From positions 1-64,000 of the forward strand of contig NZ_PTJD01000007.1 in NCBI RefSeq assembly GCF_002934625.1: 64,000 nt of DNA, in the 5' to 3' direction. This DNA comes from Kineococcus xinjiangensis (GTDB lineage Bacteria; Actinomycetota; Actinomycetes; Actinomycetales; Kineococcaceae). Made by a program: the position numbers and the translations under genes. Positions 1 to 64,000 of this stretch are shown here, in pieces; the first letter of the stretch is position 1; each line of letters opens with the position of its first letter. The notes under the pieces are model-generated. The model was not told where the DNA came from. It saw nothing but the letters and a program-made list of their open reading frames with translations, and made no database searches.

Positions 1-1011
1 ACCGCTGACGGTGCCCTCGGCACGGCGACGACGATCCTGCAGCGCATGCGTGACCTGGCTGTGCAGGCGTCGAACACCGGTTCGTCCGACCCCTCCGCCC
101 AGGCGGCGGCGCAGACGGAGTTCGACCAGCTCAACAACGAGCTGACCCGCATCTCCGACACCACCTCCTTCGGCAACACCAAGCTCCTCGACGGCACCTA
201 CGGCGGCTTCGCCGGCAAGGTGGCCACCACCGCCGGTGCCGCCCTCACCACCACCGCCGCCGCGGGCCTCACCACCACCCAGAGCTTCACCGTCAACATC
301 AACGCCACCGGCGCCAAGACGGTCACCCTGACCAACCTCGGCGCGCTCACCACGGTCGACCTCGCCGGTGCGTGGAGCTCGGCCAACGCCACCAAGGTCC
401 AGGACGCGCTGCGCAAGGACCTCGACGCCGCCGGCCTCGCCAACGTCAACGTCTCGGTGAGCGCCAGCGACGGTGCGATCACCCTCAGCTCCAAGGCCTC
501 CTCCACGAGCGACTCCCTCGCCGTCGCGGGCACCGACGCCGCTGCCATCTTCGGTGGGAACCTGACCTCCGCGGCGGTCACCGAGACGGTGGCGCAGCGC
601 AAGACGTTCCAGGTGGGTGCCAACGGCACGGCGAACGACACGATCACGGTGTCGATCGACGACATGGACGCCTCCGCCCTGGGCACGAGCGGGCTGTCGC
701 TGGTGGGCAACGCCGCCGACGGCTCCGCCAACGCCGCCACCGCCCTGAAGAAGGTCGAGGCCGCGATCCGCTCCATCTCCTCCACCCGCGCCACGCTGGG
801 TGCGGTGCAGAACCGCTTCGAGCACACGATCAACAACCTGAACGTCTCGATCGAGAACATCACCGCCTCGCAGTCGGCGATCCGCGACACCGACATGGCC
901 GCGGAGATGACCAAGTTCACCCGCAACCAGATCCTGACCCAGGCCGGCACCTCCATGCTCGCCCAGGCCAACTCCGCCGCACAGAACGTCCTCTCCCTGC
1001 TGCGCGGCTGA
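1..1011 (+). CDS. fliC: Flagellin (5' end missing)
   Basis: This is the structural subunit of the flagellar filament. The reading frame is open from base 1, so the N-terminal D0 helix lies outside the window. The first visible residues (GTATTILQRMRDLAVQASNT) are the conserved N-terminal D1 helix. A Thr/Ala/Ser-rich variable middle (about residues 70-230 of the fragment) forms the surface-exposed domain. The end (FTRNQILTQAGTSMLAQANS, then QNVLSLLRG) is the canonical C-terminal D1/D0 helix. The abundance of Ser and Thr and the glycan genes at 3.8-9 kb make O-glycosylation plausible. It lies directly upstream of fliD with a hairpin between them, so it may form its own transcript. Confidence 0.96.
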   Translation, partial: TADGALGTATTILQRMRDLAVQASNTGSSDPSAQAAAQTEFDQLNNELTRISDTTSFGNTKLLDGTYGGFAGKVATTAGAALTTTAAAGLTTTQSFTVNINATGAKTVTLTNLGALTTVDLAGAWSSANATKVQDALRKDLDAAGLANVNVSVSASDGAITLSSKASSTSDSLAVAGTDAAAIFGGNLTSAAVTETVAQRKTFQVGANGTANDTITVSIDDMDASALGTSGLSLVGNAADGSANAATALKKVEAAIRSISSTRATLGAVQNRFEHTINNLNVSIENITASQSAIRDTDMAAEMTKFTRNQILTQAGTSMLAQANSAAQNVLSLLRG

Positions 1012-1057
1012 TCGAACCACTCCTGAGGTCGGCTGACGCGAAGAAGCCGCACCTCAC

Positions 1058-1093
1058 CGGGCGGGGGCCCGGAGGAACCCGGACCCCCGCCCG
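1058..1093 (+). terminator. Hairpin after flagellin
   Basis: A GC-rich inverted repeat with arms of about 15 bases (1058-1072 and 1079-1093), one C-A mismatch and a six-base loop lies between the flagellin stop and fliD. There is no clear T-run, as is usual for high-GC actinobacteria. It probably ends or attenuates flagellin transcription. Confidence 0.6.
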
Positions 1094-1132
1094 TCCCGTT
1101 CTCGAGCTCCACCTACACGAAAGGAGGCCGTG

Positions 1133-2611
1133 ATGTCCAGCATCTCGTCGTCTGCCGTTGACGGACTTGTCAGCGGCCTCAACACCAGCGGCATCATCAC
1201 CTCGCTCATCGCCGCGGACGCCGCTCCGCAGACGCGGATGAAGAGCAGCGTCAGTGCGGCGCAGCTGAAGGTCACCGCGTTCCAGTCCATCAACACCAAG
1301 ATTCTCGCCATGCAGGACGCCGCCGCCAAGCTCCAGGACGCCACGTCCTGGAACCCCACGAAGGCGACGTCGTCGCACGCCAGCGTCGCCGTCAGCGCCG
1401 GATCCGGCGCTGCCGTGGGCTCGGTGAACGTGACGGTGACCGGTATCGCGAAGGGCAAGACCACCACCAGCGGTGTGCACGAGCCGGGCGTCACCAGCTT
1501 GTCGACCGTCCTCGGCGGCTCGCCCCTGGACGTCATGCGCAGCGACGGCAAGTTCGTCACCATCACGCCGAGTTCCGGAACCCTCACCGACGTCGCCGAC
1601 GCGATCAACCGCGCCGAGGACCTCGGCATCAAGGCCGTGGCGATCCGTGTCGGGGAGAACAAGTACCGCCTGCAGATCACCTCGACCCGGACCGGAACGG
1701 ACGTCGGCGAGTTCAAGATCGCTGCTCACGGCGGCGTGGTGAGCAACGGTCGTGACGGCCTGACCCGCAGCGACTACGCCTCGGTGACGGACGTCAGTGC
1801 AGGGAACGGCTACACCAGCACCGCCGCGACGAACGCCTCGATCAACACCGGCACCGGTGACCCCGACTTCACCTCGAAGACCAACACCTTCGCCAACATC
1901 ATGACGGGGCTCTCCCTGACCGTCTCGGAGGTCACGGCATCGCCTGTCAAGATCTCGGTGACCCAGGACAGCGCCGCTGTGGCCTCGGCCATGGAGGGGC
2001 TCGTCACCGCGGCCAACGCGGTGCTGAGCGACATCGCCCTGCAGACCCGCGCCGGCACCCCCAATGCCAACGGATCGTTCACCGGCGGAGGTTCCCTGCG
2101 CGGCGACAGCGGCCTGCGCAGCCTGCAGGGCCAGATCATCAACGCGGTGACCTCGGCGATCACGGCGACGGGCACGGCCACCTCGGCGGTGACCATCGGC
2201 GTGCAGTCCACGCGCGACGGGAAGATCACCTTCGACAAGGCCAAGTTCCTCTCGGCCTACGAGGCGAACCCGACCGGGGTGAAGAACCTCGTGGCCACGA
2301 AGTCGGTGGCCGTGCCGGCCGACGGCAAGGACGGCCTGGCCACGCGCCTGCAGATGCTGGGCGAGGTCAGCACCGGCAAGAACAGCACGACGGGAGTCCA
2401 GGACCCGACCAGGGGCACCCTCACCGCGGCGATCTCCGGCCAGAACAACTCGATCTCGGACCTCACCAAGCGCATCGCCGACTGGGACGTCCGGCTCGAG
2501 CAGAAGAAGGCCCAGTACCAGAAGTACTACGGTGCGATGGAGGTCTCGCTCGGCAAGCTGAAGAGCCAGTCGAGCTGGCTCGCCGGCCAGCTCGCCAGCC
2601 TCCAGGCCTGA
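1133..2611 (+). CDS. fliD: Flagellar filament cap protein FliD (HAP2)
   Basis: FliD caps the filament and folds exported flagellin monomers into the growing tip. The N-terminus (SSAVDGLVSGLNTSGIITSL) matches the FliD D0 region. The C-terminus ends in a coiled coil (about residues 430-492: SDLTKRIADWDVRLEQKKAQ, then LGKLKSQSSWLAGQLASL) typical of HAP2. The length of 492 residues is normal. AAGGAGG at 1121-1127 lies 5 bases before ATG 1133. An overlapping GTG at 1130 would be only 2 bases away, so ATG is preferred. It is followed by a perfect 25-bp hairpin, which makes it the last gene of this unit. Confidence 0.95.
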   Translation: MSSISSSAVDGLVSGLNTSGIITSLIAADAAPQTRMKSSVSAAQLKVTAFQSINTKILAMQDAAAKLQDATSWNPTKATSSHASVAVSAGSGAAVGSVNVTVTGIAKGKTTTSGVHEPGVTSLSTVLGGSPLDVMRSDGKFVTITPSSGTLTDVADAINRAEDLGIKAVAIRVGENKYRLQITSTRTGTDVGEFKIAAHGGVVSNGRDGLTRSDYASVTDVSAGNGYTSTAATNASINTGTGDPDFTSKTNTFANIMTGLSLTVSEVTASPVKISVTQDSAAVASAMEGLVTAANAVLSDIALQTRAGTPNANGSFTGGGSLRGDSGLRSLQGQIINAVTSAITATGTATSAVTIGVQSTRDGKITFDKAKFLSAYEANPTGVKNLVATKSVAVPADGKDGLATRLQMLGEVSTGKNSTTGVQDPTRGTLTAAISGQNNSISDLTKRIADWDVRLEQKKAQYQKYYGAMEVSLGKLKSQSSWLAGQLASLQA

Positions 2612-2618
2612 ACCGCCG

Positions 2619-2675
2619 AACGCCGGAAGGGCCGGTCCCGGTGCCATGAGCACCGGGACCGGCCCTTCCGGCGTT
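2619..2675 (+). terminator. Perfect 25-bp stem terminator after fliD
   Basis: Arms 2619-2643 and 2651-2675 are exactly complementary with a seven-base loop, and GTTGTGG follows. It sits 8 bases beyond the fliD stop codon and separates fliD from the fliS unit. Confidence 0.85.
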
Positions 2676-2751
2676 GTGGGGGAGGCAGAGGTCGCGATCG
2701 ATGGCGACGCGGCGCCCGGTCAGGTGAAAACGGATTGCGGCGACCGTACCG

Positions 2752-2779
2752 CTCCGACCCGGGCTCTCCCTGCCGATGG
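2752..2779 (+). promoter_or_regulatory. Possible sigma-28 promoter for fliS
   Basis: CTCCG, 15 bases, then GCCGATGG (2772-2779). The -10 half and the spacing equal those of the site upstream of flbD (20973-21000). The -35 half is poorer than at the other sites. It lies between the fliD terminator and fliS, where a new promoter is needed. This is the weakest of the proposed set except for the site at 37311. Confidence 0.4.
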
Positions 2780-2812
2780 AGGGGGGAGCCCGAGAACCAG
2801 GAGGACCACTGA

Positions 2813-3217
2813 ATGAGCTCCATGACCCACGGCCGTCGCTCCAAGGCCAACCGGTACGTCGCTGAGAGCCTCGCGACGGCCAGTCCTGCGGCGCTCCTCG
2901 TCATGCTCTACGACCGCCTCGTGATCGACCTCCAGCGCGCCGAGCAGGCCCTGGAGGCGGGCGACCGCGAGACGGCCCACACCAGCCTCACCCACGCCCA
3001 GGACATCGTGCTGGAGCTGCAGAACAGCCTCCGCGTCGACGCATGGGACGGCGGGCCGGGACTCATGTCCCTCTACTCCTGGCTCATGAAGGAGCTCATC
3101 GCCACGAACACCACCCAGGACGCTGCGCGTGCGGCTGCCTGCCGCGTGGAGCTGGTGGAGCCGCTGGCCGAGGCGTGGCGGCAGGCCGCGACCGAGCACC
3201 TCACCGGTGGCAGGTGA
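2813..3217 (+). CDS. fliS: Flagellin export chaperone FliS
   Basis: FliS binds the C-terminal helix of flagellin in the cytosol and prevents early polymerisation. At 134 residues it has the normal length. It shows the family pattern: NRYVAESLATASPAALLVMLYD (residues about 13-34) followed by LVIDLQRAEQALEAGD and a helical remainder. The start ATG 2813 is preceded by AGGAGG at 2798-2803. A second in-frame ATG at 2822 is less well placed. The stop codon overlaps the start of the next gene (GTGA), so the two are translationally coupled. Confidence 0.95.
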   Translation: MSSMTHGRRSKANRYVAESLATASPAALLVMLYDRLVIDLQRAEQALEAGDRETAHTSLTHAQDIVLELQNSLRVDAWDGGPGLMSLYSWLMKELIATNTTQDAARAAACRVELVEPLAEAWRQAATEHLTGGR

Positions 3218-3582
3218 TCGGCAGCCACTCCACCGCCGCCCCTCAGCGGACGCAGGAACCGGGCTGGCGCGACGCGTGGAGCTCGGCTCTGCATGCGGTG
3301 GAGCTCGACGTCGAGGCCGCTGAGGACCTCCTCGCCCGGCTGCACGCCGGCGTCGACACGGACGTCGCCGAGGTGCCGGTCCCGCAGGACTGGATCGAGC
3401 CCAGCATGCTCGCGCCACTGCCGGCTGACTTCGCAGAGCGCGCACGCCGTCTCCTGCAACGGCAGATGGACGTCAGCGAGCGCCTCGCCGAGGCCATGGT
3501 CCAGGCACGCTCGCAGCGGCGGGCCATGGCGAAGCTGGAGCAGGCGGAGCACCGACCCGTCTACTTCGATCGGCCGCTCTGA
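3214..3582 (+). CDS. Small flagellar gene in the fliT position, family not recognised
   Basis: A 122-residue protein starting at GTG 3214, inside the fliS stop (GTGA overlap). No conserved motif is recognised. It is mostly helical and charged, with a segment LPADFAERARRLLQRQMDVS at about residues 68-87 and a helical C-terminus. Position and size match FliT-type or FliS-partner proteins, which are small cytosolic chaperones encoded after fliS. That role is inferred from context only. A strong hairpin follows, so this ends the fliS unit. Confidence 0.75.
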   Translation: MIGSHSTAAPQRTQEPGWRDAWSSALHAVELDVEAAEDLLARLHAGVDTDVAEVPVPQDWIEPSMLAPLPADFAERARRLLQRQMDVSERLAEAMVQARSQRRAMAKLEQAEHRPVYFDRPL

Positions 3583-3607
3583 GCGCACCACTGCGCGAAG
3601 CACTCGC

Positions 3608-3647
3608 CGAGGCGGGCGCCGGACTTCTGGGTCCGGCGTCCGCCTCG
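3608..3647 (+). terminator. Hairpin after the fliS unit
   Basis: Arms 3608-3624 and 3631-3647 are complementary over 17 bases with one mismatch, and the loop is six bases. It marks the boundary between the fliS unit and the glycan island. Confidence 0.75.
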
Positions 3648-3769
3648 TGCGTTCTCCGCCCGGCCTGTGACGCGCACTGGACCTAGAGTGAGATCGCGGT
3701 AGCGCCGGGTGAGGAGCTGACGTCCTGGCGTCGGGACCGCGGTGAGTCGGATCGCAGGAGGAGGAGCCG

Positions 3770-5302
3770 GTGCACGGGGACGAGGTCTTCATCAGCGGCA
3801 GCTACATCGTCAAGGACGAGGAGGAGCTCCTCGGCGGATCCCTCGACGCACTGCGTCCCTTCGTCGACGAGCTGGTCGTCTACGACACGGGCAGCACCGA
3901 CGCCACGCGCGACGTCGCCCGCGCCCACGGAGCACGCGTGGTGGAGGGGTACTGGGACGACGACTTCGGCGCTGCCCGCAACCGCGCGCTCGAGCACTGC
4001 GCCGGGGAGTGGGTGGTCATCGTCGACGCCGACGAGGTGGCGCGGGGCAACCCCCGGGCGCTGCGCCGCCGACTGCGACTCACCCCGGCCGACGCGCTCT
4101 CGGTCATGCAGGTGTCCCACACCTGGCAGGGGGCCGGCGTGGGTCTGTCGGTCTGGTCCGTGCGCGTCTTCCGACGTGCCCGGTGCCGCTGGGAGGGCGC
4201 CATCCACGAGCGAGTCGTCGGGCGCTGGGGCGAGCTGTCGGGGGAGCAGACCACGGACCTGGAACTCGACCACTCCGGCTACACACCGGTCCGGACCCGC
4301 GAGCGGAACAAGGGCGGTAGGAACCTGCGGGTCGCCGAGCGGGAACTGGCGGACGCCCTGGCCCGCGGTGCCTCAGACACGTGGCGGTTCCTGATCAACG
4401 TCGCCCGCTCCGGCCAGCTCGAAGGCGATCCGTCGCGCTCCCTCGAGGCGCTGGCCCTGGTGGACCGCGCAGCCGTCGCCCCCCAGCAGGGCATCCTCGC
4501 AGGGCACACAGCGCTGGGCATCGCCGTGGCCAACGCCGACATGGCGCTCGGCCTGGACTGGCTCGCGTCGATGGCGCAGTGGGGCGAATCCCCCGATGTC
4601 CTCCGCGCGATGGAGGGGCAGCTCGCCATGGCGACCGGGGACCTCCAGCGCGCCGAAGCGCTCCTGAGGCCCTACGTCGAGTCCGGCGACCAGGGAGGGG
4701 TGGTCCTCACGGACCTCTCCTTCACAGACTCCCTCATCGACTGCCTCTGGTTGCAGGACCGCCACGAGGAGTCCGTGGAGCTGCTGCTCGACCACCTCGC
4801 CACCGGCAAGTCCCACATCGCCGCGGCGGTGGTGCTCGCGCGCGTCCACGAGTCCCGGACCGACTCGCGGCGCCTCGTGGACGCACTGCCGGAGTCGCTG
4901 GTCCTGCCCTACGTCGGCCAGCTGCAGGCCACGGGGTTCGCCTACGGCGAGCCGTTCTTCGAGGCGATGTGGGACGCCGGTCGCGCGAGGACGGCGGTGC
5001 TCGTCGCGATCAGCGGCCTCGGAGGCTCGCTGCCCTTCGAGAAGGCGCTCCTGTGGTCGCTGCGGATGCGCGAGGCGGGGCTGGGGGAGCACTGCCCGCT
5101 GTGGCGGATCCTGCGCTCGACCGAGCGTGACGACCGCACCAGGATCATGTGTGGTGCCGCCCTCGTGGAGATCGGCGAGGAGGCCGCCCTCCCACTGCTC
5201 GAACCCCTGCTCGCGCGGGTGGACGACGACGCCGCTGGTGCCCTCGTCGAGGAGCTGCGGCAGTTCGCGCCGGGCTTCACCGCCGCCCTGATCGCCGGCT
5301 AG
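3770..5302 (+). CDS. GT2-family glycosyltransferase with helical repeat tail, candidate flagellin glycosyltransferase
   Basis: A 510-residue protein. Residues about 5-180 form a GT-A (GT2) domain: an N-terminal KDEEELLGGSLDALRPFVDE segment, DELVVYDTGSTDATRD (residues 33-48), then the metal-binding DxD in VIVDADE (residues 83-89). Residues about 210-500 are Ala/Leu-rich helical repeats of TPR character, an architecture known from SunS-like and Ser/Thr O-glycosyltransferases that act on proteins. GTG 3770 follows AGGAGGAG. Its location 550 bases after the fliS partner gene and next to nucleotide-sugar genes suggests that it attaches the sugar to flagellin. The acceptor is inferred. Confidence 0.85.
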   Translation: MHGDEVFISGSYIVKDEEELLGGSLDALRPFVDELVVYDTGSTDATRDVARAHGARVVEGYWDDDFGAARNRALEHCAGEWVVIVDADEVARGNPRALRRRLRLTPADALSVMQVSHTWQGAGVGLSVWSVRVFRRARCRWEGAIHERVVGRWGELSGEQTTDLELDHSGYTPVRTRERNKGGRNLRVAERELADALARGASDTWRFLINVARSGQLEGDPSRSLEALALVDRAAVAPQQGILAGHTALGIAVANADMALGLDWLASMAQWGESPDVLRAMEGQLAMATGDLQRAEALLRPYVESGDQGGVVLTDLSFTDSLIDCLWLQDRHEESVELLLDHLATGKSHIAAAVVLARVHESRTDSRRLVDALPESLVLPYVGQLQATGFAYGEPFFEAMWDAGRARTAVLVAISGLGGSLPFEKALLWSLRMREAGLGEHCPLWRILRSTERDDRTRIMCGAALVEIGEEAALPLLEPLLARVDDDAAGALVEELRQFAPGFTAALIAG

Positions 5303-5329
5303 GGCCGGCCGCAGCGCAGGAGGTCGGCG

Positions 5330-6025
5330 TCAGTCCTCGTCGGAAACGCGGAGGACCCGGCCCCACCGGGCCAACCTGGCCAGCAGAGCCGGCGCTGCGG
5401 CCAGACGCGCCCGGATCGCGTCGGCGTTGCCGGGCCGGGGCCCCACCACCCGCGCCGGGTTGCCGTAAGCCAAGCAGCCCGGGGGCAGGTCCCGCGTGAC
5501 GACCGCGCCTGCGCCCACCACGGCGCCCTCCCCGATGCGGACGTAGGGCAGGACCGTCACGTTCACGCCGAGCTGCGCTCCAGCGCCGATGCTCGGGCCC
5601 ATCATGAGCCGGGCGGACTCGGCGTCACCGGGAAGCACGTCGTTGGCGAGGCTCACGCCGGGTGCGAGGAACGCTCCCCGCTCGATCTCCGTGAACTGCG
5701 CGATGTAGCAGTTCGAGTGGATCCTGACGTCGTCCCCGATGTCGCACGCGTAGTCGACGACCGTCCCGGACCAGACGGAGACGCGCTCAGCGATACGGCA
5801 GTCCTCGCGGACCACGACGCCATGCCCGGTGCTGAGGTCCGCCCCGATCGTGCTCCCGGTGTAGAGGACCGTCCCGGAGCGCAGCCGGGCGCGCGGGCCC
5901 AGCACCAGCGGCCCGCCGCCGCCGCGCTCGGCGGGGTAGCCGACCTCGACCCCCCGGTCGGTCACCAGCTCCGCCGCGCCGAGGACCCGGTTCCCGTCCG
6001 CGCCGTGCTGCTCAGGCACGGGCAC
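5330..6025 (-). CDS. Left-handed beta-helix (hexapeptide) sugar N-acetyltransferase, WlbB/WbpD-like
   Basis: About 231 residues dominated by hexapeptide repeats (for example IGADLSTGHGVVVRE, IGDDVRIHSNCYIAQ, IGEGAVVGAGAVVTRDLP), the fold of acetyl-CoA dependent sugar acetyltransferases. LPPGCLAYGNPARVVG near the C-terminus is the usual end of the coil. It is the last gene of a minus-strand trio after a Gfo/Idh dehydrogenase and a DegT aminotransferase. That order matches the N-acetylation step for a 3-amino sugar (WbpD/WlbB). Start: GTG 6025 lies 6 bases after GGAGG. ATG 6031 directly abuts that GGAGG and is less likely. It overlaps the aminotransferase end by 14 bases. Confidence 0.85.
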   Translation of the reverse strand: MPVPEQHGADGNRVLGAAELVTDRGVEVGYPAERGGGGPLVLGPRARLRSGTVLYTGSTIGADLSTGHGVVVREDCRIAERVSVWSGTVVDYACDIGDDVRIHSNCYIAQFTEIERGAFLAPGVSLANDVLPGDAESARLMMGPSIGAGAQLGVNVTVLPYVRIGEGAVVGAGAVVTRDLPPGCLAYGNPARVVGPRPGNADAIRARLAAAPALLARLARWGRVLRVSDED

Positions 6026-7139
6026 CGGCATCCTCCGAGGCGAGCGCTGCACGCAGACCCGCGCAGACCGTTGCGACGTCCCCGCTGGTCATGTGCGGAT
6101 GCAACGGCAGCGACAGGACCTCCGCCGCCGCGGCGGTCGCCACCGGGAAGCTCCCGTCCGACCACTGCCGGAACGCCGGTTGCGCGGGGCAGGGGAGGGG
6201 GTAGTGGATGCCCGTCTCGATGCCGGAGGCGGCCAGCTCCCGGCGCACGTGGTCGCGGCTCGATGTCCGCGCGACCAGCAGGTGCCAGGCGCTGACGACG
6301 CCCGGCTCAGGCTCGACCAGCCGCAGCGGTGCGTCGCGCAGTTGTTCGCGGTAGGCGTCGACGACCGTGCGGCGGGCCGCGGTCCAGGCGGGCAGGTGGC
6401 GCAGCTTCGCGCTGAGCACGACCGCCTGCAGGGCATCCAGCCGGCTGTTCATCCCTACTCGCTCGTGGATGTAGCGATCCACCTCGGAGCGGCCGTGGTT
6501 CGCCAAGGAGCGCACGCGGTCCGCAAGCGCAGCGTCGTCCGTCACGACGGCCCCCCCGTCGCCGAAGGCGCCGAGGTTCTTGCCGGGGTAGAAGCTGAAG
6601 GCCGCCGCGACGCCCGCGGCGCCCGCCGCCGTCCCGTCCCGAGACGCGCCGTGGGCTTGGGCGGCGTCCTCCACGAAGGCCAGTCCGAACCGGTGGGCGA
6701 CCTCCCGCAGACCGCCCAGGTCCGCCACGTGCCCGTAGAGGTGGACCGCGATGACGGCGGCGGTCGCGGGTGTCACGGCGTCGGCCGCGGCCTGCGCGCT
6801 CATCAGCAGCGTGCGGGGGTCGACGTCCACGAACCGGGGGCGCGCCCCTGCGAGGAGAACGGCCTCCGCGGTGGCGATGAAGGTGTTGGCCGGAACGAGG
6901 ACCTCGTCGCCGGGACCGATCCCGAGGCCGCGGAGGATCAGATGCAGGGCATCCGTGCCGTTGGCCACGCCCACGGCGTGCCGGCGGTCGCAGAAGCCCG
7001 CGAAGCTGTGCTCGAACCGGTCCACCTCAACGCCGCCCACGTACGATCCGCCGTCCAGGATCCGCCGCCAGCCCGCCTCCACCTCCGCGCGGACCTCCGC
7101 TGTGGTCGGCGCGAGGGTCGAGAAGGGGATCTCCGGCAC
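6012..7139 (-). CDS. DegT/DnrJ/EryC1/StrS sugar aminotransferase, WlbC/WbpE-like
   Basis: A 375-residue PLP enzyme that transfers an amino group to a nucleotide-linked keto-sugar. Landmarks: GVANGTDALHLILRGLGIG (about residues 57-75), VPANTFIATAEAVL, EDAAQAHGA (about 157-165), and the Schiff-base lysine in SFYPGKNLGAFGDGG (K187). The C-terminal half contains VGMNSRLDALQAVVLSAKL, typical of the family. The GTG start at 7139 is one base after the stop of the upstream dehydrogenase. An upstream extension of the frame is only antisense to that gene. Its presumed substrate is the 3-keto product of the neighbouring dehydrogenase. Confidence 0.92.
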   Translation of the reverse strand: MPEIPFSTLAPTTAEVRAEVEAGWRRILDGGSYVGGVEVDRFEHSFAGFCDRRHAVGVANGTDALHLILRGLGIGPGDEVLVPANTFIATAEAVLLAGARPRFVDVDPRTLLMSAQAAADAVTPATAAVIAVHLYGHVADLGGLREVAHRFGLAFVEDAAQAHGASRDGTAAGAAGVAAAFSFYPGKNLGAFGDGGAVVTDDAALADRVRSLANHGRSEVDRYIHERVGMNSRLDALQAVVLSAKLRHLPAWTAARRTVVDAYREQLRDAPLRLVEPEPGVVSAWHLLVARTSSRDHVRRELAASGIETGIHYPLPCPAQPAFRQWSDGSFPVATAAAAEVLSLPLHPHMTSGDVATVCAGLRAALASEDAGARA

Positions 7140-7140
7140 G

Positions 7141-8151
7141 TCAGGCCGCCGGGGCCATCTCGCGGAGCTCGACGGCCGCCCCCCTGCGGAGCGAGCGCTC
7201 GGCAGCGGCCAGCACCCTGATGACGGCCAGGCCGCTGCTGCCTCCGCTCCTCGGAGCACGCCCCGTCGCGCAGCACTCCAGGAAGTGCGCCACCTCCGCC
7301 TCCAGCGGTTCCCTCCAGTCGACGGCCGGCACGTCGACGCCGGCGTCCCGGTAGACCACCGGCTCGGCTCCCCTCGGGTCCACCGAGGTCGCGCTCTTGT
7401 CGTGGAACTGCACGCGACCCTCCTCCAGGAGGTCGTCGTACACGGCCATGCGCCTGGTGCCCACCACCGAGACACGGCGGACCTTGCAGGGGTCCAGCCA
7501 GCTGACGTGGACGTGGGCCGTGACATCGGCGGTGGGGTAGTGCAGGTTCAGGTGGACCACGTCCTCCAGCACGGGGTGGACGTGGGGGCGGCCCCATGCC
7601 TGAACGCTGTCCGGCTGTTCACCCAGGAGGAAGCCCAGGATCGACAGGTCGTGAGGTGCGAGGTCCCACAGGACGTTGACGTCGCGCTGGAAGAGGCCCA
7701 GGTTGAGCCGGGCGGTCTCGATGTGGCGGATCCGCCCCAGGTGACCGGTGCGGACCGCCTCGCGGAGGACCGCGACCGCCGGGTTGTACTCGAAGGTGTG
7801 GCCGACCATGAGCGTGAGCCCATGGCCAGCGGCGAGGGTGATCAGTCGTTCGGCGTCGACGACCCGGGTCGCCATGGGCTTCTCCACCAGGACGTGCTTC
7901 CCGGCGTTGAGCAGCCCGCCGGCGACCGCCGCATGGCTGCCCGGGGGAGTGGCGACGACCGCTGCGTCGAAGAGCGGCGCGGCCTCGCGGACCGTCCCGC
8001 GCGTGACGAGATCCGGATGGCTCCGCTGCAGCTCGGCGGTCCGGATGCGGTCGGGATCGACGGCGACGACCTGTTCGACTTGGGGCAGGTTGCTGAGGAC
8101 GCGCACGTGCTTGGCCCCCCAGTACCCGCACCCGACAACCGCAACGCGCAT
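7141..8151 (-). CDS. Gfo/Idh/MocA-family sugar dehydrogenase, WlbA/WbpB-like
   Basis: A 336-residue NAD-dependent oxidoreductase. The N-terminal Rossmann motif is VAVVGCGYWGAKHV (residues 3-16) and the catalytic EKP motif is HVLVEKPMA (residues 86-94, K91). HPVLEDVVHLNLHYP and WREPLEAEVAHFLEC are C-terminal family segments. In the WbpB/WlbA pathway this enzyme oxidises C3 of UDP-GlcNAc-uronic acid before transamination. The order dehydrogenase, aminotransferase, acetyltransferase fits that pathway, but other 3-amino sugars are possible. The start ATG 8151 is preceded by a GAGGG. An in-frame upstream ATG (8208) is not needed. Confidence 0.9.
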   Translation of the reverse strand: MRVAVVGCGYWGAKHVRVLSNLPQVEQVVAVDPDRIRTAELQRSHPDLVTRGTVREAAPLFDAAVVATPPGSHAAVAGGLLNAGKHVLVEKPMATRVVDAERLITLAAGHGLTLMVGHTFEYNPAVAVLREAVRTGHLGRIRHIETARLNLGLFQRDVNVLWDLAPHDLSILGFLLGEQPDSVQAWGRPHVHPVLEDVVHLNLHYPTADVTAHVHVSWLDPCKVRRVSVVGTRRMAVYDDLLEEGRVQFHDKSATSVDPRGAEPVVYRDAGVDVPAVDWREPLEAEVAHFLECCATGRAPRSGGSSGLAVIRVLAAAERSLRRGAAVELREMAPAA

Positions 8152-8429
8152 GGTGCCCGAGCCCTCACATGTCTTCGGCGCCGCTACCGACTGCAACGGA
8201 TTGATCACACGTTACCCGTCTCCCGGGTCGCAGGCAGGCCCACGACCGGTGAGGACGGAGCGCGTCCCGCCGCGGCAGCCGCGGGGCACCCCGCTCGCGG
8301 GACGGCCCGCCAGGCCCCGTCACGACGGGGTCACCGCCGTGGGAACCTGGCACGTCGCACGTAACCCGCGCCCCGTTCCTGCCGATGCCACTGGTGGAAG
8401 CACCGCCCCCGGAGCGTCAGGAGACGACC

Positions 8430-8981
8430 ATGCCGAGCCCCGCCACCAGCATCGCCGCCTGCCTCGTCGTGCAGGGGGACGCGCTGCCCACTCTCGACGC
8501 GGATGTCCGGGCGCTCGCCGCCGTGGCCGACGAGGTGGTGGTGTACGACACCGCCGACCACCTGGCGCCGGGGACACCGGTCTTCGAGGCGGCCCTGCGG
8601 CCGGGGGTGACCGTGGTGAGCGGCGCCTGGGCGGAGGACCGCGACCGGGCCCAGGAGGCGGCGCTGGCGCACGTGCGGGCCGACTGGGCGCTGTGCGTCC
8701 TGGCGGGGGAGCGGGCCAGCGCGTCCGTGGAGGAGCTGCGGTCGTACCTGGCGGCGGCGGGAGATGCCGTGGCCCTGTCGGTGCGGGTCGACGACGTGGT
8801 CCGGGGAACGCACCGTTCGGCGCGCCTGCTCCACCGGGGCCGCGCGGCCCGGTCCGCCCCCGGTGCGGTCCACGGCGGCGTCGAGCTGCCGGGGGTGCCG
8901 AGCCGGCTCCTGGCGATCCACCAGCCCGTCGCCACGACCGCTCGGCTGCCGCGCCAGCGCGGGATCTTCGACAGGGTCTGA
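8430..8981 (+). CDS. Degenerate GT2-like protein lacking the DxD motif
   Basis: A 183-residue protein whose sequence follows the N-terminal domain of the glycosyltransferase at 3770. DEVVVYDTADH (residues 34-44) matches DELVVYDTGST there. VVSGAWAEDRDRAQEAALAH (62-81) matches VVEGYWDDDFGAARNRALEH. The catalytic VDADE is replaced by LAGER (91-95), and the C-terminal repeat tail is absent. SGD-type metal ligands are therefore missing and it is probably not an active transferase; a regulator or partner of the intact enzyme, or decay, are the alternatives. The start ATG follows CAGGAG. It is divergent from the amino-sugar trio; the 278-base intergenic stretch (8152-8429) must hold promoters for both directions, but I recognise no clear boxes there. 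Confidence 0.8.
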   Translation: MPSPATSIAACLVVQGDALPTLDADVRALAAVADEVVVYDTADHLAPGTPVFEAALRPGVTVVSGAWAEDRDRAQEAALAHVRADWALCVLAGERASASVEELRSYLAAAGDAVALSVRVDDVVRGTHRSARLLHRGRAARSAPGAVHGGVELPGVPSRLLAIHQPVATTARLPRQRGIFDRV

Positions 8982-9020
8982 GTTCACAGCAGCACCGGCT
9001 GCCCCGACAGGCGCACCACT

Positions 9021-9055
9021 CACAGGCGCCCCACCCCCGAGGTGGGGCGCCTGTG
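9021..9055 (+). terminator. Perfect 15-bp stem terminator
   Basis: Arms 9021-9035 and 9041-9055 are perfectly complementary with a five-base loop. It lies about 40 bases beyond the degenerate glycosyltransferase gene and isolates the glycan island from the flgB operon. The rest of the 505-base gap to flgB holds the promoter at 9348-9376 and otherwise nothing I can recognise. Confidence 0.8.
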
Positions 9056-9347
9056 GTGCGTGGGGCGGGTGAGTCCCACCGGCGACGGGGAAGGCCCTCT
9101 CCGTCGAGAGGGGGCGGGCGCGGGGCTGCACGCCGCCGGACCTCCACCACCCCGAGCGCCACCTCCGGCGGCGGACGGGCCGCCGGGGCGACCCCGGCGG
9201 CCGCCGGCGCTCACCCAGCGTCACCGGCGAGGGGCGGCTCGTCGGGGACCCGTCACCCCCTTGTCCACCCCGCACCGTCCCGCGCTGCTCCGCACGGGTG
9301 AACGGCGACGCGCGGACAGGCGACACGCCCTCAGCGACGGGCCGAGG

Positions 9348-9376
9348 CTCAAGCCCGCGGCCCGTTGAGCCGAATG
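9348..9376 (+). promoter_or_regulatory. Sigma-28-type promoter of the flgB operon
   Basis: CTCAAG (9348-9353), 15 bases, then GCCGAATG (9369-9376). This resembles the flagellar FliA/SigD/WhiG promoter class (TAAA, N15-16, GCCGATAA). The same CTCAAG-N15-GCCGA layout is found upstream of flhA. Transcription would start near 9382, giving a leader of about 105 bases before flgB. Confidence 0.65.
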
Positions 9377-9486
9377 GAGTGGTGTGGCGCAGGAAGCGCC
9401 GTGCAGGACAGGCCACGGACCGGCCGAGACCACTAGAAGCTGTCGGCGCATCCCAGCGCCGCCGAGGCCCGTCGGAGGGTGGCCCC

Positions 9487-9837
9487 GTGTCCGATCTCAC
9501 CAGCGTGGCGCTGCACACGGCGCTCAACGGTCTGCAGGCACGCCAGCGCGCCATCGCCGACAACGTCGCCAACATCAACACTCCCGGCTACCTGGCCAAC
9601 AAGGTGTCCTTCGAGGACTCCCTGGCCAGTGCGGTGCGCTCCGGGAGTGCGGCCGCCGCCGCGACGTCGGGCATCGCGACGCGGAAGTCGCTGGAGCCGA
9701 CGCGCGAGAACGGCAACAACGTCAACCTCGAGCAGGAGACGCTCTCCAACATCTCCACCGGGCTCAGCTACCAGACCGCGCTGAACGCCCTCGGTTCGAA
9801 GTACTCCCTGCTGCGCACGGCCATCTCCGGTCAGTGA
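9487..9837 (+). CDS. flgB: Flagellar basal-body rod protein FlgB
   Basis: This 116-residue proximal rod protein begins the flgBC-fliE cluster. The N-terminus shows the rod/hook signature: LQARQRAIADNVANINTPGY (about residues 16-35). The C-terminus ends in a helix (SYQTALNALGSKYSLLRTAI). The start GTG 9487 has GGAGGG at 9475-9480. The frame is open further upstream, but the SD and the family N-terminus fix this start. It is exported by the flagellar type III system and polymerises above the MS ring. Confidence 0.95.
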   Translation: MSDLTSVALHTALNGLQARQRAIADNVANINTPGYLANKVSFEDSLASAVRSGSAAAAATSGIATRKSLEPTRENGNNVNLEQETLSNISTGLSYQTALNALGSKYSLLRTAISGQ

Positions 9838-9904
9838 CGCGCAGCCCTCGCATCCTCACCACGAACCTGTCAGCCGCGGAAACCACGAGCACGGAGCCTG
9901 AACT

Positions 9905-10300
9905 GTGAGCATCTTCGAAGCGATCGGCATCGCCGGCACGGGAGTGACGGTGAACCGCAAGTGGATGGACGCGGTGAGCGACAACCTCGCCAACCTCAAC
10001 ACCGCCAGCCGCACGAACGAGGCCGGCTTCCGCGAGCGCTACGTCGTCGCCCAGGAGGCCGCTGACGGCAAGGGCGTGCAGGTCGGCGGCATCGCGCTCG
10101 GCGGCACCGAGGGCCGGATCGTCTACGACCCGAGCCACCCCCTCGCCGACGCCGACGGCAACGTCAAGATGCCCGACATCGACATGGGCACCCAGATGAC
10201 GAACCTGCTCATGGCGCAGCGCGCGTACCAGGCCAACCTCGCAGTCGTCGACCGTGCGAAGGACGCCTACCAGGCGGCCCTGCAGCTGGGCAAGAACTGA
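9905..10300 (+). CDS. flgC: Flagellar basal-body rod protein FlgC
   Basis: A 131-residue rod protein. It has the rod signature [20 protein letters not shown] (about residues 17-36) and the family C-terminal motif [20 protein letters not shown] (about 97-116). The GTG start at 9905 follows a GGAG about nine bases upstream. Its stop overlaps the fliE start (TGATG), so the two are coupled. Confidence 0.96.
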
Positions 10301-10728
10301 TGAGCATCGAGTCGATCGCCGGCATCGGCGGTACCGCAGCCTCCTCCGGGACCTCCGCCTTCGGGTACGGAGTGGGCCTGGGGAACATGGACAACGCGCA
10401 GATGACGCGCGGGGTCACCGACACCGCCACCATCCCGCCCGCGGGCGTCGGCCAGGTCGGCGGGGTGCGGGGCACCGCGGCCCCCGAGGCCGCCACCGCC
10501 GGTGACGCCGGGGACTTCGCCTCCCTGCTCTCGGGCGGCCTCGACCGCCTGCAGGGCATGCAGTCCCGGTCCGACGACCTGGCGATCAAGGCCGCCACCG
10601 GGAACCTCACGAACGTGCACGACTACATGATCGCGAGCAACGAGGTCCAGCTGGCCACGCAGCTCACCGTCGCCGTCCGCAACAAGGCCGTTGAGGCCTT
10701 CAACGAGATCATGAGGATGCAGATCTGA
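10300..10728 (+). CDS. fliE: Flagellar hook-basal body complex protein FliE
   Basis: A 142-residue protein joining the MS ring to the rod. The diagnostic part is C-terminal: [20 protein letters not shown], then [20 protein letters not shown], then [20 protein letters not shown]. The N-terminal 65 residues are Gly/Ala/Thr-rich and loosely conserved. It overlaps flgC and fliF by single bases on either side. Confidence 0.95.
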
Positions 10729-12320
10729 TGGCGAACGCCAACAAGGGCCCGGCGGCGATCGCCGAGGGCGCCAAGCGCTTCCTCACGGGTTTCGGGGAGT
10801 TCACGGCAGGCCAGAAGGCCGTCGTCATCGCGGTGGTCGTCGCGCTCATCGCAGGCGGGGTGGCCTTCTCCCGCTGGGCCTCCACGCCCTCGTACACGCC
10901 GATGTACACCAACCTCTCGGGCGCGGACGCCGCGGCGGTCGTGGAGAAGCTCAAGGCGTCCGGCACCCCCTACGAGCTCGGTGACGGCGGCTCGACGATC
11001 TCCGTGCCGCAGGCCAACGTCTACGAGGCCCGCCTGGAGATCGCCAAGGACGGGCTCATCCAGGAGTCGGAGTCCGCCTCCCTGCTGGACAAGGCCGGCG
11101 TCACCACCTCGGCGGAGATCCAGAACGAGGCGATCCGCAAGGACCTGGCCAACGAGCTCGAGGACACCATCGAGTCCATCGACGGCGTCAACACGGCGGT
11201 CGTGAACCTCGCGATCCCGAAGAAGGACGTCTTCATCGCGGAGCAGCAGCCCACGACGGCCTCCGTGCTGCTCGGGCTGAAGCCGGGCACCAGCCTCACC
11301 GACGACCAGGTGCGCTCCGTCGTCAACCTCGTCTCCGGCGGCGTGGCGGGCATGGACCCCAAGAACGTCTCCGTCGTCGACGGCAAGGGCAACACGCTCT
11401 CCACCGACGGCCAGGGCGGCGGCACCCAGCAGAAGCAGGCCGACGAGTACAACAACGCCGAGAGCACCCGCCTGCAGGCGATGCTCGAGCAGGTCTTCGG
11501 CCCCGGCAACGTCAAGGCCACCGTCTCCGCCGAGCTCGACTTCGACGAGCGGATCATCGAGTCGGAGGAGTTCACCCGCCCGACGGACATCCCCCCGGCC
11601 GCCTCCACGGAGCGCATCGAGGAGTACACCGGTGGCGCCCCCGCCGTCGGCGGCGTCCTCGGCCCGGACAACATCCAGGCCCCCGCCGGCCAGGAAGGCG
11701 CCTCGCAGTACCGCAGCGAAGAGCGCACGGTGGACAACAAGCTCGACACGAAGAAGACCACCACCAAGGCCGCCCCCGGCTCGGTCAAGCGCAAGAACGT
11801 CGCGGTCGTCCTCGACGCGCAGAAGGCCGGCACCGCCGACGTCGCCCAGGTCCAGGCGATCGTCACCAGCGCGGTGGGCATCGACCCCAACCGCGGGGAC
11901 ACGGTCAACGTCATCAAGACCGCCTTCGACACCTCCGCCGCCGACGAGGCCGCCAAGGCGCTCAAGGAGGCCGAGGAGGCCGAGAAGCAGGACGAGCTCC
12001 TCAGCTACGGCAAGACGGCCGCCCTGGCCCTGCTGGTCTTCATCATGCTGATCGTGGTGCTGCTGTCCTTCCGCCGCCGCAAGGTGGAGGAGATCGACGT
12101 GGCCAGCCTCCCGATCCACCTCGGCGACATCACCGACGAGACCCTGCACGAGCCGGTGCTCCCGCCCGCCCCGCCCGTCCCGGCCCTCCCGGCCGCTCCG
12201 GTGGACCCGGCCCTCGAGGCCGCCGCCTTCCGCCGCGACACCGTCGTGGAACTCGTCTCCCGCCAGCCCGAGGAGGTCGCGGAGCTGCTCCGCGGCTGGC
12301 TCGCCGACCGGAGGTCCTGA
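10728..12320 (+). CDS. fliF: Flagellar MS-ring protein FliF
   Basis: A 530-residue inner-membrane protein forming the MS ring on which the rotor is built. The first membrane segment is near residues 27-43 (AVVIAVVVALIAGGVAF region). Periplasmic ring-building domains follow (YTPMYTNLSGADAAAVVEKL, then ARLEIAKDGLIQESES). The second membrane segment is near residues 430-448 (ALALLVFIMLIVVLLSF). The short cytosolic tail ends in a segment (ELVSRQPEEVAELLRGWLAD) that binds FliG. fliG follows after a 3-base gap. Confidence 0.97.
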   Translation: MANANKGPAAIAEGAKRFLTGFGEFTAGQKAVVIAVVVALIAGGVAFSRWASTPSYTPMYTNLSGADAAAVVEKLKASGTPYELGDGGSTISVPQANVYEARLEIAKDGLIQESESASLLDKAGVTTSAEIQNEAIRKDLANELEDTIESIDGVNTAVVNLAIPKKDVFIAEQQPTTASVLLGLKPGTSLTDDQVRSVVNLVSGGVAGMDPKNVSVVDGKGNTLSTDGQGGGTQQKQADEYNNAESTRLQAMLEQVFGPGNVKATVSAELDFDERIIESEEFTRPTDIPPAASTERIEEYTGGAPAVGGVLGPDNIQAPAGQEGASQYRSEERTVDNKLDTKKTTTKAAPGSVKRKNVAVVLDAQKAGTADVAQVQAIVTSAVGIDPNRGDTVNVIKTAFDTSAADEAAKALKEAEEAEKQDELLSYGKTAALALLVFIMLIVVLLSFRRRKVEEIDVASLPIHLGDITDETLHEPVLPPAPPVPALPAAPVDPALEAAAFRRDTVVELVSRQPEEVAELLRGWLADRRS

Positions 12321-12323
12321 GCC

Positions 12324-13349
12324 TTGTCGTCCACCGAACTCGCCGTCGTCCCCCTCACCGGGGCGCAGAAGGCCGCCGTCCTGCTCGTGCAGGTCGGTCA
12401 GGAGAACGCCGCGAAGGTCCTCTCCCACATGCGCCCGGCGGAGATCGAGGAGCTCACCGCCGAGCTGCTCCGCCTCCGCTCCGTGGCCCCCGAGATCGCC
12501 GGCAAGGTCCTCGAGGAGTTCCACGAGATGATCGTCTCGCCGCTGCGCGGCGGGAGCGGCGGCCTCGACTTCGCCCAGGCCCTCCTCGAGGGCGCCCTGG
12601 GCGCGGACGGTGCGGCAGCGGTCCTCGGCCGGGTCGCGGAGACGCAGCACATCGCGCCCTTCGCGTTCCTGCACCAGGCGGACCCGCAGCAGATCCTCAC
12701 CTTCCTCACCGGTGAGCACCCGCAGACCATCGCCCTGGTCGTGGCCCACCTGCGGCCCGACCAGTCCTCGATGATCCTGTCCGGGCTCTCCCCGGAGATG
12801 CAGGCCGACATCGCCTACCGCATCGCCACCATGGAGTCCACGAGCTCCGAGTACGTCCGGATGGTCGAGGACGTCGTGCAGCGGCGCACCTCCACGGTCC
12901 TGCAGCAGAAGAACAACACCGCCGTGGGTGGCGTCGCCCCCCTCGTCGAGATCATCAACCGCGCCGACCGCGGCACCGAGCGCAGCGTCCTCGAGGGCCT
13001 GGCCAAGCTCAACCCCGCGCTCGCCGAGGAGATCCGCGCCCTCATGTTCGTCTTCGAGGACATCACCAACCTCGACGACCGCTCCATCCAGCTCGTCCTG
13101 CGCGGGGTGGAGACCGCCGACCTCGCCACCGCCCTCAAGGGCGTCAAGGAGGTCGTGCGCGACAAGATCCTGCGCAACGTCTCCTCCCGGGCCCGCGAGA
13201 ACCTCCTCGAGGAGATCGAGATGCTCGGCCCGGTCCGCATGTCCGCGGTCGAGGAGGCCCAGTCCAAGATCGTCACGGTGATCCGTGGCCTCGAGGAGTC
13301 CGGCCAGATCGTCCTGACGCGCGGCGGTGACGATGACTTCGTCTCCTGA
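12324..13349 (+). CDS. fliG: Flagellar motor switch protein FliG
   Basis: A 341-residue rotor protein that contacts the MotA stator and sets rotation direction. The N-terminal domain includes LTGAQKAAVLLVQVGQENAA, the middle contains the EHPQTIALVVAHLRP motif (about residues 131-145), and the C-terminal torque helix reads LMFVFEDITNLDDRSIQLVL. It starts at TTG 12324, supported by GGAGGT at 12310-12315 and by agreement with the family N-terminus. Its end overlaps fliH. Confidence 0.97.
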   Translation: MSSTELAVVPLTGAQKAAVLLVQVGQENAAKVLSHMRPAEIEELTAELLRLRSVAPEIAGKVLEEFHEMIVSPLRGGSGGLDFAQALLEGALGADGAAAVLGRVAETQHIAPFAFLHQADPQQILTFLTGEHPQTIALVVAHLRPDQSSMILSGLSPEMQADIAYRIATMESTSSEYVRMVEDVVQRRTSTVLQQKNNTAVGGVAPLVEIINRADRGTERSVLEGLAKLNPALAEEIRALMFVFEDITNLDDRSIQLVLRGVETADLATALKGVKEVVRDKILRNVSSRARENLLEEIEMLGPVRMSAVEEAQSKIVTVIRGLEESGQIVLTRGGDDDFVS

Positions 13350-14130
13350 TCTCGCCCGGCAGGCGCCGGCGGGGGAGTTCCTCCCGCTGCACGTCCGCTC
13401 CGGGTTCGTCGCCGCCGACACCGCCCCCGCCCCGGCGCCGCGCACCTTCGTCGCGGCACCCGCGGGAGGCGGCACCCCGCAGGCCTTCAACGGCATGCAG
13501 CTGCCCACCACCGGCGCCGCGGCGGAGGAGGCGGCCAAGCTGCGCGAGTCCGCCAAGACCGCCGGCTTCGCCGAGGGCTGGGCGCAGGGCATGCGCAAGG
13601 CCGCCGAGCAGGCCGCGCTGGACCGGGCCGCCGACCGCTCCGCCGCCGAGGCGTCCCAGCGGGCGCACGACGCCCAGCGCGCCGCCGTCCTGCGCCGCCT
13701 CGAGCTGGCCGTCCTGGCCGCGGCCGACGACCTGCGCGACCGCCGCGACCCCGAGGTCGCGTCGCTCGCCGACACCGTCCTGGAGCTGGCCTGCGACCTC
13801 GCGGGCGCCGTGCTCGACCGGGAGGTGTCCCTGATGGCCGATCCGGTCCTGGAGGCGGTCCGGCGCGCCCTGCGCCCCCTGGCCCCCTCCGAGCCGGTCA
13901 CCGTCCGTGTCCATCCGGCGGACCTGAGCGTCCTTGTGGGTGACGGCCTCAAGGAGGACGGCGCACCTGCCGATGCAGGGCTCGTGACGTACGTGAGCGA
14001 CAGCAGCCTTCAGCCCGGTGACGCCATCGCCCGACAGGGCGACACCGAGGTCGACGCGAGCCTGCGCGCCAGCGTGTCCCGAGCCCTCGATGCCCTCGCG
14101 GGCAACGAGGGGTTCGGGCGGGCTGAGTGA
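13327..14130 (+). CDS. fliH: Flagellar assembly protein FliH
   Basis: A 267-residue cytosolic regulator of the FliI export ATPase. A Pro/Ala-rich N-terminus (to about residue 50) is followed by a helical, Ala/Glu/Arg-rich core (residues about 55-150), including AKTAGFAEGWAQGMRKAAEQ with the Gly-spaced FliH/YscL repeat character. A C-terminal domain follows (VTVRVHPADLSVLV near 195-208; DSSLQPGDAIARQGDTEVDA near 225-245). The GTG at 13327 overlaps fliG by 23 bases; ATG 13333 is an alternative. The stop overlaps fliI (GTGA). Confidence 0.9.
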   Translation: MTMTSSPDLARQAPAGEFLPLHVRSGFVAADTAPAPAPRTFVAAPAGGGTPQAFNGMQLPTTGAAAEEAAKLRESAKTAGFAEGWAQGMRKAAEQAALDRAADRSAAEASQRAHDAQRAAVLRRLELAVLAAADDLRDRRDPEVASLADTVLELACDLAGAVLDREVSLMADPVLEAVRRALRPLAPSEPVTVRVHPADLSVLVGDGLKEDGAPADAGLVTYVSDSSLQPGDAIARQGDTEVDASLRASVSRALDALAGNEGFGRAE

Positions 14131-15485
14131 GCCTGGTGTCGAGCAGCCTCGCGGCAGGTGTGCGCGAGCTGCTCCGGCCCCAGGTCTCCCGCGCCGTGGA
14201 CGCGGCCCGGCCCCTCGTCAGCGGCCGCGTCACGTCCCTCATCGGCCTCTCCGTGGAGGTCTCCGGCGTCGAGGCCGCCGTGGGGGAGACCATCCTCCTC
14301 GGCGACCCCGCCGGGCACCGCACCCCCGCAGAGGTCGTCGCCGCCGAGCGCGGGCGGCTGCGCTGCCTGCCGCTCGGCCACCTCACCGGCCTCGCCGCCG
14401 GCGCCCCGGCCGTCGCCACCCGCAAGCCCTCCACGGTCCCCGTGGGCCCCACCCTGCTCGGGCGCGTCGTCGACGCCCTCGGCAATCCCCTCGACGGCGG
14501 TCCGCCGCTGGTCACCGCGCCGCGCGCCCACCTGCACGCCGAGCCGCCGCCCGCCATGCAGCGCGCCCGCGTCGACAGCCCCCTCGGACTCGGCGTGCGC
14601 GCGCTGGACACCCTCGTGCCCGCCGGACGCGGTCAGCGCTTCGGCATCTTCGCCGGCTCCGGCGTCGGCAAGTCGTCCCTCCTGTCGATGATCGCCCGCG
14701 GCACCGCCGCCGACGTCTCGGTCCTCGCCCTCGTCGGCGAGCGTGGCCGCGAGGTCCGGGAGTTCCTCGAGGACGACCTCGGCCCCGAGGGCCTGGCCCG
14801 CTCCGTCGTCGTCATCGCCACCTCCGACGAGGCCCCGGCCCTGCGCCTGCGCGCCGCGTTCACCGCCACCTCGATCGCCGAGTCGTTCCGCGACCTCGGC
14901 GCCGACTGCGTGCTGATGATGGACTCCCTCACCCGCGTCGCCATGGCGCAGCGAGAGGTCGGCCTCTCCGTCGGCGAGCCCCCCGCCACCCGCGGCTACC
15001 CGCCGTCGGTGTTCGCGCTCATGCCGCGCCTGCTGGAGCGCGCCGGACCGGGCATCACCGGCTCCATCACCGGCATCTACACCGTCCTCGTCGACGGCGA
15101 CGACCACAACGAGCCCATCGCGGACAACGCCCGCTCCATCCTCGACGGCCACGTCACCCTCGACCGCAAGCTGGCCACCGCCGGGCACTTCCCCACGATC
15201 GACGTGCTGGAGTCCGTCTCCCGCGTCGCCTCCCGCGTCACCACCCGCGAGCAGCGGGCCGTCGCCACCCGGCTGCGGCAGGTCCTCGCCGCCCACCGCG
15301 ACGTCAAGGAGCTCATCGAGGTCGGCGCCTACGCCCCCGGCGCCAACCCCGACGTCGACGCCGCCGTGGCCGCGATGCCCGCCATCAACGCCTTCCTGCG
15401 CCAGGACATCGAGGAGATCACCCCCGCCCCGCAGGCGTGGGCGATGCTCGACCAGCTCGTCGCCCACCTCGGCGGCCCCGCGTGA
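14127..15485 (+). CDS. fliI: Flagellum-specific export ATPase FliI
   Basis: A 452-residue ATPase related to the F1 beta subunit, driving substrate unloading at the export gate. Walker A is GSGVGKSS (residues 177-184). Other landmarks are ALVGERGREVREFLEDD, the Walker B region VLMMDSLTRVAMAQRE, and GEPPATRGYPPSVFA. It starts at GTG 14127 inside the fliH stop. Its stop overlaps fliJ in the same way, so fliH-fliI-fliJ are tightly coupled. Confidence 0.97.
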   Translation: MSLVSSSLAAGVRELLRPQVSRAVDAARPLVSGRVTSLIGLSVEVSGVEAAVGETILLGDPAGHRTPAEVVAAERGRLRCLPLGHLTGLAAGAPAVATRKPSTVPVGPTLLGRVVDALGNPLDGGPPLVTAPRAHLHAEPPPAMQRARVDSPLGLGVRALDTLVPAGRGQRFGIFAGSGVGKSSLLSMIARGTAADVSVLALVGERGREVREFLEDDLGPEGLARSVVVIATSDEAPALRLRAAFTATSIAESFRDLGADCVLMMDSLTRVAMAQREVGLSVGEPPATRGYPPSVFALMPRLLERAGPGITGSITGIYTVLVDGDDHNEPIADNARSILDGHVTLDRKLATAGHFPTIDVLESVSRVASRVTTREQRAVATRLRQVLAAHRDVKELIEVGAYAPGANPDVDAAVAAMPAINAFLRQDIEEITPAPQAWAMLDQLVAHLGGPA

Positions 15486-15931
15486 TCGCCCGCTCCCTGC
15501 TGGCCGTGCTCAAGCTGCGGCGGCTGCAGCAGGAGCAGGCCAAGGGCGAGGTCACCACCGCCAACGCACTGGTGCGCAACCAGCAGAAGCGCGCCGCCCG
15601 CGTGCAGCGCGAGCTCGGCGACGCCCACCTCTCCGACGAGACCCACAACGCGTGGACCATCGGCGTGCTGCGCCGCTCCGCGCTGATGGCCGACCTCGAC
15701 GCCGCCCGCGCCCTCACCGAGCTGGCCGAGGCCGGCCTCACCGAGAAGCAGGCCGCCTGGGCCCGCGCCCGCCGCGCCGAACGCTCGCTGGAGCGCGTGG
15801 TCGAGCGGCAGGAGGAGGCCCAGGAGAAGGCCGCGCTGGCCGCCGACCAGAAGGCGCTCGACGACCGCACGGTGGCCGAGTTCGCCGCCCGCGCGCGCCG
15901 CCGCGCCGAGCTCGAAGGAGGACAGGAATGA
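15482..15931 (+). CDS. fliJ: Flagellar export protein FliJ
   Basis: A 149-residue, almost wholly helical coiled-coil protein (LLAVLKLRRLQQEQAKGEVT at the N-terminus; ERVVERQEEAQEKAALAADQ near residues 99-118). FliJ acts as the stalk of the FliI ATPase ring. Start GTG 15482 overlaps the fliI stop. A longer open frame upstream is only a shadow of fliI. Placement between fliI and the hydrolase gene is the main support. Confidence 0.88.
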   Translation: MIARSLLAVLKLRRLQQEQAKGEVTTANALVRNQQKRAARVQRELGDAHLSDETHNAWTIGVLRRSALMADLDAARALTELAEAGLTEKQAAWARARRAERSLERVVERQEEAQEKAALAADQKALDDRTVAEFAARARRRAELEGGQE

Positions 15932-17028
15932 GCCCCGTCGCCGAGATCAGCGAGCGCATCGCCGACATCCGCTCCCGCATCGCCGCCCTCGACACCGCGG
16001 CCCCCGCGACGCAGGCCCGCGCCGCGACGTCCGCGGCGGGCGCCTCCACCGGCTCCGACTTCGCGAGCGCCCTCACCTCCGCCGGCGAGCCCGGGCGCGC
16101 CAGCCGCGTCTCCACCTTCGCGCCCGTCCCCACGAGCGGCGCGACGGCGTCCGCGCCCGGCTCCGCAGCCGGCGGGGAGGCGCTGCTCGCCGCGGCCCGC
16201 AAGCACCTCGGCGTGCCCTACGTCTACGGCGGCACCGACCCGGCCACGGGTCTGGACTGCTCCGGCCTCATCCAGCTCGCCGCCAAGCAGGTCGGGATCC
16301 CGCTGCCGCGCACCGCCGCCCAGCAGGCGCAGGCCGGCACCGCCGTGCCCAGCCTCGCCCAGGCGAAGCCCGGGGACCTGGTCGTCCTGGAGAACGGCGG
16401 CCACATCGGCATCTACGCGGGGGACGGGCAGATGCTGCACGCCCCCAGGACGGGCGGAGTCGTGAAGATCGCCAAGATCTGGGAGACGCCCACGGCGATC
16501 CGGCGCGTCACCGCCGGCGTCGTCGCCGCGGGCGCCGTGGCCGGGGGGGCGGTGGCCGGTGCCGCCCTCGGCGCGTCCTCCGCCGGAGCCTCCGAGTACG
16601 TCCGCCCGCCCGCGCTGGCCGGCGCGCCGAGCGGCCCCGTCGGCTCGAAGTCCGCGCCCTACGACGCCGCCTTCACCGCCGCCGAGCAGAAGTACGGCCT
16701 GCCCGCAGGGCTGCTCTCCGCCGTCGCCAAGCAGGAGTCCGGCTACAACCCCCACGCCAAGAGCCCCGTCGGAGCACTCGGGCTGATGCAGTTCATGCCG
16801 GGCACCGCCCGGGAGATGGGCGTGGACCCGCTGAACCCCGCCTCCGCCATCGACGGCGCGGGCCGCCTGCTCAGCAAGCACCTGAAGTCCTTCGGGTCGC
16901 TGGAGCTGGCGCTGGCCGCCTACAACGCCGGCCCCGGCAACGTGAAGAAGCACGGCGGCATCCCGCCGTTCGACGAGACCCAGAACTACGTCAAGAAGAT
17001 CATCGGAACCCTCGGGAGGTCCGCGTGA
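15928..17028 (+). CDS. NlpC/P60 endopeptidase fused to a lytic transglycosylase (SLT) domain
   Basis: A 366-residue bifunctional peptidoglycan hydrolase gene within the flagellar operon. The N-terminal 75 residues are low-complexity. NlpC/P60 spans about 76-185: LGVPYVYGGTDPATGLDCSG gives catalytic Cys111, and GGHIGIYAGDG gives His159. An Ala/Gly-rich linker follows (about 192-220). The SLT domain spans about 245-365: AVAKQESGYNPHAKSPVGAL gives catalytic Glu270, then GLMQFMPGTA and AAYNAGPGNVKKHGG. No signal peptide is visible, which points to export through the flagellar apparatus, as for FlgJ. The probable job is to open the cell wall for the rod. AAGGAGG precedes ATG 15928. Confidence 0.92.
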   Translation: MSPVAEISERIADIRSRIAALDTAAPATQARAATSAAGASTGSDFASALTSAGEPGRASRVSTFAPVPTSGATASAPGSAAGGEALLAAARKHLGVPYVYGGTDPATGLDCSGLIQLAAKQVGIPLPRTAAQQAQAGTAVPSLAQAKPGDLVVLENGGHIGIYAGDGQMLHAPRTGGVVKIAKIWETPTAIRRVTAGVVAAGAVAGGAVAGAALGASSAGASEYVRPPALAGAPSGPVGSKSAPYDAAFTAAEQKYGLPAGLLSAVAKQESGYNPHAKSPVGALGLMQFMPGTAREMGVDPLNPASAIDGAGRLLSKHLKSFGSLELALAAYNAGPGNVKKHGGIPPFDETQNYVKKIIGTLGRSA

Positions 17029-18647
17029 GCACTCCGACCATCGCGACGTTGCCGGTCGCCCCCACCACCGGTCAGGGTTCCGCGTCGCGCGGCTCCGCCG
17101 ACGGCGGCGCCGGCTTCGCCCAGTCCTTCGGCCAGGCGGTCGCCCAGCTCGGGCAGGAGGGCACCGCCGACTCCGGTGCCCCCGGCCAGCAGGGCGGACA
17201 GGGCGCTGCGCCGCAGGGCGTCTGCGGCGGGACCGACCCGGCCGTGACCGCCGTCGTCGACCCGGCCCTGCTGGGGTTGCCGCTGGCACACCTCATGCCC
17301 GGCGCCGTGCCGACCGCGGTGACCGGCGGGGGCGGCGAGACCGCTGCCGGCATCGCGTCCGGATCTGCCGTGGTGCCCGGTGCTCCCGGGGTCCCCGCGA
17401 CCGGCGGGGGCGCTGTGACGGATGCGCAGTCGGCTCTGGCGGCGCAACCGGCAACCACCCCCACTCCCGCCGCCGGGGACCTCGTGCGCCCGGCGCAACT
17501 CGCCACCGAGAAGGCCTCGGCGACCACCATGCCCTGGATCACCGGCATCGCCACCGGCACCGGCACCGCCGCCACCGGCGAGGCTGCCATCGCCACCGCG
17601 GCTCCGCCGATCACTGCGGTGCAGGGGCAGGCCACCCAGCAGGCCGCTGCCGTCGCCGTCGCCGTCGCCGCCGACGCGGACGCCGCCCAGCTCGGCACCG
17701 CCGCCGCGACGACCCAGGCGAGCGCCCAGGCCGCCGTCCAGGGAACGGCGACGTCGGCCTCCGCCGTCACCGGCCAGGACCCCACGGCGGGTACCCCCGC
17801 CCCGGCCGGCCCCAACGCGGCCGTCACCGGCGGCGCGTCCTCCGGCGGCGCGGGCGGGAGCACCCCCGACGGCTCCGGGCAGTCCTCCGACGGCTCCGCC
17901 CAGCAGCAGGCACCGCGCACGGCCGCACCCGCCCCGGCACCCGCGTTCGCGCAGGTCGCCGGCGCGGTCGCCACCCCCGCCCCGGTCATCCTCGCCGCCA
18001 GCCCCGTCGTGCCGCAGCCCGCCGGCGCCACCCTGCTGCAGGCCGCGGTCGCCGAGGCCGTCGCCGAGGCCGCCACGGACGTCGCACCCGTCACCGCAGC
18101 CACGACGACGCCCACCGGTTCCGTCGCGGCCGCCGCACCCGCCGCACCGGCCACGTCCACCCCGCCCGTGCCGCTGCCGCTGACCAACCCCGCCGCCTTC
18201 GCCGGCGGACTCGGCCGCCGCCTCGAGGCGCTGCCCCCCGCCGACGGCAACCACCGGATGACCGTCGAGGTCACGCCGCTCGGCCTCGGCCCGGTCAAGG
18301 TCACCGCCGAGGTGCTCGACGGGTCCCTGCACGTCCAGCTCGTCGGTGCCTCCGACCTGGCCCGCCAGGCCCTGCGCCTGGCCGTGCCGGACCTGATCCG
18401 CGAGCTCGCGGGCAGCACCTTCAACCAGACGACGGTCGACGTCCGCGCCGACTCAGGCTCCCAGCAGCAGTCCCGCGGCGCCGGCGACGCCCACTCCGGC
18501 GGCGGGCACCGCCAGGGCGGCTCGGGGCAGCAGGGCGGCACCGGCCCCGGCGCCGACCGCCGCTCCCTCTACGCCGCCGACGAGCAGCGCGCCGCCCACC
18601 GCAGCGCCGTCGCGGCCGCCGCCGGCCGCCTGGACCTGCACGCCTGA
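17025..18647 (+). CDS. fliK: Flagellar hook-length control protein FliK
   Basis: A 540-residue molecular ruler. Residues about 1-370 are Ala/Pro/Thr/Gly-rich low complexity, as usual for FliK. The C-terminal Flg_hook domain (about 385-475) holds the conserved MTVEVTPLGLGPVKVTAEV (about residues 411-429) and HVQLVGASDLARQALRLAVP. A Gln/Gly-rich tail follows. GTG 17025 overlaps the stop of the hydrolase gene (GTGA). A short inverted repeat (8-bp arms) lies between fliK and flgD. Confidence 0.9.
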   Translation: MSTPTIATLPVAPTTGQGSASRGSADGGAGFAQSFGQAVAQLGQEGTADSGAPGQQGGQGAAPQGVCGGTDPAVTAVVDPALLGLPLAHLMPGAVPTAVTGGGGETAAGIASGSAVVPGAPGVPATGGGAVTDAQSALAAQPATTPTPAAGDLVRPAQLATEKASATTMPWITGIATGTGTAATGEAAIATAAPPITAVQGQATQQAAAVAVAVAADADAAQLGTAAATTQASAQAAVQGTATSASAVTGQDPTAGTPAPAGPNAAVTGGASSGGAGGSTPDGSGQSSDGSAQQQAPRTAAPAPAPAFAQVAGAVATPAPVILAASPVVPQPAGATLLQAAVAEAVAEAATDVAPVTAATTTPTGSVAAAAPAAPATSTPPVPLPLTNPAAFAGGLGRRLEALPPADGNHRMTVEVTPLGLGPVKVTAEVLDGSLHVQLVGASDLARQALRLAVPDLIRELAGSTFNQTTVDVRADSGSQQQSRGAGDAHSGGGHRQGGSGQQGGTGPGADRRSLYAADEQRAAHRSAVAAAAGRLDLHA

Positions 18648-18737
18648 CCGGCCACTGCTCCGCGCGCTGAAGCGGCCGGAGCAGGAAGCACCCCGAACGG
18701 GCTACAGATCCTCCCCCGAACGACCGAAGGACAAGCC

Positions 18738-19232
18738 ATGAGCATTGATGCGGCGAGCGGCGCGTCCGGCCACGGATCGCTCCTGGACGCCTCCAACGCG
18801 GCCCAGGCCGCGAGGGACGTGGCCAGGACCGGTGGGCCGAGCGGCACGAAGGCGTCCGGGGACACCCAGAAGAACAAGGACACCTTCATGAAGCTCCTGG
18901 TGGCGCAGCTGCGCTACCAGGACCCGTCCAAGCCGGTCGACTCCTCGACGTTCATCGCGCAGACCGCGCAGTTCTCGTCGCTGGAGACGCTGGAGGGCAT
19001 GAGCAAGAACAACACCTCCATGCTCGCCGCCCAGCTGCGCCTGCAGGCGAGCAGCCTCGTCGGCCAGTCGGTCAGCTACCCCGGCGCCGACGGCATCGTC
19101 ACCGGCACCGTCACCTCCGCCTCGTTCGCGGGGACGGGGGAGCCCGTGCTCAAGGTCGACGGCAAGGAGATCGCGCTCTCGAAGGTCGTGAGCGTCGACG
19201 CCCCAACGAGCACCACCCCGCCGGCCGCCTGA
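18738..19232 (+). CDS. flgD: Hook-cap (hook assembly) protein FlgD
   Basis: A 164-residue scaffold for hook polymerisation. The N-terminal motif KDTFMKLLVAQLRYQDPSKP (about residues 48-67) and STFIAQTAQFSSLETLEGMS are diagnostic. The protein is shorter than enterobacterial FlgD and lacks the full FlgD Ig-like and Tudor insertion, which is common in Gram-positive bacteria. It lies immediately before flgE, the gene for its client. Confidence 0.95.
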   Translation: MSIDAASGASGHGSLLDASNAAQAARDVARTGGPSGTKASGDTQKNKDTFMKLLVAQLRYQDPSKPVDSSTFIAQTAQFSSLETLEGMSKNNTSMLAAQLRLQASSLVGQSVSYPGADGIVTGTVTSASFAGTGEPVLKVDGKEIALSKVVSVDAPTSTTPPAA

Positions 19233-19309
19233 CGCCGGGCCCCTAGCACCGAACACCTCGCGAACCGCACTGCAGGACCCCCCGCCAGTCGTACCGAAGG
19301 GTAGATCGA

Positions 19310-20614
19310 ATGCTCCGCTCCATGTTCTCCGGCGTCAGCGGCCTCCGCTCGCACCAGACCATGATGGACGTCGTCGGCAACAACATCTCCAACGTGAACA
19401 CCACGGGCTACAAGAGCTCCAACGTGGTCTTCGCCGACACGATGAGCCAGCTCACCAAGGCCGCCGGCGCGCCCCAGAACGGGCAGGGCGGCACCAACCC
19501 GGCGCAGGTGGGCCTCGGCGTGCGGGTCAACAGCATCTCGCAGAACTTCACGCAGGGCTCCTCGCAGTCCACCGGCCGGGCCACCGACCTCATGCTCAAC
19601 GGTGACGGCATGTTCGTCGTGAAGCAGGGCGAGCAGACCCTGTACACGCGCTCCGGCGCGTTCACCTTGGACCAGACCGGTGCGGTCACCACGGCAGACG
19701 GGGCCTACGTGCAGGGCTGGCGCGCCGACGCCATGGGTGAGATCAACGTCAACGGGCCCACCACCCCCCTGATCGTCCCGTCCGACACCGTGATGCCGGC
19801 CGCGCAGACCACCCTGGGCACGTTCAAGGGCAACCTGGACAAGACGGGCAAGCCGGTGCTCAACGCCGACGGCACCACCTACAGCGGTCCGGTCGTGACC
19901 ACCTCCTTCGACCTCTTCAACGCCCAGGGCGCCAGGACGAAGGTCACCGCGACGTTCAAGAACGACCCGGCCGCCGGCGGCTCGGCGACCGCGACCCCGG
20001 CGTCGGCCTACCAGCCGGGCGACTCCTGGCAGGTCACCTTCTCGTGGCCCGACCCGCTCGACCCGAGCGCCACCATCACGTCGACGACGCCCGCCGCCAC
20101 CATGGCCTTCGACGCGAACGGGGCCCCCACCGGCACCCTGCCGACGGCATTCGACTTCAACGGACGCGAGGTCGGCATCGACCTGTCCAAGATGACGGGT
20201 TCCGTGAGCAGCAACGGCGCGAGCACCATCAGCTCCACCGCGGACGGCGCGCCCATCGGCACCCTGACGTCCTTCGCCTTCGGCACCGACGGCGTCCTGA
20301 CCGGCTCCTACTCCAACGGGCTCAAGCGGGCCCTCGGGCAGGTCGCGGTCGCCACGTTCAACAACTACGCGGGCCTCGAGCGCTCCGGTGGCTCGATGTT
20401 CACGGTCACCACCAACTCGGGCGTCCCGAACGTCGGCGCCCCCGGTGCAGCCGGGCGAGCCACCCTCGGTGCCGGCCAGCTGGAGATGTCCAACGTGGAC
20501 CTGTCCGCGGAGTTCACCAACCTGATCCTCGCCCAGCGCGGCTTCCAGGCGAACTCCCGCATCATCTCCGCCTCCGACGAGATCCTCCAGGACCTCGTCA
20601 ACCTCAAGCGCTGA
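19310..20614 (+). CDS. flgE: Flagellar hook protein FlgE
   Basis: This 434-residue protein forms the universal joint. The N-terminus MLRSMFSGVSGLRSHQTMMD followed by VVGNNISNVNTTGYKSSNV is the FlgE signature. The middle is the variable hook domain, and the C-terminus EFTNLILAQRGFQANSRIIS is the conserved rod/hook helix. The start ATG 19310 follows GAAGGG. A 12-bp hairpin shortly after the stop ends the long flgB-flgE operon. Confidence 0.97.
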   Translation: MLRSMFSGVSGLRSHQTMMDVVGNNISNVNTTGYKSSNVVFADTMSQLTKAAGAPQNGQGGTNPAQVGLGVRVNSISQNFTQGSSQSTGRATDLMLNGDGMFVVKQGEQTLYTRSGAFTLDQTGAVTTADGAYVQGWRADAMGEINVNGPTTPLIVPSDTVMPAAQTTLGTFKGNLDKTGKPVLNADGTTYSGPVVTTSFDLFNAQGARTKVTATFKNDPAAGGSATATPASAYQPGDSWQVTFSWPDPLDPSATITSTTPAATMAFDANGAPTGTLPTAFDFNGREVGIDLSKMTGSVSSNGASTISSTADGAPIGTLTSFAFGTDGVLTGSYSNGLKRALGQVAVATFNNYAGLERSGGSMFTVTTNSGVPNVGAPGAAGRATLGAGQLEMSNVDLSAEFTNLILAQRGFQANSRIISASDEILQDLVNLKR

Positions 20615-20630
20615 CGCCAGCCGCCTGACC

Positions 20631-20672
20631 CGACGCCCCCGGACCGCGCCCCCGCGCGGACCGGGGGCGTCG
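20631..20672 (+). terminator. Hairpin terminator after flgE
   Basis: Arms 20631-20642 and 20661-20672 are perfectly complementary (12 bp) with an 18-base GC-rich loop. It closes the flgB-flgE transcript. The 439-base interval from flgE to flbD holds this hairpin and the promoter at 20973-21000. I see nothing else in it. Confidence 0.75.
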
Positions 20673-20972
20673 GCGTTGCCGGGGAGGGACCCCCGGCGGG
20701 CTCGGGGCCGGGCGGAGCGTCGCCACGCCGCGCGGCCCCGCCCTGGTTCCGCTCCCGTGTCCGCCGCCGCCCCAAGGCGCTGTGCCGCAGCGGAGGCCTG
20801 GCGTCCTGCGGTGGGAGGGGGAGGGCGGTGCGACCCCGTGGACGCCGGGGGAGGGGTCGCCCGGGGAACAGGGAGGAGGCACCCGAACGGCCCAGCGGCC
20901 GGCGCTCCCGAGCACGAACCGTCGTCGCTCACAGTTGCCGTTAGCACGAACGGGTGGCGCTGGCAACCTCCG

Positions 20973-21000
20973 CTCAGCTCCCCGCGCGGGGGGCCGATGG
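20973..21000 (+). promoter_or_regulatory. Sigma-28-type promoter of the flbD-motAB-fliL unit
   Basis: CTCAG (20973-20977), 15 bases, GCCGATGG (20993-21000). The spacing is one base shorter than at flgB and flhA. Transcription near 21006 would give a leader of about 48 bases before flbD. The site lies after the flgE terminator, where a new promoter is expected. Confidence 0.55.
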
Positions 21001-21053
21001 AAGGGAGCACAGCGGCCCACGGAAGGGCCCCCCACCGCCAAGGACGGTATCCC

Positions 21054-21383
21054 GTGATACTCGTGACCCGCCTCAACGGGTCGGTGTTCGCCCTGAACCC
21101 CGACCTGATCCAGCGCGTCGACGCCAACCCCGACACGGTCATCACACTCGTCGACGGCGCGAAGTTCGTCATCAGCGAGCCCCTGGCCGATGTCGTGGAG
21201 CGCGTCCTCGCGTTCCGGGCACGTGTCGTCGCGACCGCCCACGCGCTCGAGGAGCAGGGCCCGGCCGACCGCCTCGAGCTGGTCCGCCCGGTCGCCGAGA
21301 CCCCGAACAACGGCGCCGAGAGCGCCGCCGACACCGACAGCGAGCTGCCCGCCCCGGTGCCGCTGCACCGCAGGAGGCCGTGA
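21054..21383 (+). CDS. flbD: FlbD family flagellar protein, long form
   Basis: A 109-residue protein. Residues 1-60 match the short FlbD/SwrD family: VTRLNGSVFALNPDLIQRVD, then ANPDTVITLVDGAKFVISE, then LADVVERVLAFR. In Bacillus the SwrD homologue raises motor power by an unknown mechanism. The C-terminal 45 residues are an extra hydrophilic, Glu/Pro/Ala-rich tail. The start GTG 21054 is preceded by AAGGA and defined by homology. It is two bases upstream of motA and probably co-translated. Confidence 0.85.
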   Translation: MILVTRLNGSVFALNPDLIQRVDANPDTVITLVDGAKFVISEPLADVVERVLAFRARVVATAHALEEQGPADRLELVRPVAETPNNGAESAADTDSELPAPVPLHRRRP

Positions 21384-21385
21384 CC

Positions 21386-22159
21386 ATGGACATCGCCAGC
21401 ATCGTCGGGCTCGTCGTCGCCGCGGCAGCCGTCCTCTGGATGCAGGCCCACGAGGGCGGCTCCGTCGGCGACATCATGCTCCCCGGCCCGCTCGTCCTCG
21501 TGTTCATCGGCACCATCGGCGTCGGCCTCATGGGTGGGACGCTGAAGGACGGCCTCGCCGTCATCGGCACCACGAAGAAGGCCTTCCTCGGCAAGGCGAC
21601 CAACGCCGCCGAGACCGTGGGGGTCATCGTCAAGCTCGCCGAGCGCGCCCGCCGCGAGGGCCTCCTCGCCCTCGAGGACGCCATCAAGCAGGTCGAGGAC
21701 GACTTCCTCCGCGACGGCCTGCAGACGGCCATCGACGGCACGGACCCGGACGAGCTCTACGAGATCCTCCAGGGCAAGATCCAGGCGAAGAAGGCCGCCG
21801 ACAAGCAGTCCGCCAAGATCATGGGTGACATGGGTGGCTACGCGCCCACCGTCGGCATCTGCGGCACCGTCATCTCCCTGGTCGTCGTCCTGCAGAACCT
21901 GACCGACGCCGCGGCCCTCGGCCCGATGATCGGTGCGGCGTTCGTCGCGACCTTCTGGGGCGTGGCCAGCGCGAACTTCCTCTTCCTGCCGCTGCAGAGC
22001 CGCCTCATGCGCCTGTCCGGCCTCGAGGTCGCGCAGATGGAGCTCGTCGTCGAGGGCATCCTGGCCATCCAGGCCGGTTCGAACCCCCGCTCCGTCGCGA
22101 AGAAGCTGGAGAGCCTCCTGCCGCCCGGCACCGTCGTGCCGGACAAGAAGGCGGCCTGA
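21386..22159 (+). CDS. motA: Flagellar motor stator protein MotA
   Basis: A 257-residue integral membrane protein forming the ion channel with MotB. Membrane segments lie near residues 4-18 (ASIVGLVVAAAAVLW), 32-52 (GPLVLVFIGTIGVGLMGG), 150-175 (YAPTVGICGTVISLVVVLQN) and 180-205 (GPMIGAAFVATFWGVASANF). The cytosolic loop between segments 2 and 3 carries the charged rotor-contacting helix (ERARREGLLALEDAIKQVED). ATG 21386 has AGGAGG upstream. It overlaps motB by TGATG. The coupling ion is not evident from the sequence. Confidence 0.97.
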   Translation: MDIASIVGLVVAAAAVLWMQAHEGGSVGDIMLPGPLVLVFIGTIGVGLMGGTLKDGLAVIGTTKKAFLGKATNAAETVGVIVKLAERARREGLLALEDAIKQVEDDFLRDGLQTAIDGTDPDELYEILQGKIQAKKAADKQSAKIMGDMGGYAPTVGICGTVISLVVVLQNLTDAAALGPMIGAAFVATFWGVASANFLFLPLQSRLMRLSGLEVAQMELVVEGILAIQAGSNPRSVAKKLESLLPPGTVVPDKKAA

Positions 22160-23262
22160 TGTCCAGCGGGAAGCGCCGCCACAAGCACGAGGAGCACGAC
22201 GAGCACGTCAACCACGAACGCTGGCTGGTGTCCTACGCGGACATGCTGACGGTGCTCATGGCGCTGTTCATCGTCCTCTTCGCCCTCAGCCAGGTCGACC
22301 AGCTGAAGTTCGCCCAGTTCAAGGCGGGCCTCACGGAGGGCTTCTCCACCACCAACGTCGCGATCACCGGCGAGGAGGGGATCAACGACGCCCAGAACGG
22401 GCAGGACCCGATGTCGCTGGAGATGTTCGACGTCGGCGACCCGCTCCAGCCGAAGTCCGTCGAGCGCATGATCGAGGAGGCACGGCTGGTCGAGGAGAAG
22501 GAGCTCGCCGCCGGTGACCTCGAGGCCGCGCGCGCCGAGGTCGAGAACTACCGCGAGATCATCAAGCGGATCGACGCGGCGCTGGCCGCCGACGGCAACC
22601 AGGACCAGGTCACCTACCGGATCACCGCCGACGGGCTCATCGTCGGCCTGGTCGCGGACAAGGTCTTCTTCGCCAACGCCAGTGCGGACGTGGAGCGGAC
22701 CGGCCTGGAGGTGCTCGACGCGATCGGGCCGATCCTCGCCGGGCTGCCCAACGACATCGCCGTGCAGGGGCACACCAACTCCCTGCCGCTGAAGAGCACC
22801 TCCCGCTTCCGCGACAACTGGGACCTGTCCTCCGGCCGCGCGAACAGCGTGGTGACGCGCTTCATCGGCGTGCATCAGCTCGCCGAGCGGCGCCTGTCGT
22901 CCACCGGTTTCGGGCAGACCCGCCCGCTGTACCCGGACGGCGACCCCGCCGCCCTGGCCGGCAACCGCCGCGTCGACCTCGTCGTGGCCTCGCCCTCCTC
23001 GGACGCCGTGCGGGCGCTCCTGCCCGAGGTGGCCGCGTCGCTGCCCACGGACGGGCCCGCGGAGCTGCACACCCCCGCCGACGCCGAGGCGAAGCAGGCC
23101 GCCGAGGCCGAGGCCACCACCGGCGACGCCGCGCCGGACCTGGTCCTGGACCTGGCCCCCGAGTTCGCCGAGCCCGTCGTGGCCGGCGCCACCCACACCA
23201 GCACCACCGCCCACAGCACTCCCGACACCCACTCCACCGAGACCGCGACAGGAGGCCACTGA
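22159..23262 (+). CDS. motB: Flagellar motor stator protein MotB
   Basis: A 367-residue protein anchoring the stator to peptidoglycan. The single membrane helix carries the ion-binding aspartate D28 (LVSYADMLTVLMALFIVLFA). Residues about 150-280 form the OmpA-like domain (IAVQGHTNSLPLKSTSRFRD, then WDLSSGRANSVVTRFIG, then STGFGQTRPL). The C-terminal 90 residues are an Ala/Glu/Thr-rich tail. The N-terminus is His/Lys/Glu-rich (KRRHKHEEHDEHVNHERW), unusual but cytosolic. fliL starts one base after the stop. Confidence 0.96.
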   Translation: MSSGKRRHKHEEHDEHVNHERWLVSYADMLTVLMALFIVLFALSQVDQLKFAQFKAGLTEGFSTTNVAITGEEGINDAQNGQDPMSLEMFDVGDPLQPKSVERMIEEARLVEEKELAAGDLEAARAEVENYREIIKRIDAALAADGNQDQVTYRITADGLIVGLVADKVFFANASADVERTGLEVLDAIGPILAGLPNDIAVQGHTNSLPLKSTSRFRDNWDLSSGRANSVVTRFIGVHQLAERRLSSTGFGQTRPLYPDGDPAALAGNRRVDLVVASPSSDAVRALLPEVAASLPTDGPAELHTPADAEAKQAAEAEATTGDAAPDLVLDLAPEFAEPVVAGATHTSTTAHSTPDTHSTETATGGH

Positions 23263-23263
23263 G

Positions 23264-23782
23264 ATGGCCGGCAAGAAGGACGACGGCAAGGCCGACGAGA
23301 CCGCGGCCGCGCCCAAGAAGAAGAAGATGATCATCATCGGCGCCGTCGCCGCGGTGCTGCTCGCCGGCGGGACCGGCGGCGGGGTCTTCATGATGACCAA
23401 GAGCGCCAGCGCCGCCGAGGCCGTCAAGGCCGAGGAGGTGCTCGTCCCCGGTGACGTCACCGCCCTGGACCCCGTCAGCCTCAACCTCGCCGACGGCTAC
23501 CTGCGCATCGGCATCGCCCTGCAGGGCGTCAAGGCCGAGGCCGCCGGCGCCCACGGCGGCTCCTCCGGCCCCGACGGCAACAAGGCCCTCGACCTGGTGA
23601 TCAGCCACTTCAGCGGCCTGCCGATGGCGGAGCTGTCCGACCCTGCCAAGCGCGAGGCCCACAAGCTCGCCCTGCAGGAGAAGATCGTCCACGCCTACGA
23701 GGAGAAGGCCGAGGACGGCACCATGCACAAGACGGTCATGGGCATCTACTTCAGCCAGTTCGTCATGCAGAAGACCCGCTGA
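23264..23782 (+). CDS. fliL: Flagellar basal body-associated protein FliL
   Basis: A 172-residue single-pass membrane protein that surrounds the stator and improves torque. The Lys-rich cytosolic N-terminus (KKKKMIIIGAVAAVLLAGGT) leads into the membrane helix at about residues 21-42. The extracytoplasmic FliL domain follows (VTALDPVSLNLADGYLRIGI, then FVMQKTR at the end). A 12-bp-arm hairpin follows immediately. Confidence 0.94.
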   Translation: MAGKKDDGKADETAAAPKKKKMIIIGAVAAVLLAGGTGGGVFMMTKSASAAEAVKAEEVLVPGDVTALDPVSLNLADGYLRIGIALQGVKAEAAGAHGGSSGPDGNKALDLVISHFSGLPMAELSDPAKREAHKLALQEKIVHAYEEKAEDGTMHKTVMGIYFSQFVMQKTR

Positions 23783-23796
23783 CCCCCTGATCCACG

Positions 23797-23841
23797 GCGA
23801 CCGGCCGGTCCGTCCCCCCGGGGGACGGGCCGGCCGGTCGC
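23797..23841 (+). terminator. Strong hairpin after fliL
   Basis: Outer arms 23797-23808 and 23830-23841 are perfectly complementary, with an inner GTCCCC/GGGGAC extension. It closes the flbD-motAB-fliL unit 40 bases before the next promoter. Confidence 0.85.
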
Positions 23842-23880
23842 GATGCCGGGGACGCCGCCGCTCACCCACCCGGCGTAGCG

Positions 23881-23910
23881 CTAAAGGGTGACGGCCGTTC
23901 GTGCCGATAG
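23881..23910 (+). promoter_or_regulatory. Sigma-28-type promoter of the fliM operon
   Basis: CTAAAG (23881-23886) and GCCGATAG (23903-23910), separated by 16 bases. This is the closest match in the window to the classical FliA/SigD/WhiG consensus, and its A/T content is striking in this GC background. The expected transcription start (6-7 bases after the -10) coincides with the fliM start codon GTG 23918. Confidence 0.75.
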
Positions 23911-23917
23911 AAGCAGC

Positions 23918-24859
23918 GTGGCACCCGAGACCTCCATCAGCGCCGAGCGGACCGGCGGCCGACGCTCACGGCGTCGCGGCGTCCCCGTCCCGTACGACTT
24001 CCGGCGGCCGACCAAGCTGTCGCGCCAGCACGCCCGCGTGCTGGAGATCACCTACGAGAGCTTCATCCGCCAGTGGGCGACGCTGCTGTCCTCGACGCTG
24101 CGCACCACCGTGCAGGTCCAGCTCGACGGCATCCAGCAGTACAGCTACGACGAGTACGCGGCGTCCCTGCCGACGCCCACCGTCATGGCCGTCTTCGACC
24201 CGCAGCCGCTGGCCGGGTCGGGCATCCTCCACCTCGACAGCCAGATGCTGCTGCGCTGCATCGACCGCATGCTCGGTGGCACCGGCGCCGGCGAGCAGCC
24301 CGCGCGCACCCTCACCGACATCGAGGCCTCCCTGGCCCGCGGGGTCGTCGAGCGCACCCTCACCGAGCTGGCCGGCTCCATGAGCACCCTCATGGACCTG
24401 AAGCCGAAGGTGACGGGCATGGAGCAGAACCCCGCCTTCGCGCAGGCCGCCGCCGCCACCGACGTGATGATCGTCGCCAACTTCGAGCTGGAGATGGCCG
24501 GCAAGCACGGGGCCGCGACCCTCGCCATGCCGCTGGACTCCCTCTCCGCCGCTCTCACCGCCGCGGAGCTGCGCGTCGCCAGCCCCGAGGAGCTGCGGAT
24601 GCGCCGCCAGATGCGCGACCGCCTCGACGACCACGTCGAGAGCATCCCCGTCGAGGTCTCCTTCCGCTTCAACGCCACCCAGCTGCGCCCGGACCAGATC
24701 CTCTCCCTCGTGCCCGGCGACCTGCTGCGCCTGCGCCACCGCGCCGACACCCCCCTCGACGTCGTGGCCTCCGGTGCCCGCGTCGGCCTCGCCGTCGCCG
24801 GGGCCCGCGGCCCGCGGCTCGCCTGCCTGATCGTTCCCAACACCGAGGAGACCCGATGA
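23918..24859 (+). CDS. fliM: Flagellar motor switch protein FliM
   Basis: A 313-residue C-ring protein that binds phospho-CheY. PYDFRRPTKLSRQHARVLEI (about residues 24-43), the CheC-like middle (LDSQMLLRCIDRMLGG) and the C-terminal SpoA/FliN-like domain (MRDRLDDHVESIPVEVSFRF) are diagnostic. The N-terminal CheY-binding segment (LSQxEIDxLL) found in Proteobacteria is not recognisable. The frame opens at GTG 23888, but that lies inside the promoter. GTG 23918, at the predicted transcription start, is chosen, implying a leaderless message. No Shine-Dalgarno is present before it. The stop overlaps fliN. Confidence 0.93.
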   Translation: MAPETSISAERTGGRRSRRRGVPVPYDFRRPTKLSRQHARVLEITYESFIRQWATLLSSTLRTTVQVQLDGIQQYSYDEYAASLPTPTVMAVFDPQPLAGSGILHLDSQMLLRCIDRMLGGTGAGEQPARTLTDIEASLARGVVERTLTELAGSMSTLMDLKPKVTGMEQNPAFAQAAAATDVMIVANFELEMAGKHGAATLAMPLDSLSAALTAAELRVASPEELRMRRQMRDRLDDHVESIPVEVSFRFNATQLRPDQILSLVPGDLLRLRHRADTPLDVVASGARVGLAVAGARGPRLACLIVPNTEETR

Positions 24860-25620
24860 GCACCGCCGTCAGCACCGACGCCCGGACGTACGTCAGCCAG
24901 GCCGCCGAGGCGGCGCTGTCGGTCCTGCCCCTCTCCGCGCCGGGCAGCATCACCGACGTCGTGCCCGCCTCGGCCGCCCCGGACCTCGGCGACGAGGCCA
25001 CCGCCGTCTCCGCCCGCTTCGCCGGCGCCTACAACGGCACCGTCGTCGTCGTGATCGGCGAGGAGACGCTCAACGCCCTCCTCACCAGCCCCGTCGGCGC
25101 CCTCGACCCGGTCGACGCGCTGCGCCCGGCCCTCGAGACCGCCGTCGCCACCCTCGGCGGCTGCACCCTCGAGGCCGGCGTGGAGCGCGAGCCCGCCGAG
25201 GCGATGGCGGCCCTGCAGGGCGCCGGGGGAGCGGTCGCGGTCGTCGACGCGGCGGGGGAGACCCTGGCCCTCATCGGCCTCGCGATGACCACCGAGCCGG
25301 CCGCCCGCGCCGCCTCCACCCCCGTTCCCGCCGCCGGTGCGCCGGTCGCCTCCAGCACCGGCGCCCCCCGCACGATGGACCTGCTGCGCGACGTGCAGAT
25401 GGACGTCACCGTCGAGCTGGGCCGCACGCACATGACCGTGCGCGACCTGCTGGCGCTCACGCCCGGCTCGGTCGTCGAGCTCGACCGCGCGGCCGGCAGC
25501 CCCGCCGACATCCTCGTCAACGGCCAGCTCGTCGCCCGCGGTGAGGTCGTCGTCGTGGACGAGGACTACGCGATCCGCGTGACCGAGATCGTCGTGCCGG
25601 GCGCGGAGCCCATCTCTTGA
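24856..25620 (+). CDS. fliN: Flagellar motor switch protein FliN (FliY-like length)
   Basis: A 254-residue protein. Residues about 174-250 are the FliN/SpoA domain: LLRDVQMDVTVELGRTHMTV, then RDLLALTPGSVVELDR, then ILVNGQLVARGEVVVVDEDY. The N-terminal 140 residues form a CheC-like half (VSARFAGAYNGTVVVVIGEE; LRPALETAVATLGGCTLEAG), giving FliY architecture rather than the short FliN. CheC phosphatase activity cannot be judged by eye. ATG 24856 overlaps the fliM stop, and TTG of fliO overlaps its own stop. Confidence 0.93.
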   Translation: MSTAVSTDARTYVSQAAEAALSVLPLSAPGSITDVVPASAAPDLGDEATAVSARFAGAYNGTVVVVIGEETLNALLTSPVGALDPVDALRPALETAVATLGGCTLEAGVEREPAEAMAALQGAGGAVAVVDAAGETLALIGLAMTTEPAARAASTPVPAAGAPVASSTGAPRTMDLLRDVQMDVTVELGRTHMTVRDLLALTPGSVVELDRAAGSPADILVNGQLVARGEVVVVDEDYAIRVTEIVVPGAEPIS

Positions 25621-26117
25621 TCGACTCCCTCGCCGCCCTCGGGCGGATGTCGGTCTCGCTGATCGCCGTCCTCGGCCTCGTCTGGCTGATCACCCGCTGG
25701 CTGCGGCGCTCGCGCGCCGTGGCCGGCGGGGAGGTCAGCGTGATCTCCCGCACCGCCATCGGCCACAAGGCCGGCGTCGCGGTCGTGAAGGTCGGCGGAC
25801 GGGCCCTCGTCGTGGGGGTCACCGAGCACCAGGTCAGCCTCCTGTCGGAGGTGGACCTCGACGAGGTCCTCCCCGCCGGCCGGGACGAGCGCGGCGAGGG
25901 AGCCCCCCGCACCATCCGGATCCCGACCCAGTCGGCGGCCGCCTTCGACGAGGCCCTGTCCCTGGAGAAGGCGTCCACCTCGGACGAGCCGGAGCTGCTG
26001 CACAGCGCCACCGAGCACCCCCGGCAGCGTGAGACGGCCCTCGCCGGGTCGGCCCTCTCGCCCGCCACCTGGACCACAGCCCTGCGAGTTCTGCGCGAGA
26101 GGACGATCCGCCGGTGA
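25617..26117 (+). CDS. fliO: Flagellar biosynthesis protein FliO
   Basis: A 166-residue protein. One membrane helix near residues 11-27 (MSVSLIAVLGLVWLITRW) is followed by the short FliO core (EVSVISRTAIGHKAGVAVVK, then GRALVVGVTEHQVSLL). A hydrophilic tail follows. FliO assists assembly of the FliP ring of the export gate. TTG 25617 lies inside the fliN stop (TTGA) and is supported by this overlap and the absence of any better upstream start. fliP follows with a GTGA overlap. Confidence 0.88.
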   Translation: MIDSLAALGRMSVSLIAVLGLVWLITRWLRRSRAVAGGEVSVISRTAIGHKAGVAVVKVGGRALVVGVTEHQVSLLSEVDLDEVLPAGRDERGEGAPRTIRIPTQSAAAFDEALSLEKASTSDEPELLHSATEHPRQRETALAGSALSPATWTTALRVLRERTIRR

Positions 26118-27016
26118 CCAGCACCAACGCCCGCCGCCTGCTGCGCGGGACCGTGGCGGCCACCGTCCTCGCGGGTGGCCTGCTCCTCGGCGCGGCCCCG
26201 GCCGGCGCCGCGGTTCCCACCGGGATCAGCACGGGGATCAGCACGGGGATCACCGCCGCCGCCCCGGCCGCGCTGCCCGTCGTCCTGCCCGCCGCGACCG
26301 GCCCGCAGGGCCCCGCAGGCCCCGGCGCCCCCGAGGGGCCCGCCGGTGTGGACGTCACCGTGAACGGCATCAACGGCACCGACGGCAAGCCCAGCCAGTC
26401 GATCACCATCATCATCGCGATGACGGTGCTGTCGGTGGCGCCGGCACTGCTGCTGCTGACCACCAGCTTCACCAAGATCCTCGTGGTGCTGGGCCTGACC
26501 CGCAACGCCCTCGGCCTGACCGGCACCCCGCCGAACCAGGTGCTGGCCGGGCTCGCGCTCTTCCTGACCATGTTCATCATGGCGCCGACGTTCACGGCGA
26601 TCAACGACATCGCGATCCAGCCCTACCTCAAGGGCGAGAAGACCGCCACGGTCGCGTTCGACGAGGGGTCGAAGCCGCTGAAGGAGTTCATGCTCAAGCA
26701 GACGCGCCAGGAGGAGCTGGCCCTGATGACGAAGGCCGCCAAGCGCGACCTGCCCGCCACCCGCGCGGACGTGCCGCTGACCACCCTCGTGCCGGCCTTC
26801 GCCCTCTCCGAGCTGCGCTCGGCCTTCATCATCGGCTTCGTGATCTTCATTCCGTTCCTGGTGATCGACATCGTCGTCTCCGCGGCGCTGATGTCGCTCG
26901 GCATGATGATGCTGCCCCCGGTCACGGTCTCGCTGCCCTTCAAGCTGCTGCTGTTCGTGCTCGTCGACGGGTGGGGTCTGATCATCAAGGCCCTCGTGTC
27001 GAGCTACCCCGGCTGA
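26114..27016 (+). CDS. fliP: Flagellar export-gate protein FliP
   Basis: A 300-residue membrane protein of the type III export gate. An N-terminal signal peptide (VAATVLAGGLLLGAAPAGAA, about residues 13-32) is followed by a Pro/Gly-rich stretch. The FliP core follows: SVAPALLLLTTSFTKILVVL (about 113-132), GTPPNQVLAGLALFLTMFIM, FALSELRSAFIIGFVIFIPF and MLPPVTVSLPFKLLLFVLVD. GTG 26114 overlaps the fliO stop. Confidence 0.96.
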   Translation: MTSTNARRLLRGTVAATVLAGGLLLGAAPAGAAVPTGISTGISTGITAAAPAALPVVLPAATGPQGPAGPGAPEGPAGVDVTVNGINGTDGKPSQSITIIIAMTVLSVAPALLLLTTSFTKILVVLGLTRNALGLTGTPPNQVLAGLALFLTMFIMAPTFTAINDIAIQPYLKGEKTATVAFDEGSKPLKEFMLKQTRQEELALMTKAAKRDLPATRADVPLTTLVPAFALSELRSAFIIGFVIFIPFLVIDIVVSAALMSLGMMMLPPVTVSLPFKLLLFVLVDGWGLIIKALVSSYPG

Positions 27017-27057
27017 CACCCACCCGCCCGCCGACCCGCCGACCGAGGAGCGCCCGC

Positions 27058-27333
27058 ATGACCGACGTGACCGTCGTCAACATCGTGACGACCGCACTCA
27101 TCCTGGCCGCCAAGCTGGCTGCGCCCCTGCTGCTGACCGCCCTCGCGGTGGGTTTCGTGATCTCTCTCTTCCAGTCCGTGACGCAGCTGCAGGAGCAGAC
27201 GCTGTCCTTCGTGCCCAAGACCATCGCCTGCGGGATCGCCCTGGTGGTCTGCGGCAAGTGGATGCTGCACGAGCTGACGTCCTTCACGACAGCGCTCTAC
27301 GAGCGCATCCCGCAGTTCGTCAGCGGAGGCTGA
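27058..27333 (+). CDS. fliQ: Flagellar export-gate protein FliQ
   Basis: A 91-residue protein with two membrane helices (ALILAAKLAAPLLLTALAVG and FVPKTIACGIALVVCGKWML). LFQSVTQLQEQTLSFVPK is the family motif. The start ATG 27058 is preceded by GAGGAG. Longer upstream open frame is noise. Confidence 0.96.
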   Translation: MTDVTVVNIVTTALILAAKLAAPLLLTALAVGFVISLFQSVTQLQEQTLSFVPKTIACGIALVVCGKWMLHELTSFTTALYERIPQFVSGG

Positions 27334-27335
27334 GC

Positions 27336-28100
27336 GTGGAGCAGGTGCACGTCCCGCTGGACCTGCTGCTGGCCCTGCTGCTGGCCTCCGTGCGGATCAC
27401 CGCCTGGCTCGTCTTCGCGCCGCCCTTCTCCAACCGCGCCGTCAACGCCCGCGTCAAGGCCATGCTGGGCCTCGCGATCGCCCTGCCCATGGCGGAGCGC
27501 CTGCGCGGCCAGGCACCGGTGGGCGACCCCGCCGCGATCGTCACCGCCGTGGCGCAGCAGGTCCTCGTCGGCGTCGCGCTCGGCGCCCTCTGCGCACTGG
27601 TCTTCGCGGCCGTCCAGGCGGCCGGCGACCTGATCGACCTCTTCGGCGGCTTCCAGCTCGCCTCCGCCTACGACCCGCTGCAGCAGTCGCAGACGGCGGT
27701 CTTCGGCAAGCTCTACGGCTGGGTCAGCACGGCCCTGCTGGTCACCACCGGCGGCCACCTGATCGTGCTGAACGGCTTCCTCGGCACCTTCGACGTCGTG
27801 CCGCTGAACCAGGCGGTCTCCCTCGGCGCGATCTCCGCGCTCATGACCGATGGAGTCGTGCGGCTCTTCGCCTCCGCCCTGCAGATCGCCGCCCCGCTGA
27901 TCGCGGTGCTCTTCGTCACCGACGTCGGTCTGGGCCTGCTCTCCCGCGCCGCCCCCGCCCTGCAGGTGTTCGCGATGAGCTTCCCGCTGAAGATCCTGGT
28001 GACGCTGACCCTCGGCGGCTTCGCGATGGCGCTGCTGCCCCACGTGCACCCGCAGCTGGTCGAGACCGCGGTGGAGAGCATCGGGCGCGCCGTCAGCTGA
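27336..28100 (+). CDS. fliR: Flagellar export-gate protein FliR
   Basis: A 254-residue multi-pass membrane protein completing the FliPQR gate. PFSNRAVNARVKAMLGLAIA (about residues 29-48), GDLIDLFGGFQLASAYDPLQ (about 91-110) and LQIAAPLIAVLFVTDVGLGL (about 185-204) are typical. GTG 27336 is two bases after the fliQ stop and overlaps nothing upstream that could encode the N-terminus. Confidence 0.95.
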   Translation: MEQVHVPLDLLLALLLASVRITAWLVFAPPFSNRAVNARVKAMLGLAIALPMAERLRGQAPVGDPAAIVTAVAQQVLVGVALGALCALVFAAVQAAGDLIDLFGGFQLASAYDPLQQSQTAVFGKLYGWVSTALLVTTGGHLIVLNGFLGTFDVVPLNQAVSLGAISALMTDGVVRLFASALQIAAPLIAVLFVTDVGLGLLSRAAPALQVFAMSFPLKILVTLTLGGFAMALLPHVHPQLVETAVESIGRAVS

Positions 28101-28198
28101 CGCCGGGCAACTGCACCACCGCACCACACGCACCACCCGCAAGCACGGGCACCGGCAGCACCGCCGGGAGCAGCGACGACGAGGGGAGGAGGTGAGCC

Positions 28199-29281
28199 AT
28201 GAGCGGCGAGAAGACCGAGAAGCCGACACCGAAGAAGCTCGAGGAGGCCCGCAAAGAGGGCAACACCCCGAGGACACCGGACCTCAGCGCCTGGCTGTGC
28301 ACCGGCGCCGGCGCGCTCATGATCCCCATGTCGCTGAGCGCCGGTCAGGAGCTCACCACCCGCGTCTTCCGCCGCCTGCCCGACGTCGCGGCCCAGCCGG
28401 AGCCCGCCCGCGTGCTCGCCCTGCTCGTCGAGACCTTCGCCGGCGTCCCCGCCGTCGTGGCGCCGGTGGCGCTGGCCACCGTCCTCGCCGCTCTCGTCGC
28501 CGGCGCGGCCCAGGGCAGCACCAAGCTCGCCACGAAGAAGCTGACGCCCAAGCTCTCCATGCTCAACCCGATCAACGGCTTCAAGCAGCACTGGGGCCCC
28601 CAGGCCATCTGGGAGGGCACCAAGACGCTGCTCAAGGCGGTCCTGCTCGGCCTCGTCCTGTGGTCGGTGGTCAAGGGCCTCGCGCCCGCCCTCGTCGGCT
28701 CCGCCGCCCTGCCGCTGACCACGATCCTGGCCACCACCGCCGCCTCCATCAGCACGATGATCATCGTCGTGGTCGTCGTCGGCCTGCTGATCGCCGCCGC
28801 GGACTACGCCATGGCCCGCCGCCGCGTCATGAACAAGCTGAAGATGAGCAAGCACGACATCAAGCAAGAGCACAAGAACTCCGAAGGCGACCCGCTGCTC
28901 AAGGGCGCCATCCGCTCCAAGCAGATGGCCATGAGCCGCAACCGCATGATGGCCGACGTCGCCAGCGCGGACGCCGTGATCGTCAACCCGACCCACATCG
29001 CCGTGGCCGTGCGCTACGACCCCGCCAACGGCGCACCGCGCGTCGTCGCCAAGGGCTCCGGGATCATCGCCGACAAGATCCGCGAGAAGGCCCGGGAGAA
29101 CGGCGTCCCCCTCGTGCGCGACGTCCCCCTCGCCCGCCAGATGTACAAGGACGTCAAGATCGGCGACGAGATCCCCGTCGAGCTCTACGCCGCGGTCGCC
29201 AAGGTCCTGGCGTTCGTGATGAACCTGCGCACCCGCGGCGCGCTGCGCGCCAGCAGCGACCCGCACACCGTCCCGGGCTGA
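28199..29281 (+). CDS. flhB: Flagellar export switch protein FlhB
   Basis: A 360-residue substrate-specificity switch of the export gate. The N-terminus KTEKPTPKKLEEARKEGNTP is canonical, followed by four membrane segments. The cytosolic domain carries the autocleavage motif NPTH (residues 263-266), and ARKEGNTPRTPDLS and VLAFVMNLR are family segments. ATG 28199 is preceded by GGAGGAGG. It is the last gene of the fliM operon, and a hairpin follows. Confidence 0.97.
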   Translation: MSGEKTEKPTPKKLEEARKEGNTPRTPDLSAWLCTGAGALMIPMSLSAGQELTTRVFRRLPDVAAQPEPARVLALLVETFAGVPAVVAPVALATVLAALVAGAAQGSTKLATKKLTPKLSMLNPINGFKQHWGPQAIWEGTKTLLKAVLLGLVLWSVVKGLAPALVGSAALPLTTILATTAASISTMIIVVVVVGLLIAAADYAMARRRVMNKLKMSKHDIKQEHKNSEGDPLLKGAIRSKQMAMSRNRMMADVASADAVIVNPTHIAVAVRYDPANGAPRVVAKGSGIIADKIREKARENGVPLVRDVPLARQMYKDVKIGDEIPVELYAAVAKVLAFVMNLRTRGALRASSDPHTVPG

Positions 29282-29303
29282 GACCCCGGCCCCACCCCTT
29301 CCC

Positions 29304-29345
29304 GGACGCCCCGGGGACCGCCCTGCCGCGGATCCCGGGGCGTCC
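29304..29345 (+). terminator. Hairpin terminator after flhB
   Basis: Arms 29304-29315 and 29334-29345 are perfectly complementary (12 bp). It separates the fliM-flhB unit from flhA. Confidence 0.75.
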
Positions 29346-29416
29346 GCGCGCCCCGCCCGCCGCCCCGTCGCGCTCCGTGTGCGGTCGCCACGCCGGTGGC
29401 GCCACCCCGGGGGAGG

Positions 29417-29445
29417 CTCAAGTCCGCGGGGCCATGTGCCGAGGA
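29417..29445 (+). promoter_or_regulatory. Sigma-28-type promoter of the flhA unit
   Basis: CTCAAG (29417-29422), 15 bases, GCCGAGGA (29438-29445). The spacing and -35 are identical to the flgB site (9348-9376), and flanking bases are also shared (GAGG before, CCGCGG after CTCAAG). Transcription near 29451 gives a leader of about 86 bases. Confidence 0.65.
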
Positions 29446-29536
29446 AGGGGAAGCCAGGACGGCGACCAGGGCCACGGACGGGCCTGTCGGACGGTGGAAC
29501 CCCCCGGGGGACCGCTGCTGGAACCGGGACGGTGCA

Positions 29537-31585
29537 GTGCAACCTCGCAACCTCAGCCACTTGGCGATGCCGATCGGCGTCGTCGGGATCGTGATGCTGC
29601 TGGTCGTGCCCCTGCCGGCGGCGCTCCTCGACTTCCTCATCGCGATCAACATCGTCTGCTCGCTGATGGCGCTGCTGATCTGCATGTACGTCAAGCGGCC
29701 CCTGGACTTCTCGGTCTTCCCGTCGCTCATCCTCGTGCTGACGCTGTTCCGACTCGGCCTCAACGTGGCCGCCACCCGGCTCGTCCTCTCCGACGGCTAC
29801 GCGGGCAAGGTCATCGACGCCTTCGGGCACTTCGTGATCTCGGGCTCGCTCGTCATCGGACTCGTCGTCTTCCTCATCCTCATCGTCATCCAGTTCGTGG
29901 TGATCACCAAGGGTGCCGAGCGCGTCGCCGAGGTCGGCGCCCGCTTCACCCTCGACGCGATGCCCGGCAAGCAGATGGCCATCGACGCAGACCTCAACGC
30001 CGGCCTGATCGACGAGGCGGAGGCCCGCCGCCGCCGCGCGGACGTCACCGCCGAGGCCGACTTCTACGGCGCCATGGACGGTGGCTCGAAGTTCGTCAAG
30101 GGCGACGCGATCGCCGCGATCATCATCACGATCATCAACCTCATCGGCGGCTTCACCATCGGCATGGTCCAGCAGGGCCTGGCGCCGGCGGAGTCCATCC
30201 AGAAGTTCGCGCTGCTCACCATCGGCGACGGCCTCGCCTCGCAGGTCCCCGCGCTGCTGCTCTCGGTGGCCACCGGCCTCATCGTGACCCGCTCCACCGG
30301 CACCGGTGACATGGGCACCGAGGTCATCACGCAGCTGTCCCAGCAGAAGGCCGCCCTGCAGATCGCCGGCGGCGCGGCCATCGTCCTCGGCCTCATCCCC
30401 AGCATGCCGAAGCTGCCCTTCTTCATCGTCGGTGTCCTCGCGTTCGTCGCCGCGTCCACCATCGCCAAGCGCGACGCCAAGGCCGCCCTCGCCGAGGCCA
30501 TCGCCCCCGCCCCGGCCGGCCCCGCCCCGGACCCGACGGAGACGTTGCTGGAGGAGATGCGCGTCGACGCCCTGGAACTCGTCCTCGCCGCCGACCTCGT
30601 CGACCTGGTCGACACCTCCAGCGGTGGCGACCTGCTCGACCGGGTGCGCGCCCTGCGCCGCAAGGTCGCCCTGGAGCTCGGCCTGGTCCTGCCCCCCGTC
30701 CGCACCCGCGACTCCCTCGACCTGCCGATGTCCACCTACGCGGTGCGCATCTCCGGGGTGGAGGTCGCCCGCGGCATGGCGCCCCCCGGCCAGGTCCTCG
30801 CCCTCGGCGACAACCTCGACGGCCTCCCCGGCCGCGCAACGGTGGAGCCGGTGTTCGGCCTCTCCAGCAAGTGGGTCCCGGGCGAGCTGCGGGCGCAGGC
30901 CCAGCTCATGGGCGCCACGGTCGTCGACCGCGCCAGCGTCCTCATCACCCACCTCGGCGAGATCGTCCGCAGCAACGCCCCGCGCCTGCTCGGCCGCGAG
31001 GACGTCCGCTCCCTCGTCGACACCCTCAAGCGCACCCACCCCGTCGTCGTCGAGGAGCTGACGCCGGCGCTGCTCACCCTCGGTGAGGTCCAGCGGATCC
31101 TGCAGGCCCTGCTCGACGAGGGCGTGCCGATCCGCGACCTCGCCCGCATCTTCGAGGCGCTGTCGCTGAAGGCGAAGCAGGGCTCCGACCTCGACGGGCT
31201 CGTCGAGTCGGCGCGCGTCGCCCTCGGCGCCGCGGTCGCCGCGGTCCACGAGCAGGACGGCGTCCTGCACGTCCTGACCCTCGACCCGTTGCTGGAGCAC
31301 TCGCTCGCCGACGCGCTCCGGCCGGGGGAGCTGGGCAGCAACCTGGCGCTCGATGCGGGGACGGTCGACCACCTCGTCACCGAGGCCAGCACCTGCCTCG
31401 CCCGCGTCGAGCAGGCCGGCCTGCAGGCGGTCCTCGTCTGCGCCCCGTCGCTGCGGGCCCCGCTGCGGCGCCTGCTGAAGGTCGCGCTGCCGCGACTGCA
31501 CGTCCTCTCGTACAGCGAAGTCAGCTCCCACGCCCGCATCGAGACCATCGGATCGGTGAAGAGTGTCCACGCACTTGCTTCTTGA
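29537..31585 (+). CDS. flhA: Flagellar export-gate protein FlhA
   Basis: A 682-residue protein, normal for the family. The N-terminal half has about eight membrane helices (MPIGVVGIVMLLVVPLPAAL onward). The FHIPEP-family signature RFTLDAMPGKQMAIDAD is at residues 136-152. The C-terminal half (from about 335) is the cytosolic docking domain for chaperone-substrate complexes. The start is GTG 29537. An in-frame extension upstream to 29396 runs through the promoter and is rejected. The 3' end overlaps the next gene by 23 bases. Confidence 0.95.
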   Translation: MQPRNLSHLAMPIGVVGIVMLLVVPLPAALLDFLIAINIVCSLMALLICMYVKRPLDFSVFPSLILVLTLFRLGLNVAATRLVLSDGYAGKVIDAFGHFVISGSLVIGLVVFLILIVIQFVVITKGAERVAEVGARFTLDAMPGKQMAIDADLNAGLIDEAEARRRRADVTAEADFYGAMDGGSKFVKGDAIAAIIITIINLIGGFTIGMVQQGLAPAESIQKFALLTIGDGLASQVPALLLSVATGLIVTRSTGTGDMGTEVITQLSQQKAALQIAGGAAIVLGLIPSMPKLPFFIVGVLAFVAASTIAKRDAKAALAEAIAPAPAGPAPDPTETLLEEMRVDALELVLAADLVDLVDTSSGGDLLDRVRALRRKVALELGLVLPPVRTRDSLDLPMSTYAVRISGVEVARGMAPPGQVLALGDNLDGLPGRATVEPVFGLSSKWVPGELRAQAQLMGATVVDRASVLITHLGEIVRSNAPRLLGREDVRSLVDTLKRTHPVVVEELTPALLTLGEVQRILQALLDEGVPIRDLARIFEALSLKAKQGSDLDGLVESARVALGAAVAAVHEQDGVLHVLTLDPLLEHSLADALRPGELGSNLALDAGTVDHLVTEASTCLARVEQAGLQAVLVCAPSLRAPLRRLLKVALPRLHVLSYSEVSSHARIETIGSVKSVHALAS

Positions 31586-34193
31586 AGGTTCTGACCTCGA
31601 CGCCCTCCTCGCCCAGGCGCGCGAGGAGCACGGTGAGGGGGCACGCATCGTCCGTGCCGAGCGCGTCCGCTCCGGCGGCGTGGGCGGCTTCTTCGCGAAG
31701 GAGCACTACCAGGTGACCGTCGAGGTTCCCGAGCCGGGCGAGATCCTGGCTCCGCTGTCGGCCCAGGCCGCCGAGGCCGCACGGCCCGCCGCGCCCGCCG
31801 TCCCGGCCCCCGTCCAGCAGGCCCCCGTCCAGCAGGCGCCCGTCCAGCAGGCGCCCGTCCAGCAGGCGCCCGTGCACCAGGTGCCGGCACCGCGCAGCCT
31901 CGGTGACCTGCTCGCCGCCGCCGACGCGGCCGACGGCTCCGAGCGCCTCGCCTCCCTCGTGGGTGTGGTCGCGGCGCCGGCCGCCGAGTCCGGGGAACAG
32001 CCCTCCGCCCGCGCCCTCGCCGCCGCCCGCTTCGCGGCCGCGGCGGAGTCGGTGGCGCCCGTCCTCCCCGCCCCCGTCGCCGGCGGCTTCACCGCCGCCG
32101 CCTTCCGCGGCACTCCCGAGGCTCCGGCCCCCGCGATGCCGGCCCCCGCGATGCCGGCCCCCGCGATGCCGGCCCCCGCGATGCCGGCCCCCGCGATGCC
32201 GGCCCCCGTGGCCGCCGCTCCCGTGGCCGCTGCTCCCTCCGTCCCCGCCCCCGTGCTCGCGGCCGCGGCTGCGGCCGAGGCGCCGCGCGTCACCACCCCG
32301 CACCGCCCCATCTCCACCGAGGGCGACGACTTCGCCTTCACCCTGGCCACCATGCGCCGGCACCTGACCGACGGAATGCCTTCTTCTGCACCAAACGTCA
32401 CTCCCGCGGTACCCTCCGTTACGGCCGAGCAGGCGGCTCCCGCGGAGGCAGCGCCCTCCGCGGAACGGCCCCTCCCGGTCGACCCCGCGCTCTCCGCAGC
32501 GCAGGCGGGCACCGACCTGCCGGCCGCCGGTGGCCGGCACCCCGAGGAGGACGCCGTGACCGAGCCCAACGGAACCCCGATCCAGTACGCCTCCAAGCAC
32601 GGCCTCGCGGGAGAGCAGGAGCGCACCTTCCCGACGACCGGCCTCGGCTACGCCACCGCCGAGGAGGCCGCCGCTCCCACCCCGGAGCAGCCCGTCGCGG
32701 CCCGCGAGCAGGAGGCCGCCCAGCCGGCGCCCGCGCACGTCGAGGTGGCGCCCGAGGCGCCCCGTGCCGCGCACGCCGCCCCCGTGGCGCAGCCTGAACC
32801 GGCCGCCGAGCCCGCCCTGCCCGTCGCCGCGCACTCCGCTCCGGAGGCGGCCCCCGAGCAGGTCGAGCCGCAGGCCTCCGTGCCCGCGCACGCCGCCCCG
32901 CCGCAGCCCGCCCAGCAGGAGCCGATCGTTCAGCAGGAGCCGATCATTCAGCAGCAGCCGCAGGTCGCCCAGCAGGCTCCGCAGGAGCAGGCCCCCCAGC
33001 AGCCCGCACAGGAGCAGCCGGTGGCGCAGGCCCCGCAGGAGCAGCCGGTGGCGCAGGCCCCGCAGGAGCAGGCCCCGCAGCCGGTGGTGCAGCAGCCGGT
33101 GGTGCAGCAGCCGGTGGTGCAGCAGCCGGTGGTGCAGCAGCCTGCCGTCCAGTACGCCCCGCAGCCCGTGGTGCAGCAGCCCGTCGTGCAGCAGCCCGTC
33201 GCCCCGCAGCCCGTGGTGCAGCCGGAGCCTGCCGTCCACTACGCCCCGCAGCCCGTGGTGCAGCAGCCCGTCGCCCCGCAGCCCGTGGTGCAGCCGGAGC
33301 CTGCCGTCCACTACGCCCCGCAGCCGGTGGTGCAGCAGCCCCAGGTCGTGCAGCCGGCGCCCGTCGTGGTGCAGCCGGCTCCCGTGATCATCCAGCCCGC
33401 TCCCGTGGTGGTGCAGCCCGTCGCGCACCAGGAGGCGCTGTCCGCGGCTCCCGTCGCCGCCCCCGTCGCGGTGTCGTCGCAGCAGCCCGCCCCGGCCGTC
33501 GTCGGCGACCACGCAGCTTCCGGCGCGCAGATCATGGATTCGTCGTACGGTAATGGCGTGACTACCTACAGCGAGACTTCTGCGCCGACCGGGCACGCTG
33601 CCGCTGCTGAGCACATCGACCCCCAGGCCGCCATCCGCATCGCCCAGGACATCCCCGTCCCGGCTCCGCTGCGCGCCGGCCCGGGTGACCTCGTGCTCGT
33701 CGTGGGCGAGCCCGACGCGGTCGTGACGGCCGGCCTCCTGGTGGCCGACGAGATCGGCTCCGACACCCCCGTGGTCATCGGCCGCGCCGAGGGCCACACC
33801 AGCGTGGGTGCAGGCGACCTCGCCGCCCGCCTGGAGCAGGCCCGCGGCTGGAGCGCACCCCTCACGGTGACGATCCCCGCACGGCCCACCGCGGCCGACG
33901 CCCAGCGTGCCGCCCGCTTCGCCGCCGAGTTCCGCCCCACCGCGGTCGTCGTCGCCGTCGACGCCACCCGCCGTGCCAGCACCGCCACCGAGCTCGTGAC
34001 CGCGCTGCGCCAGGCCGGCGCGCCCGTGGAGCGGGTCGCGGTGACGCGCTCGGTGGAGAGCACCGACCCGCTGGACGTGCTGTCCCTGGGCGTGCCCGTG
34101 GGCTACCTCGACGGGCGTCCCGCGACGACGGGCGCATGGGTGGGGCTGCTCCTCGACGCGGCGCTGCCCGCGGACGGCACGGCAGCCCGGTGA
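31563..34193 (+). CDS. FlhF-like flagellar protein with Gln/Pro repeat linker and no P-loop
   Basis: An 876-residue protein. Residues 1-60 match the FlhF N-terminus (LDALLAQAREEHGEGARIVR, then ERVRSGGVGGFFAKEHYQVT). Residues about 60-660 are extreme Ala/Pro/Gln/Val low complexity with tandem repeats (APVQQ x5, AMPAP x5, VVQQP, and a 24-residue unit twice). Residues about 685-876 resemble the SRP-type GTPase fold of FlhF. The P-loop is missing (LVLVVGEPDAVVTAGLLVAD where GxxxxGKT is expected), and the end keeps a VPVGYLDG segment. FlhF normally sets flagellar number and place. This form probably does not hydrolyse GTP. Start GTG 31563 overlaps flhA. Confidence 0.8.
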   Translation: MSTHLLLEGSDLDALLAQAREEHGEGARIVRAERVRSGGVGGFFAKEHYQVTVEVPEPGEILAPLSAQAAEAARPAAPAVPAPVQQAPVQQAPVQQAPVQQAPVHQVPAPRSLGDLLAAADAADGSERLASLVGVVAAPAAESGEQPSARALAAARFAAAAESVAPVLPAPVAGGFTAAAFRGTPEAPAPAMPAPAMPAPAMPAPAMPAPAMPAPVAAAPVAAAPSVPAPVLAAAAAAEAPRVTTPHRPISTEGDDFAFTLATMRRHLTDGMPSSAPNVTPAVPSVTAEQAAPAEAAPSAERPLPVDPALSAAQAGTDLPAAGGRHPEEDAVTEPNGTPIQYASKHGLAGEQERTFPTTGLGYATAEEAAAPTPEQPVAAREQEAAQPAPAHVEVAPEAPRAAHAAPVAQPEPAAEPALPVAAHSAPEAAPEQVEPQASVPAHAAPPQPAQQEPIVQQEPIIQQQPQVAQQAPQEQAPQQPAQEQPVAQAPQEQPVAQAPQEQAPQPVVQQPVVQQPVVQQPVVQQPAVQYAPQPVVQQPVVQQPVAPQPVVQPEPAVHYAPQPVVQQPVAPQPVVQPEPAVHYAPQPVVQQPQVVQPAPVVVQPAPVIIQPAPVVVQPVAHQEALSAAPVAAPVAVSSQQPAPAVVGDHAASGAQIMDSSYGNGVTTYSETSAPTGHAAAAEHIDPQAAIRIAQDIPVPAPLRAGPGDLVLVVGEPDAVVTAGLLVADEIGSDTPVVIGRAEGHTSVGAGDLAARLEQARGWSAPLTVTIPARPTAADAQRAARFAAEFRPTAVVVAVDATRRASTATELVTALRQAGAPVERVAVTRSVESTDPLDVLSLGVPVGYLDGRPATTGAWVGLLLDAALPADGTAAR
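31806..31880 (+). repeat. 15-bp tandem repeat encoding APVQQ
   Basis: About five near-identical 15-base units in the flhF-like gene encode (APVQQ)n ending in APVHQ. Third-position differences (CCC versus GCG) show partial divergence. Length changes in multiples of 15 keep the frame. Confidence 0.85.
32133..32207 (+). repeat. 15-bp tandem repeat encoding AMPAP, five copies
   Basis: Five identical copies of a 15-base unit (GCGATGCCGGCCCCC) run from 32133 to 32207 in the flhF-like gene. Identity at every third position suggests recent expansion by slippage. Confidence 0.95.
33081..33332 (+). repeat. Nested repeats in the Gln/Pro linker
   Basis: Four copies of a 15-base unit encoding PVVQQ (33081-33140) are followed by a 72-base unit present twice in tandem (33189-33260 and 33261-33332), ending in HYAPQ. 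The two 72-base copies differ at only the last bases. Both periods are multiples of three. Confidence 0.92.
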
Positions 34194-34939
34194 ACAAGGG
34201 GGCGCGGGTCGCGGGCTGGACGGACTCGTGGCCCGCCGTCAACGCCCGGGTCACCGTGACGATGAGCTTCGGCGAGTCGGCCCCCGACGTCGAGGCACCG
34301 ACGCGCGTGGAGGACGTCGAGGACGACACGCTGATCGTCGCCGCGCCCCGCTTCTCCGGTGACCTCGACTGGGCCGGGCCCGGCCGCGGCGTCCTCCTGA
34401 CCTGGGGCAGCGATCGCGGTGCGTGCTACCAGCGCCTCGAGATCGTGGACGTCCAGCGCTCGCCGATCCCGGTGTGGCGGCTGGCGCCCCTCGCCCCCGT
34501 CACCACCGAGCAGCGGCGCCGCTACGTCCGGGCCGCCCTGACGGGTGTCGCGGTGCTGAACCCGGTGCCGGTGCCCGTTCCGGTGCAGGCGCTGCAGTCC
34601 CGGGGCCAGCGTGCCGATGTCCAGGAGGGGGCCGTCCCCGGCGGACCGCTGAAGCCGGTGCGCGCACGGTTCGTCGACCTCAGTGAGGGCGGCGCCCGTG
34701 TCGTCCTGGTCGAGGAGGGTTACCTGCCCGCAGGAACGCAGGCGGAGCTGCGGGCGACCCTCGACGGTGTCGAGGTCGCCCAGCTCGTCACCGTCCTGCG
34801 CACCCGGCCGGCCGCGCACGCCGCGGACGGCCTGCTCGAAGCCATCCTGAACTTCGTGGAACCCGTCAAGCAGGCGGACCACCTGCGCCGCTACGTGCTG
34901 CGCCTCCAGATCGAGAACCGACGCAAAGGGGTCCGATGA
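34190..34939 (+). CDS. PilZ-domain c-di-GMP receptor, YcgR-like
   Basis: A 249-residue protein. Residues about 15-100 form a YcgR-type N-terminal beta domain (VTVTMSFGES; DTLIVAAPRFSGDL; GRGVLLTWGSDRGACYQRLE). The PilZ domain begins at QRRRYVR, giving the RxxxR motif (R110-R114), followed by DLSEGG, the DxSxxG motif (163-168). Both c-di-GMP binding motifs are intact. In other bacteria YcgR proteins brake the motor by binding MotA, FliG or FliM. It starts at GTG 34190 inside the stop of the flhF-like gene and overlaps the next gene (ATGA). Confidence 0.92.
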   Translation: MNKGARVAGWTDSWPAVNARVTVTMSFGESAPDVEAPTRVEDVEDDTLIVAAPRFSGDLDWAGPGRGVLLTWGSDRGACYQRLEIVDVQRSPIPVWRLAPLAPVTTEQRRRYVRAALTGVAVLNPVPVPVPVQALQSRGQRADVQEGAVPGGPLKPVRARFVDLSEGGARVVLVEEGYLPAGTQAELRATLDGVEVAQLVTVLRTRPAAHAADGLLEAILNFVEPVKQADHLRRYVLRLQIENRRKGVR

Positions 34940-35190
34940 CCGGCCTGGTCGTCCTGGCGGGCCTGCTCATGGCCTCGCCGTCGCTGTTCGCCGCCCTCAC
35001 GGGCACGGGAGACGTCGACACCGCACTGCTGCACCTCGCGCTGGCGCTGCTGGTCGCGGCGGTCGGCGGACGGCTCGTGCGGAACATCTTCCTCGGCTAC
35101 GCCGAGCCGGCCGCCGGTGCGGGGGGCTCGGGTGACGCCCTGCGCAAGGCGGGGCGCCGCCGGAGCGACGCGATCGATCCGACTGCCTGA
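34936..35190 (+). CDS. Small two-helix membrane protein, unknown
   Basis: An 84-residue protein with two hydrophobic segments (LVVLAGLLMASPSLFAALTG, about residues 4-23, and TALLHLALALLVAAVGGRLV, about 29-48) and a short Gly/Arg-rich tail. No family recognised. Its ATGA overlap with the PilZ gene shows co-translation, so a role with the PilZ protein or flagellar base is possible. The last bases and the following 32 form three copies of a 12-base unit with period 13 (35185-35222). Confidence 0.75.
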   Translation: MTGLVVLAGLLMASPSLFAALTGTGDVDTALLHLALALLVAAVGGRLVRNIFLGYAEPAAGAGGSGDALRKAGRRRSDAIDPTA

Positions 35191-35306
35191 CCCGGCCGCC
35201 TGACCCGGCTGCCTGACCCGGCCGCCTCGTCGGGGCGGGCGCCCGCCGCCGGACACGCCTGGTGGGAGCGGCGGCGCATGACGCATCGTCACCCTATGCT
35301 GACTCC

Positions 35307-35543
35307 ATGTTGGTCTTGACGCGGAGGGCAGGAGAGAGCCTCGTCATCGGGGACGCCGTCGTCGTGCGCGTGCTCGAGGTGCGCGGTGACGTGGTGCGCG
35401 TCGGGATCGAGGCCCCGCGGGACGTCCAGGTGCACCGCCAGGAGGTGTACGACGCCGTGCGGGACGCCAACGTGGCCGCGGCTGCAGCCAGCGAGGACGC
35501 GATCACCGCCCTCCAGGGGGCAGTGCGCAAGCGGCAGCAGTGA
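35307..35543 (+). CDS. csrA: Carbon storage regulator CsrA
   Basis: A 78-residue RNA-binding protein that represses translation by covering GGA motifs. In Gram-positives it controls flagellin mRNA and is antagonised by Fli[21 protein letters not shown] and [20 protein letters not shown] are canonical, including the RNA-binding Arg after VHR. The tail is longer than usual. The start ATG 35307 has no Shine-Dalgarno. TATGCT at 35295-35300 could be a -10 placing transcription at the ATG. No fliW is present in the window. It overlaps the cyclase gene (GTGA). Confidence 0.95.
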
Positions 35544-37279
35544 CCACCGCGCACGTGGGCGCGCGGGTGCAGGGCCCTGCGGGTGCCGACCTGGAACTCC
35601 TCCCGCTCCTGGACGCGACCGGGGAGGCGCTGCTCGTCCTGGGCCCCGACGGCCGGCCGGCCTTCGCCAGCCCGGGAGCGGCGCGCCTGCTCGGCCGTGA
35701 CACCGAGGACCTCCTCGCCGGCAGCGGGCTGGAGTGGTGGCTGTGCGCCGCCGCCGAGCAGCCGTGGGGAGACCTCACCCCCGGACTGACGACGGGGGCC
35801 CCGCACGGCGCGTGGCTGGTCGAGGCGGCCAGCGCGCAACCGCTGCGCCTCGACGTCGAGGCGACCGCGGCGGGTGCCCGACTCCTGCTCGACGTGCGGG
35901 TCGCCCCCCTCGCCGCCGGAGCGGTGCTCGTCCTGCGCGACGTCACCGAGGAGCGGCGCGCGGCCCGGGAGGCACGGGAGACCATCGCCCGCCAGGACGC
36001 CGTGATCGCCGCCAGCCCCGACACCATCTTCCGCGTCAACCTCACCAGCGCCGTCGTGGAGTGGTCCAACGCCGGGCCCGTCTCCGTCCTCGGCATGCCC
36101 CCCGAGGACGCGCCCGGAGCCGCCGAGATCGTCCACGAGGAGGACGCCCCGGCGCTGGCCCGGGCCGTCGGGCAGCTGCGCACCGCGCCGGACGCCGGGA
36201 TCGTCGAGTGCACGTACCGCATCTCCGCCGGCATGGACTGGCGCTGGATCCACGCCCGCAGCACGGTCTCCGACCGCGACGTGGAGGGCCGCCCGGTCAG
36301 CGCGGTCGGGATCGCCCAGGACATGACCGAGACCATCAACGCGATGGACGCCCTGGCCGCCTCCGAGCGCCGCTTCCACGAGGTCTTCGCCCGTGGGCCC
36401 GTCGGCATGCTCCTCTACGGCCTCGACGGCTACATCAACGAGGTCAACGACGCCCTCTGCGCCTTCCTGCAGCGCGACCGCGCCGAACTCGTGGGTGCGC
36501 CCGCGGCCGAGCTCGTCGACCCCGTCGTGCAACTCGGCGACGAGGGGCAGCCCCTGACCGACGCCGACGAGGAGGCGCTGCGCGCCGCGGCCGCGGACTT
36601 CCAGGCCCTGCTCGACGGCAGCGCCGACGTGGTGCGCCGCGAGCGGCGCTTCCCGATGCCCGACGGCAACGTCGCCTGGGGGGCGTTGCACATCTCCGCC
36701 ACGACGACCAGCGACGGGCAGCTGGCGTTCCTGGCGTTCGTGGAGGACATCACCGTCCGCAAGCGCGAGGAGGAGGAGCTGATCAGGGCGGCCATGCACG
36801 ACGCCCTGACCGGACTGCCCAACCGCGCCGGGGCGGAGGAGCGCCTCGGCAACGCCCTCACCCGCACCCGTCGCCGCGGCGGCGGGGTGGCGGTGCTCTT
36901 CGTCGACCTCGACCGCTTCAAGGAGGTCAACGACACGCTCGGGCACCAGGCCGGCGACGACCTGCTGCGCGACGTCGCCGACCGCCTCACCGGGGTGCTG
37001 CGCGCCGGGGACACCGCCGCGCGCCTCGGCGGGGACGAGTTCATCGTCGTCTGCGAGGAGATCACCGCCCCGCTCGCGCTGGCGGCCTTCGCGACCCGCG
37101 TCTGCGACGCGCTGCAGATCCCGGTCGACCTCGGTGACAAGGGCGAGATCCTCGTGACCGGCAGCGTCGGCGCGGCGATGACGGACGGCAGCCTCGACGC
37201 CGAGGAGCTGCTGCAGGCCGCCGACAAGGCGATGTACCGTGCGAAGGCCGCCGGACGGGCCTGCTGGCGCGCCGCCTGA
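35540..37279 (+). CDS. PAS-PAS-PAS-GGDEF diguanylate cyclase
   Basis: A 579-residue protein. PAS-like folds lie at about residues 18-140, 150-275 (PAC motif [20 protein letters not shown]) and 278-410. The GGDEF domain (about 412-579) has the intact active site RLGGDEF (GGDEF at 497-501). An inhibitory I-site RxxD (RAGD) lies five residues before it. It should make c-di-GMP from two GTP and be product-inhibited. There is no EAL domain and no membrane segment. It starts at GTG 35540, overlapping csrA, so cyclase and CsrA are co-translated. It shares the operon with the PilZ receptor. Confidence 0.95.
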
Positions 37280-37285
37280 GCCGAC

Positions 37286-37340
37286 GTGACGCATGTCACG
37301 AATTTGCAGCCTCAAGTTCCGCCTTCTCGAGAGGCCGACG
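37286..37340 (+). promoter_or_regulatory. Palindrome and possible flagellar promoter before the 31-codon gene
   Basis: GTGAC-GCAT-GTCAC (37286-37299) is an inverted repeat, operator-like in size. It is followed by CTCAAG (37311-37316), 17 bases, GCCGACG (37334-37340). The halves match the flagellar promoters, but the spacing is two bases longer than at flgB and flhA, so promoter function is uncertain. The leader downstream has two hairpins: CCACCGG/CCGGTGG arms from about 37375 to 37400, and TCACCCC-CGT-GGGGTGA near 37407-37423. Confidence 0.4.
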
Positions 37341-37498
37341 CTGTCGGGAGTCCCTAGACTCTGGCCACCGGTGTGAGGCATCTGCCATCCGCCGGTGGAA
37401 GGCCCGTCACCCCCGTGGGGTGAGTGGACAGTGCAGTCCAGGCCGAGTCGAGCTCCCGCCGCGCAACCAGCGCGGCTCATGCAACGAGAGGGGTCACC

Positions 37499-37594
37499 AT
37501 GGACGTCACCGTCACCGCCCAGGACCGTCAGAGCAGCACCAGCGACGAGGTGAGCCTCACGTCGGTGGCGAACCCGCGTCGCGTGCGCCTCTGA
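37499..37594 (+). CDS. 31-residue small protein gene, unknown
   Basis: An ATG with GAGAGGGG six bases upstream opens a 31-codon frame ending in TGA at 37592. The peptide starts MDVTVTAQDRQSSTSDE and ends NPRRVRL: acidic first half, basic C-terminus, no Cys and no membrane helix. A good ribosome site, a possible promoter and structured leader upstream, and a strong terminator 27 bases downstream make a self-contained small unit beside csrA and the cyclase. Translation is not proven; the transcript could also act as an RNA. Confidence 0.5.
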   Translation: MDVTVTAQDRQSSTSDEVSLTSVANPRRVRL

Positions 37595-37621
37595 GCATCC
37601 AGCGACGCGTCGACGACGCTC

Positions 37622-37657
37622 CGGCGGGGCCGGTCCTCTCGAGGAGCGGCCCCGCCG
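37622..37657. terminator. Bidirectional hairpin terminator
   Basis: Arms 37622-37632 and 37647-37657 are perfectly complementary (11 bp). It lies between the plus-strand 31-codon gene and the end of the minus-strand phosphatase gene (37676), so it can serve both. Confidence 0.8.
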
Positions 37658-37675
37658 TCGTTCGTCCGGGCGCCC

Positions 37676-38905
37676 TCAGCAGTCGTCGAGGACACCGGCC
37701 CCGCGCAGGCGGTGCATGAGCTCGAACCCGTCGCCGCCGGAGACCCGCGTCACGGACTCCGCCCCCGCGGGCACCGACAGCGGCTCCGTCGGGGACAGGC
37801 CGCTGGCGAGCAGCTTCTCCGTCGGCGTCAGCCGCCGGATCGCCACCGCAGCCACCTTCTCCGGGTGGGCCGCGGCGAAGTCGCCGTAGATCGCCGGGTC
37901 GTGCTGGCCGTCGTCGCCGACGAGCAGCCACGTGACGTTGGGCAGCTCCTCGACGAGGCGCTCCAGCGTGGTCCGCTTGTGGGTGCTGCCGTCGCGGAAC
38001 CAGCCGGTGTTCGTCGGGCCCCAGTCCGTGAGCAGCAGGGGCCCCGGGGGGTAGCCCGAGCGGTCCAGGAAGCGGATCAGCGCCGGGGCGGCGTTCCACG
38101 CGCCCGTCGACAGGTACACCACCGGCGCCCCGTCGTGGCGGGCGAGCAGCTCGTGGTAGAGCTCGGCCATGCCCGGCACCGGCACACGGGCCTTCTCCGT
38201 CAGGACGAACGTGTTCCACGCCGCGAGCAGGGGACGCGGCAGGCGGGTGACGACGACCGTGTCGTCGATGTCGCTGAGCAGGCCCCGCACGGGCTCGGGC
38301 CCCACGACGATCACCGCGGCCTCACCGCTCGACTCCGGGGCCGCGTCGAACCGGTGCGCGCCGCCGCGGCGCTCCCCGCCCCGGCGGGCCAGGGACAGGT
38401 GCACCTGGTGCACCCCCGGCGGCAGGTCCACCTCGATGCGTTCGTCGACGTAGCCGCCGCGGTCGGTCGTGAGCACCCGGGGAGGCACGCCCGGAGCACC
38501 CGGGAACTGGACGACGACGGAGGCACCCGCCACCGGAACGGTCATGAAGTTGCGCCAGCCGCGGACAGCGCGCTCCGCAGCCGACTCCTGGCGCAGCGGC
38601 GAGGTGGGCCGCTGCGACAGCAGGACCCGGCCCATCACCCGCACCCAGCCGGGCCCGCCGTAGCCGGGATAGGCCAGCACCCGCGAGCGCCATCCCCGGG
38701 CCCGCAGCCGCCCGCCGAGGAAACCCTTGAGCGCGTCCTCGATGCGGGCGGCACGGTGCAGGCCGTGCTCCCCGGGCTCGAGGGGGGAGGTGAGGTCCGC
38801 GAGGTCCGCGTCGAGCTCGGGGGAGTGGCGGGCCAGCCGCTCCTGCACGTGCTCCGGGAGGCGGCGCAGCGGAGCCGGGCCGGTGCTGGTGGTTCCGGAG
38901 GTCAT
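37676..38905 (-). CDS. App1-like phosphatidate phosphatase (DUF2183)
   Basis: A 409-residue protein. The C-terminal catalytic domain begins at GLLSDIDDTVVVTRLPRPLL (about residues 235-255), with the DxDxT nucleophile motif of the HAD superfamily. It continues with APVVYLSTGAWNAAPALIRF and LLVGDDGQHDPAIYGDFAAA, as in App1 phosphatidate phosphatases. The N-terminal part (about 60-225) contains a beta-rich region (GASVVVQFPGAPGVPP). No signal peptide. The likely substrate is a phospholipid headgroup phosphate, but this is inferred from the family. ATG 38905 is chosen over a longer frame because the N-terminus upstream is low-complexity. No strong Shine-Dalgarno is seen. Confidence 0.85.
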   Translation of the reverse strand: MTSGTTSTGPAPLRRLPEHVQERLARHSPELDADLADLTSPLEPGEHGLHRAARIEDALKGFLGGRLRARGWRSRVLAYPGYGGPGWVRVMGRVLLSQRPTSPLRQESAAERAVRGWRNFMTVPVAGASVVVQFPGAPGVPPRVLTTDRGGYVDERIEVDLPPGVHQVHLSLARRGGERRGGAHRFDAAPESSGEAAVIVVGPEPVRGLLSDIDDTVVVTRLPRPLLAAWNTFVLTEKARVPVPGMAELYHELLARHDGAPVVYLSTGAWNAAPALIRFLDRSGYPPGPLLLTDWGPTNTGWFRDGSTHKRTTLERLVEELPNVTWLLVGDDGQHDPAIYGDFAAAHPEKVAAVAIRRLTPTEKLLASGLSPTEPLSVPAGAESVTRVSGGDGFELMHRLRGAGVLDDC

Positions 38906-39007
38906 GTCCGGAACGCTACCCGCTGACGGCGCGACGTCACCTCGAAGTGCCCCCGGGCGCCCGCAGGGCACCGCCGGAACCTCGGCCGGTGCCGCAGCCG
39001 GCCCGGA

Positions 39008-39979
39008 TCAGGCGGGTGCGAAGCCCTCTCGCAGCCGCTGCAGCCCCTCGTCGATGCCCACCCTGGGCGACCACTGCAGGACCTCGTGCGTGTGGCGCTG
39101 GTCGAACCAGTGCGCCGTCGACAGCTGCTCCGCGAGGAAGCTCGTCATCGGCGGCTCGTCCGGCAGGCGCAGCCGCGTCCAGGCGCGCTCCACCACGCCG
39201 CCGGCCGACTTCGCCACCGCCGAGGGCACCCGCCGCGCCGGGGCCGGGACCCCCGCCGCCTCGCAGATCGCGGAGAAGACCTCCGCCACCGTGCGCGGCT
39301 GGCCGTTGGTGACGACCAGCGCCTGCCCGCGCGCGTGCTCGATGCGGTCCAGCGCCGCCAGGAGGGCGTCCACGGCGTTGTCGACGTAGGTGGTGTCGAT
39401 GAGGGCGGTGCCGTCGTCGAGGAGCGGCAGCCTGCCCGCGCGGGCCCGGTCGGCGATGCGCTGCACGAGCTGGGTGTCACCCGGTCCGAGGACGATGTGC
39501 GGGCGGATCGCGGTGACCGCGAGGCCGGGGGAGTCCGCCGCGAGCGCCAGCAGCTCCGCCTGAGCCTTGGTGCGGGCGTAGTTGCCGCGGGCGTGCTCCG
39601 GCTGCGCAGGCCCCGCCCCCTCGCCGACGATCGCCGAGCCCGTGTGTGCCACCGACGGGGAGGAGACGTGCACCAGGCGGCCGACACCCGCCCTGCGGCA
39701 GGCGTCGACGACCGTCGTGGTGCCCCGCACGTTCGCCTCGACGTACTCCGGCAGCGGCCCGGTGATGGACACCTTCGCCGCGAGGTGGATCACGCCGTCC
39801 ACGCCCCGCACTGCCCGGTCCACGGCCGCGCGGTCGCTGACGCTGCCCAGCACCTCGGCGGCGCCGTCGATGCCCGCGGGGCGGCGCTGCAGCACCCGCA
39901 CCTCGTCGCCGCGCGCCAGCAGCGCCTCGGCGGTGCGCCGGCCCAGCATCCCGCTGGCACCCGTGACCAGAACCCTCAC
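39008..39979 (-). CDS. oleD: 2-alkyl-3-oxoalkanoate reductase OleD
   Basis: A 323-residue NAD(P)-dependent short-chain/3-beta-HSD type reductase. TGASGMLGRRTAEAL (residues 6-20) is the cofactor loop, VHVSSPS carries the catalytic Ser, and NYARTKAQ carries Tyr134/Lys138. In olefin synthesis OleD reduces the OleA product to a 2-alkyl-3-hydroxyalkanoate. The assignment depends on the operon with OleA and OleBC. GTG 39979 overlaps the oleBC stop (GTGA). Confidence 0.9.
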   Translation of the reverse strand: MRVLVTGASGMLGRRTAEALLARGDEVRVLQRRPAGIDGAAEVLGSVSDRAAVDRAVRGVDGVIHLAAKVSITGPLPEYVEANVRGTTTVVDACRRAGVGRLVHVSSPSVAHTGSAIVGEGAGPAQPEHARGNYARTKAQAELLALAADSPGLAVTAIRPHIVLGPGDTQLVQRIADRARAGRLPLLDDGTALIDTTYVDNAVDALLAALDRIEHARGQALVVTNGQPRTVAEVFSAICEAAGVPAPARRVPSAVAKSAGGVVERAWTRLRLPDEPPMTSFLAEQLSTAHWFDQRHTHEVLQWSPRVGIDEGLQRLREGFAPA

Positions 39980-42627
39980 AGCTCTCCCCGCTCCCCGGCC
40001 AGGACCCGCTCGGCCCACTCCGCCACGCGCGCCCGGTCGATCTTGGAGTTGTGCCGCACGTCGGTCGGCAGCGCCGGGACGAGGAGCACCGCCGCCAGGT
40101 CCCGGCCGGTCGCGGCGCGCACCGCCCGGGCCAGCGGCGGGGCGGCCACCGTGGTGCGGGCCACCGGCTCGTTCGCCTCCGCGACGACCACCAGCTGGCG
40201 GGCCGCGCGCGGACCCACGCCCACCAGGGCGGCCCGCGCGATCCCGTCGACGGTCTCCGCCCGCTGCTCGATGCCCACCGGGGTCACCACGCCGTCGCCG
40301 GTCACCACGATGTGGGCGAGGCGGCCCTCGATCCACAGCCGCCCCTGCTCGTCGAGGTGGCCGACGTCGCCCGTGCGGTGCCAGCGGCCGACCCCGAGGT
40401 CCTGCGGGGCCCGCACGCGGGTGCTGGCGAGCTGCGTCAGCCACAGCTGGTCGTAGTGGTCCTTGACGTGCTCGGCGCGCACGCACACCTCACCGGTCAC
40501 CCCGGCGGTGGTGACGACCTCCTCCGCGGCGGCGCCGTCGGCGTCCAGCGGCGCAACGGCGGTCGTCACCCCCGGCAGCGGCAGGCCGACGCAGATGCCC
40601 TCGCCCTCCCCGGCCGCCAGCACCTCGGCCAGGGAGATGTCGGTGGCCGGCAGCACCTCCGTGGCGCCGTACGGCGTGCGGGGCTCGGCCAGCGGCATGA
40701 GCTCCTTCGCCCGCTGCTGCAGGCGCGGGTGCACGGGGGCGCCGGCGGACAGCAGCGTGCGCACCCCGGCCAGCGCCTCCCGCTGCGCCGCGTCGAGGTC
40801 GCCCGCGGTGGCGATGACGTTGGCCATGGCCGCCGGCGACAGGAATGCGGAGGAGGAGCCGCCTGCCACGACCGCGTCGGCGAGGGCCGCCGCCGTCAAC
40901 GTCCGCGGCTTCGTGACGTCCATGTCCGGCACCACGCAGGTGGCGCCGAGGGCGGGGCCCATCAGGGCGAACGGCGCGAAGGCCGTCACCAGCCCGGAGT
41001 CGGGCCCGGTGCGGGTGACCTGCCCCATGGCGCGGGCGAAGAGGGCCATCTGCCGGTGGGTGTAGACGACGCCCTTCGCCGGCCCGGTGGAGCCGGAGGT
41101 GAAGAAGATCGCCGCGTGCGCCTCGGGGTCGGGCTCCGGGGGCAGCACGTCGGCGGGGTCGCGGCCGGCGAGCAGGCGGGCGCCGATCTCGGCGACCTCC
41201 AGCAGCGTCGTCGTCGCGCCCGTCAGCCGCAGCTTCGCGTCGGAGATCGGCCCGGCGGCGATCCGGCGGCCCGGCCAGCGCAGGGCGCGGGCGGCCAGCA
41301 GCGCCCGCTCGATGCCGATGACGTGGTCGGGCCCGGCGCCGTTCACCGCGCGGGTGAGCCCCTTCACGCCCAGCCCCGCGTCGGCGATCACCGCGACCGC
41401 ACCGATGCGCAGGCAGGCGTAGAGCACCGCCGTCAGGTCCGCACCCGGGGGCACGAGCAGCGACACCCGCTGCCCGGGCAGCACGCCGTGCGCGGCCAGG
41501 CCGGCGGCGAGCTCGGTGGTGCGCCGATGCAGCAGCCGCCACGAGATGCGCCGCACGCTCGGGCCGTCGTCGCCGCCCCGGACCTCCACCACCACGTCGG
41601 CGTCGGAGTCGGCGCGCTCCTCGAGGAAGCGCCACAGGGGGCGGTACTCGCTCGGCACCCCGCCCGGCTGCGCCCGCTCGCGACCGCGCTCGGCGAGCCA
41701 GGTCAGCACCGCACCGGCCACGTCGGCGTCCTCGGGCAGGAGGTGGCCCTTGCCCTCGAAGCGGTGCACCACCGCGTGCGGCAGCCGGGCGCGCAGGTCG
41801 CGCAGGTAGTGCTCGGTGAAGACGGGGTCCTTCGGTCCCCACAGCAGCAGGGCGTCCACGTCGGCGAGGTGCACCAGGTCGGCGGCGAGCTCGTCGAGCC
41901 GCGCCTGGGTGGGGTGGTGGACGCCGGTGGGCACGTCGGCGACGAACGCCTCGATGCCCTGGCGGCGCTCCGGCGTGCGGTACGGCGCCCGGTAGGCCTC
42001 CTGCACCTCCGCCGGCGGGCGGGGGTGGGTCAGCGCCAGGGCGGTGCGCAGGAACGCGTCGGTGCGGCTCGTCACCAGGGGCAGCACCCCGGGGGCCGTC
42101 GCCACCTGCAGCGGCCCGGGCGGCGGCGCGCCCGCGGGGTGGGAGGCCGCGGTGTTGCACAGCGCGATGCCGTCGAGGTCGATCCCGTCGGGGCGGCTGC
42201 CGGGACCGTGCACCGACTCCGCCCAGCCCATGGCGATGACGCCGCCCCAGTCGTGCCCGACGACGACGACCCGCCCCGTCAGCTCCAGCGCCGCGACGAG
42301 GCCGCGCACGTCGCCGATGCGCTGCGCGAGGGTGCGCCGGGTTCCGGTGCGCTCGGAGAAGCCCATGTCGAGGTGGTCGGGGGCGATCACCCGCCAGCCC
42401 TCCGCCCGCGCCAGCAGGTCCCGCCACAGGTAGGACCACGTCGGGTTGCCGTGCAGGCACAGCAGCGTGCCCCGGCTGTCCTCGGGTGATCCCGTGTCGA
42501 GCACGTGCCAGGTCCGCACCTGCCCCTCGGCGTCGCGGCCCTCGACGAGGCGGGACCACTCCGGGCGCAGGCCGGGCAGCCCCGCCGGGGGCAGCTGGGC
42601 GGGGGCGGTTCCCCGCGCGGACGTCAC
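39976..42627 (-). CDS. oleBC: OleB-OleC fusion: beta-lactone decarboxylase and beta-lactone synthetase
   Basis: An 883-residue fusion. Residues about 1-320 form an alpha/beta-hydrolase of haloalkane-dehalogenase type (OleB): LLCLHGNPTWSYLWRDLL, nucleophile Asp126 in VVGHDWGGV, and a C-terminal KGHLLPEDADVAGAVL. Residues about 330-883 form an AMP-dependent synthetase (OleC): AAIFFTSGSTGPAKGVVYTH near residue 507, GEVCVRAEHVKDHYDQLWLT, HRTGDVGHLDEQGRLWIEGR. OleC closes the beta-hydroxy acid to a beta-lactone, and OleB decarboxylates it to a cis-olefin. The same fusion is known in some actinobacteria. GTG 42627 overlaps the oleA stop. Confidence 0.93.
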   Translation of the reverse strand: MTSARGTAPAQLPPAGLPGLRPEWSRLVEGRDAEGQVRTWHVLDTGSPEDSRGTLLCLHGNPTWSYLWRDLLARAEGWRVIAPDHLDMGFSERTGTRRTLAQRIGDVRGLVAALELTGRVVVVGHDWGGVIAMGWAESVHGPGSRPDGIDLDGIALCNTAASHPAGAPPPGPLQVATAPGVLPLVTSRTDAFLRTALALTHPRPPAEVQEAYRAPYRTPERRQGIEAFVADVPTGVHHPTQARLDELAADLVHLADVDALLLWGPKDPVFTEHYLRDLRARLPHAVVHRFEGKGHLLPEDADVAGAVLTWLAERGRERAQPGGVPSEYRPLWRFLEERADSDADVVVEVRGGDDGPSVRRISWRLLHRRTTELAAGLAAHGVLPGQRVSLLVPPGADLTAVLYACLRIGAVAVIADAGLGVKGLTRAVNGAGPDHVIGIERALLAARALRWPGRRIAAGPISDAKLRLTGATTTLLEVAEIGARLLAGRDPADVLPPEPDPEAHAAIFFTSGSTGPAKGVVYTHRQMALFARAMGQVTRTGPDSGLVTAFAPFALMGPALGATCVVPDMDVTKPRTLTAAALADAVVAGGSSSAFLSPAAMANVIATAGDLDAAQREALAGVRTLLSAGAPVHPRLQQRAKELMPLAEPRTPYGATEVLPATDISLAEVLAAGEGEGICVGLPLPGVTTAVAPLDADGAAAEEVVTTAGVTGEVCVRAEHVKDHYDQLWLTQLASTRVRAPQDLGVGRWHRTGDVGHLDEQGRLWIEGRLAHIVVTGDGVVTPVGIEQRAETVDGIARAALVGVGPRAARQLVVVAEANEPVARTTVAAPPLARAVRAATGRDLAAVLLVPALPTDVRHNSKIDRARVAEWAERVLAGERGEL

Positions 42628-43709
42628 CACGCGATCTCGATCATCGCGGAGTTCAGTCCGGAGCCGACGCCCATCGCGATGACCTTCTGCCCGCGGGCCA
42701 GTTCCGGCGCCGTCACGGCGAGGGTCATCGGCAGCGAGATCGGCCCGACGTTGCCCCAGCGGGGGAACGTGACGGGGACCTTGTCGGGGTCCATGCCGAG
42801 GCGCTTGACGACGGTGTCGGTGTGCACCTTGGAGATCTGGTGGATGACGAAGCGGTCCGCGTCGGCCCAGCCGAACTCCGCGTCGCCGTCGGCGAAGGCG
42901 TCCGCGACGATCTCGATGCCCTCGGTCAGCATGAGCTTGGCGTCGGTGCGCATGTGGTTCAGGTCGCCGATGCACAGCTCGTGGTGCGCGGTTCCGGCCT
43001 TGGCGGAGCCACCGACGACGCGGTGTGCCTCGGGGTGCTCGTCGAGGCGGCCGAGCACGGCGGCGGCGGCCCCGCAGCCCAGGGTCATCGTCGCGAACTG
43101 GTCGAGGAAGTCGCGGCGGGTGACCTCCGGGCGCGAGAGGCGCTCGATGGTGCCCTGGTGCATGGGCCGCACGTCCTCCGCGCCGAGCACGACCGCGTAG
43201 CGCACCGCCCCCGCGTCGATCATCGTCGCCGCGACCTGCAGGGCGTTGACCCAGCCGAGGCAGGCGTTGGTGATGTCGAAGTTCAGCGCCGAGCTGGGCA
43301 GGTCCATCGCGTGGTGCACGGCGGTCGCCACGGCGGGCTCCAGGTGGGGGCGCGTCACCGTCGTGTTGATGATGAGGCCGACGTCGCCGGGCTGGACCCC
43401 GGCCTCGGACAGCGCCTTCAGCCCGCACTCGGCCGCGGCCTCGGGTGCGCCGCTGTCGCTGGACCACCAGCGGCGCTCCGAGACGCCCGCGACCTTCTCC
43501 AGCAGGCCGGGCCTGAGCCGTAGCCGCTCCAGCGTGGGCGCGAGCACCTCGTCGAAGTAGGAGGAGGGCACCACGACGGGCGCCTCCAGGCTCGCGATCG
43601 ACAGCAGCGCGGCGTTGCTCTGCCGGTAGAGGGTGCTTCCAGCGCGGCCCGCGCGCTGCGCGTTGGGCGTGGAGCTCCCGTGCGAGTTGCCGTTCAAGGG
43701 CGTCCCCAA
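42624..43709 (-). CDS. oleA: Thiolase-fold acyl-CoA condensing enzyme OleA
   Basis: A 361-residue protein that joins two fatty acyl-CoAs head to head. The catalytic Cys is C150 in FDITNACLGWVN, the His is in RFVIHQISKVHTD, and the Asn is in RWGNVGPIS. VAGVSERRWW and LNFDITNACLGW are OleA-like. Start: TTG 43709 gives 24 extra residues before the fold. TTG 43697, preceded by GGGGA, is an alternative. It is first in the operon oleA-oleBC-oleD, whose promoter must lie in 43710-43775 or further upstream. Confidence 0.92.
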   Translation of the reverse strand: MGTPLNGNSHGSSTPNAQRAGRAGSTLYRQSNAALLSIASLEAPVVVPSSYFDEVLAPTLERLRLRPGLLEKVAGVSERRWWSSDSGAPEAAAECGLKALSEAGVQPGDVGLIINTTVTRPHLEPAVATAVHHAMDLPSSALNFDITNACLGWVNALQVAATMIDAGAVRYAVVLGAEDVRPMHQGTIERLSRPEVTRRDFLDQFATMTLGCGAAAAVLGRLDEHPEAHRVVGGSAKAGTAHHELCIGDLNHMRTDAKLMLTEGIEIVADAFADGDAEFGWADADRFVIHQISKVHTDTVVKRLGMDPDKVPVTFPRWGNVGPISLPMTLAVTAPELARGQKVIAMGVGSGLNSAMIEIAW

Positions 43710-43775
43710 GTCCGTGGTGCCGAGGTGATGTGGAGGGCAAGGCTAACCGGCAACCGCCCCCTCGGCCCGTCGCCC

Positions 43776-45839
43776 TCAGCGGGGGCCCGGCGCGCCGCCG
43801 CCCGCACGGGTGGGGGTGGGGACGCGCGCGCCGGCCGACCGCCAGCGCGCGGCCGCCGCCGCCAGGGCCGCACGTGCTGCGGCGGTCTCCGCTGCGGCGG
43901 GCGGCGCGGGCGCGTAGCAGGCCCGTTCGGCGACGGCGACGGCCTCGGCGGCGGCCGGCTCCCCGAGAGCGCGCAGCCGCCACCCGAAGGTGCGCAGGTC
44001 CTCCGCCGGCCCCCGTGCCGCCCGGTGCGGGGCGAGGGCCGCGTCGAGGTCGGCGAGCGCTGCCAGCAGTGCGGTCGGGGCCGCCGCGGGCGCCGGGGGC
44101 CCGATGGGTCGGCCCGGGCGCCGGCGCCGGCGCAGCAGCAGGCCGGCGGCGACCGCCAGCGCGACACCCGCCGGCAGCGGCCATCCGTCGGGCGGGAGCT
44201 GCCGCAGCCAGGAGCCGGCCGCGGCCCACGCCGTGGCGGGGGCTGCGGTGCTGCCGGCCGTGGGGTCGGAGGTCGTCCAGCCCTGGCCGGGGATCCACAC
44301 CTCGACCCAGGCGTGGGCGTCTCGGGCGCGCAGCACCCGGCGCCCGTCATCCCGGGTCTCGCCGCCCGCGAAGCCGGTGACGATGCGCGCGGGGACCCCG
44401 GCGGAGCGCAGCAGGACGACCTCGGCGCTGGCGAAGTGCTCGCAGAAGCCGAGCCGCTGGTCGAAGAGGAAGGCGTCGACGGCGTCCTGCCCGGGCGCCG
44501 GGACGGGCGCGTCGAGGGTGTAGCGGGCCGTGGCGCGCAGGTGCTCCTCGACGGCGCGCACGTGGGCCCACCGGTCCGGTGCCCCGGCGGCGAGCCGGGC
44601 CGCGAGGTCGTGCACCCGCTGCGGCAGCTCCGGCGGCAGGTGCAGCGCGGACGCGGTGTCCGCGGGGTGCGCGGCTGCCCCCGGCTCGGACCCCGGCCGC
44701 GCCCCGGAGCCGGGGACCTCGGTGGCCACGACGGTGTAGCTGCCCGCGGTGCCGGCCACCAGCAGCAGCGCGGAGCCGTCGACGCCGACCGGGGAGTCGA
44801 CGCGCGCCGCCCGGGGGAAGCCGGGGAAGACGGCCGCGGGGTAGTCGCCGAGGGTGACGACCTGGTCGGTGCGCTCGGCCGCGGCCTGCGGCACGTCCGC
44901 GTCCACGGCGACATAGCCCTGGGCGTCGGCGTACCAGGACGTGCTCGGGCGCGAGGCCGTCCACCCCCGCCCGTCGTAGGTGTCGAGGACGCCGGAGCGC
45001 CACCACGCCGGGGAGTCGGCGGGCACGGCCAGCAGCGGCTCGTCGCCCAGGGCGCCGCGGGAGTTCAGGTCCATGCGGCCGCCGGCGTAGGCGGCGGCCC
45101 GCCGCTGCCCGCCGCTCCCCGGTCCGGTAGCGGCGGCGCTCTCGGTTCCGGCGAGACGCTCCGCCAGGGCCTCCAGCGCCCCGCCGCCGCTGGGCACCGG
45201 GACGAGGAGGAGCAGCGCGAGGGCCAGGGCGGTGGCCGTCAGCACGGGGGTGCCGGCGCGGGCGGGGCGCCGCTGCGCGGGGTCGGCGCCGTCGCCGGGC
45301 CGCACCGGGAACGCCACGGCCGCGGCGCTCAGCGCCGGGGCGTGGGCGCGGACGAGGCCGACGGTCAGGGCGAGCCAGGTCACCACGAGCACGGGCGCCA
45401 GCGCCGGGCCGGGCTGCAGCCCCGCCGCGAGCACCGTCGCGGACGTGCCGAGCAGGAGCTGGGCGCGCAGGTGCCGGGCGGTGGTGGCCGCCGCGGCGCA
45501 GCTGGCCCCTCCGCCGAGGACCAGCAGGGGCAGGCCGGGCAGCCCCGTCGGCGGGTTCCCGCCGCTGCCGGCCAGCCACCAGGTGAGGAGGCAGCACAGC
45601 GCCAGCAGCACCCAGGCGGCGCGCTGGCGGGTCCGGACGCCGGCGGGGCTTGCGGCCAGCAGGCAGGAGGCGGCGGCTGCGACCTGCACGGCGGCCGCGA
45701 GCAGGGCCGCCCACACCGGCAGCACGCCCGTGGCGGCGAAGGCCCACGGGCCGCAGAGCAGGGTGACGAGCGCGCAGCCCCGCAGCACCCCGGTCCCGTC
45801 GCCAGCCGCTCCCCGGGAGTCCGGGTGCGGTGCGCTCAC
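43776..45839 (-). CDS. Transglutaminase-like membrane protein
   Basis: A 687-residue protein. The N-terminal 200 residues have about six membrane helices (for example VLPVWAALLAAAVQVAAAAS and VLLALCCLLTWWLAG), followed by an external domain. The transglutaminase core has Cys in QRLGFCEHFASAEVVLLRSA (near residue 465), His in ARDAHAWVEVWIPGQG (near 508) and Asp in TSDPTAGS. A further membrane helix and a cytosolic tail (ERACYAPAPPAAAETAAARA, a DUF4129-like end) follow. It is the third gene of a MoxR-DUF58-TGase trio, common in actinobacteria and of unsettled function. GTG 45839 overlaps the stop of the gene before it. Confidence 0.9.
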   Translation of the reverse strand: MSAPHPDSRGAAGDGTGVLRGCALVTLLCGPWAFAATGVLPVWAALLAAAVQVAAAASCLLAASPAGVRTRQRAAWVLLALCCLLTWWLAGSGGNPPTGLPGLPLLVLGGGASCAAAATTARHLRAQLLLGTSATVLAAGLQPGPALAPVLVVTWLALTVGLVRAHAPALSAAAVAFPVRPGDGADPAQRRPARAGTPVLTATALALALLLLVPVPSGGGALEALAERLAGTESAAATGPGSGGQRRAAAYAGGRMDLNSRGALGDEPLLAVPADSPAWWRSGVLDTYDGRGWTASRPSTSWYADAQGYVAVDADVPQAAAERTDQVVTLGDYPAAVFPGFPRAARVDSPVGVDGSALLLVAGTAGSYTVVATEVPGSGARPGSEPGAAAHPADTASALHLPPELPQRVHDLAARLAAGAPDRWAHVRAVEEHLRATARYTLDAPVPAPGQDAVDAFLFDQRLGFCEHFASAEVVLLRSAGVPARIVTGFAGGETRDDGRRVLRARDAHAWVEVWIPGQGWTTSDPTAGSTAAPATAWAAAGSWLRQLPPDGWPLPAGVALAVAAGLLLRRRRRPGRPIGPPAPAAAPTALLAALADLDAALAPHRAARGPAEDLRTFGWRLRALGEPAAAEAVAVAERACYAPAPPAAAETAAARAALAAAAARWRSAGARVPTPTRAGGGAPGPR

Positions 45840-46903
45840 GCCGGCACCGGCTGCGGGAGGACCCCCACCTCGGCGCAGGAGGCGAGCAGGACGGTGCCGC
45901 CCGGGCCCGCCCAGCGCCGCGCCCGTGCGAGCAGCTCCTCGTCGGCGGACGTGGCGGGCCCGAGCGCGGCCAGCCAGTCCAGCAGTTCCGTCGCCCCGGC
46001 GGGGGCGCGATCCAGGCCCGCGGTGACCACGGCCCCGCCGGGCATGTTCGCGAGCACGGCGACCTCCCGCCCGGTGCGCGCCTGCCCGGCGAGCTCCTGT
46101 CCCAGCCGGCCCAGGAGCACCTCCCCGTGCGCGGCGTCGGGGTGCGCGCCGGCCGGAGTGCCGAGCGGACCGTCGAGGACGACGGCGAGGCGGGGCAGGC
46201 AGGCCGGTTCGCGCTCGCGCGCCACGGGCACGCCCCGGCGGGCGGTGCTGCGCCAGTGCACGTCGGCGGGCCGGTCGCCGCTGCGCCAGGGCCGGATCCC
46301 ATCGGGATGGCCGGCCGGCCGGGACGCCGCCGCCCGGGTCTCCCCGGTGGGCAGGGGTGCGCGCGGGCCGTCGGGCGCGCTCGGGTGGACGACGACGCGG
46401 TGCGCGACGGGGTGCAGGGCCTCGCGCGCGACGACTCCGAACGGGTCGGTGGCCAGCACGTGGACCGTCCCGAGCCGGGTCGCGGCCCGGTGCACCGCGA
46501 GGCGGGCGACGGCAACGGCGGCGCAGGCGCCGGGGGCGAGGGCGGGCACGGCGACCTCCGCGTCGGCGAGGCCGGAGGTGCGCAGGACCAGGCGGGCCGC
46601 GCCCGTGCCGCGCGCGCGGTGGCCGGCGGTGGCGCGCACGGTGACGAGGTGCTCGACCGTGGCGCCCGCGACGGTGCGCAGCGGCCCGTCGACCTCGACG
46701 ACGAGGCCGTCGAGGCGCGGGCGCAGCAGCAGTCCCGTGAGCAGCACCGCGGCGGCCGCGGCGGCCACGGCTCCCAGCCAGGGGTTTCCGAGCGCCAGGG
46801 TCACGAGGCCCGCGGCGGCCACGGCGTACGCGGTGCACCTGCCCCCGACGGTCAGGCGCAGCCCGCCGGCCCGGGCGGTCCGCCTGGGGGTGCGTCCTCT
46901 CAT
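45836..46903 (-). CDS. DUF58-domain membrane protein
   Basis: A 355-residue protein. Two membrane helices lie near residues 25-60 (CTAYAVAAAGLVTLALG; LGAVAAAAAAVLLTGLLLRP). The DUF58 signature is GIRPWRSGDRPADVHWRSTA (about residues 198-217), followed by ARRGVPVARER and a von Willebrand A-like region (LAVVLDGPLGTPAGA). DUF58 proteins accompany MoxR ATPases. ATG 46903 overlaps the moxR stop (ATGA). Confidence 0.92.
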   Translation of the reverse strand: MRGRTPRRTARAGGLRLTVGGRCTAYAVAAAGLVTLALGNPWLGAVAAAAAAVLLTGLLLRPRLDGLVVEVDGPLRTVAGATVEHLVTVRATAGHRARGTGAARLVLRTSGLADAEVAVPALAPGACAAVAVARLAVHRAATRLGTVHVLATDPFGVVAREALHPVAHRVVVHPSAPDGPRAPLPTGETRAAASRPAGHPDGIRPWRSGDRPADVHWRSTARRGVPVAREREPACLPRLAVVLDGPLGTPAGAHPDAAHGEVLLGRLGQELAGQARTGREVAVLANMPGGAVVTAGLDRAPAGATELLDWLAALGPATSADEELLARARRWAGPGGTVLLASCAEVGVLPQPVPA

Positions 46904-47853
46904 CGGGGCAGCGCGACGGGGACCTGCTGCACGATGCGCGCGACGACCTCCTGCTGGAGCAGGGCCGTGGCCTGGGTGCCGTGCTGGGGTTCGGCGAGGA
47001 CGAGGCGGTGCGCCAGCACGGGCACGGCGAGCGCCTGCACGTCTCCGGGGGTGGCGTAGTCGCGGCCCTCGAGCACGGCGCGGGCCTGCGCGCACCGCAC
47101 GAGGGTGATGGCGGCGCGCGCGCTGGCCCCGAGCAGCACCCGCGCGTCGGAGCGGGTGGCGCGGACCACGTCGACGGCGTGCTCGACGACGGCGTCGGCG
47201 ACGTGGACGTCGCGCACGGCCGCGCGCAGCGCACGCAGCCCGGCGGGGTCGGTCACGGGGGGCAGGTGGTCGACCGTGGCGGCCCGCAACTGCTCCCGGA
47301 CGACCTGCCGTTCGTCGCGGGCGCTGAGGGGGCCGAGGACGACCCGCACGGCGAAGCGGTCGAGCTGGCCCTCGGGCAGCGGGTAGGTGCCGACCTGCTC
47401 CACGGGGTTCTGGGTGGCCAGGACGACGAACGGGTCCGGCAGCGGGTGGCGCACGCCGTCGACGGTGACGGCGCCCTCCTCCATGGCTTCGAGGAAGGCC
47501 GACTGGCTGCGCGGCGAGGTGCGGTTGAGCTCGTCGACCAGCAGGACGTGGCTGAAGACCGGGCCGGGCACGAACCGGAAGGCCCCCTGGCCGGCGTCCC
47601 AGACGCCACCGCCGGTGATGTCGGCGGGCAGCAGGTCGGAGGTGGCCTGCACCCGGCCGAAGCCGGCGCCGACCGCGCGGGCGAACGCCTTGGCCATGGT
47701 GGTCTTGCCGCTGCCGGGCACGTCCTCGACGAGGACGTGGCCGCCGGCGAGCACCGCCGTGGCGACCAGCTCCACCGCGGCGCGGCGTCCCCGCACGACC
47801 TGCTCGACGGCGTCGACGAGGGCCCGTGCCGCTGCGGCGGGGGTGGTGTCCAC
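46900..47853 (-). CDS. MoxR-family AAA ATPase
   Basis: A 317-residue AAA+ chaperone ATPase. Walker A is GSGKTT (residues 47-52) in LVEDVPGSGKTTMAKAFARA. Walker B is HVLLVDELNRTSPRSQSAFL, followed by MEEGAVTVDG. VVLATQNPVEQVGTYPLPEG and QLDRF are the sensor and arginine-finger segments. GTG 47853 gives the normal distance to Walker A. A GTG at 47922 would add 23 residues of doubtful sequence. It presumably acts on the two membrane proteins encoded after it. Confidence 0.93.
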   Translation of the reverse strand: MDTTPAAAARALVDAVEQVVRGRRAAVELVATAVLAGGHVLVEDVPGSGKTTMAKAFARAVGAGFGRVQATSDLLPADITGGGVWDAGQGAFRFVPGPVFSHVLLVDELNRTSPRSQSAFLEAMEEGAVTVDGVRHPLPDPFVVLATQNPVEQVGTYPLPEGQLDRFAVRVVLGPLSARDERQVVREQLRAATVDHLPPVTDPAGLRALRAAVRDVHVADAVVEHAVDVVRATRSDARVLLGASARAAITLVRCAQARAVLEGRDYATPGDVQALAVPVLAHRLVLAEPQHGTQATALLQQEVVARIVQQVPVALPR

Positions 47854-48038
47854 GGTTCGAGCATGGGCGTGAACCGCCGCGGTCCTCACCCGTAGCGGGG
47901 CCCGGTCCACCGTCTGGAGCACCGCCGGTGGCCCGTCCGGCGCAGCCCGGGGGACCGCCCCGGCGGACGAGCGATCACGGTCCCCGTGCTAGAGTCATGC
48001 TCGCTTCGAACGGCCCGGAAGGGTCGGTCGGGCCACTC

Positions 48039-48122
48039 GTCCGGGTGGCGGAATTGGCAGACGCGCTAGCTTGAGGTGCTAGTCCTCGTAAGAGGGTGGG
48101 GGTTCAAGTCCCCCCTCGGACA
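48039..48122 (+). tRNA. tRNA-Leu (anticodon GAG)
   Basis: The acceptor stem GTCCGGG pairs with CTCGGAC (one G-U), closing 48039-48121 with discriminator A48122. The anticodon arm CTAGC-TTGAGGT-GCTAG gives anticodon GAG. A long variable arm (class II, TCCTCGTAAGAGGG region) and the T arm GGGGGTTCAAGTCCCCC identify tRNA-Leu. CCA is not encoded. Confidence 0.97.
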
Positions 48123-48125
48123 CTC

Positions 48126-48158
48126 ACGGCCTGGGTCATGACCCGGGCCGTTCTTCTT
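48126..48158 (+). terminator. Rho-independent terminator of tRNA-Leu
   Basis: Arms 48126-48138 and 48139-48151 pair over 13 bases with one G-U, followed by TTCTTCTT. This is the only hairpin in the window with a clear T-rich tail. Confidence 0.9.
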
Positions 48159-48248
48159 GGTCCACTCTCCTGAACTTCTCGCTCCGTCGCGGGCGGCAGC
48201 GTGCCCCCGCGGCGTCCTGGCCGATGTGCTCGACGACGTTCCGCCTCC

Positions 48249-50552
48249 TCACTGCCGTGCGTGGTGGTGCTGGAGGAACCGGGCGAGTTGGGCAGGGGGC
48301 ATGGGGCGCGCGAGCAGGAACCCCTGGCCGTTGACTCCCGGGGGGAGGGCTTGGAGCTGCTCCTCCGTCTCGATGCCTTCGACGACGCAGTCGATGTGCA
48401 GGTCGCGAGCGAGGCCGGTCACCGCGGTGACGATGCTGGCGCTGATCCGGTCGTGGGGGAGGCCCGCGGTGAAGGAGCGGTCGACCTTGACGCCGGTGAC
48501 GGGGAGTTCGGCGAGGTAGCGCAGGCTCGCGTAACCCGTTCCGAAGTCGTCGATGTCGATCTTGATGCCGTGGGCCCGGATCGTGTGCAGGGCGGCCATG
48601 GTCGCGGGGCCGGCGTCGAGCAGTGCCGTCTCGGTCAGCTCCAGGGTGAGCAGGTGGGGTGCGAGGCCGCTGCGTGTGAGAGCGGTCGTGAGGTCGTGGA
48701 CGAGGTCGCTGCGGGCGGCCTGGCGCGCGCTGAGGTTGACGGAGACGCTGAGGTGGCGCCAGGCGGGCGTGACGGCGTGGAGGTCGGCGAGGTCCTGACA
48801 GGCGGTCTGGAGGACGTGTCTGCCCAGCTCGGCGATGAGCCCGACCTCTTCGGCGAGGGGGATGAACTGGTCGGGGCCGATGGCCTCGCCGGCGTCGTCG
48901 TGGAGCCGGGCCAGTGCTTCGACACCGACGACCCGCGTGCTGGTGAGGTCCAGGATGGGTTGGTAGACCACCGTGAGGGCTGACGGGTCGCCACCTGCGC
49001 CCGCAGGGACGGTCACCCCGGTCGGGCGGGCTGCGCCGCGCAGTGCGCCTGCTCGCCGCGTCAGGGCAGCGCGCAGGGTGCCCTCGATGTGGGCGCGCCG
49101 GGCGATGGTCGCGGTGAAGGTGTCGTCGTAGACGGCACTGGTGTTCTTGCCGCGGGACTTGGCCCGGTACATCGCCCTGTCCGCGTCGCGGAGCGCCTCG
49201 GCCGGGTCGGCGGCGGCGTCGGCGAACGTGATGCCGATGGAGACGGTGACGTAGTGCTGCACGCCGTCGACGGCGACGGGTTCACGGACGGCGCCCTGGA
49301 TGCGGTCCGCTGCGCGGAGGGCGTCGATGCGTGCCTGGTCGGGCGTCCGTTGCGGGGAGGGTTCGAGGACGACGACGAACTCGTCGCCGCTGAGGCGGGC
49401 GATGGTGTCCTCCGGCCGCAGGGTGGCGCGGAGGCGCTCGGCGGTGGCGATGAGGACGGTGTCGCCACCGCGGTGGCCGGAGGTGTCGTTGACGCGCTTG
49501 AACCCGTCGAGGTCGCAGTAGAGGATCGCGACGTGGGCGCCGTTGCGGGCCGCCCTGGAGAGCGCGCTGGTCAGGCGGTCGAGGAGCAGCCGGCGGTTGG
49601 GCAGGCCGGTGAGGTCGTCGTGGAGGCTGGCGGCGAGGATCCGTTCCTCGGCGGTGACCGCCTCCGTGATGTCCTGTGCGATGCCGAGGATCTGGGTGAC
49701 GGCACCGCTGGCGTCGCGCGCGAAGGGAGTGACCTGACGGGAGAGCCAGCGGTACTCCCCGCCGGCGTCCTTGACGCGGAAGCGGATGCGCACCACCTCG
49801 CCGTCGGCGACCTCACGGATCTGCCGGTTGGCGCGCGTGAGCGTCTCGATGTCGTCGGGGTGGGCTATCGCCGCGACAATGTCGCTGCCCATGTCGCGCA
49901 GCTGCTCGGCCGTGTAGCCGTAACCCTCGAAGACGTTGCGGGAGATCCACAGGATCGCGTTCGTCGCGGGATCGACGAGGTAGATCAGGTCGGGAGTGGC
50001 GGCGAGGACGGCGTCGTGGAAGGCGACGCTGGCCTGCAGTTCCCGTTGTGCTCGCCGTTCGCTGGTGACGTCGGTGACCGCCGCGACGGCACCGAGGAGG
50101 GTGCCGTCCTCGGCCGTGATGCGACGAGCGGTGACCAGGACGTCGCGGAGCTCGTGGTCGGCGCACCCTGCGGGACCGAAGCGGAGGGAGACGTCCTGCA
50201 GTTCTTCGCCGTCGAGCGCCCGCAGGAGCGGAGACGACGTCACCTCCATCTCCGCGCCCTCGGCGCTGACGATGCGCAGCCGGGTCCAGACGTGATCGTG
50301 CTCGAGCAGGTCGCCGCCCGACACTCCGCTCATGCGGCGCTGCGCGGCATTGCGGAGGACGATCCTGCCGTCGGCGTCGCACGCGAGCACCCCCACGTTG
50401 ACCGCCTCGAGGATGGCGGTGCTGAAGGTGTCGGGGCGTGCGTCCCGAGCGGCCGGCCCCTTCGGTCGAGCCCGCGCTCGGGCGCTGAGCCGTGCGCGGG
50501 TGCGGGCGAGGTGCTCCCTCACCCGCCGCCCGATCCCCGCACCATCAGTCAT
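48249..50552 (-). CDS. PAS-PAS-GGDEF-EAL c-di-GMP turnover protein
   Basis: A 767-residue cytosolic protein. PAS domains lie at about residues 40-165 and 175-300 (PAC segment GGEYRWLSRQVTPFARD). The GGDEF domain (about 305-475) has the variant active site SGDEF (388-392), with an RxxD I-site (RPED) five residues before it. The EAL domain (about 500-765) has EAL at 545-547, IDDFGTGYASL and VVEGIETEEQL with GQGFLLARPM. The EAL metal and catalytic motifs look intact, so phosphodiesterase activity is expected. Cyclase activity is possible, since SGDEF is sometimes active. ATG 50552 has GAGGTG upstream. It could counter the flagellar-operon cyclase at 35540. Confidence 0.94.
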   Translation of the reverse strand: MTDGAGIGRRVREHLARTRARLSARARARPKGPAARDARPDTFSTAILEAVNVGVLACDADGRIVLRNAAQRRMSGVSGGDLLEHDHVWTRLRIVSAEGAEMEVTSSPLLRALDGEELQDVSLRFGPAGCADHELRDVLVTARRITAEDGTLLGAVAAVTDVTSERRAQRELQASVAFHDAVLAATPDLIYLVDPATNAILWISRNVFEGYGYTAEQLRDMGSDIVAAIAHPDDIETLTRANRQIREVADGEVVRIRFRVKDAGGEYRWLSRQVTPFARDASGAVTQILGIAQDITEAVTAEERILAASLHDDLTGLPNRRLLLDRLTSALSRAARNGAHVAILYCDLDGFKRVNDTSGHRGGDTVLIATAERLRATLRPEDTIARLSGDEFVVVLEPSPQRTPDQARIDALRAADRIQGAVREPVAVDGVQHYVTVSIGITFADAAADPAEALRDADRAMYRAKSRGKNTSAVYDDTFTATIARRAHIEGTLRAALTRRAGALRGAARPTGVTVPAGAGGDPSALTVVYQPILDLTSTRVVGVEALARLHDDAGEAIGPDQFIPLAEEVGLIAELGRHVLQTACQDLADLHAVTPAWRHLSVSVNLSARQAARSDLVHDLTTALTRSGLAPHLLTLELTETALLDAGPATMAALHTIRAHGIKIDIDDFGTGYASLRYLAELPVTGVKVDRSFTAGLPHDRISASIVTAVTGLARDLHIDCVVEGIETEEQLQALPPGVNGQGFLLARPMPPAQLARFLQHHHARQ

Positions 50553-50741
50553 AGCACCTCACTCTAGGTGAGCGGCGGTCCGGTGTGGGGCGGCCCGCAC
50601 CCCGCGCCCCGACCTCCGGCGAGCGGCCCTCCAGCATGATCGCCACCCGGGCCCAGCAGGGAGCGGCGGCGAAGCCGCGACGCTTCGCGGTGTCCTGGCC
50701 GCCGTGTCGGGCGACCTCCCGCCGACGGGGCGGCGGTCACC

Positions 50742-51473
50742 TCACGCGGGGGTCTTCAGGCCTCGCCGGAGGAGCACGGAGACCGCCGGGTACCCGGCGA
50801 TCAGCCCCAGCACCAGGCCGACCTGCATGAGGAACACGAAGGAGACGTCGGTGGGGTGCGGCATGAGCCCGGCGAAGTGCAGGACCAGCATCCAGCCGAG
50901 CATGCCGACGTCGAAGGCGAGCACGGTGAGGAAGGCGACGGCCACTGCGCTCCCCGCGCCGCCGGCCGTGGACGCTCGGCGCTGTCGCAGCGAGTGCTCC
51001 ATCAGCGTGAGAACGGCGACGGCGAGCAGCGTGATGACGGCGATCATCGCCCAGAGCGCGTCGCCGGCGAGGGTGAGCCCGGTGAGCAGGACGAGGGGTA
51101 CGCCGACGAGGTGCGCGATCGCCGAGGCCGCCCCGCCGAGCAGGCCACCGCGCACGGCTGCCCGCTGACCACTCGCGGTGTCCGAGTCGTGCCGTCGGGT
51201 CGCGTGATGGCCGGTCCCCGGGGAGGCGTCGATCCCCGGCCCCACGGGTGGTCGGGGCTCGCCGGCCCGCTGGAACATCCAGAGGGCCACGGGGCCGAGG
51301 TACGTGGCGCCGAGGAGCCATGCCAGCTCCATGATGCGCGAGCGCTGTCGTGGGCCCCGGACGAAGATCAGGTAGAGCATCGTCGCGGTCGAGATCGCGG
51401 TCAGTGCGATGTACGCCCACGCGAGGGGGGACACCCACGCAGGAAGTCCCGCCCCGTGCTCGTTCATGTCCAT
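50742..51473 (-). CDS. DUF4396-type membrane protein
   Basis: A 243-residue integral membrane protein with about six helices (WAYIALTAISTATMLYLIFV; IMELAWLLGATYLGPVALWM; later IAVITLLAVAVLTLMEHSLR; VAFLTVLAFDVGMLGWMLVL; VFLMQVGLVLGLIAGYPAVS). A His/Arg-rich loop lies near residues 80-110. FDVGMLGW and the trailing helix resemble DUF4396, often found with copper genes. ATG 51473 is chosen because AGGA precedes it. It is divergent from the small-protein/DUF305 unit, with a perfect palindrome (51603-51624) between. Confidence 0.8.
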   Translation of the reverse strand: MDMNEHGAGLPAWVSPLAWAYIALTAISTATMLYLIFVRGPRQRSRIMELAWLLGATYLGPVALWMFQRAGEPRPPVGPGIDASPGTGHHATRRHDSDTASGQRAAVRGGLLGGAASAIAHLVGVPLVLLTGLTLAGDALWAMIAVITLLAVAVLTLMEHSLRQRRASTAGGAGSAVAVAFLTVLAFDVGMLGWMLVLHFAGLMPHPTDVSFVFLMQVGLVLGLIAGYPAVSVLLRRGLKTPA

Positions 51474-51602
51474 CGTCGTCCTGCCTCGGGAGTTCTGCCG
51501 GCGGTGGGCCGCGGTCACCCGCCCTCAGGGGGCACGGGCGGGTTCCGCGGCGGCAACGCCTGCTCGGTGGCCTCACGTGCCTCTTCGCCGCGGCCTCGAC
51601 AA

Positions 51603-51624
51603 CGCTACCCCCCGGGGGGTAGCG
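51603..51624. promoter_or_regulatory. 22-bp perfect palindrome, CsoR-type operator
   Basis: A perfect palindrome centred between 51613 and 51614: CGCTA, six C, six G, then TAGCG. CsoR-family operators are short runs of C and G flanked by TA. It lies in the divergent region between the DUF4396 gene (minus) and the 51734 gene (plus). Confidence 0.75.
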
Positions 51625-51676
51625 AACGCCACTTCGTCGATGTGCGTCCCAAACTGGCGATTCCAGGCTGTTCGCG

Positions 51677-51705
51677 TTGCTACCCCCAGGGGGTTGACCT
51701 ACGAT
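51677..51705 (+). promoter_or_regulatory. Promoter with embedded CsoR-type operator
   Basis: TTGCTA (51677-51682) and TACGAT (51700-51705) are 17 bases apart, a plausible SigA-type promoter. The spacer contains ACCCCC-A-GGGGGT (51682-51694), related to the perfect palindrome at 51603. A repressor bound there would block polymerase. The start would be near 51712, 22 bases before ATG 51734. Confidence 0.6.
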
Positions 51706-51733
51706 GAGGGAAGATCGAGCCGATGGAGGACAC

Positions 51734-51952
51734 ATGAGTGAAGCCCTGTACGCCCTCGCCCTGCTGGCGTGCCCGGTCGGGATGGGACTGGTGATGTGGT
51801 TCCTGGTCCGCGGCATGCGACAGCCCGAACAGACGCCGGCAGACGTCAAGAGCAAGCAGGTGGAGCTGATGCGCCTCCAGGCGGAGATCGACCAGCTGGA
51901 GGCGGAGCGCACCCACCGCCGCAGTGAGCCCGCAGGCAACCACCCCGCATGA
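51734..51952 (+). CDS. Small single-pass membrane protein, unknown
   Basis: A 72-residue protein: one membrane helix (LYALALLACPVGMGLVMWFL, about residues 5-24) and a charged coiled-coil tail (KSKQVELMRLQAEIDQLEAE, about 39-58). No family recognised. AGGA precedes ATG 51734, and its end overlaps the next gene (ATGA). Such tiny proteins with a predicted helix and coiled coil recur in actinobacterial copper loci. Confidence 0.75.
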   Translation: MSEALYALALLACPVGMGLVMWFLVRGMRQPEQTPADVKSKQVELMRLQAEIDQLEAERTHRRSEPAGNHPA

Positions 51953-52209
51953 CCGAGCTCCTGCTGCCGGCGACCACCCTGATCGCCGTGCTCGGCGCGA
52001 CGTACTTCTTCTGCCTCCGGCCGATGCGCCGGGGCCGATGCGCCATGGCCATGGCTGCCGGTGCAGGTCGTTCGTGCAACGAGATCGACTCCGTCGACCG
52101 GGATCTGGCCCAGGCCCGTGAGCGGTTGGCGCAGCTTCGCGTCACCGCTGCCCGACCCTCCAGCCACACGGCTGCACGCGTGAGCGGGAGCCGCCCCGAG
52201 GGTCCCTGA
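51949..52209 (+). CDS. Small membrane protein with Cys-rich segment, unknown
   Basis: An 86-residue protein with one membrane helix (LLLPATTLIAVLGATYFFCL, about residues 4-23) and cysteines in FFCLRPMRRGRC and GRSCNEID. A helical segment (VDRDLAQARERLAQLRV) follows. The three Cys residues near the membrane could bind metal, but no family is recognised. Start ATG 51949 overlaps the preceding stop, and the DUF305 gene follows 19 bases later, so the three probably form one transcript. Confidence 0.72.
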   Translation: MTELLLPATTLIAVLGATYFFCLRPMRRGRCAMAMAAGAGRSCNEIDSVDRDLAQARERLAQLRVTAARPSSHTAARVSGSRPEGP

Positions 52210-52228
52210 TCAGGAATGAGGACCGACC

Positions 52229-52954
52229 ATGCCCCGCACACCCACCCGGCGCGCACTCACAGTGCTCGCCGCCGCGACCCTCACCGCTGGTGTCGGAGCC
52301 GGGGCGGCCTACGCCGGACACCGCTCTGACGCCGAGGCGGCGTCGCCCTCGCCGTCGATGATGGACCGGCCGATGATGGACCGGCCGATGATGGACCGGC
52401 CGATGATGGACCGGCCGATGATGGACCGGCCGATGATGGGCGGAGACGGGCATCCCCGGATGGGTGCCTTCAGCGCGGAACAGCCGTTCGACGCGCAGTT
52501 CCTGGATCAGATGTCCGTGCACCACCGCGGTGCGCTGATGTCCACCGAGGCGATGATCGCCGACTCCGCCCGTCCGGAGCTCCGGGAGCTGGCGGCCGGC
52601 ATGCTCACGAGTCAGCGTGCGCAGCTGGACCGGATGCTGTCCTGGCGCGGTGAGTGGTATCCGGATCTGCCCCCGACGTTCCCGACGGGGGAGGGGATGA
52701 TGGACCGGCCGATGATGGGCGGCTCCATGATGGGGAAGCGCATGATGGGCGGGTCGGCCGACGCGGAGGCGATGTACCTCCGGATGATGGTCGCCCACCA
52801 TCGGCTGGGTGTGGAGATGGCCGAGGAAGCTCAGCGCCGGGCCACCCACCCGCGACTGCGGGAACTGGCGGCGAGCATGGGCGCGGAGCGGGCGGCCGAG
52901 ATCGAGGTGATGGAGAGCCACCTCGCCGGGGCGACCGCACCCGGACGGTCCTGA
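52229..52954 (+). CDS. Met-rich DUF305 protein, secreted, probably copper-binding
   Basis: A 241-residue protein. An N-terminal Tat/Sec-like signal (TRRALTVLAAATLTAGVGAG, then AAYA) is followed by five MMDRP repeats (about residues 44-68) and a further MMDRPMMGGSMMGKRMMGG stretch (about 157-175). The two DUF305 motifs are QMSVHHRGALMSTEAM (about 94-109) and MMVAHHRLGVEMAEEA (about 186-201). Paired Met and His are typical Cu(I) ligands. Metal binding is inferred from composition. Export places it outside the membrane. It is the last gene of the 51734 unit. Confidence 0.9.
   Translation: MPRTPTRRALTVLAAATLTAGVGAGAAYAGHRSDAEAASPSPSMMDRPMMDRPMMDRPMMDRPMMDRPMMGGDGHPRMGAFSAEQPFDAQFLDQMSVHHRGALMSTEAMIADSARPELRELAAGMLTSQRAQLDRMLSWRGEWYPDLPPTFPTGEGMMDRPMMGGSMMGKRMMGGSADAEAMYLRMMVAHHRLGVEMAEEAQRRATHPRLRELAASMGAERAAEIEVMESHLAGATAPGRS
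52358..52432 (+). repeat. 15-bp tandem repeat encoding MMDRP, five copies
   Basis: Five identical units (ATGATGGACCGGCCG) run from 52358 to 52432, plus one isolated copy near 52699. Exact identity at the DNA level implies recent duplication and possible length variation between strains without frame loss. Confidence 0.95.
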
Positions 52955-53040
52955 CCCCGAGACGCCCTGCTGCGACCGCCAGCGGACGAGCGACGGAAAG
53001 GGCCGCCCGAGCTCTGCGGAGACGCGCGTGTGGAGATCGC

Positions 53041-53535
53041 TCAGCGACGGCGGTCGATGACCTTCATCAGTTCGTCGTAGATCAGCGGGTCGCCACTGGT
53101 GATGGAGTCCGTGACGCAGCGCTCGAGGTAGTTGCGTGTGATCACCCGCGCTGCGCCGTCCAGCGCCTTCTGGACTGCCGAGATCTGCGTGAGCACGTCG
53201 ACGCAGTAGCGGTCCTCGTTCACCATGCGTGCGATACCGTGCACCTGCCCCGCGGCCTTGGCCAGGCGCAGCAGGACGTCCTTGCGCCGCTCGGGATCCA
53301 TCATCGGCCGAGCGTCGTCGGCGCAGTCGGTGGGGCAGCCGTCGGCGGTTGCGGGAGCGGGCCGGGACGCGGAGCCCCCGTCGAGTGCCTGCGCCGCCGC
53401 GGAAGCCGCCGCCACGCTCGACGCCAGTGCCTCCGAGGACCACCGGGCCTCAGTGGCGTCTGCGCTGGGGGGCGGCGGTGCCGCGCTCCCGGCCCGCGGT
53501 CCGTGATCCTGCAGGGCATCCTCGCGCCGGCCCAC
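53041..53535 (-). CDS. CsoR/RcnR-family repressor with Tyr at the His-ligand position
   Basis: A 164-residue protein. The C-terminal 87 residues are the family core: RRKDVLLRLAKAAGQVHGIA, then RMVNEDRYCVDVLTQISAVQ, then RVITRNYLERCVTDSI. The first metal-ligand Cys is C111 and the second C140, with the correct spacing of 29. The position of His61 of copper CsoR is Tyr136. Cys-X-Cys without His is the pattern of the persulfide sensor CstR, so Cu(I) or sulfane-sulfur sensing is open. The N-terminal extension of about 75 residues is Ala/Pro-rich and holds an extra CPTDC pair (C67, C71). GTG 53535 has GGAG upstream. ATG 53304 is an alternative. Confidence 0.88.
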   Translation of the reverse strand: MGRREDALQDHGPRAGSAAPPPPSADATEARWSSEALASSVAAASAAAQALDGGSASRPAPATADGCPTDCADDARPMMDPERRKDVLLRLAKAAGQVHGIARMVNEDRYCVDVLTQISAVQKALDGAARVITRNYLERCVTDSITSGDPLIYDELMKVIDRRR

Positions 53536-53561
53536 GCTCGTCTCCCTCGTCCCCTCGACCA

Positions 53562-53577
53562 CTACCCCCCCATGGTA
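53562..53577. promoter_or_regulatory. CsoR-type operator near the repressor gene
   Basis: CTACC, six bases, GGTAG, 27 bases upstream of the repressor start (minus strand). It resembles the sites at 51603 and 51681 (TA-C-run, G-run-TA) and suggests autoregulation. Confidence 0.5.
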
Positions 53578-53739
53578 GGTGAGATCCGCCTCCTGCGGTG
53601 AGTGGATCACTGCCGGTCGTGCCGCCGCCCACGCTCAGGTGTGGTGGGGGCTGCGCGAGCGATGCACGGAGGCGTCGACGGGTCCGCGCATCGGCCCGTC
53701 CTCCACTCCACCGCCCCAGCACAGGCGGCCGCGCCTACC

Positions 53740-54351
53740 ATGGACGTCGTGAGCGTGGCCGGCGGGCAGTCCGGGGGGCCGGAGATCCGGGGCGCGGACC
53801 ACACCTGGCTCGTCGAGCGCGTCGAGCGCCTCAGCGACGACCGCCTGCGCGCGGAGCGCGATCCCGTGGTGCTGCTGCGCACCCTCGTCGACGCGGGGGA
53901 GCGCGCCTTCGTCGTCGAAGCCAGGCACGAGGTGGTCATCGTGTTCTTCGTCCGCGGTGTCTGGTGGGCTGCGACGATGCCGGTCAAGGGCCGCGCCGAC
54001 CAGACCTCCGGAAACTTCATGCGCTTCAGGTCCGCCCCGGCCGCCGCGCACGCACCTCGCAGCACCTACGGATGGCAGCACTGGTCGGCGTACGTGCGCC
54101 GCCGCCACCTGGAGTCGGTCTCCCTGCTCGGGCCCGCCGACTCCGCGACGACTCTCGCCGAGCAGATCATCGACCACGTCCGCAGCGACGTGCAGGAACA
54201 CCTGGTCGCCGCCGCGCTCGCCGGGCTGACCGACGAGGACCGCGCGGCAGCGGAGTTCCTCCTCGCCTTCGCCGGGCACCCGGTGGACCCCGACCTGCGG
54301 GCCGTCCCCGTGACGGTCGTGCACCCCGGGCGGGTTCAAGGCACCGAGTGA
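53740..54351 (+). CDS. Unrecognised 203-residue soluble protein
   Basis: No family recognised. ATG 53740 starts a soluble protein without signal or membrane helix. It has a helical N-terminus (TWLVERVERLSDDRLRAERD), a hydrophobic Trp-containing stretch (EVVIVFFVRGVWWAATMPVK, about residues 70-89), a basic middle (RSTYGWQHWSAYVRRRHLES) and a helical C-terminus with EHLVAAALAGLTDEDRAAAE. The segment FFVRGVWWAATMPVKGR looks like a beta-hairpin core. GTG 53749 is an alternative start. It converges on egtE. It could be a one-domain protein of unknown function common in Kineosporiales; no function is assigned. Confidence 0.72.
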   Translation: MDVVSVAGGQSGGPEIRGADHTWLVERVERLSDDRLRAERDPVVLLRTLVDAGERAFVVEARHEVVIVFFVRGVWWAATMPVKGRADQTSGNFMRFRSAPAAAHAPRSTYGWQHWSAYVRRRHLESVSLLGPADSATTLAEQIIDHVRSDVQEHLVAAALAGLTDEDRAAAEFLLAFAGHPVDPDLRAVPVTVVHPGRVQGTE

Positions 54352-54388
54352 CCCGTGGGCGCGAACGCCGGGCCCGCTGCTGGCCCGC

Positions 54389-55567
54389 TCACCGCGCCGC
54401 CGGGAGCGCCGCGAGCAGGCGCTCCACGTCCTCCTCGTCGTTGTAGTAGTGCACCGAGGCGCGCACCACGTCGGGCAGGCCGCGGCTGCCGAGGTCGAGG
54501 CGTGCGGAGGCGGCGGCGGCGACGCTGGTGTTGACGCCCGCGGCGCTCAGCTCGCCCTGGACCTGCGCGGCGGGGACGCCGTCGACGGTGAACGTCACGA
54601 TGCCGCAGCGGCGCACGCCCTGGTCGTGGACCGCGGTGCCGGGCCGCTCCAGCAGTCGTGCCCTGAGCCCGGCGGCGAGTTCCTGCACGCGGTCGCGGAT
54701 GACGTCGAGGCCCCAGCCGAGGGCGTGCTCGACGGCGACCCCGAGGCCGATCCGACCCGCCACGTCGCTCTCCCAGGTCTCGAAGCGCCGGGCGTCGCCG
54801 CGGACCACGTACCGGTCGGGGGCGGCGAGTTCCGCGGAGCGCAGGTCCAGGAACGGCGGCTCCACGTGCCGGGTCCGGGGCGAGGCGTAGAGGAACCCCG
54901 TTCCCCGCGGGGCACGCAGGAACTTCCGGCCAGTCGCCGCGAGAAAGTCACAGCCGATCTCGGCCACGTCCACCGGCATCTGCCCGACCGACTGGCATGC
55001 GTCCAGCAGGAACAGGGTGCCCGCCTCGCGGCAGGCCCTGCCGACGTCGGCGACGGGGTTCACGAGACCACCGCTGGTCGGGACGTGCGTCACCGCCACC
55101 AGGGCGACGTCGTCGTCGAGGCGCCGACGCAGGTCCGCCACGTCGAGCTGGCCGTGCTCGTCGTCGTCGACCACCTCGATCCTGACTCCGCTGCGCGCGG
55201 CGACCTGCAGGAGGGAGATGACGTTGCTCGCGTACTCCGCCCGGCCGGTGAGGATCCGCTGTCCGCTGCGGAACACCAGGCCGTGGAAGGCCACCTGCCA
55301 CGCACGGGTGGCGCTGTCGGTGAGGGCGATCTCCTCCGGCGCGCAGCCGAGGAGGCGGGCGATCGCGGTGTAGGTGCGCTCCACGTCGCCCGCGGCCGCC
55401 GCGGCGGCCGCATACCCCCCGGTGCGAGCCTCCCGCCGCAGGTGCGCCACCACGGCCTCGGTGACCACCGCGGGCGGCAGCGCCGCCCCGGCGTTGTCCA
55501 GGTGCGCGACGTGGGCGCACCCGGGGGTCTCGCGGCGGGCCCGCGCGACGTCGAAGGGGGCGGTCAG
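54389..55567 (-). CDS. egtE: Ergothioneine beta-lyase EgtE
   Basis: A 392-residue class V PLP-dependent C-S lyase that releases ergothioneine from hercynylcysteine sulfoxide. [40 protein letters not shown] (PLP region) and [20 protein letters not shown] (Schiff-base lysine) are seen. The C-terminus contains [20 protein letters not shown]. The start appears to be CTG 55567: it overlaps the egtD stop (CTGA), has AGGAG 6 bases upstream, and no ATG, GTG or TTG lies between it and the conserved region. It is last in the order A-B-C-D-E. Confidence 0.9.
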
Positions 55568-56598
55568 GTCCGCTCCTGCGGCACCGCGAGGCTCAGGGCG
55601 ACGTCCCCGGCGGGGTCGGTCCACCAGTGCGTGAGCTCCAGGCCCGCCGCGGCGAGCTCGGCCTGGACGGTCTCGCGGCGGAACTTCGCCGACACCTCCG
55701 TGTGGATCGTCTCCCCGCGCGCGAACCGCACCGTGAGGTCCAGCGCCGGCACCCGCACCTCGACGGCGTCCTGCGCGCGCAGGTGCATCTCGATCCACTC
55801 GCGCTCCGCGTCCCAGGTCACGACGTGGTCGAACGCGTCGGGGTCGAAGTCCGCGCCGAGCTCGCGGTTGAGCACGTGCAGCACGTTGCGGTTGAACTCC
55901 GCGGTCACCCCGGCGCTGTCGTCGTAGGCGGCGAGGAGGCGCTCCGGGCCCTTCACGAGGTCGGTGCCCAGCAGCAGTGCGTCGTGCGGCCCGAGCGTGG
56001 CCGCCACCGCGTGCAGGAACTCCGCGCGGGGTTCCGGCTCGAAGTTGCCGAGGGTGGAGCCGAGGAAGGCGACGAGGCGGCGGCCGCCGGCGGGCAGCAC
56101 GTCCAGGTGGTGCTCGAAGTCGCCGACCACGGCGTGGACGGCCACGCCGGGGTAGGCCTCCGCGACCGCCGCGCCGGCCGCGGTGAGGGTGGCGGAGTCG
56201 ACGTCGAACGGCACGAACCGACGCAGGGTCCTCTTGTCACGCAACGCATCCAGCAGCAGCCGCGTCTTCTCGCTCGTGCCGGAGCCGAGCTCGACGAGGG
56301 TGTCCGCCCCGGTGAGCTGCGCGACCTCCGCCGCGACGGCCGCCAGCAGTTCGCGCTCGCGGCGGGTCGGGTAGTACTCCGGCAGGCGGGTGATCTCGTC
56401 GAAGAGCCGGCCGCCGCGCTCGTCGTAGAACCACTTCGGCGGCAGCCGCTTCGGGGTGGCGGTCAGCCCGGCCAGGGCGTCGGCGCGCAGCGCCCCCGCG
56501 AGCGCACCGGCGGGCAGGTGGTTCTCCACCACCACGGACGGTGCGGCGCCGGCATCGGCACCGCCGGGCGCGGGGGTGGGGGGCGTGGGTGGGGTCAC
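55564..56598 (-). CDS. egtD: L-histidine N-alpha-methyltransferase EgtD
   Basis: A 344-residue SAM-dependent enzyme trimethylating histidine to hercynine. [20 protein letters not shown] (about residues 53-72), [20 protein letters not shown] (the SAM motif, about 98-117) and [20 protein letters not shown] are EgtD signatures. [20 protein letters not shown] and [15 protein letters not shown] follow. GTG 56598 overlaps the egtC stop. The first 25 residues are Pro/Ala-rich. Confidence 0.95.
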
Positions 56599-57293
56599 GG
56601 CAGTTCCAGGGGTTCGAGGGCGACGCCGTCCGGCGTCACGGTGACGAGGACACGGTCGGGGACGTCGCTCCAGCGGGGGTCGTCGTCGTAGGGCTCGCTC
56701 GCCAGGACGACGCCCTCGGGGGTGGCGAGCACGCTGAGGGTGTCTCCCCAGGTGGTGGCGAGCAGGCGGTCCCCGTCGGCGAGGAGCACGTTGAGGCGGG
56801 CGTCGGGGTCGGCGGCGCCCAGGGTGCGAACCCGGCCCGCGAGGTCCAGCGGGTCCTCCAGCAGCCAGGACGCGAGCACGGCGCTGTCGCACACGGACTC
56901 CGCCGCCGGCCACGCCGCGGCGGGCAGGACCGCGCGGTCCACCCGGCCGTTGTGGGACAGCAGCCACCGCCCCCGGGCGAACGGGGCGCACGCCGTCTCG
57001 TCCGCGGGCATGCCCTCCGTGGCGCTGCGCACCGCCGCGAGGACGCAGGTGGAGGCGACGTGCGGGGCCACCGAGAGCAGGGACGCCTCGGCCCACAGCG
57101 GTCTCGGCGAGCGCCACCGCGCGGGCTCGGCATGGGCCGGGGACCACCATCCGACACCCCAGCCGTCGGCGTTCACGGTGCCGTGGCGCTGCCGCCTGGG
57201 CTGCCAGCTCTGGCGCAGCAGCCCGTGCTCCGGTTCCAGCAGCAGCGCGGCCAGCGACCGGGGCGCGCCGAGCCAGGCGAGGTGCCTGCACAC
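56595..57293 (-). CDS. egtC: Gamma-glutamyl hercynylcysteine sulfoxide hydrolase EgtC
   Basis: A 232-residue N-terminal nucleophile amidohydrolase of the class II glutamine amidotransferase fold. Met is followed by Cys2 ([14 protein letters not shown]), which becomes the nucleophile. [14 protein letters not shown] and [12 protein letters not shown] are typical. It removes glutamate from the EgtB product. The start GTG 57293 directly abuts the egtB stop, and it has no SD of its own. Confidence 0.93.
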
Positions 57294-58577
57294 CTACGCG
57301 TCCCACGCCAGCCGCAGCCCGGAGAAGACCTGCCGCCGGATCGGGTAGTCCCAGTTGCGGAACGAGGGGCGTACCGCGTCCGGGGCGGTGGCCCAGGCCC
57401 CACCGCGCAGCACGCGGTACGTGCCGTCGAAGAAGGGTGCGGAGTAGTCGGCGTAGAGCATCTGCCGGAAACCGGGCCACGGGGCGAACACCGAGGACGT
57501 CCACTCCCAGACGTCGCCGACCATCTGCTCGACGCCGTACGCCGACGCGCCGGCCGGGTACGCCCCGACGGGCGCCGGCCCGAGGCTCGTGCCGCCGAGG
57601 TTCGCCCGCTCCGGCGTCGGTGGCTCCTCGCCCCAGGGCCAGCGGCGGCGGCGGCCCGGCTCCGGGTCCCAGGCGCAGGCCTTCTCCCACTCCACCTCCG
57701 TGGGCAGCCGTGCGCCGGCCCAGCGGGCGTAGGCCTCGGCCTCGTGGAAGGAGACGTGCTGCACCGGCTCGTCCGGCGGGACGGCCTCGGTGCGGCCGAA
57801 GCGGCGGCGGACCCAGCCGCCGGTGCCGTCCGGTCGCCAGGACATCGGGGCGTGCAGGTCGGTGCGCAGGCGGTGCTCCCACCCCTCGGCAGACCACAGA
57901 CGCTCGTCCTCGTAGCCGCCGGCCGCGCAGAACTGCGCCCACTCCGCGTTCGTGACGGGCACCCGGCCGATGCGGAACGCAGGGACGTGGACCTCGTGCT
58001 GCGGCAGTTCGTTGTCCAGCGCCCACGGTTCCACGGCCGGGTCGGCGCCGAGCCGGAACGGGCCGCCCGGCACGAGCACGGCGTCGCGGGCGACCGGGCG
58101 TCCGGGCGGCGTGGGGGACGGGGTGAGCAGCGGCGCACCGGCACGCAGGTTGTGGGTCGCCAGCATCGTCTCGTCGTGCTGGTGCTCGTGCTGGGCCACC
58201 ATCCCGACGGCGAACAGGGGATCGTCGGCGGGGGAGCGCTCCAGCAGGTCGAGGACGCGGCCGCGGACGTCGGCCAGCGAGCGGCGGGACTCGGCGGGGC
58301 TGAGCAGCGGCAGGCTGGGCCGGGTGGCGCGGGGGTGCTCGAACGCGTCGTAGAGGGTGGCGACGCGGGGGTGGAAGACCGGGCAGTAGGAGCCCCGCCC
58401 GGTCTGCAGCAGCCAGAACTCCTCCTGCTGGCCGACGTGGGCGAGGTCCCACACCAGCGGGCTCATCAGGCGGGAGTGCTGGGCGAGCAGTTCCGCGTCG
58501 TCGAAGGACGTCAGGGCCAGGGTCTGCCGCCGCGCGGACTCCAGGGCGGCCACGGCGGTGTCGGTGTGCGTCGTCAT
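57294..58577 (-). CDS. egtB: Hercynine oxygenase / sulfoxide synthase EgtB
   Basis: A 427-residue non-heme iron enzyme joining hercynine to gamma-glutamylcysteine. The N-terminal DinB-like part contains [18 protein letters not shown] and the iron ligands HEHQH (about residues 130-134) in [13 protein letters not shown]. The C-terminal formylglycine-generating-enzyme fold contains [37 protein letters not shown] and [14 protein letters not shown] 58577 overlaps the egtA stop (ATGA). Confidence 0.96.
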
Positions 58578-59836
58578 CTCAGCTCCTCCGCCAGCAGGCA
58601 GCCCGCGGCGTCGGTGCGGCGGGCCAGGTTCCGGACGAGGTCGGCCGGGGTGCGCCCGGAGTCCAGGAGTTCCGCCCAGCGCTCGACGTCGGGGCGCAGG
58701 ACCGCCGGCACGGCAGGCAGGGCGGCCGCGACGAGCCCGCGGGCGGCCCTCCCCAGGGCGGGGTCGGAGATGCCGTCGCGGGCGGCCACCCCGTGCCGTT
58801 GCGCGACGGGCTCGGCGGCCTCGGCGGCGCGGTCGGCAGCCGCGACGTCGTCGAGGACGGTGGCCACCACCGCTGCGAGGCCCGGCCACCAGGCGGCCGG
58901 GACGGTGTCGAGGACGCGCAGCTCCAACCAGCCCCGCAGCCGCACCGGCGGCCAGAGGGTGCTCAGGTGCAGGTCGACGTCCGCCAGGGTCGGGCACCTG
59001 CCGTCGAGGAGGTGGCGGCCGCGCACCCAGTCGACCAGGGGCACCGGCGCGTGGACGGGCTGGGGGGCGCCGGTGCGCTCGCTGCGCACGAGCATGACGG
59101 GGGCGGCGAGCGCGAACTCCGCCCACGCCGCGGCCGGGTCCCCGTCACGCAGCCACGGGGCGCACCGGCCCGGGTCGAGCCGCTGCCACACGCCCTGACG
59201 AGCCGAGCGCATCCCCGTGTCGCGCCCGCCCAGCAGGGGGCTGCAGCCGGCGAGCGCGATCAGGACGGGCAGCAGTCGGTGCAGGTGCGTGAGCCGGTCG
59301 CCGAGGCGCCCGGCCGGGCCCGCCTCGACGTTGAGCTGCAGCGCGGCCGTCGAGCACATCATGGCGGCGCCGTCCCGGCCGTGGCCGACGGCGCGGAAGT
59401 AGCTCTCCATCGCGGCGTACCGGGCTCCCGGGTTGATCCGCACCGGTGCGCGGACGGGGTCGGCGCCCACCGAGAGCAGCGCCAGGCCGGCCTCGGCCAG
59501 GGCCGCGTCGACCACCGCGGCGTCGCGGCGCAGGACCTCCACGGCGGCGGCCACGCCGGAGGCCGGCGGGGTGGACAGCTCCACCTGCCCGCCCGGCTCC
59601 AGCGTGACGCTGGAGCCGGCGGGTGGCTGCAGGCCCGTGAGGGCGCCCGTGAGGCGTCGCCAGTCCACCGGGCGCAACGGCTCGGCCACGTCGACGACGT
59701 GCCGCTCCAGCTCCAGCCCCACCACACCCGTGCGGCCCGGGCGCAGCGCCCGTGAGGCGAGGTGCCGGCGGACGGCCTCGGTGTCCGGTGGCTGCCCGGT
59801 CGGGGCAGCCGCGGGGTGCGAGGGGAGCAGCGGCAT
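58574..59836 (-). CDS. egtA: Glutamate-cysteine ligase EgtA
   Basis: A 420-residue ATP-grasp-like glutamate-cysteine ligase (GCS2 family). [13 protein letters not shown] (about residues 37-49) and [20 protein letters not shown] (about 68-88) are the first active-site segments. [20 protein letters not shown] and [13 protein letters not shown] follow. It makes the gamma-glutamylcysteine used by EgtB. ATG 59836 is preceded by GGAAGGGG. An in-frame extension to 59941 is not needed. It opens the operon, so the promoter lies in the 169-base gap to the citrulline hydrolase gene. Confidence 0.93.
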
Positions 59837-60005
59837 GAGCCCCTTCCAGGTCCGGGCCGGCTGCCGGGGCAGCCGCGGGTCGGCGTGGGGCCGGTGAGCC
59901 AGCCTCGGGACGAGGTTGCCACGGGCACCGGGGGGCGGCAACCGTGGCGCTCGGCCCGTCCCGCGGCGCTCTCCCCGTGCGTGGCGGTGCCCCCGGGGGC
60001 GGGGA

Positions 60006-60998
60006 CTACGGCGTCACCTGCCCCGCGGAGGACGTCCCCCCGCCGCGTGGCAGGTGGATGCCGGCGAGCATGCAGCGCACCGACCCGCCGGCCAGCTCCA
60101 GCACGGGGATGTCCAGGGGCAGCAGCTGCACGTGCTGCTCCAGGTGGGCCAGGGTGCGCGGGCGGAGGGCTCGCCGGGCGGTCGCGGAGAGGGCCAGCAG
60201 CGGTTCGGTGCCGGCCAGTTCCAGGCAGTTCCCGCCGAAGGAGCGGATCTCCGTCCGGTCGAGGAGGACGACCTCCCGCCCGCCGTCCGCCAGGCTGCGC
60301 AGCAGGGCGCGGCGCTGGTCCGGGTCCGGGAGGAGGTCGGCACCGACGACGGCCGCGGTCGCCCCCACGGCCATCAGCACGTTGGTGTGGTAGATCGGCC
60401 GGCCGCGGTCGTAGGCGTCGAAGGCGAACGGCCGGTAGCCGACCTCGTCGCAGAACCGGCGCAGGAGGCGCTCGTCCGTGCGGCGGGAGCGGCAGACGTA
60501 GGCGACGCGGTGGACGTGGTCGAGCACCATCGCGCCGGTGCCCTCGAGCGCGCGGCCCGGGGGCACGTCCGCCGCCAGGTCGACGACCCGCGTGACGCCG
60601 TAGTGCGCGCACAGCGCGTCGAGCACGTCCTGGCGCCGCTCGCGCCGGCGGTTCGCTGCGTGCATCGGGTACACGACCACGGTGCCGTCGTGGTGCGTCG
60701 TGAACCAGTTGTTGCAGAAGACGCTGTCCGGTCGGTCCGCCGCGAGGTCCTCGAAGAGGTGCACGCGCACTCCGTGGCGCTCCAGTGCTGCGGCCGCGGC
60801 GGTGACCTCCGCGTGGGCGGCCGCCGCGACGTCGTCCAGGCTGGGAACCGGTGCCTGGAACCCGTTGTCCTGCGCGGTGAGCGGATTGGGGCGGAAGTGG
60901 TGGGGGCGGACCATGACGACCGCCCGAGGTCGCTGCAGGTCACCGGCCGACGCCTCGCCCGCCCGGGTGGGCGGTGGAGCGGTCCGCGCCCCGGTCAT
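60006..60998 (-). CDS. ctlX: Amidinotransferase-fold citrulline hydrolase, CtlX-like
   Basis: A 330-residue guanidino-modifying enzyme. RAVVMVRPHHFRPNPLTAQD (about residues 25-44), DSVFCNNWFTTHHDGTVVVY (about 90-109) and the catalytic Cys in GGSVRCMLAGIHLPR (near residue 309) fit the CtlX branch of the amidinotransferase superfamily. CtlX hydrolyses citrulline to ornithine. Co-occurrence with ornithine cyclodeaminase supports this. ATG 60998 overlaps the stop of that gene. Confidence 0.85.
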   Translation of the reverse strand: MTGARTAPPPTRAGEASAGDLQRPRAVVMVRPHHFRPNPLTAQDNGFQAPVPSLDDVAAAAHAEVTAAAAALERHGVRVHLFEDLAADRPDSVFCNNWFTTHHDGTVVVYPMHAANRRRERRQDVLDALCAHYGVTRVVDLAADVPPGRALEGTGAMVLDHVHRVAYVCRSRRTDERLLRRFCDEVGYRPFAFDAYDRGRPIYHTNVLMAVGATAAVVGADLLPDPDQRRALLRSLADGGREVVLLDRTEIRSFGGNCLELAGTEPLLALSATARRALRPRTLAHLEQHVQLLPLDIPVLELAGGSVRCMLAGIHLPRGGGTSSAGQVTP

Positions 60999-62023
60999 GC
61001 GACGGGGGCGGGGGCGCCGAGAATCCCGAAGAGGTCCTTGGGGTCCTCGGGGTCGGTGAGCAGGTCGAGCGTCTCCGAGTAGCGCGTCCCGCGCACGGCG
61101 TCGCGGACGAAGCGCAGGGCGGTGAAGTCCTCGAGGGCGAAGCCGACGGAGTCGAAGACGGTGATCTGCTCGGCGGCGGTGCGGCCGGGGCGCAGGCCGC
61201 GGATCACCTCGTGCAGTTCGGTCACGGGGAAGTCGGCGGGTTTCTGCTGGATCTCCCCCTCGATGCGTGTCTGCGGGGTGTGCTCGACGACGACGACGGT
61301 GGCGGCGTCGAGGATGCGCGGGTCGAGTTCCGTCTTGCCCGGGCAGTCGCCGCCGATGGCGTTGACGTGGACGCCGGGGCGCACGTCGCCGAGGTGCAGG
61401 ACGGTGGCGTTCGCCTTGTCGGCGGTGCACGTGGTGATCACATCGGCGCCGTCGACCGCAGCGGAGGCGGTGGCGCACACCTCGACCTCGAACCCGAGCG
61501 GGGTCAGGTTGCGCTGCAGCTTGGCCGTGGCGCGGGGGTCCACGTCGACCACCCGCAGGCGGTCGATGCCGAGCTGCGAGCGCATGCCGAGGGCCTGGAA
61601 CTCGGCCTGGGACCCGGCCCCGATCATCGCCATGGTCCGGCAGCCGGGGGCAGCCAGCCACCTCGCCGCCAGTGCGGAGGTCGCGGCCGTGCGCAGCGCG
61701 GTGAGCAGCGTCATCTCGGCGAGGAAGGTCGGGTAGCCGGAGTAGACGTCGGCCAGGACACCGAACGCGGTGACGGTCTGCAGTCCGCGCTGGGGGTTCT
61801 CGGGGTGCCCGTTGACGTACTTGAAGGCGTACTGCTCGCCGTCGCTGGCGGGCATCAGCTCGATGACGCCGTCGCTGGAGTGGGTGGCCAGTCGCGGCAC
61901 GAGGTCGAAGGCCGGCCAGCGCCGGAAGTCGACCTCGAGGGCCTCGACCAGGTCGGCGACGATCCGTGCCGGGCCGGCGTCCCGCGCCCAGGCGGCCATG
62001 TTCGTGACACTCGTGAACTGCAC
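60995..62023 (-). CDS. ocd: Ornithine cyclodeaminase
   Basis: A 342-residue member of the ornithine cyclodeaminase/mu-crystallin family. It converts ornithine to proline and ammonia with bound NAD. Seen: GVIELMPASDGEQYAFKYVN (about residues 48-67), ALRTAATSALAARWLA, the NAD loop MAMIGAGSQAEFQALGM (about 137-153), and GVHVNAIGGDCPGKTELDP. GTG 62023 has GAGGA upstream. It is first in the ocd-ctlX unit and divergent from an Lrp regulator. Confidence 0.93.
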   Translation of the reverse strand: MQFTSVTNMAAWARDAGPARIVADLVEALEVDFRRWPAFDLVPRLATHSSDGVIELMPASDGEQYAFKYVNGHPENPQRGLQTVTAFGVLADVYSGYPTFLAEMTLLTALRTAATSALAARWLAAPGCRTMAMIGAGSQAEFQALGMRSQLGIDRLRVVDVDPRATAKLQRNLTPLGFEVEVCATASAAVDGADVITTCTADKANATVLHLGDVRPGVHVNAIGGDCPGKTELDPRILDAATVVVVEHTPQTRIEGEIQQKPADFPVTELHEVIRGLRPGRTAAEQITVFDSVGFALEDFTALRFVRDAVRGTRYSETLDLLTDPEDPKDLFGILGAPAPVA

Positions 62024-62188
62024 TGCGTCCGTCCTCGGGGTGGTCGGTGCGGGGCGCCGGGGCTGCGGTGGTGGCCCTGCGCTGTTCAGGACGCTAGGCG
62101 CGGTGCGCGAGCGGTCACAAGCGGCGTTCTGCGCAACATCTGTGCTGTTCCTGGGCACCCTGCCCAACTGATGTTTACGATGTGCTCG

Positions 62189-62617
62189 ATGGCCCTCCTG
62201 GACGACCTCGACCGCCGGATCCTGGCGCTGCTGCGGGTGGACGCGCGAACCCCGGCGGCGTCGATCGCGCGGCAGCTGGGGGTGACCCGGGCGACGGTGA
62301 CCAAGCGCATCGACCGGATGCTGGCGACGGGGGTCGTGCTGGGCTTCACGACGCGCGTGCGCGAGGACGTGGCTGACGACATCCGGGCGATCACCATGAT
62401 CGAGATCAACGGGCGGTCCGCGGACCAGGTCATCCGCCGCCTGCGCGGGCTCCCCGAGATCGTCGCCCTGCACACCACGAACGGCGCCTGGGACCTGGTC
62501 GCCGAGATCCGCGTCGCCTCGCTCGCGGAGTTCAACGAGGTCCTGTCGAGCATCCGCTCCACCGAGGGCGTGGAGAACTCCGAGAGCAGCCTCCTGCTCT
62601 CCTCGGCGCTCGGCTAG
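62189..62617 (+). CDS. Lrp/AsnC-family regulator
   Basis: A 142-residue protein. The N-terminal winged helix reads LDDLDRRILALLRVDARTPA, then IARQLGVTRATVTKRIDRML. The C-terminal RAM domain (about residues 65-135) has ITMIEINGRSADQVIRRLRG and GAWDLVAEIRV. It lies head to head with ocd-ctlX and probably senses an amino acid such as ornithine, arginine or proline to control them. In-frame ATGs at 62171 and 62180 are alternatives; none has a clear SD. TACGAT at 62176-62181 could be a -10 box for a leaderless start at 62189. Confidence 0.9.
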   Translation: MALLDDLDRRILALLRVDARTPAASIARQLGVTRATVTKRIDRMLATGVVLGFTTRVREDVADDIRAITMIEINGRSADQVIRRLRGLPEIVALHTTNGAWDLVAEIRVASLAEFNEVLSSIRSTEGVENSESSLLLSSALG

Positions 62618-62640
62618 GGTCCGCGCAGGGAGGGGCGGCT

Positions 62641-62904
62641 GGCGGCCGGCTCGGCGGGCTGCGGCTGTTCGACGCCCAGCTGCACGGCGCCGTTCCGGCA
62701 GATGCGGGGGACCGGTACGCGGCGGGCATCATCCTCACCCCTTCGGGCGGGCTCGGCCACGCCGGGTCCTGAGCCGGCTACCTCACCACGTTCACCGTCT
62801 CGCCTGACCGGCGCATGGCGGTCGCGGTGTCCTGCAACGGCGGCGACGGAGCGGAGCGCGAACTCCGCGAGCTGACGCAGGGACTTCTCGCCGAGTGGAC
62901 GTGA
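62641..62904 (+). pseudogene. Beta-lactamase-family C-terminal remnant
   Basis: Frame 1 reads LFDAQLHGAVPADAGDRYAA, then GIILTPSGGLGHAGS, a TGA at 62770, then AGYLTTFTVSPDRRMAVAVS, then CNGGDGAERELRELTQGLL, ending at TGA 62902. The GLGHAGS-(W)-AGY and VSPDR..VAV pattern is the C-terminal end of serine beta-lactamase-fold esterases and peptidases. The stop stands where Trp (TGG) is expected. The catalytic N-terminal two thirds are absent. It is 24 bases downstream of the Lrp gene and probably inert. Confidence 0.65.
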
Positions 62905-62940
62905 GGCCCTCCTCGCGGGCGGGGCGAACGGCAACGGCCC

Positions 62941-62977
62941 GACCGGGCGAGGCGGGGAGCTCCCGCCCCACCCGGTC
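62941..62977. terminator. Bidirectional hairpin
   Basis: Outer arms GACCGGG (62941-62947) and CCCGGTC (62971-62977) enclose an inner GGCGGG/CCCGCC stem. It lies just before the end of the minus-strand arabinofuranosidase gene and can terminate it. Confidence 0.6.
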
Positions 62978-62989
62978 CCGTCCCTCGCC

Positions 62990-64000
62990 TCAGCGGACCA
63001 CGCGGAACGTCGCGTCGGCGCGGGCCACGCTCGTGCTCACCGTGTCGAGCCTCAGCTCGAAGCCGAAGTGCCGGAGGTAGCGGTCGGGGTAGTTGTAGGA
63101 GCGGAACGACGCCGCCGAGCCGTCCGCGAGGCCCGGGACCTCCGTGAAGGTGGCGTCCGAGCCGAACACCGAGGTGCCGTCGTCCCGGGCGAGCACGAGG
63201 TCGAAGCCGTAGTGGCGCAGGTAGTGCCCGGGGAAGTTGACCGACTCCAGGGACACGGTCCCCGAGGCGCCGGCGAGGCCGGGCACGAGCCTGAACTGCG
63301 AGTCCTGCAGCGGGGAGACGCCCGCGTCGAGGCGGACGTCGAAGTCCAGGTGGCGGACGTAGCGGTCGGGGTAGTTGTGGGACTGCAGGCGGATCGCGGG
63401 GCGCGCCGTGCCCCAGCGGGCCAGGACGCGTGCCTCCTCGGCCGCCGTCAGGTTGAGGACGGAGCCGTGTCGCTTCGTGGAGGTGCCCATCGAGTACTCC
63501 GACGAGGAACGGGTGCGGAAGTTGCGGGTGCTGCCCAGGTCGGTCGACGTCAGCGGCATGTAGCCCCGCTTGGACGCGTACTGGTCGACCCACAGGTTCC
63601 ACTCGGTGCGCCCGTTGAGCTTCTGCCACATCGGCCCCTCGACGACGTTGCCGCCGGTCGCGCCGTTGGAGATGCCGAGGTGGGAGAGGTCGCCGATCCG
63701 CGTCCAGGTGCCGAGGAGCGAGTTGCTGCCCTCGACGGTGATCTGGCCGTCGGCCGAGGCGCGGTAGTAGCGGTGGCCGCCCACGCTGCCGGGGACCTCG
63801 ATGATCTGGGTGTCGATGATCCCCTGCGGGCGGTCGATGTAGAGCTGCGGGGTCGTGAACGTGCGGAAGTCGCGGGTGCGCACCGAGTAGACGCGGTGGT
63901 GCCGGACGCCGTTGAGGGTGGCGTTGGTCGCCCAGTAGACGAGGTAGTCGCCCGTGCTGGGGTCGTGGATCGCCTCGGGGGCCCAGGCGTCCCCGGCTCC
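62990..64000 (-). CDS. GH43-type glycosidase with AbfB (CBM42) domain, 5' end outside window
   Basis: The frame is open to base 64000, so the N-terminus is missing (337 codons are visible, including the stop). WAPEAIHDPSTGDYLVYWAT near the visible start is a GH43 motif. RDFRTFTTPQLYIDRPQGII and NVVEGPMWQKLNGRTEWNLW follow. The last 135 residues have three repeats of beta-trefoil AbfB type (SHNYPDRYVRHLDFDVRLD; SVNFPGHYLRHYGFDLVLA; SYNYPDRYLRHFGFELRLD), which bind arabinofuranose side chains. The likely role is extracellular hydrolysis of arabinan or arabinoxylan, but the signal peptide cannot be seen. Confidence 0.9.
   Translation of the reverse strand, partial: GAGDAWAPEAIHDPSTGDYLVYWATNATLNGVRHHRVYSVRTRDFRTFTTPQLYIDRPQGIIDTQIIEVPGSVGGHRYYRASADGQITVEGSNSLLGTWTRIGDLSHLGISNGATGGNVVEGPMWQKLNGRTEWNLWVDQYASKRGYMPLTSTDLGSTRNFRTRSSSEYSMGTSTKRHGSVLNLTAAEEARVLARWGTARPAIRLQSHNYPDRYVRHLDFDVRLDAGVSPLQDSQFRLVPGLAGASGTVSLESVNFPGHYLRHYGFDLVLARDDGTSVFGSDATFTEVPGLADGSAASFRSYNYPDRYLRHFGFELRLDTVSTSVARADATFRVVR

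Follow-up and report, generated by a model that had tools for sequence, protein, structure and literature searches.

The 64,000-nucleotide stretch of Kineococcus xinjiangensis DNA analysed here (the window) carries, behind flhA, a long open reading frame that had been read as FlhF-like at both ends and devoid of the P-loop. Is this gene a descendant of flhF, and if so, what could an FlhF without a GTP-binding site still do for the flagellum? On balance, we consider it rather probable that the gene is an actinomycete flhF descendant turned pseudo-GTPase, most likely acting as a nucleotide-independent tether. Its ancestry, flhF position, FliG-interaction-type domain, NG fold, motif loss and the absence of FlhG are supported by comparison of sequences and predicted structures; FliG binding, a landmark and an effect on flagella we infer.

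Gene position and ancestry

The ORF (31563-34193, + strand, 876 codons) has a GTG start codon and overlaps by 23 bases with the 3' end of the flhA ORF (29396-31585, +; PF00771, E=7.6e-247 at 29588-31531). The same arrangement was found in named genomes, where the best 80 of 224 relatives, detected by two peptide patterns (one per end domain), were kept as 79 loci. The window and 76 of these 79 loci have the gene in the flhF-type position directly 3' of flhA, and in 75 of the 76 the matched end of flhA overlaps the start of the relative; in the other three, the C-terminal domain starts at most about 610 bases from the contig start. Canonical flhF is likewise preceded directly by flhA in 13 of 14 loci, and flhG then follows in all 14, as counted with a model built from 4 of these loci. 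Given the direct adjacency and the overlapping ends, production of the protein, which we call pseudo-FlhF, is probably coupled to that of FlhA. The downstream neighbour in the window is a YcgR/PilZ-domain gene (34136-34939, +; PF07238, 1.3e-6; PF12945, 5.5e-6). We rejected it as a constant neighbour, since a same-strand PilZ match was near or overlapping in 12 of the 79 loci, in 3 of them within the distance filter.

Among family models, TIGR03499 (FlhF, NCBIfam) matched residues 8-101 with E=5.3e-7 and 29.9 bits, against an equivalog cut-off of 174.15 bits. The Pfam scan yielded no family for the 876-aa protein, and for the C-terminus neither Pfam nor NCBIfam contributed a matching model. PF00448 matched two other genes of the genome, with Walker A sequences GVNGTGKT and GLQGAGKT, which we take to be the FtsY- and Ffh-like genes. 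A complete second flhF, which would have spoken against the original prediction, was found neither by PF00448, which gave these two genes only, nor by the FlhF cut-off (our genome searches scored just the 4 to 8 top candidates of each genome). This cut-off was reached by none of 394 genomes of the window's class; within the phylum, canonical FlhF was present in 14 of 296 genomes, all outside that class.

The N-terminus (residues 1-57; 31563-31733, +) resembles the FliG-interaction domain of FlhF. Its profile matched canonical FlhF with E=7.1e-10 in profile-profile comparison. In the PDB, it was matched best (E=0.011, 31 columns) by the FlhF fragment 9en1, presumably the structure from PMC11236974. 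Matches to HIV protease, integrase and polymerase ranked below 9en1 and were taken as noise. In a relative from Planobispora, the N-terminus was modelled as beta-alpha-beta-beta, i.e. three strands and one helix, the make-up given for the FliG-interaction domain of FlhF in PMC11236974. Judged by sequence and predicted fold only, pseudo-FlhF thus appears to possess this domain, and the conservation of a matching N-terminus points to the C-ring.

For the C-terminal domain (residues 685-876; 33615-34190, +), the relationship had to be sought at profile level. A profile of 30 rows aligned with the NG domain of canonical FlhF (14 rows) over 155 columns with E=2.7e-5, co-linearly through the G domain. 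Against untrimmed profiles it gave 4.1e-5 for canonical FlhF, 0.026 for Ffh/FtsY and 0.34 for FlhG, so that the closest SRP GTPase by profile is FlhF and not Ffh/FtsY. A different alignment of 51 rows again matched canonical FlhF (score 34.6, E=2.1e-4), while 60 column-shuffled decoys reached at most 19.6, Ffh/FtsY 18.7 and the reversed template 15.3; the hhalign probabilities of the two comparisons were moderate (74 and 46). Searching the PDB with the C-domain alignment as a profile returned unrelated or designed proteins only, at E of 0.65 and above, from which it follows that the relation is visible by profile-profile and fold comparison only. A single-sequence PDB search was discarded, as its matches were at chance level (e.g. 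isochorismatase, E=0.018).

Structure prediction for residues 675-876 gave an SRP-GTPase NG fold (mean pLDDT 85.8, pTM 0.84), where an unrelated fold would have told against the original prediction. Its top Foldseek match was FlhF of S. putrefaciens (8r9r, E=8.8e-6), followed by SRP54/FtsY chains from 1.4e-5; a second aligner placed Ffh ahead (Z 14.9) of FlhF (13.2). With the C-domain modelled for the Planobispora relative (pLDDT 92-98 as block means), FlhF ranked third by Foldseek; by Z, 8r9r came first (17.7, 3.3 A, 213 residues), tied with FtsY (16.9). In the predicted models, then, the domain has the NG fold, and by fold alone FlhF is no nearer to it than Ffh/FtsY are. What the fold identifies is an SRP GTPase; the assignment to FlhF comes from the profiles, the N-terminus and the gene order. 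Taken together, these comparisons support the proposed FlhF ancestry.

Nucleotide motifs and FlhG

In the profile alignments, the segment VGEPDAVVTAG (residues 714-724; 33702-33734, +), where the original prediction had located the lost P-loop, falls on the canonical FlhF P-loop, whose lysine/threonine part coincides with a gap of two residues. Walker A (GxxxxGK[ST]), DTAG and [TN]KxD were each absent from the C-domain in all 79 named loci and in all 30 rows of our first set, some genomes being common to both, so that the suspected generality of the P-loop loss in flagellated actinomycetes holds for these relatives. All three motifs were found in 14 of 14 canonical FlhF proteins, whose ORFs had been selected by their Walker A, one from each of 14 loci. 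By these strict patterns, pseudo-FlhF lacks the GTP-binding motifs G1, G3 and G4 of FlhF; looser G1, G2 and G3 patterns matched one locus each among the 79 (L150, L094 and L153). Judging from the lost motifs, the GTPase function is presumably dead. The domain has a conserved core nonetheless: across 51 rows, six columns do not vary, including two glycines in and just behind the first strand, and a DATRK segment hardly varies. A 'TTK' segment, at first thought to be retained, was dropped, since the pattern occurs in 74 of 79 relatives but in none of 14 canonical FlhF proteins.

The partner ATPase FlhG was sought genome-wide with a full-length query (FlhG of L076, genome G409). It was present in 14 of 14 genomes with canonical FlhF (1e-196 in the query's own genome, 1.3e-78 to 2.1e-112 in the 13 others) and in none of 30 genomes with pseudo-FlhF. 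The best value among these 30 carriers, 1.4e-12, is background, at the level of the generic ParA/MinD proteins seen as second matches in canonical genomes. For the window's genome, which by this search does not contain FlhG, the best match was 1.7e-9; the matches lay on other contigs and none on the flagellar one. The 79 named loci, with flanks of 6 kb at most, yielded no FlhG-like ORF either, and a 32-residue FlhG probe, used without a positive control, gave no match.

Pseudo-FlhF thus has in common with FlhF (TIGR03499; 8r9r, 2px0, 9en1), the third SRP-type GTPase, an N-terminal FliG-interaction-type domain, a low-complexity linker, the predicted NG fold and the place behind flhA. It differs in the missing Walker A, DTAG and [TN]KxD, in the lack of a detectable FlhG in the genome, in a linker of up to several hundred residues and in its score (29.9 vs 174 bits). 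With Ffh and FtsY it shares the NG fold (Z up to 14.9); however, these are separate genes of the same genome, and their profile match is much weaker than that of FlhF.

Distribution, selection and the linker

The C-domain was found in all 12 genomes searched within the window's GTDB family, the window's own included, although one copy, at the end of a contig, is partial. Even sampling of the class gave 394 genomes, of which 51 possess flhA and 30 have pseudo-FlhF by a profile of 12 relatives (the window's genome is counted in both); coordinate comparison showed that all 30 possess flhA and that the gene adjoins it. For the 21 genomes that have flhA but gave no profile match, the region following flhA yielded one more clear case (G224) and a doubtful N-terminus in G033 (E=0.005), bringing the total to 31 of 51 sampled flhA-bearing genomes. 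In 19 of the 51 (L195-L215), no such gene was found behind flhA, and flagella can therefore apparently do without pseudo-FlhF. The gene was not found in any of the 14 sampled genomes of one family (f35). Two genomes of one and the same family, G023 (L216; frame of 278 aa) and G046 (L217; 250 aa), have the N-terminal domain and linker only, the 4 kb behind flhA showing no C-domain; this form is a further reduction step.

The named relatives come from Planobispora, Planomonospora, Actinomadura, Spirillospora, Actinoplanes and kin, Dactylosporangium, Catenuloplanes, Motilibacter, Actinosynnema, Actinotalea, Cellulomonas and some metagenome bins; among viral contigs, none of 10 pattern matches was a relative. 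Both flhA and pseudo-FlhF are carried by Planobispora and Planomonospora (L086-L093), which are presumably Streptosporangiales. A survey (PMC10746217) has Streptosporangiales without flagella and FlhF lacking in later actinobacterial classes, Actinomycetia among them. An FlhF relative is present in 31 of 51 flhA-bearing genomes of the window's class, where the survey has FlhF lacking; the loss of its defining motifs has kept it hidden. We found no published account of the gene in the open-licence literature.

A tree of FlhA comprised 54 rows (the window, 20 more carriers, 19 genomes without the gene, the doubtful G033 and 13 canonical genomes); it was built by a quick method with SH-aLRT support only and is unrooted, and some long branches make its details unsure. 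The canonical rows lie on one side of a branch (support 100) and all others opposite. The label 'absent' needs at least three changes, two of them forced by strong branches, and the shortened form needs one; for the absences, this amounts to about three separate losses of pseudo-FlhF. If the root is on the canonical side, the tree fits one change from GTPase to pseudo-GTPase, followed by losses. A metagenome bin labelled Acidimicrobiia (L159) carries the pseudo form as well. If its label is right, the GTP site was lost before the class arose. The survey places FlgF/FlgG loss and a chemosensory switch in the last ancestor shared by Acidimicrobiia, Nitriliruptoria and Actinomycetia (PMC10746217), and the change in FlhF may belong there as well.

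The N-terminus is under strong purifying selection, with a median dN/dS of 0.03, and the C-domain under moderate purifying selection, with a median of 0.20 (range 0.06-0.89), based on 264 non-independent pairs with equal-length C-domains of 78-97 % identity; the N-terminus is thus the most constrained part of pseudo-FlhF.

Between the two domains lies a repetitive linker (residues 61-684; 31743-33614, +) that contains tandem repeats (15 to 84 bp). The original prediction had called it a Gln/Pro region, which is half right: Pro (18.4 %) and Gln (12.5 %) are indeed abundant among its 624 residues, but so are Ala (24.7 %) and Val (12.0 %). Its great length, too, was correctly described for the window but is not general, as linkers range from 42 to 599 residues among 29 relatives and reach about 760 in G401 and about 835 in Actinosynnema pretiosum (L158). 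Over such a range, the mechanism is unlikely to depend at its core on a long reach of fixed length. Very long forms occur in A. pretiosum (L158 3229-6486; 1086 aa from N-terminal domain to stop), Dactylosporangium vinaceum (L150 3820-6624; 935 aa) and G401 (L218; frame of 1019 aa), and their recurrence suggests that length probably grew more than once.

Within the linker, one conserved, non-repetitive motif stands out, STEGDDFAFTLATMRR (motif 2, residues 251-266; 32313-32360, +), with the consensus STE..FA..LA.L. In a matrix test, 0 of 500 shuffles were equally good in 13 of 17 linkers, that of the window included; its columns were picked on an alignment with the window, the window row was excluded from the scoring matrix, and some of the linkers may be close kin of matrix rows. 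The motif failed in L035 (67 of 500) and was weaker in L019, L043 and L033 (2, 6 and 5 of 500). We are unsure of motif 1 (residues 115-127; 31905-31943, +), for which 2 of 500 shuffles were equally good in the window; among 17 linkers, 0 of 500 was obtained in only 4, and the remaining ones gave 2 to 126.

A possible tether and its alternatives

With both ends kept and both the nucleotide motifs and FlhG gone, pseudo-FlhF has the look of a pure tether. Its N-terminus would grip FliG, as in Shewanella FlhF, and nascent FliF-FliG complexes would be held thereby. The pseudo-NG domain would dock on a site determinant or landmark (a DivIVA-type protein would be no more than a guess), and the linker with its STE..FA..LA.L motif would give reach and perhaps a further docking point. 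Having neither a GTP cycle nor FlhG, such a system would possess no reset switch of that kind; flagella might be placed by capture alone, and their number set by other means. In Shewanella, according to PMC11236974, FliG is bound by the N-terminus of FlhF, and HubP by its NG domain, with or without regard to the nucleotide state. In P. aeruginosa, the interaction of FlhF with FliG is regulated by GTP binding (PMC12713375), and a GTP-free tether would therefore differ from that FlhF. If the tether reading is right, a landmark-to-FliG chain would also be shared with TipN/TipF of Caulobacter, as these are described in PMC11236974, although those are other proteins. Against the tether we counted that the C-domain is only moderately constrained, with dN/dS up to 0.89, that this domain is missing in two genomes which keep the N-terminus, and that 19 of the 51 flhA-bearing genomes show no pseudo-FlhF.

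The main rival is a FliG chaperone with a decaying tail, in which the N-terminal domain alone would matter, stabilising FliG or keeping it off FliM/FliN, the linker and C-domain being relics. It seems unlikely to us. The far stronger constraint on the N-terminus (0.03 vs 0.20) and the two genomes with N-terminus and linker but without C-domain agree with it, as does the report that FliG is stable in E. coli only with FlhF (PMC11236974). On the other hand, the C-domain, with its conserved core, is under purifying selection overall, the linker contains the conserved motif 2, and the C-domain occurs in all 79 named loci, a set that favours its presence because one of the two search patterns lies inside it.

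A conserved core of six invariant columns and a near-invariant DATRK is also more than a bare scaffold might need, and could mean that the C-domain has kept a remodelled binding site, for a nucleotide or some other ligand, and uses it as a switch. We regard this as improbable: Walker A, DTAG and [TN]KxD are gone from all 79 loci, the looser G1, G2 and G3 patterns match a single locus each, and FlhG, the GTPase activator, was not found in the 30 carrier genomes. Slightly less probable still is a scaffold that starts at the export gate, as the original prediction tentatively had it, and extends from FlhA along the long linker as far as the cell pole. The idea draws on the gene order, as flhA immediately precedes the gene in 76 of 79 loci and overlaps it in 75 of these; however, the same order is seen (13 of 14) for canonical FlhF, which is known to partner FliG, and linkers of 42 to about 835 residues speak against a fixed reach. 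Gene order behind flhA is thus all that this proposal retains.

Returning to the tether, a wider picture can be drawn that we hold to be quite possible, if short of probable. Flagellated actinomycetes would place their flagella with a GTP-free, FlhG-free FlhF, having discarded the switch and kept the tether; the pseudo-GTPase domain would be rewired to a new landmark and the linker would serve as an extra docking arm. The change would probably have accompanied the published changes in rod and chemosensory system, in the ancestor shared by Acidimicrobiia, Nitriliruptoria and Actinomycetia. If true, this would be a natural separation of function within FlhF. The presumed FliG-gripping domain and the predicted fold survive while the motifs and FlhG are gone, offering a natural experiment on the role of GTP hydrolysis by FlhF. 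We know of no other candidate for flagellar placement in zoospore-forming actinomycetes, for which pseudo-FlhF is now a candidate. Polar tufts are recorded in a family description of Micromonosporaceae (PMC6113628).
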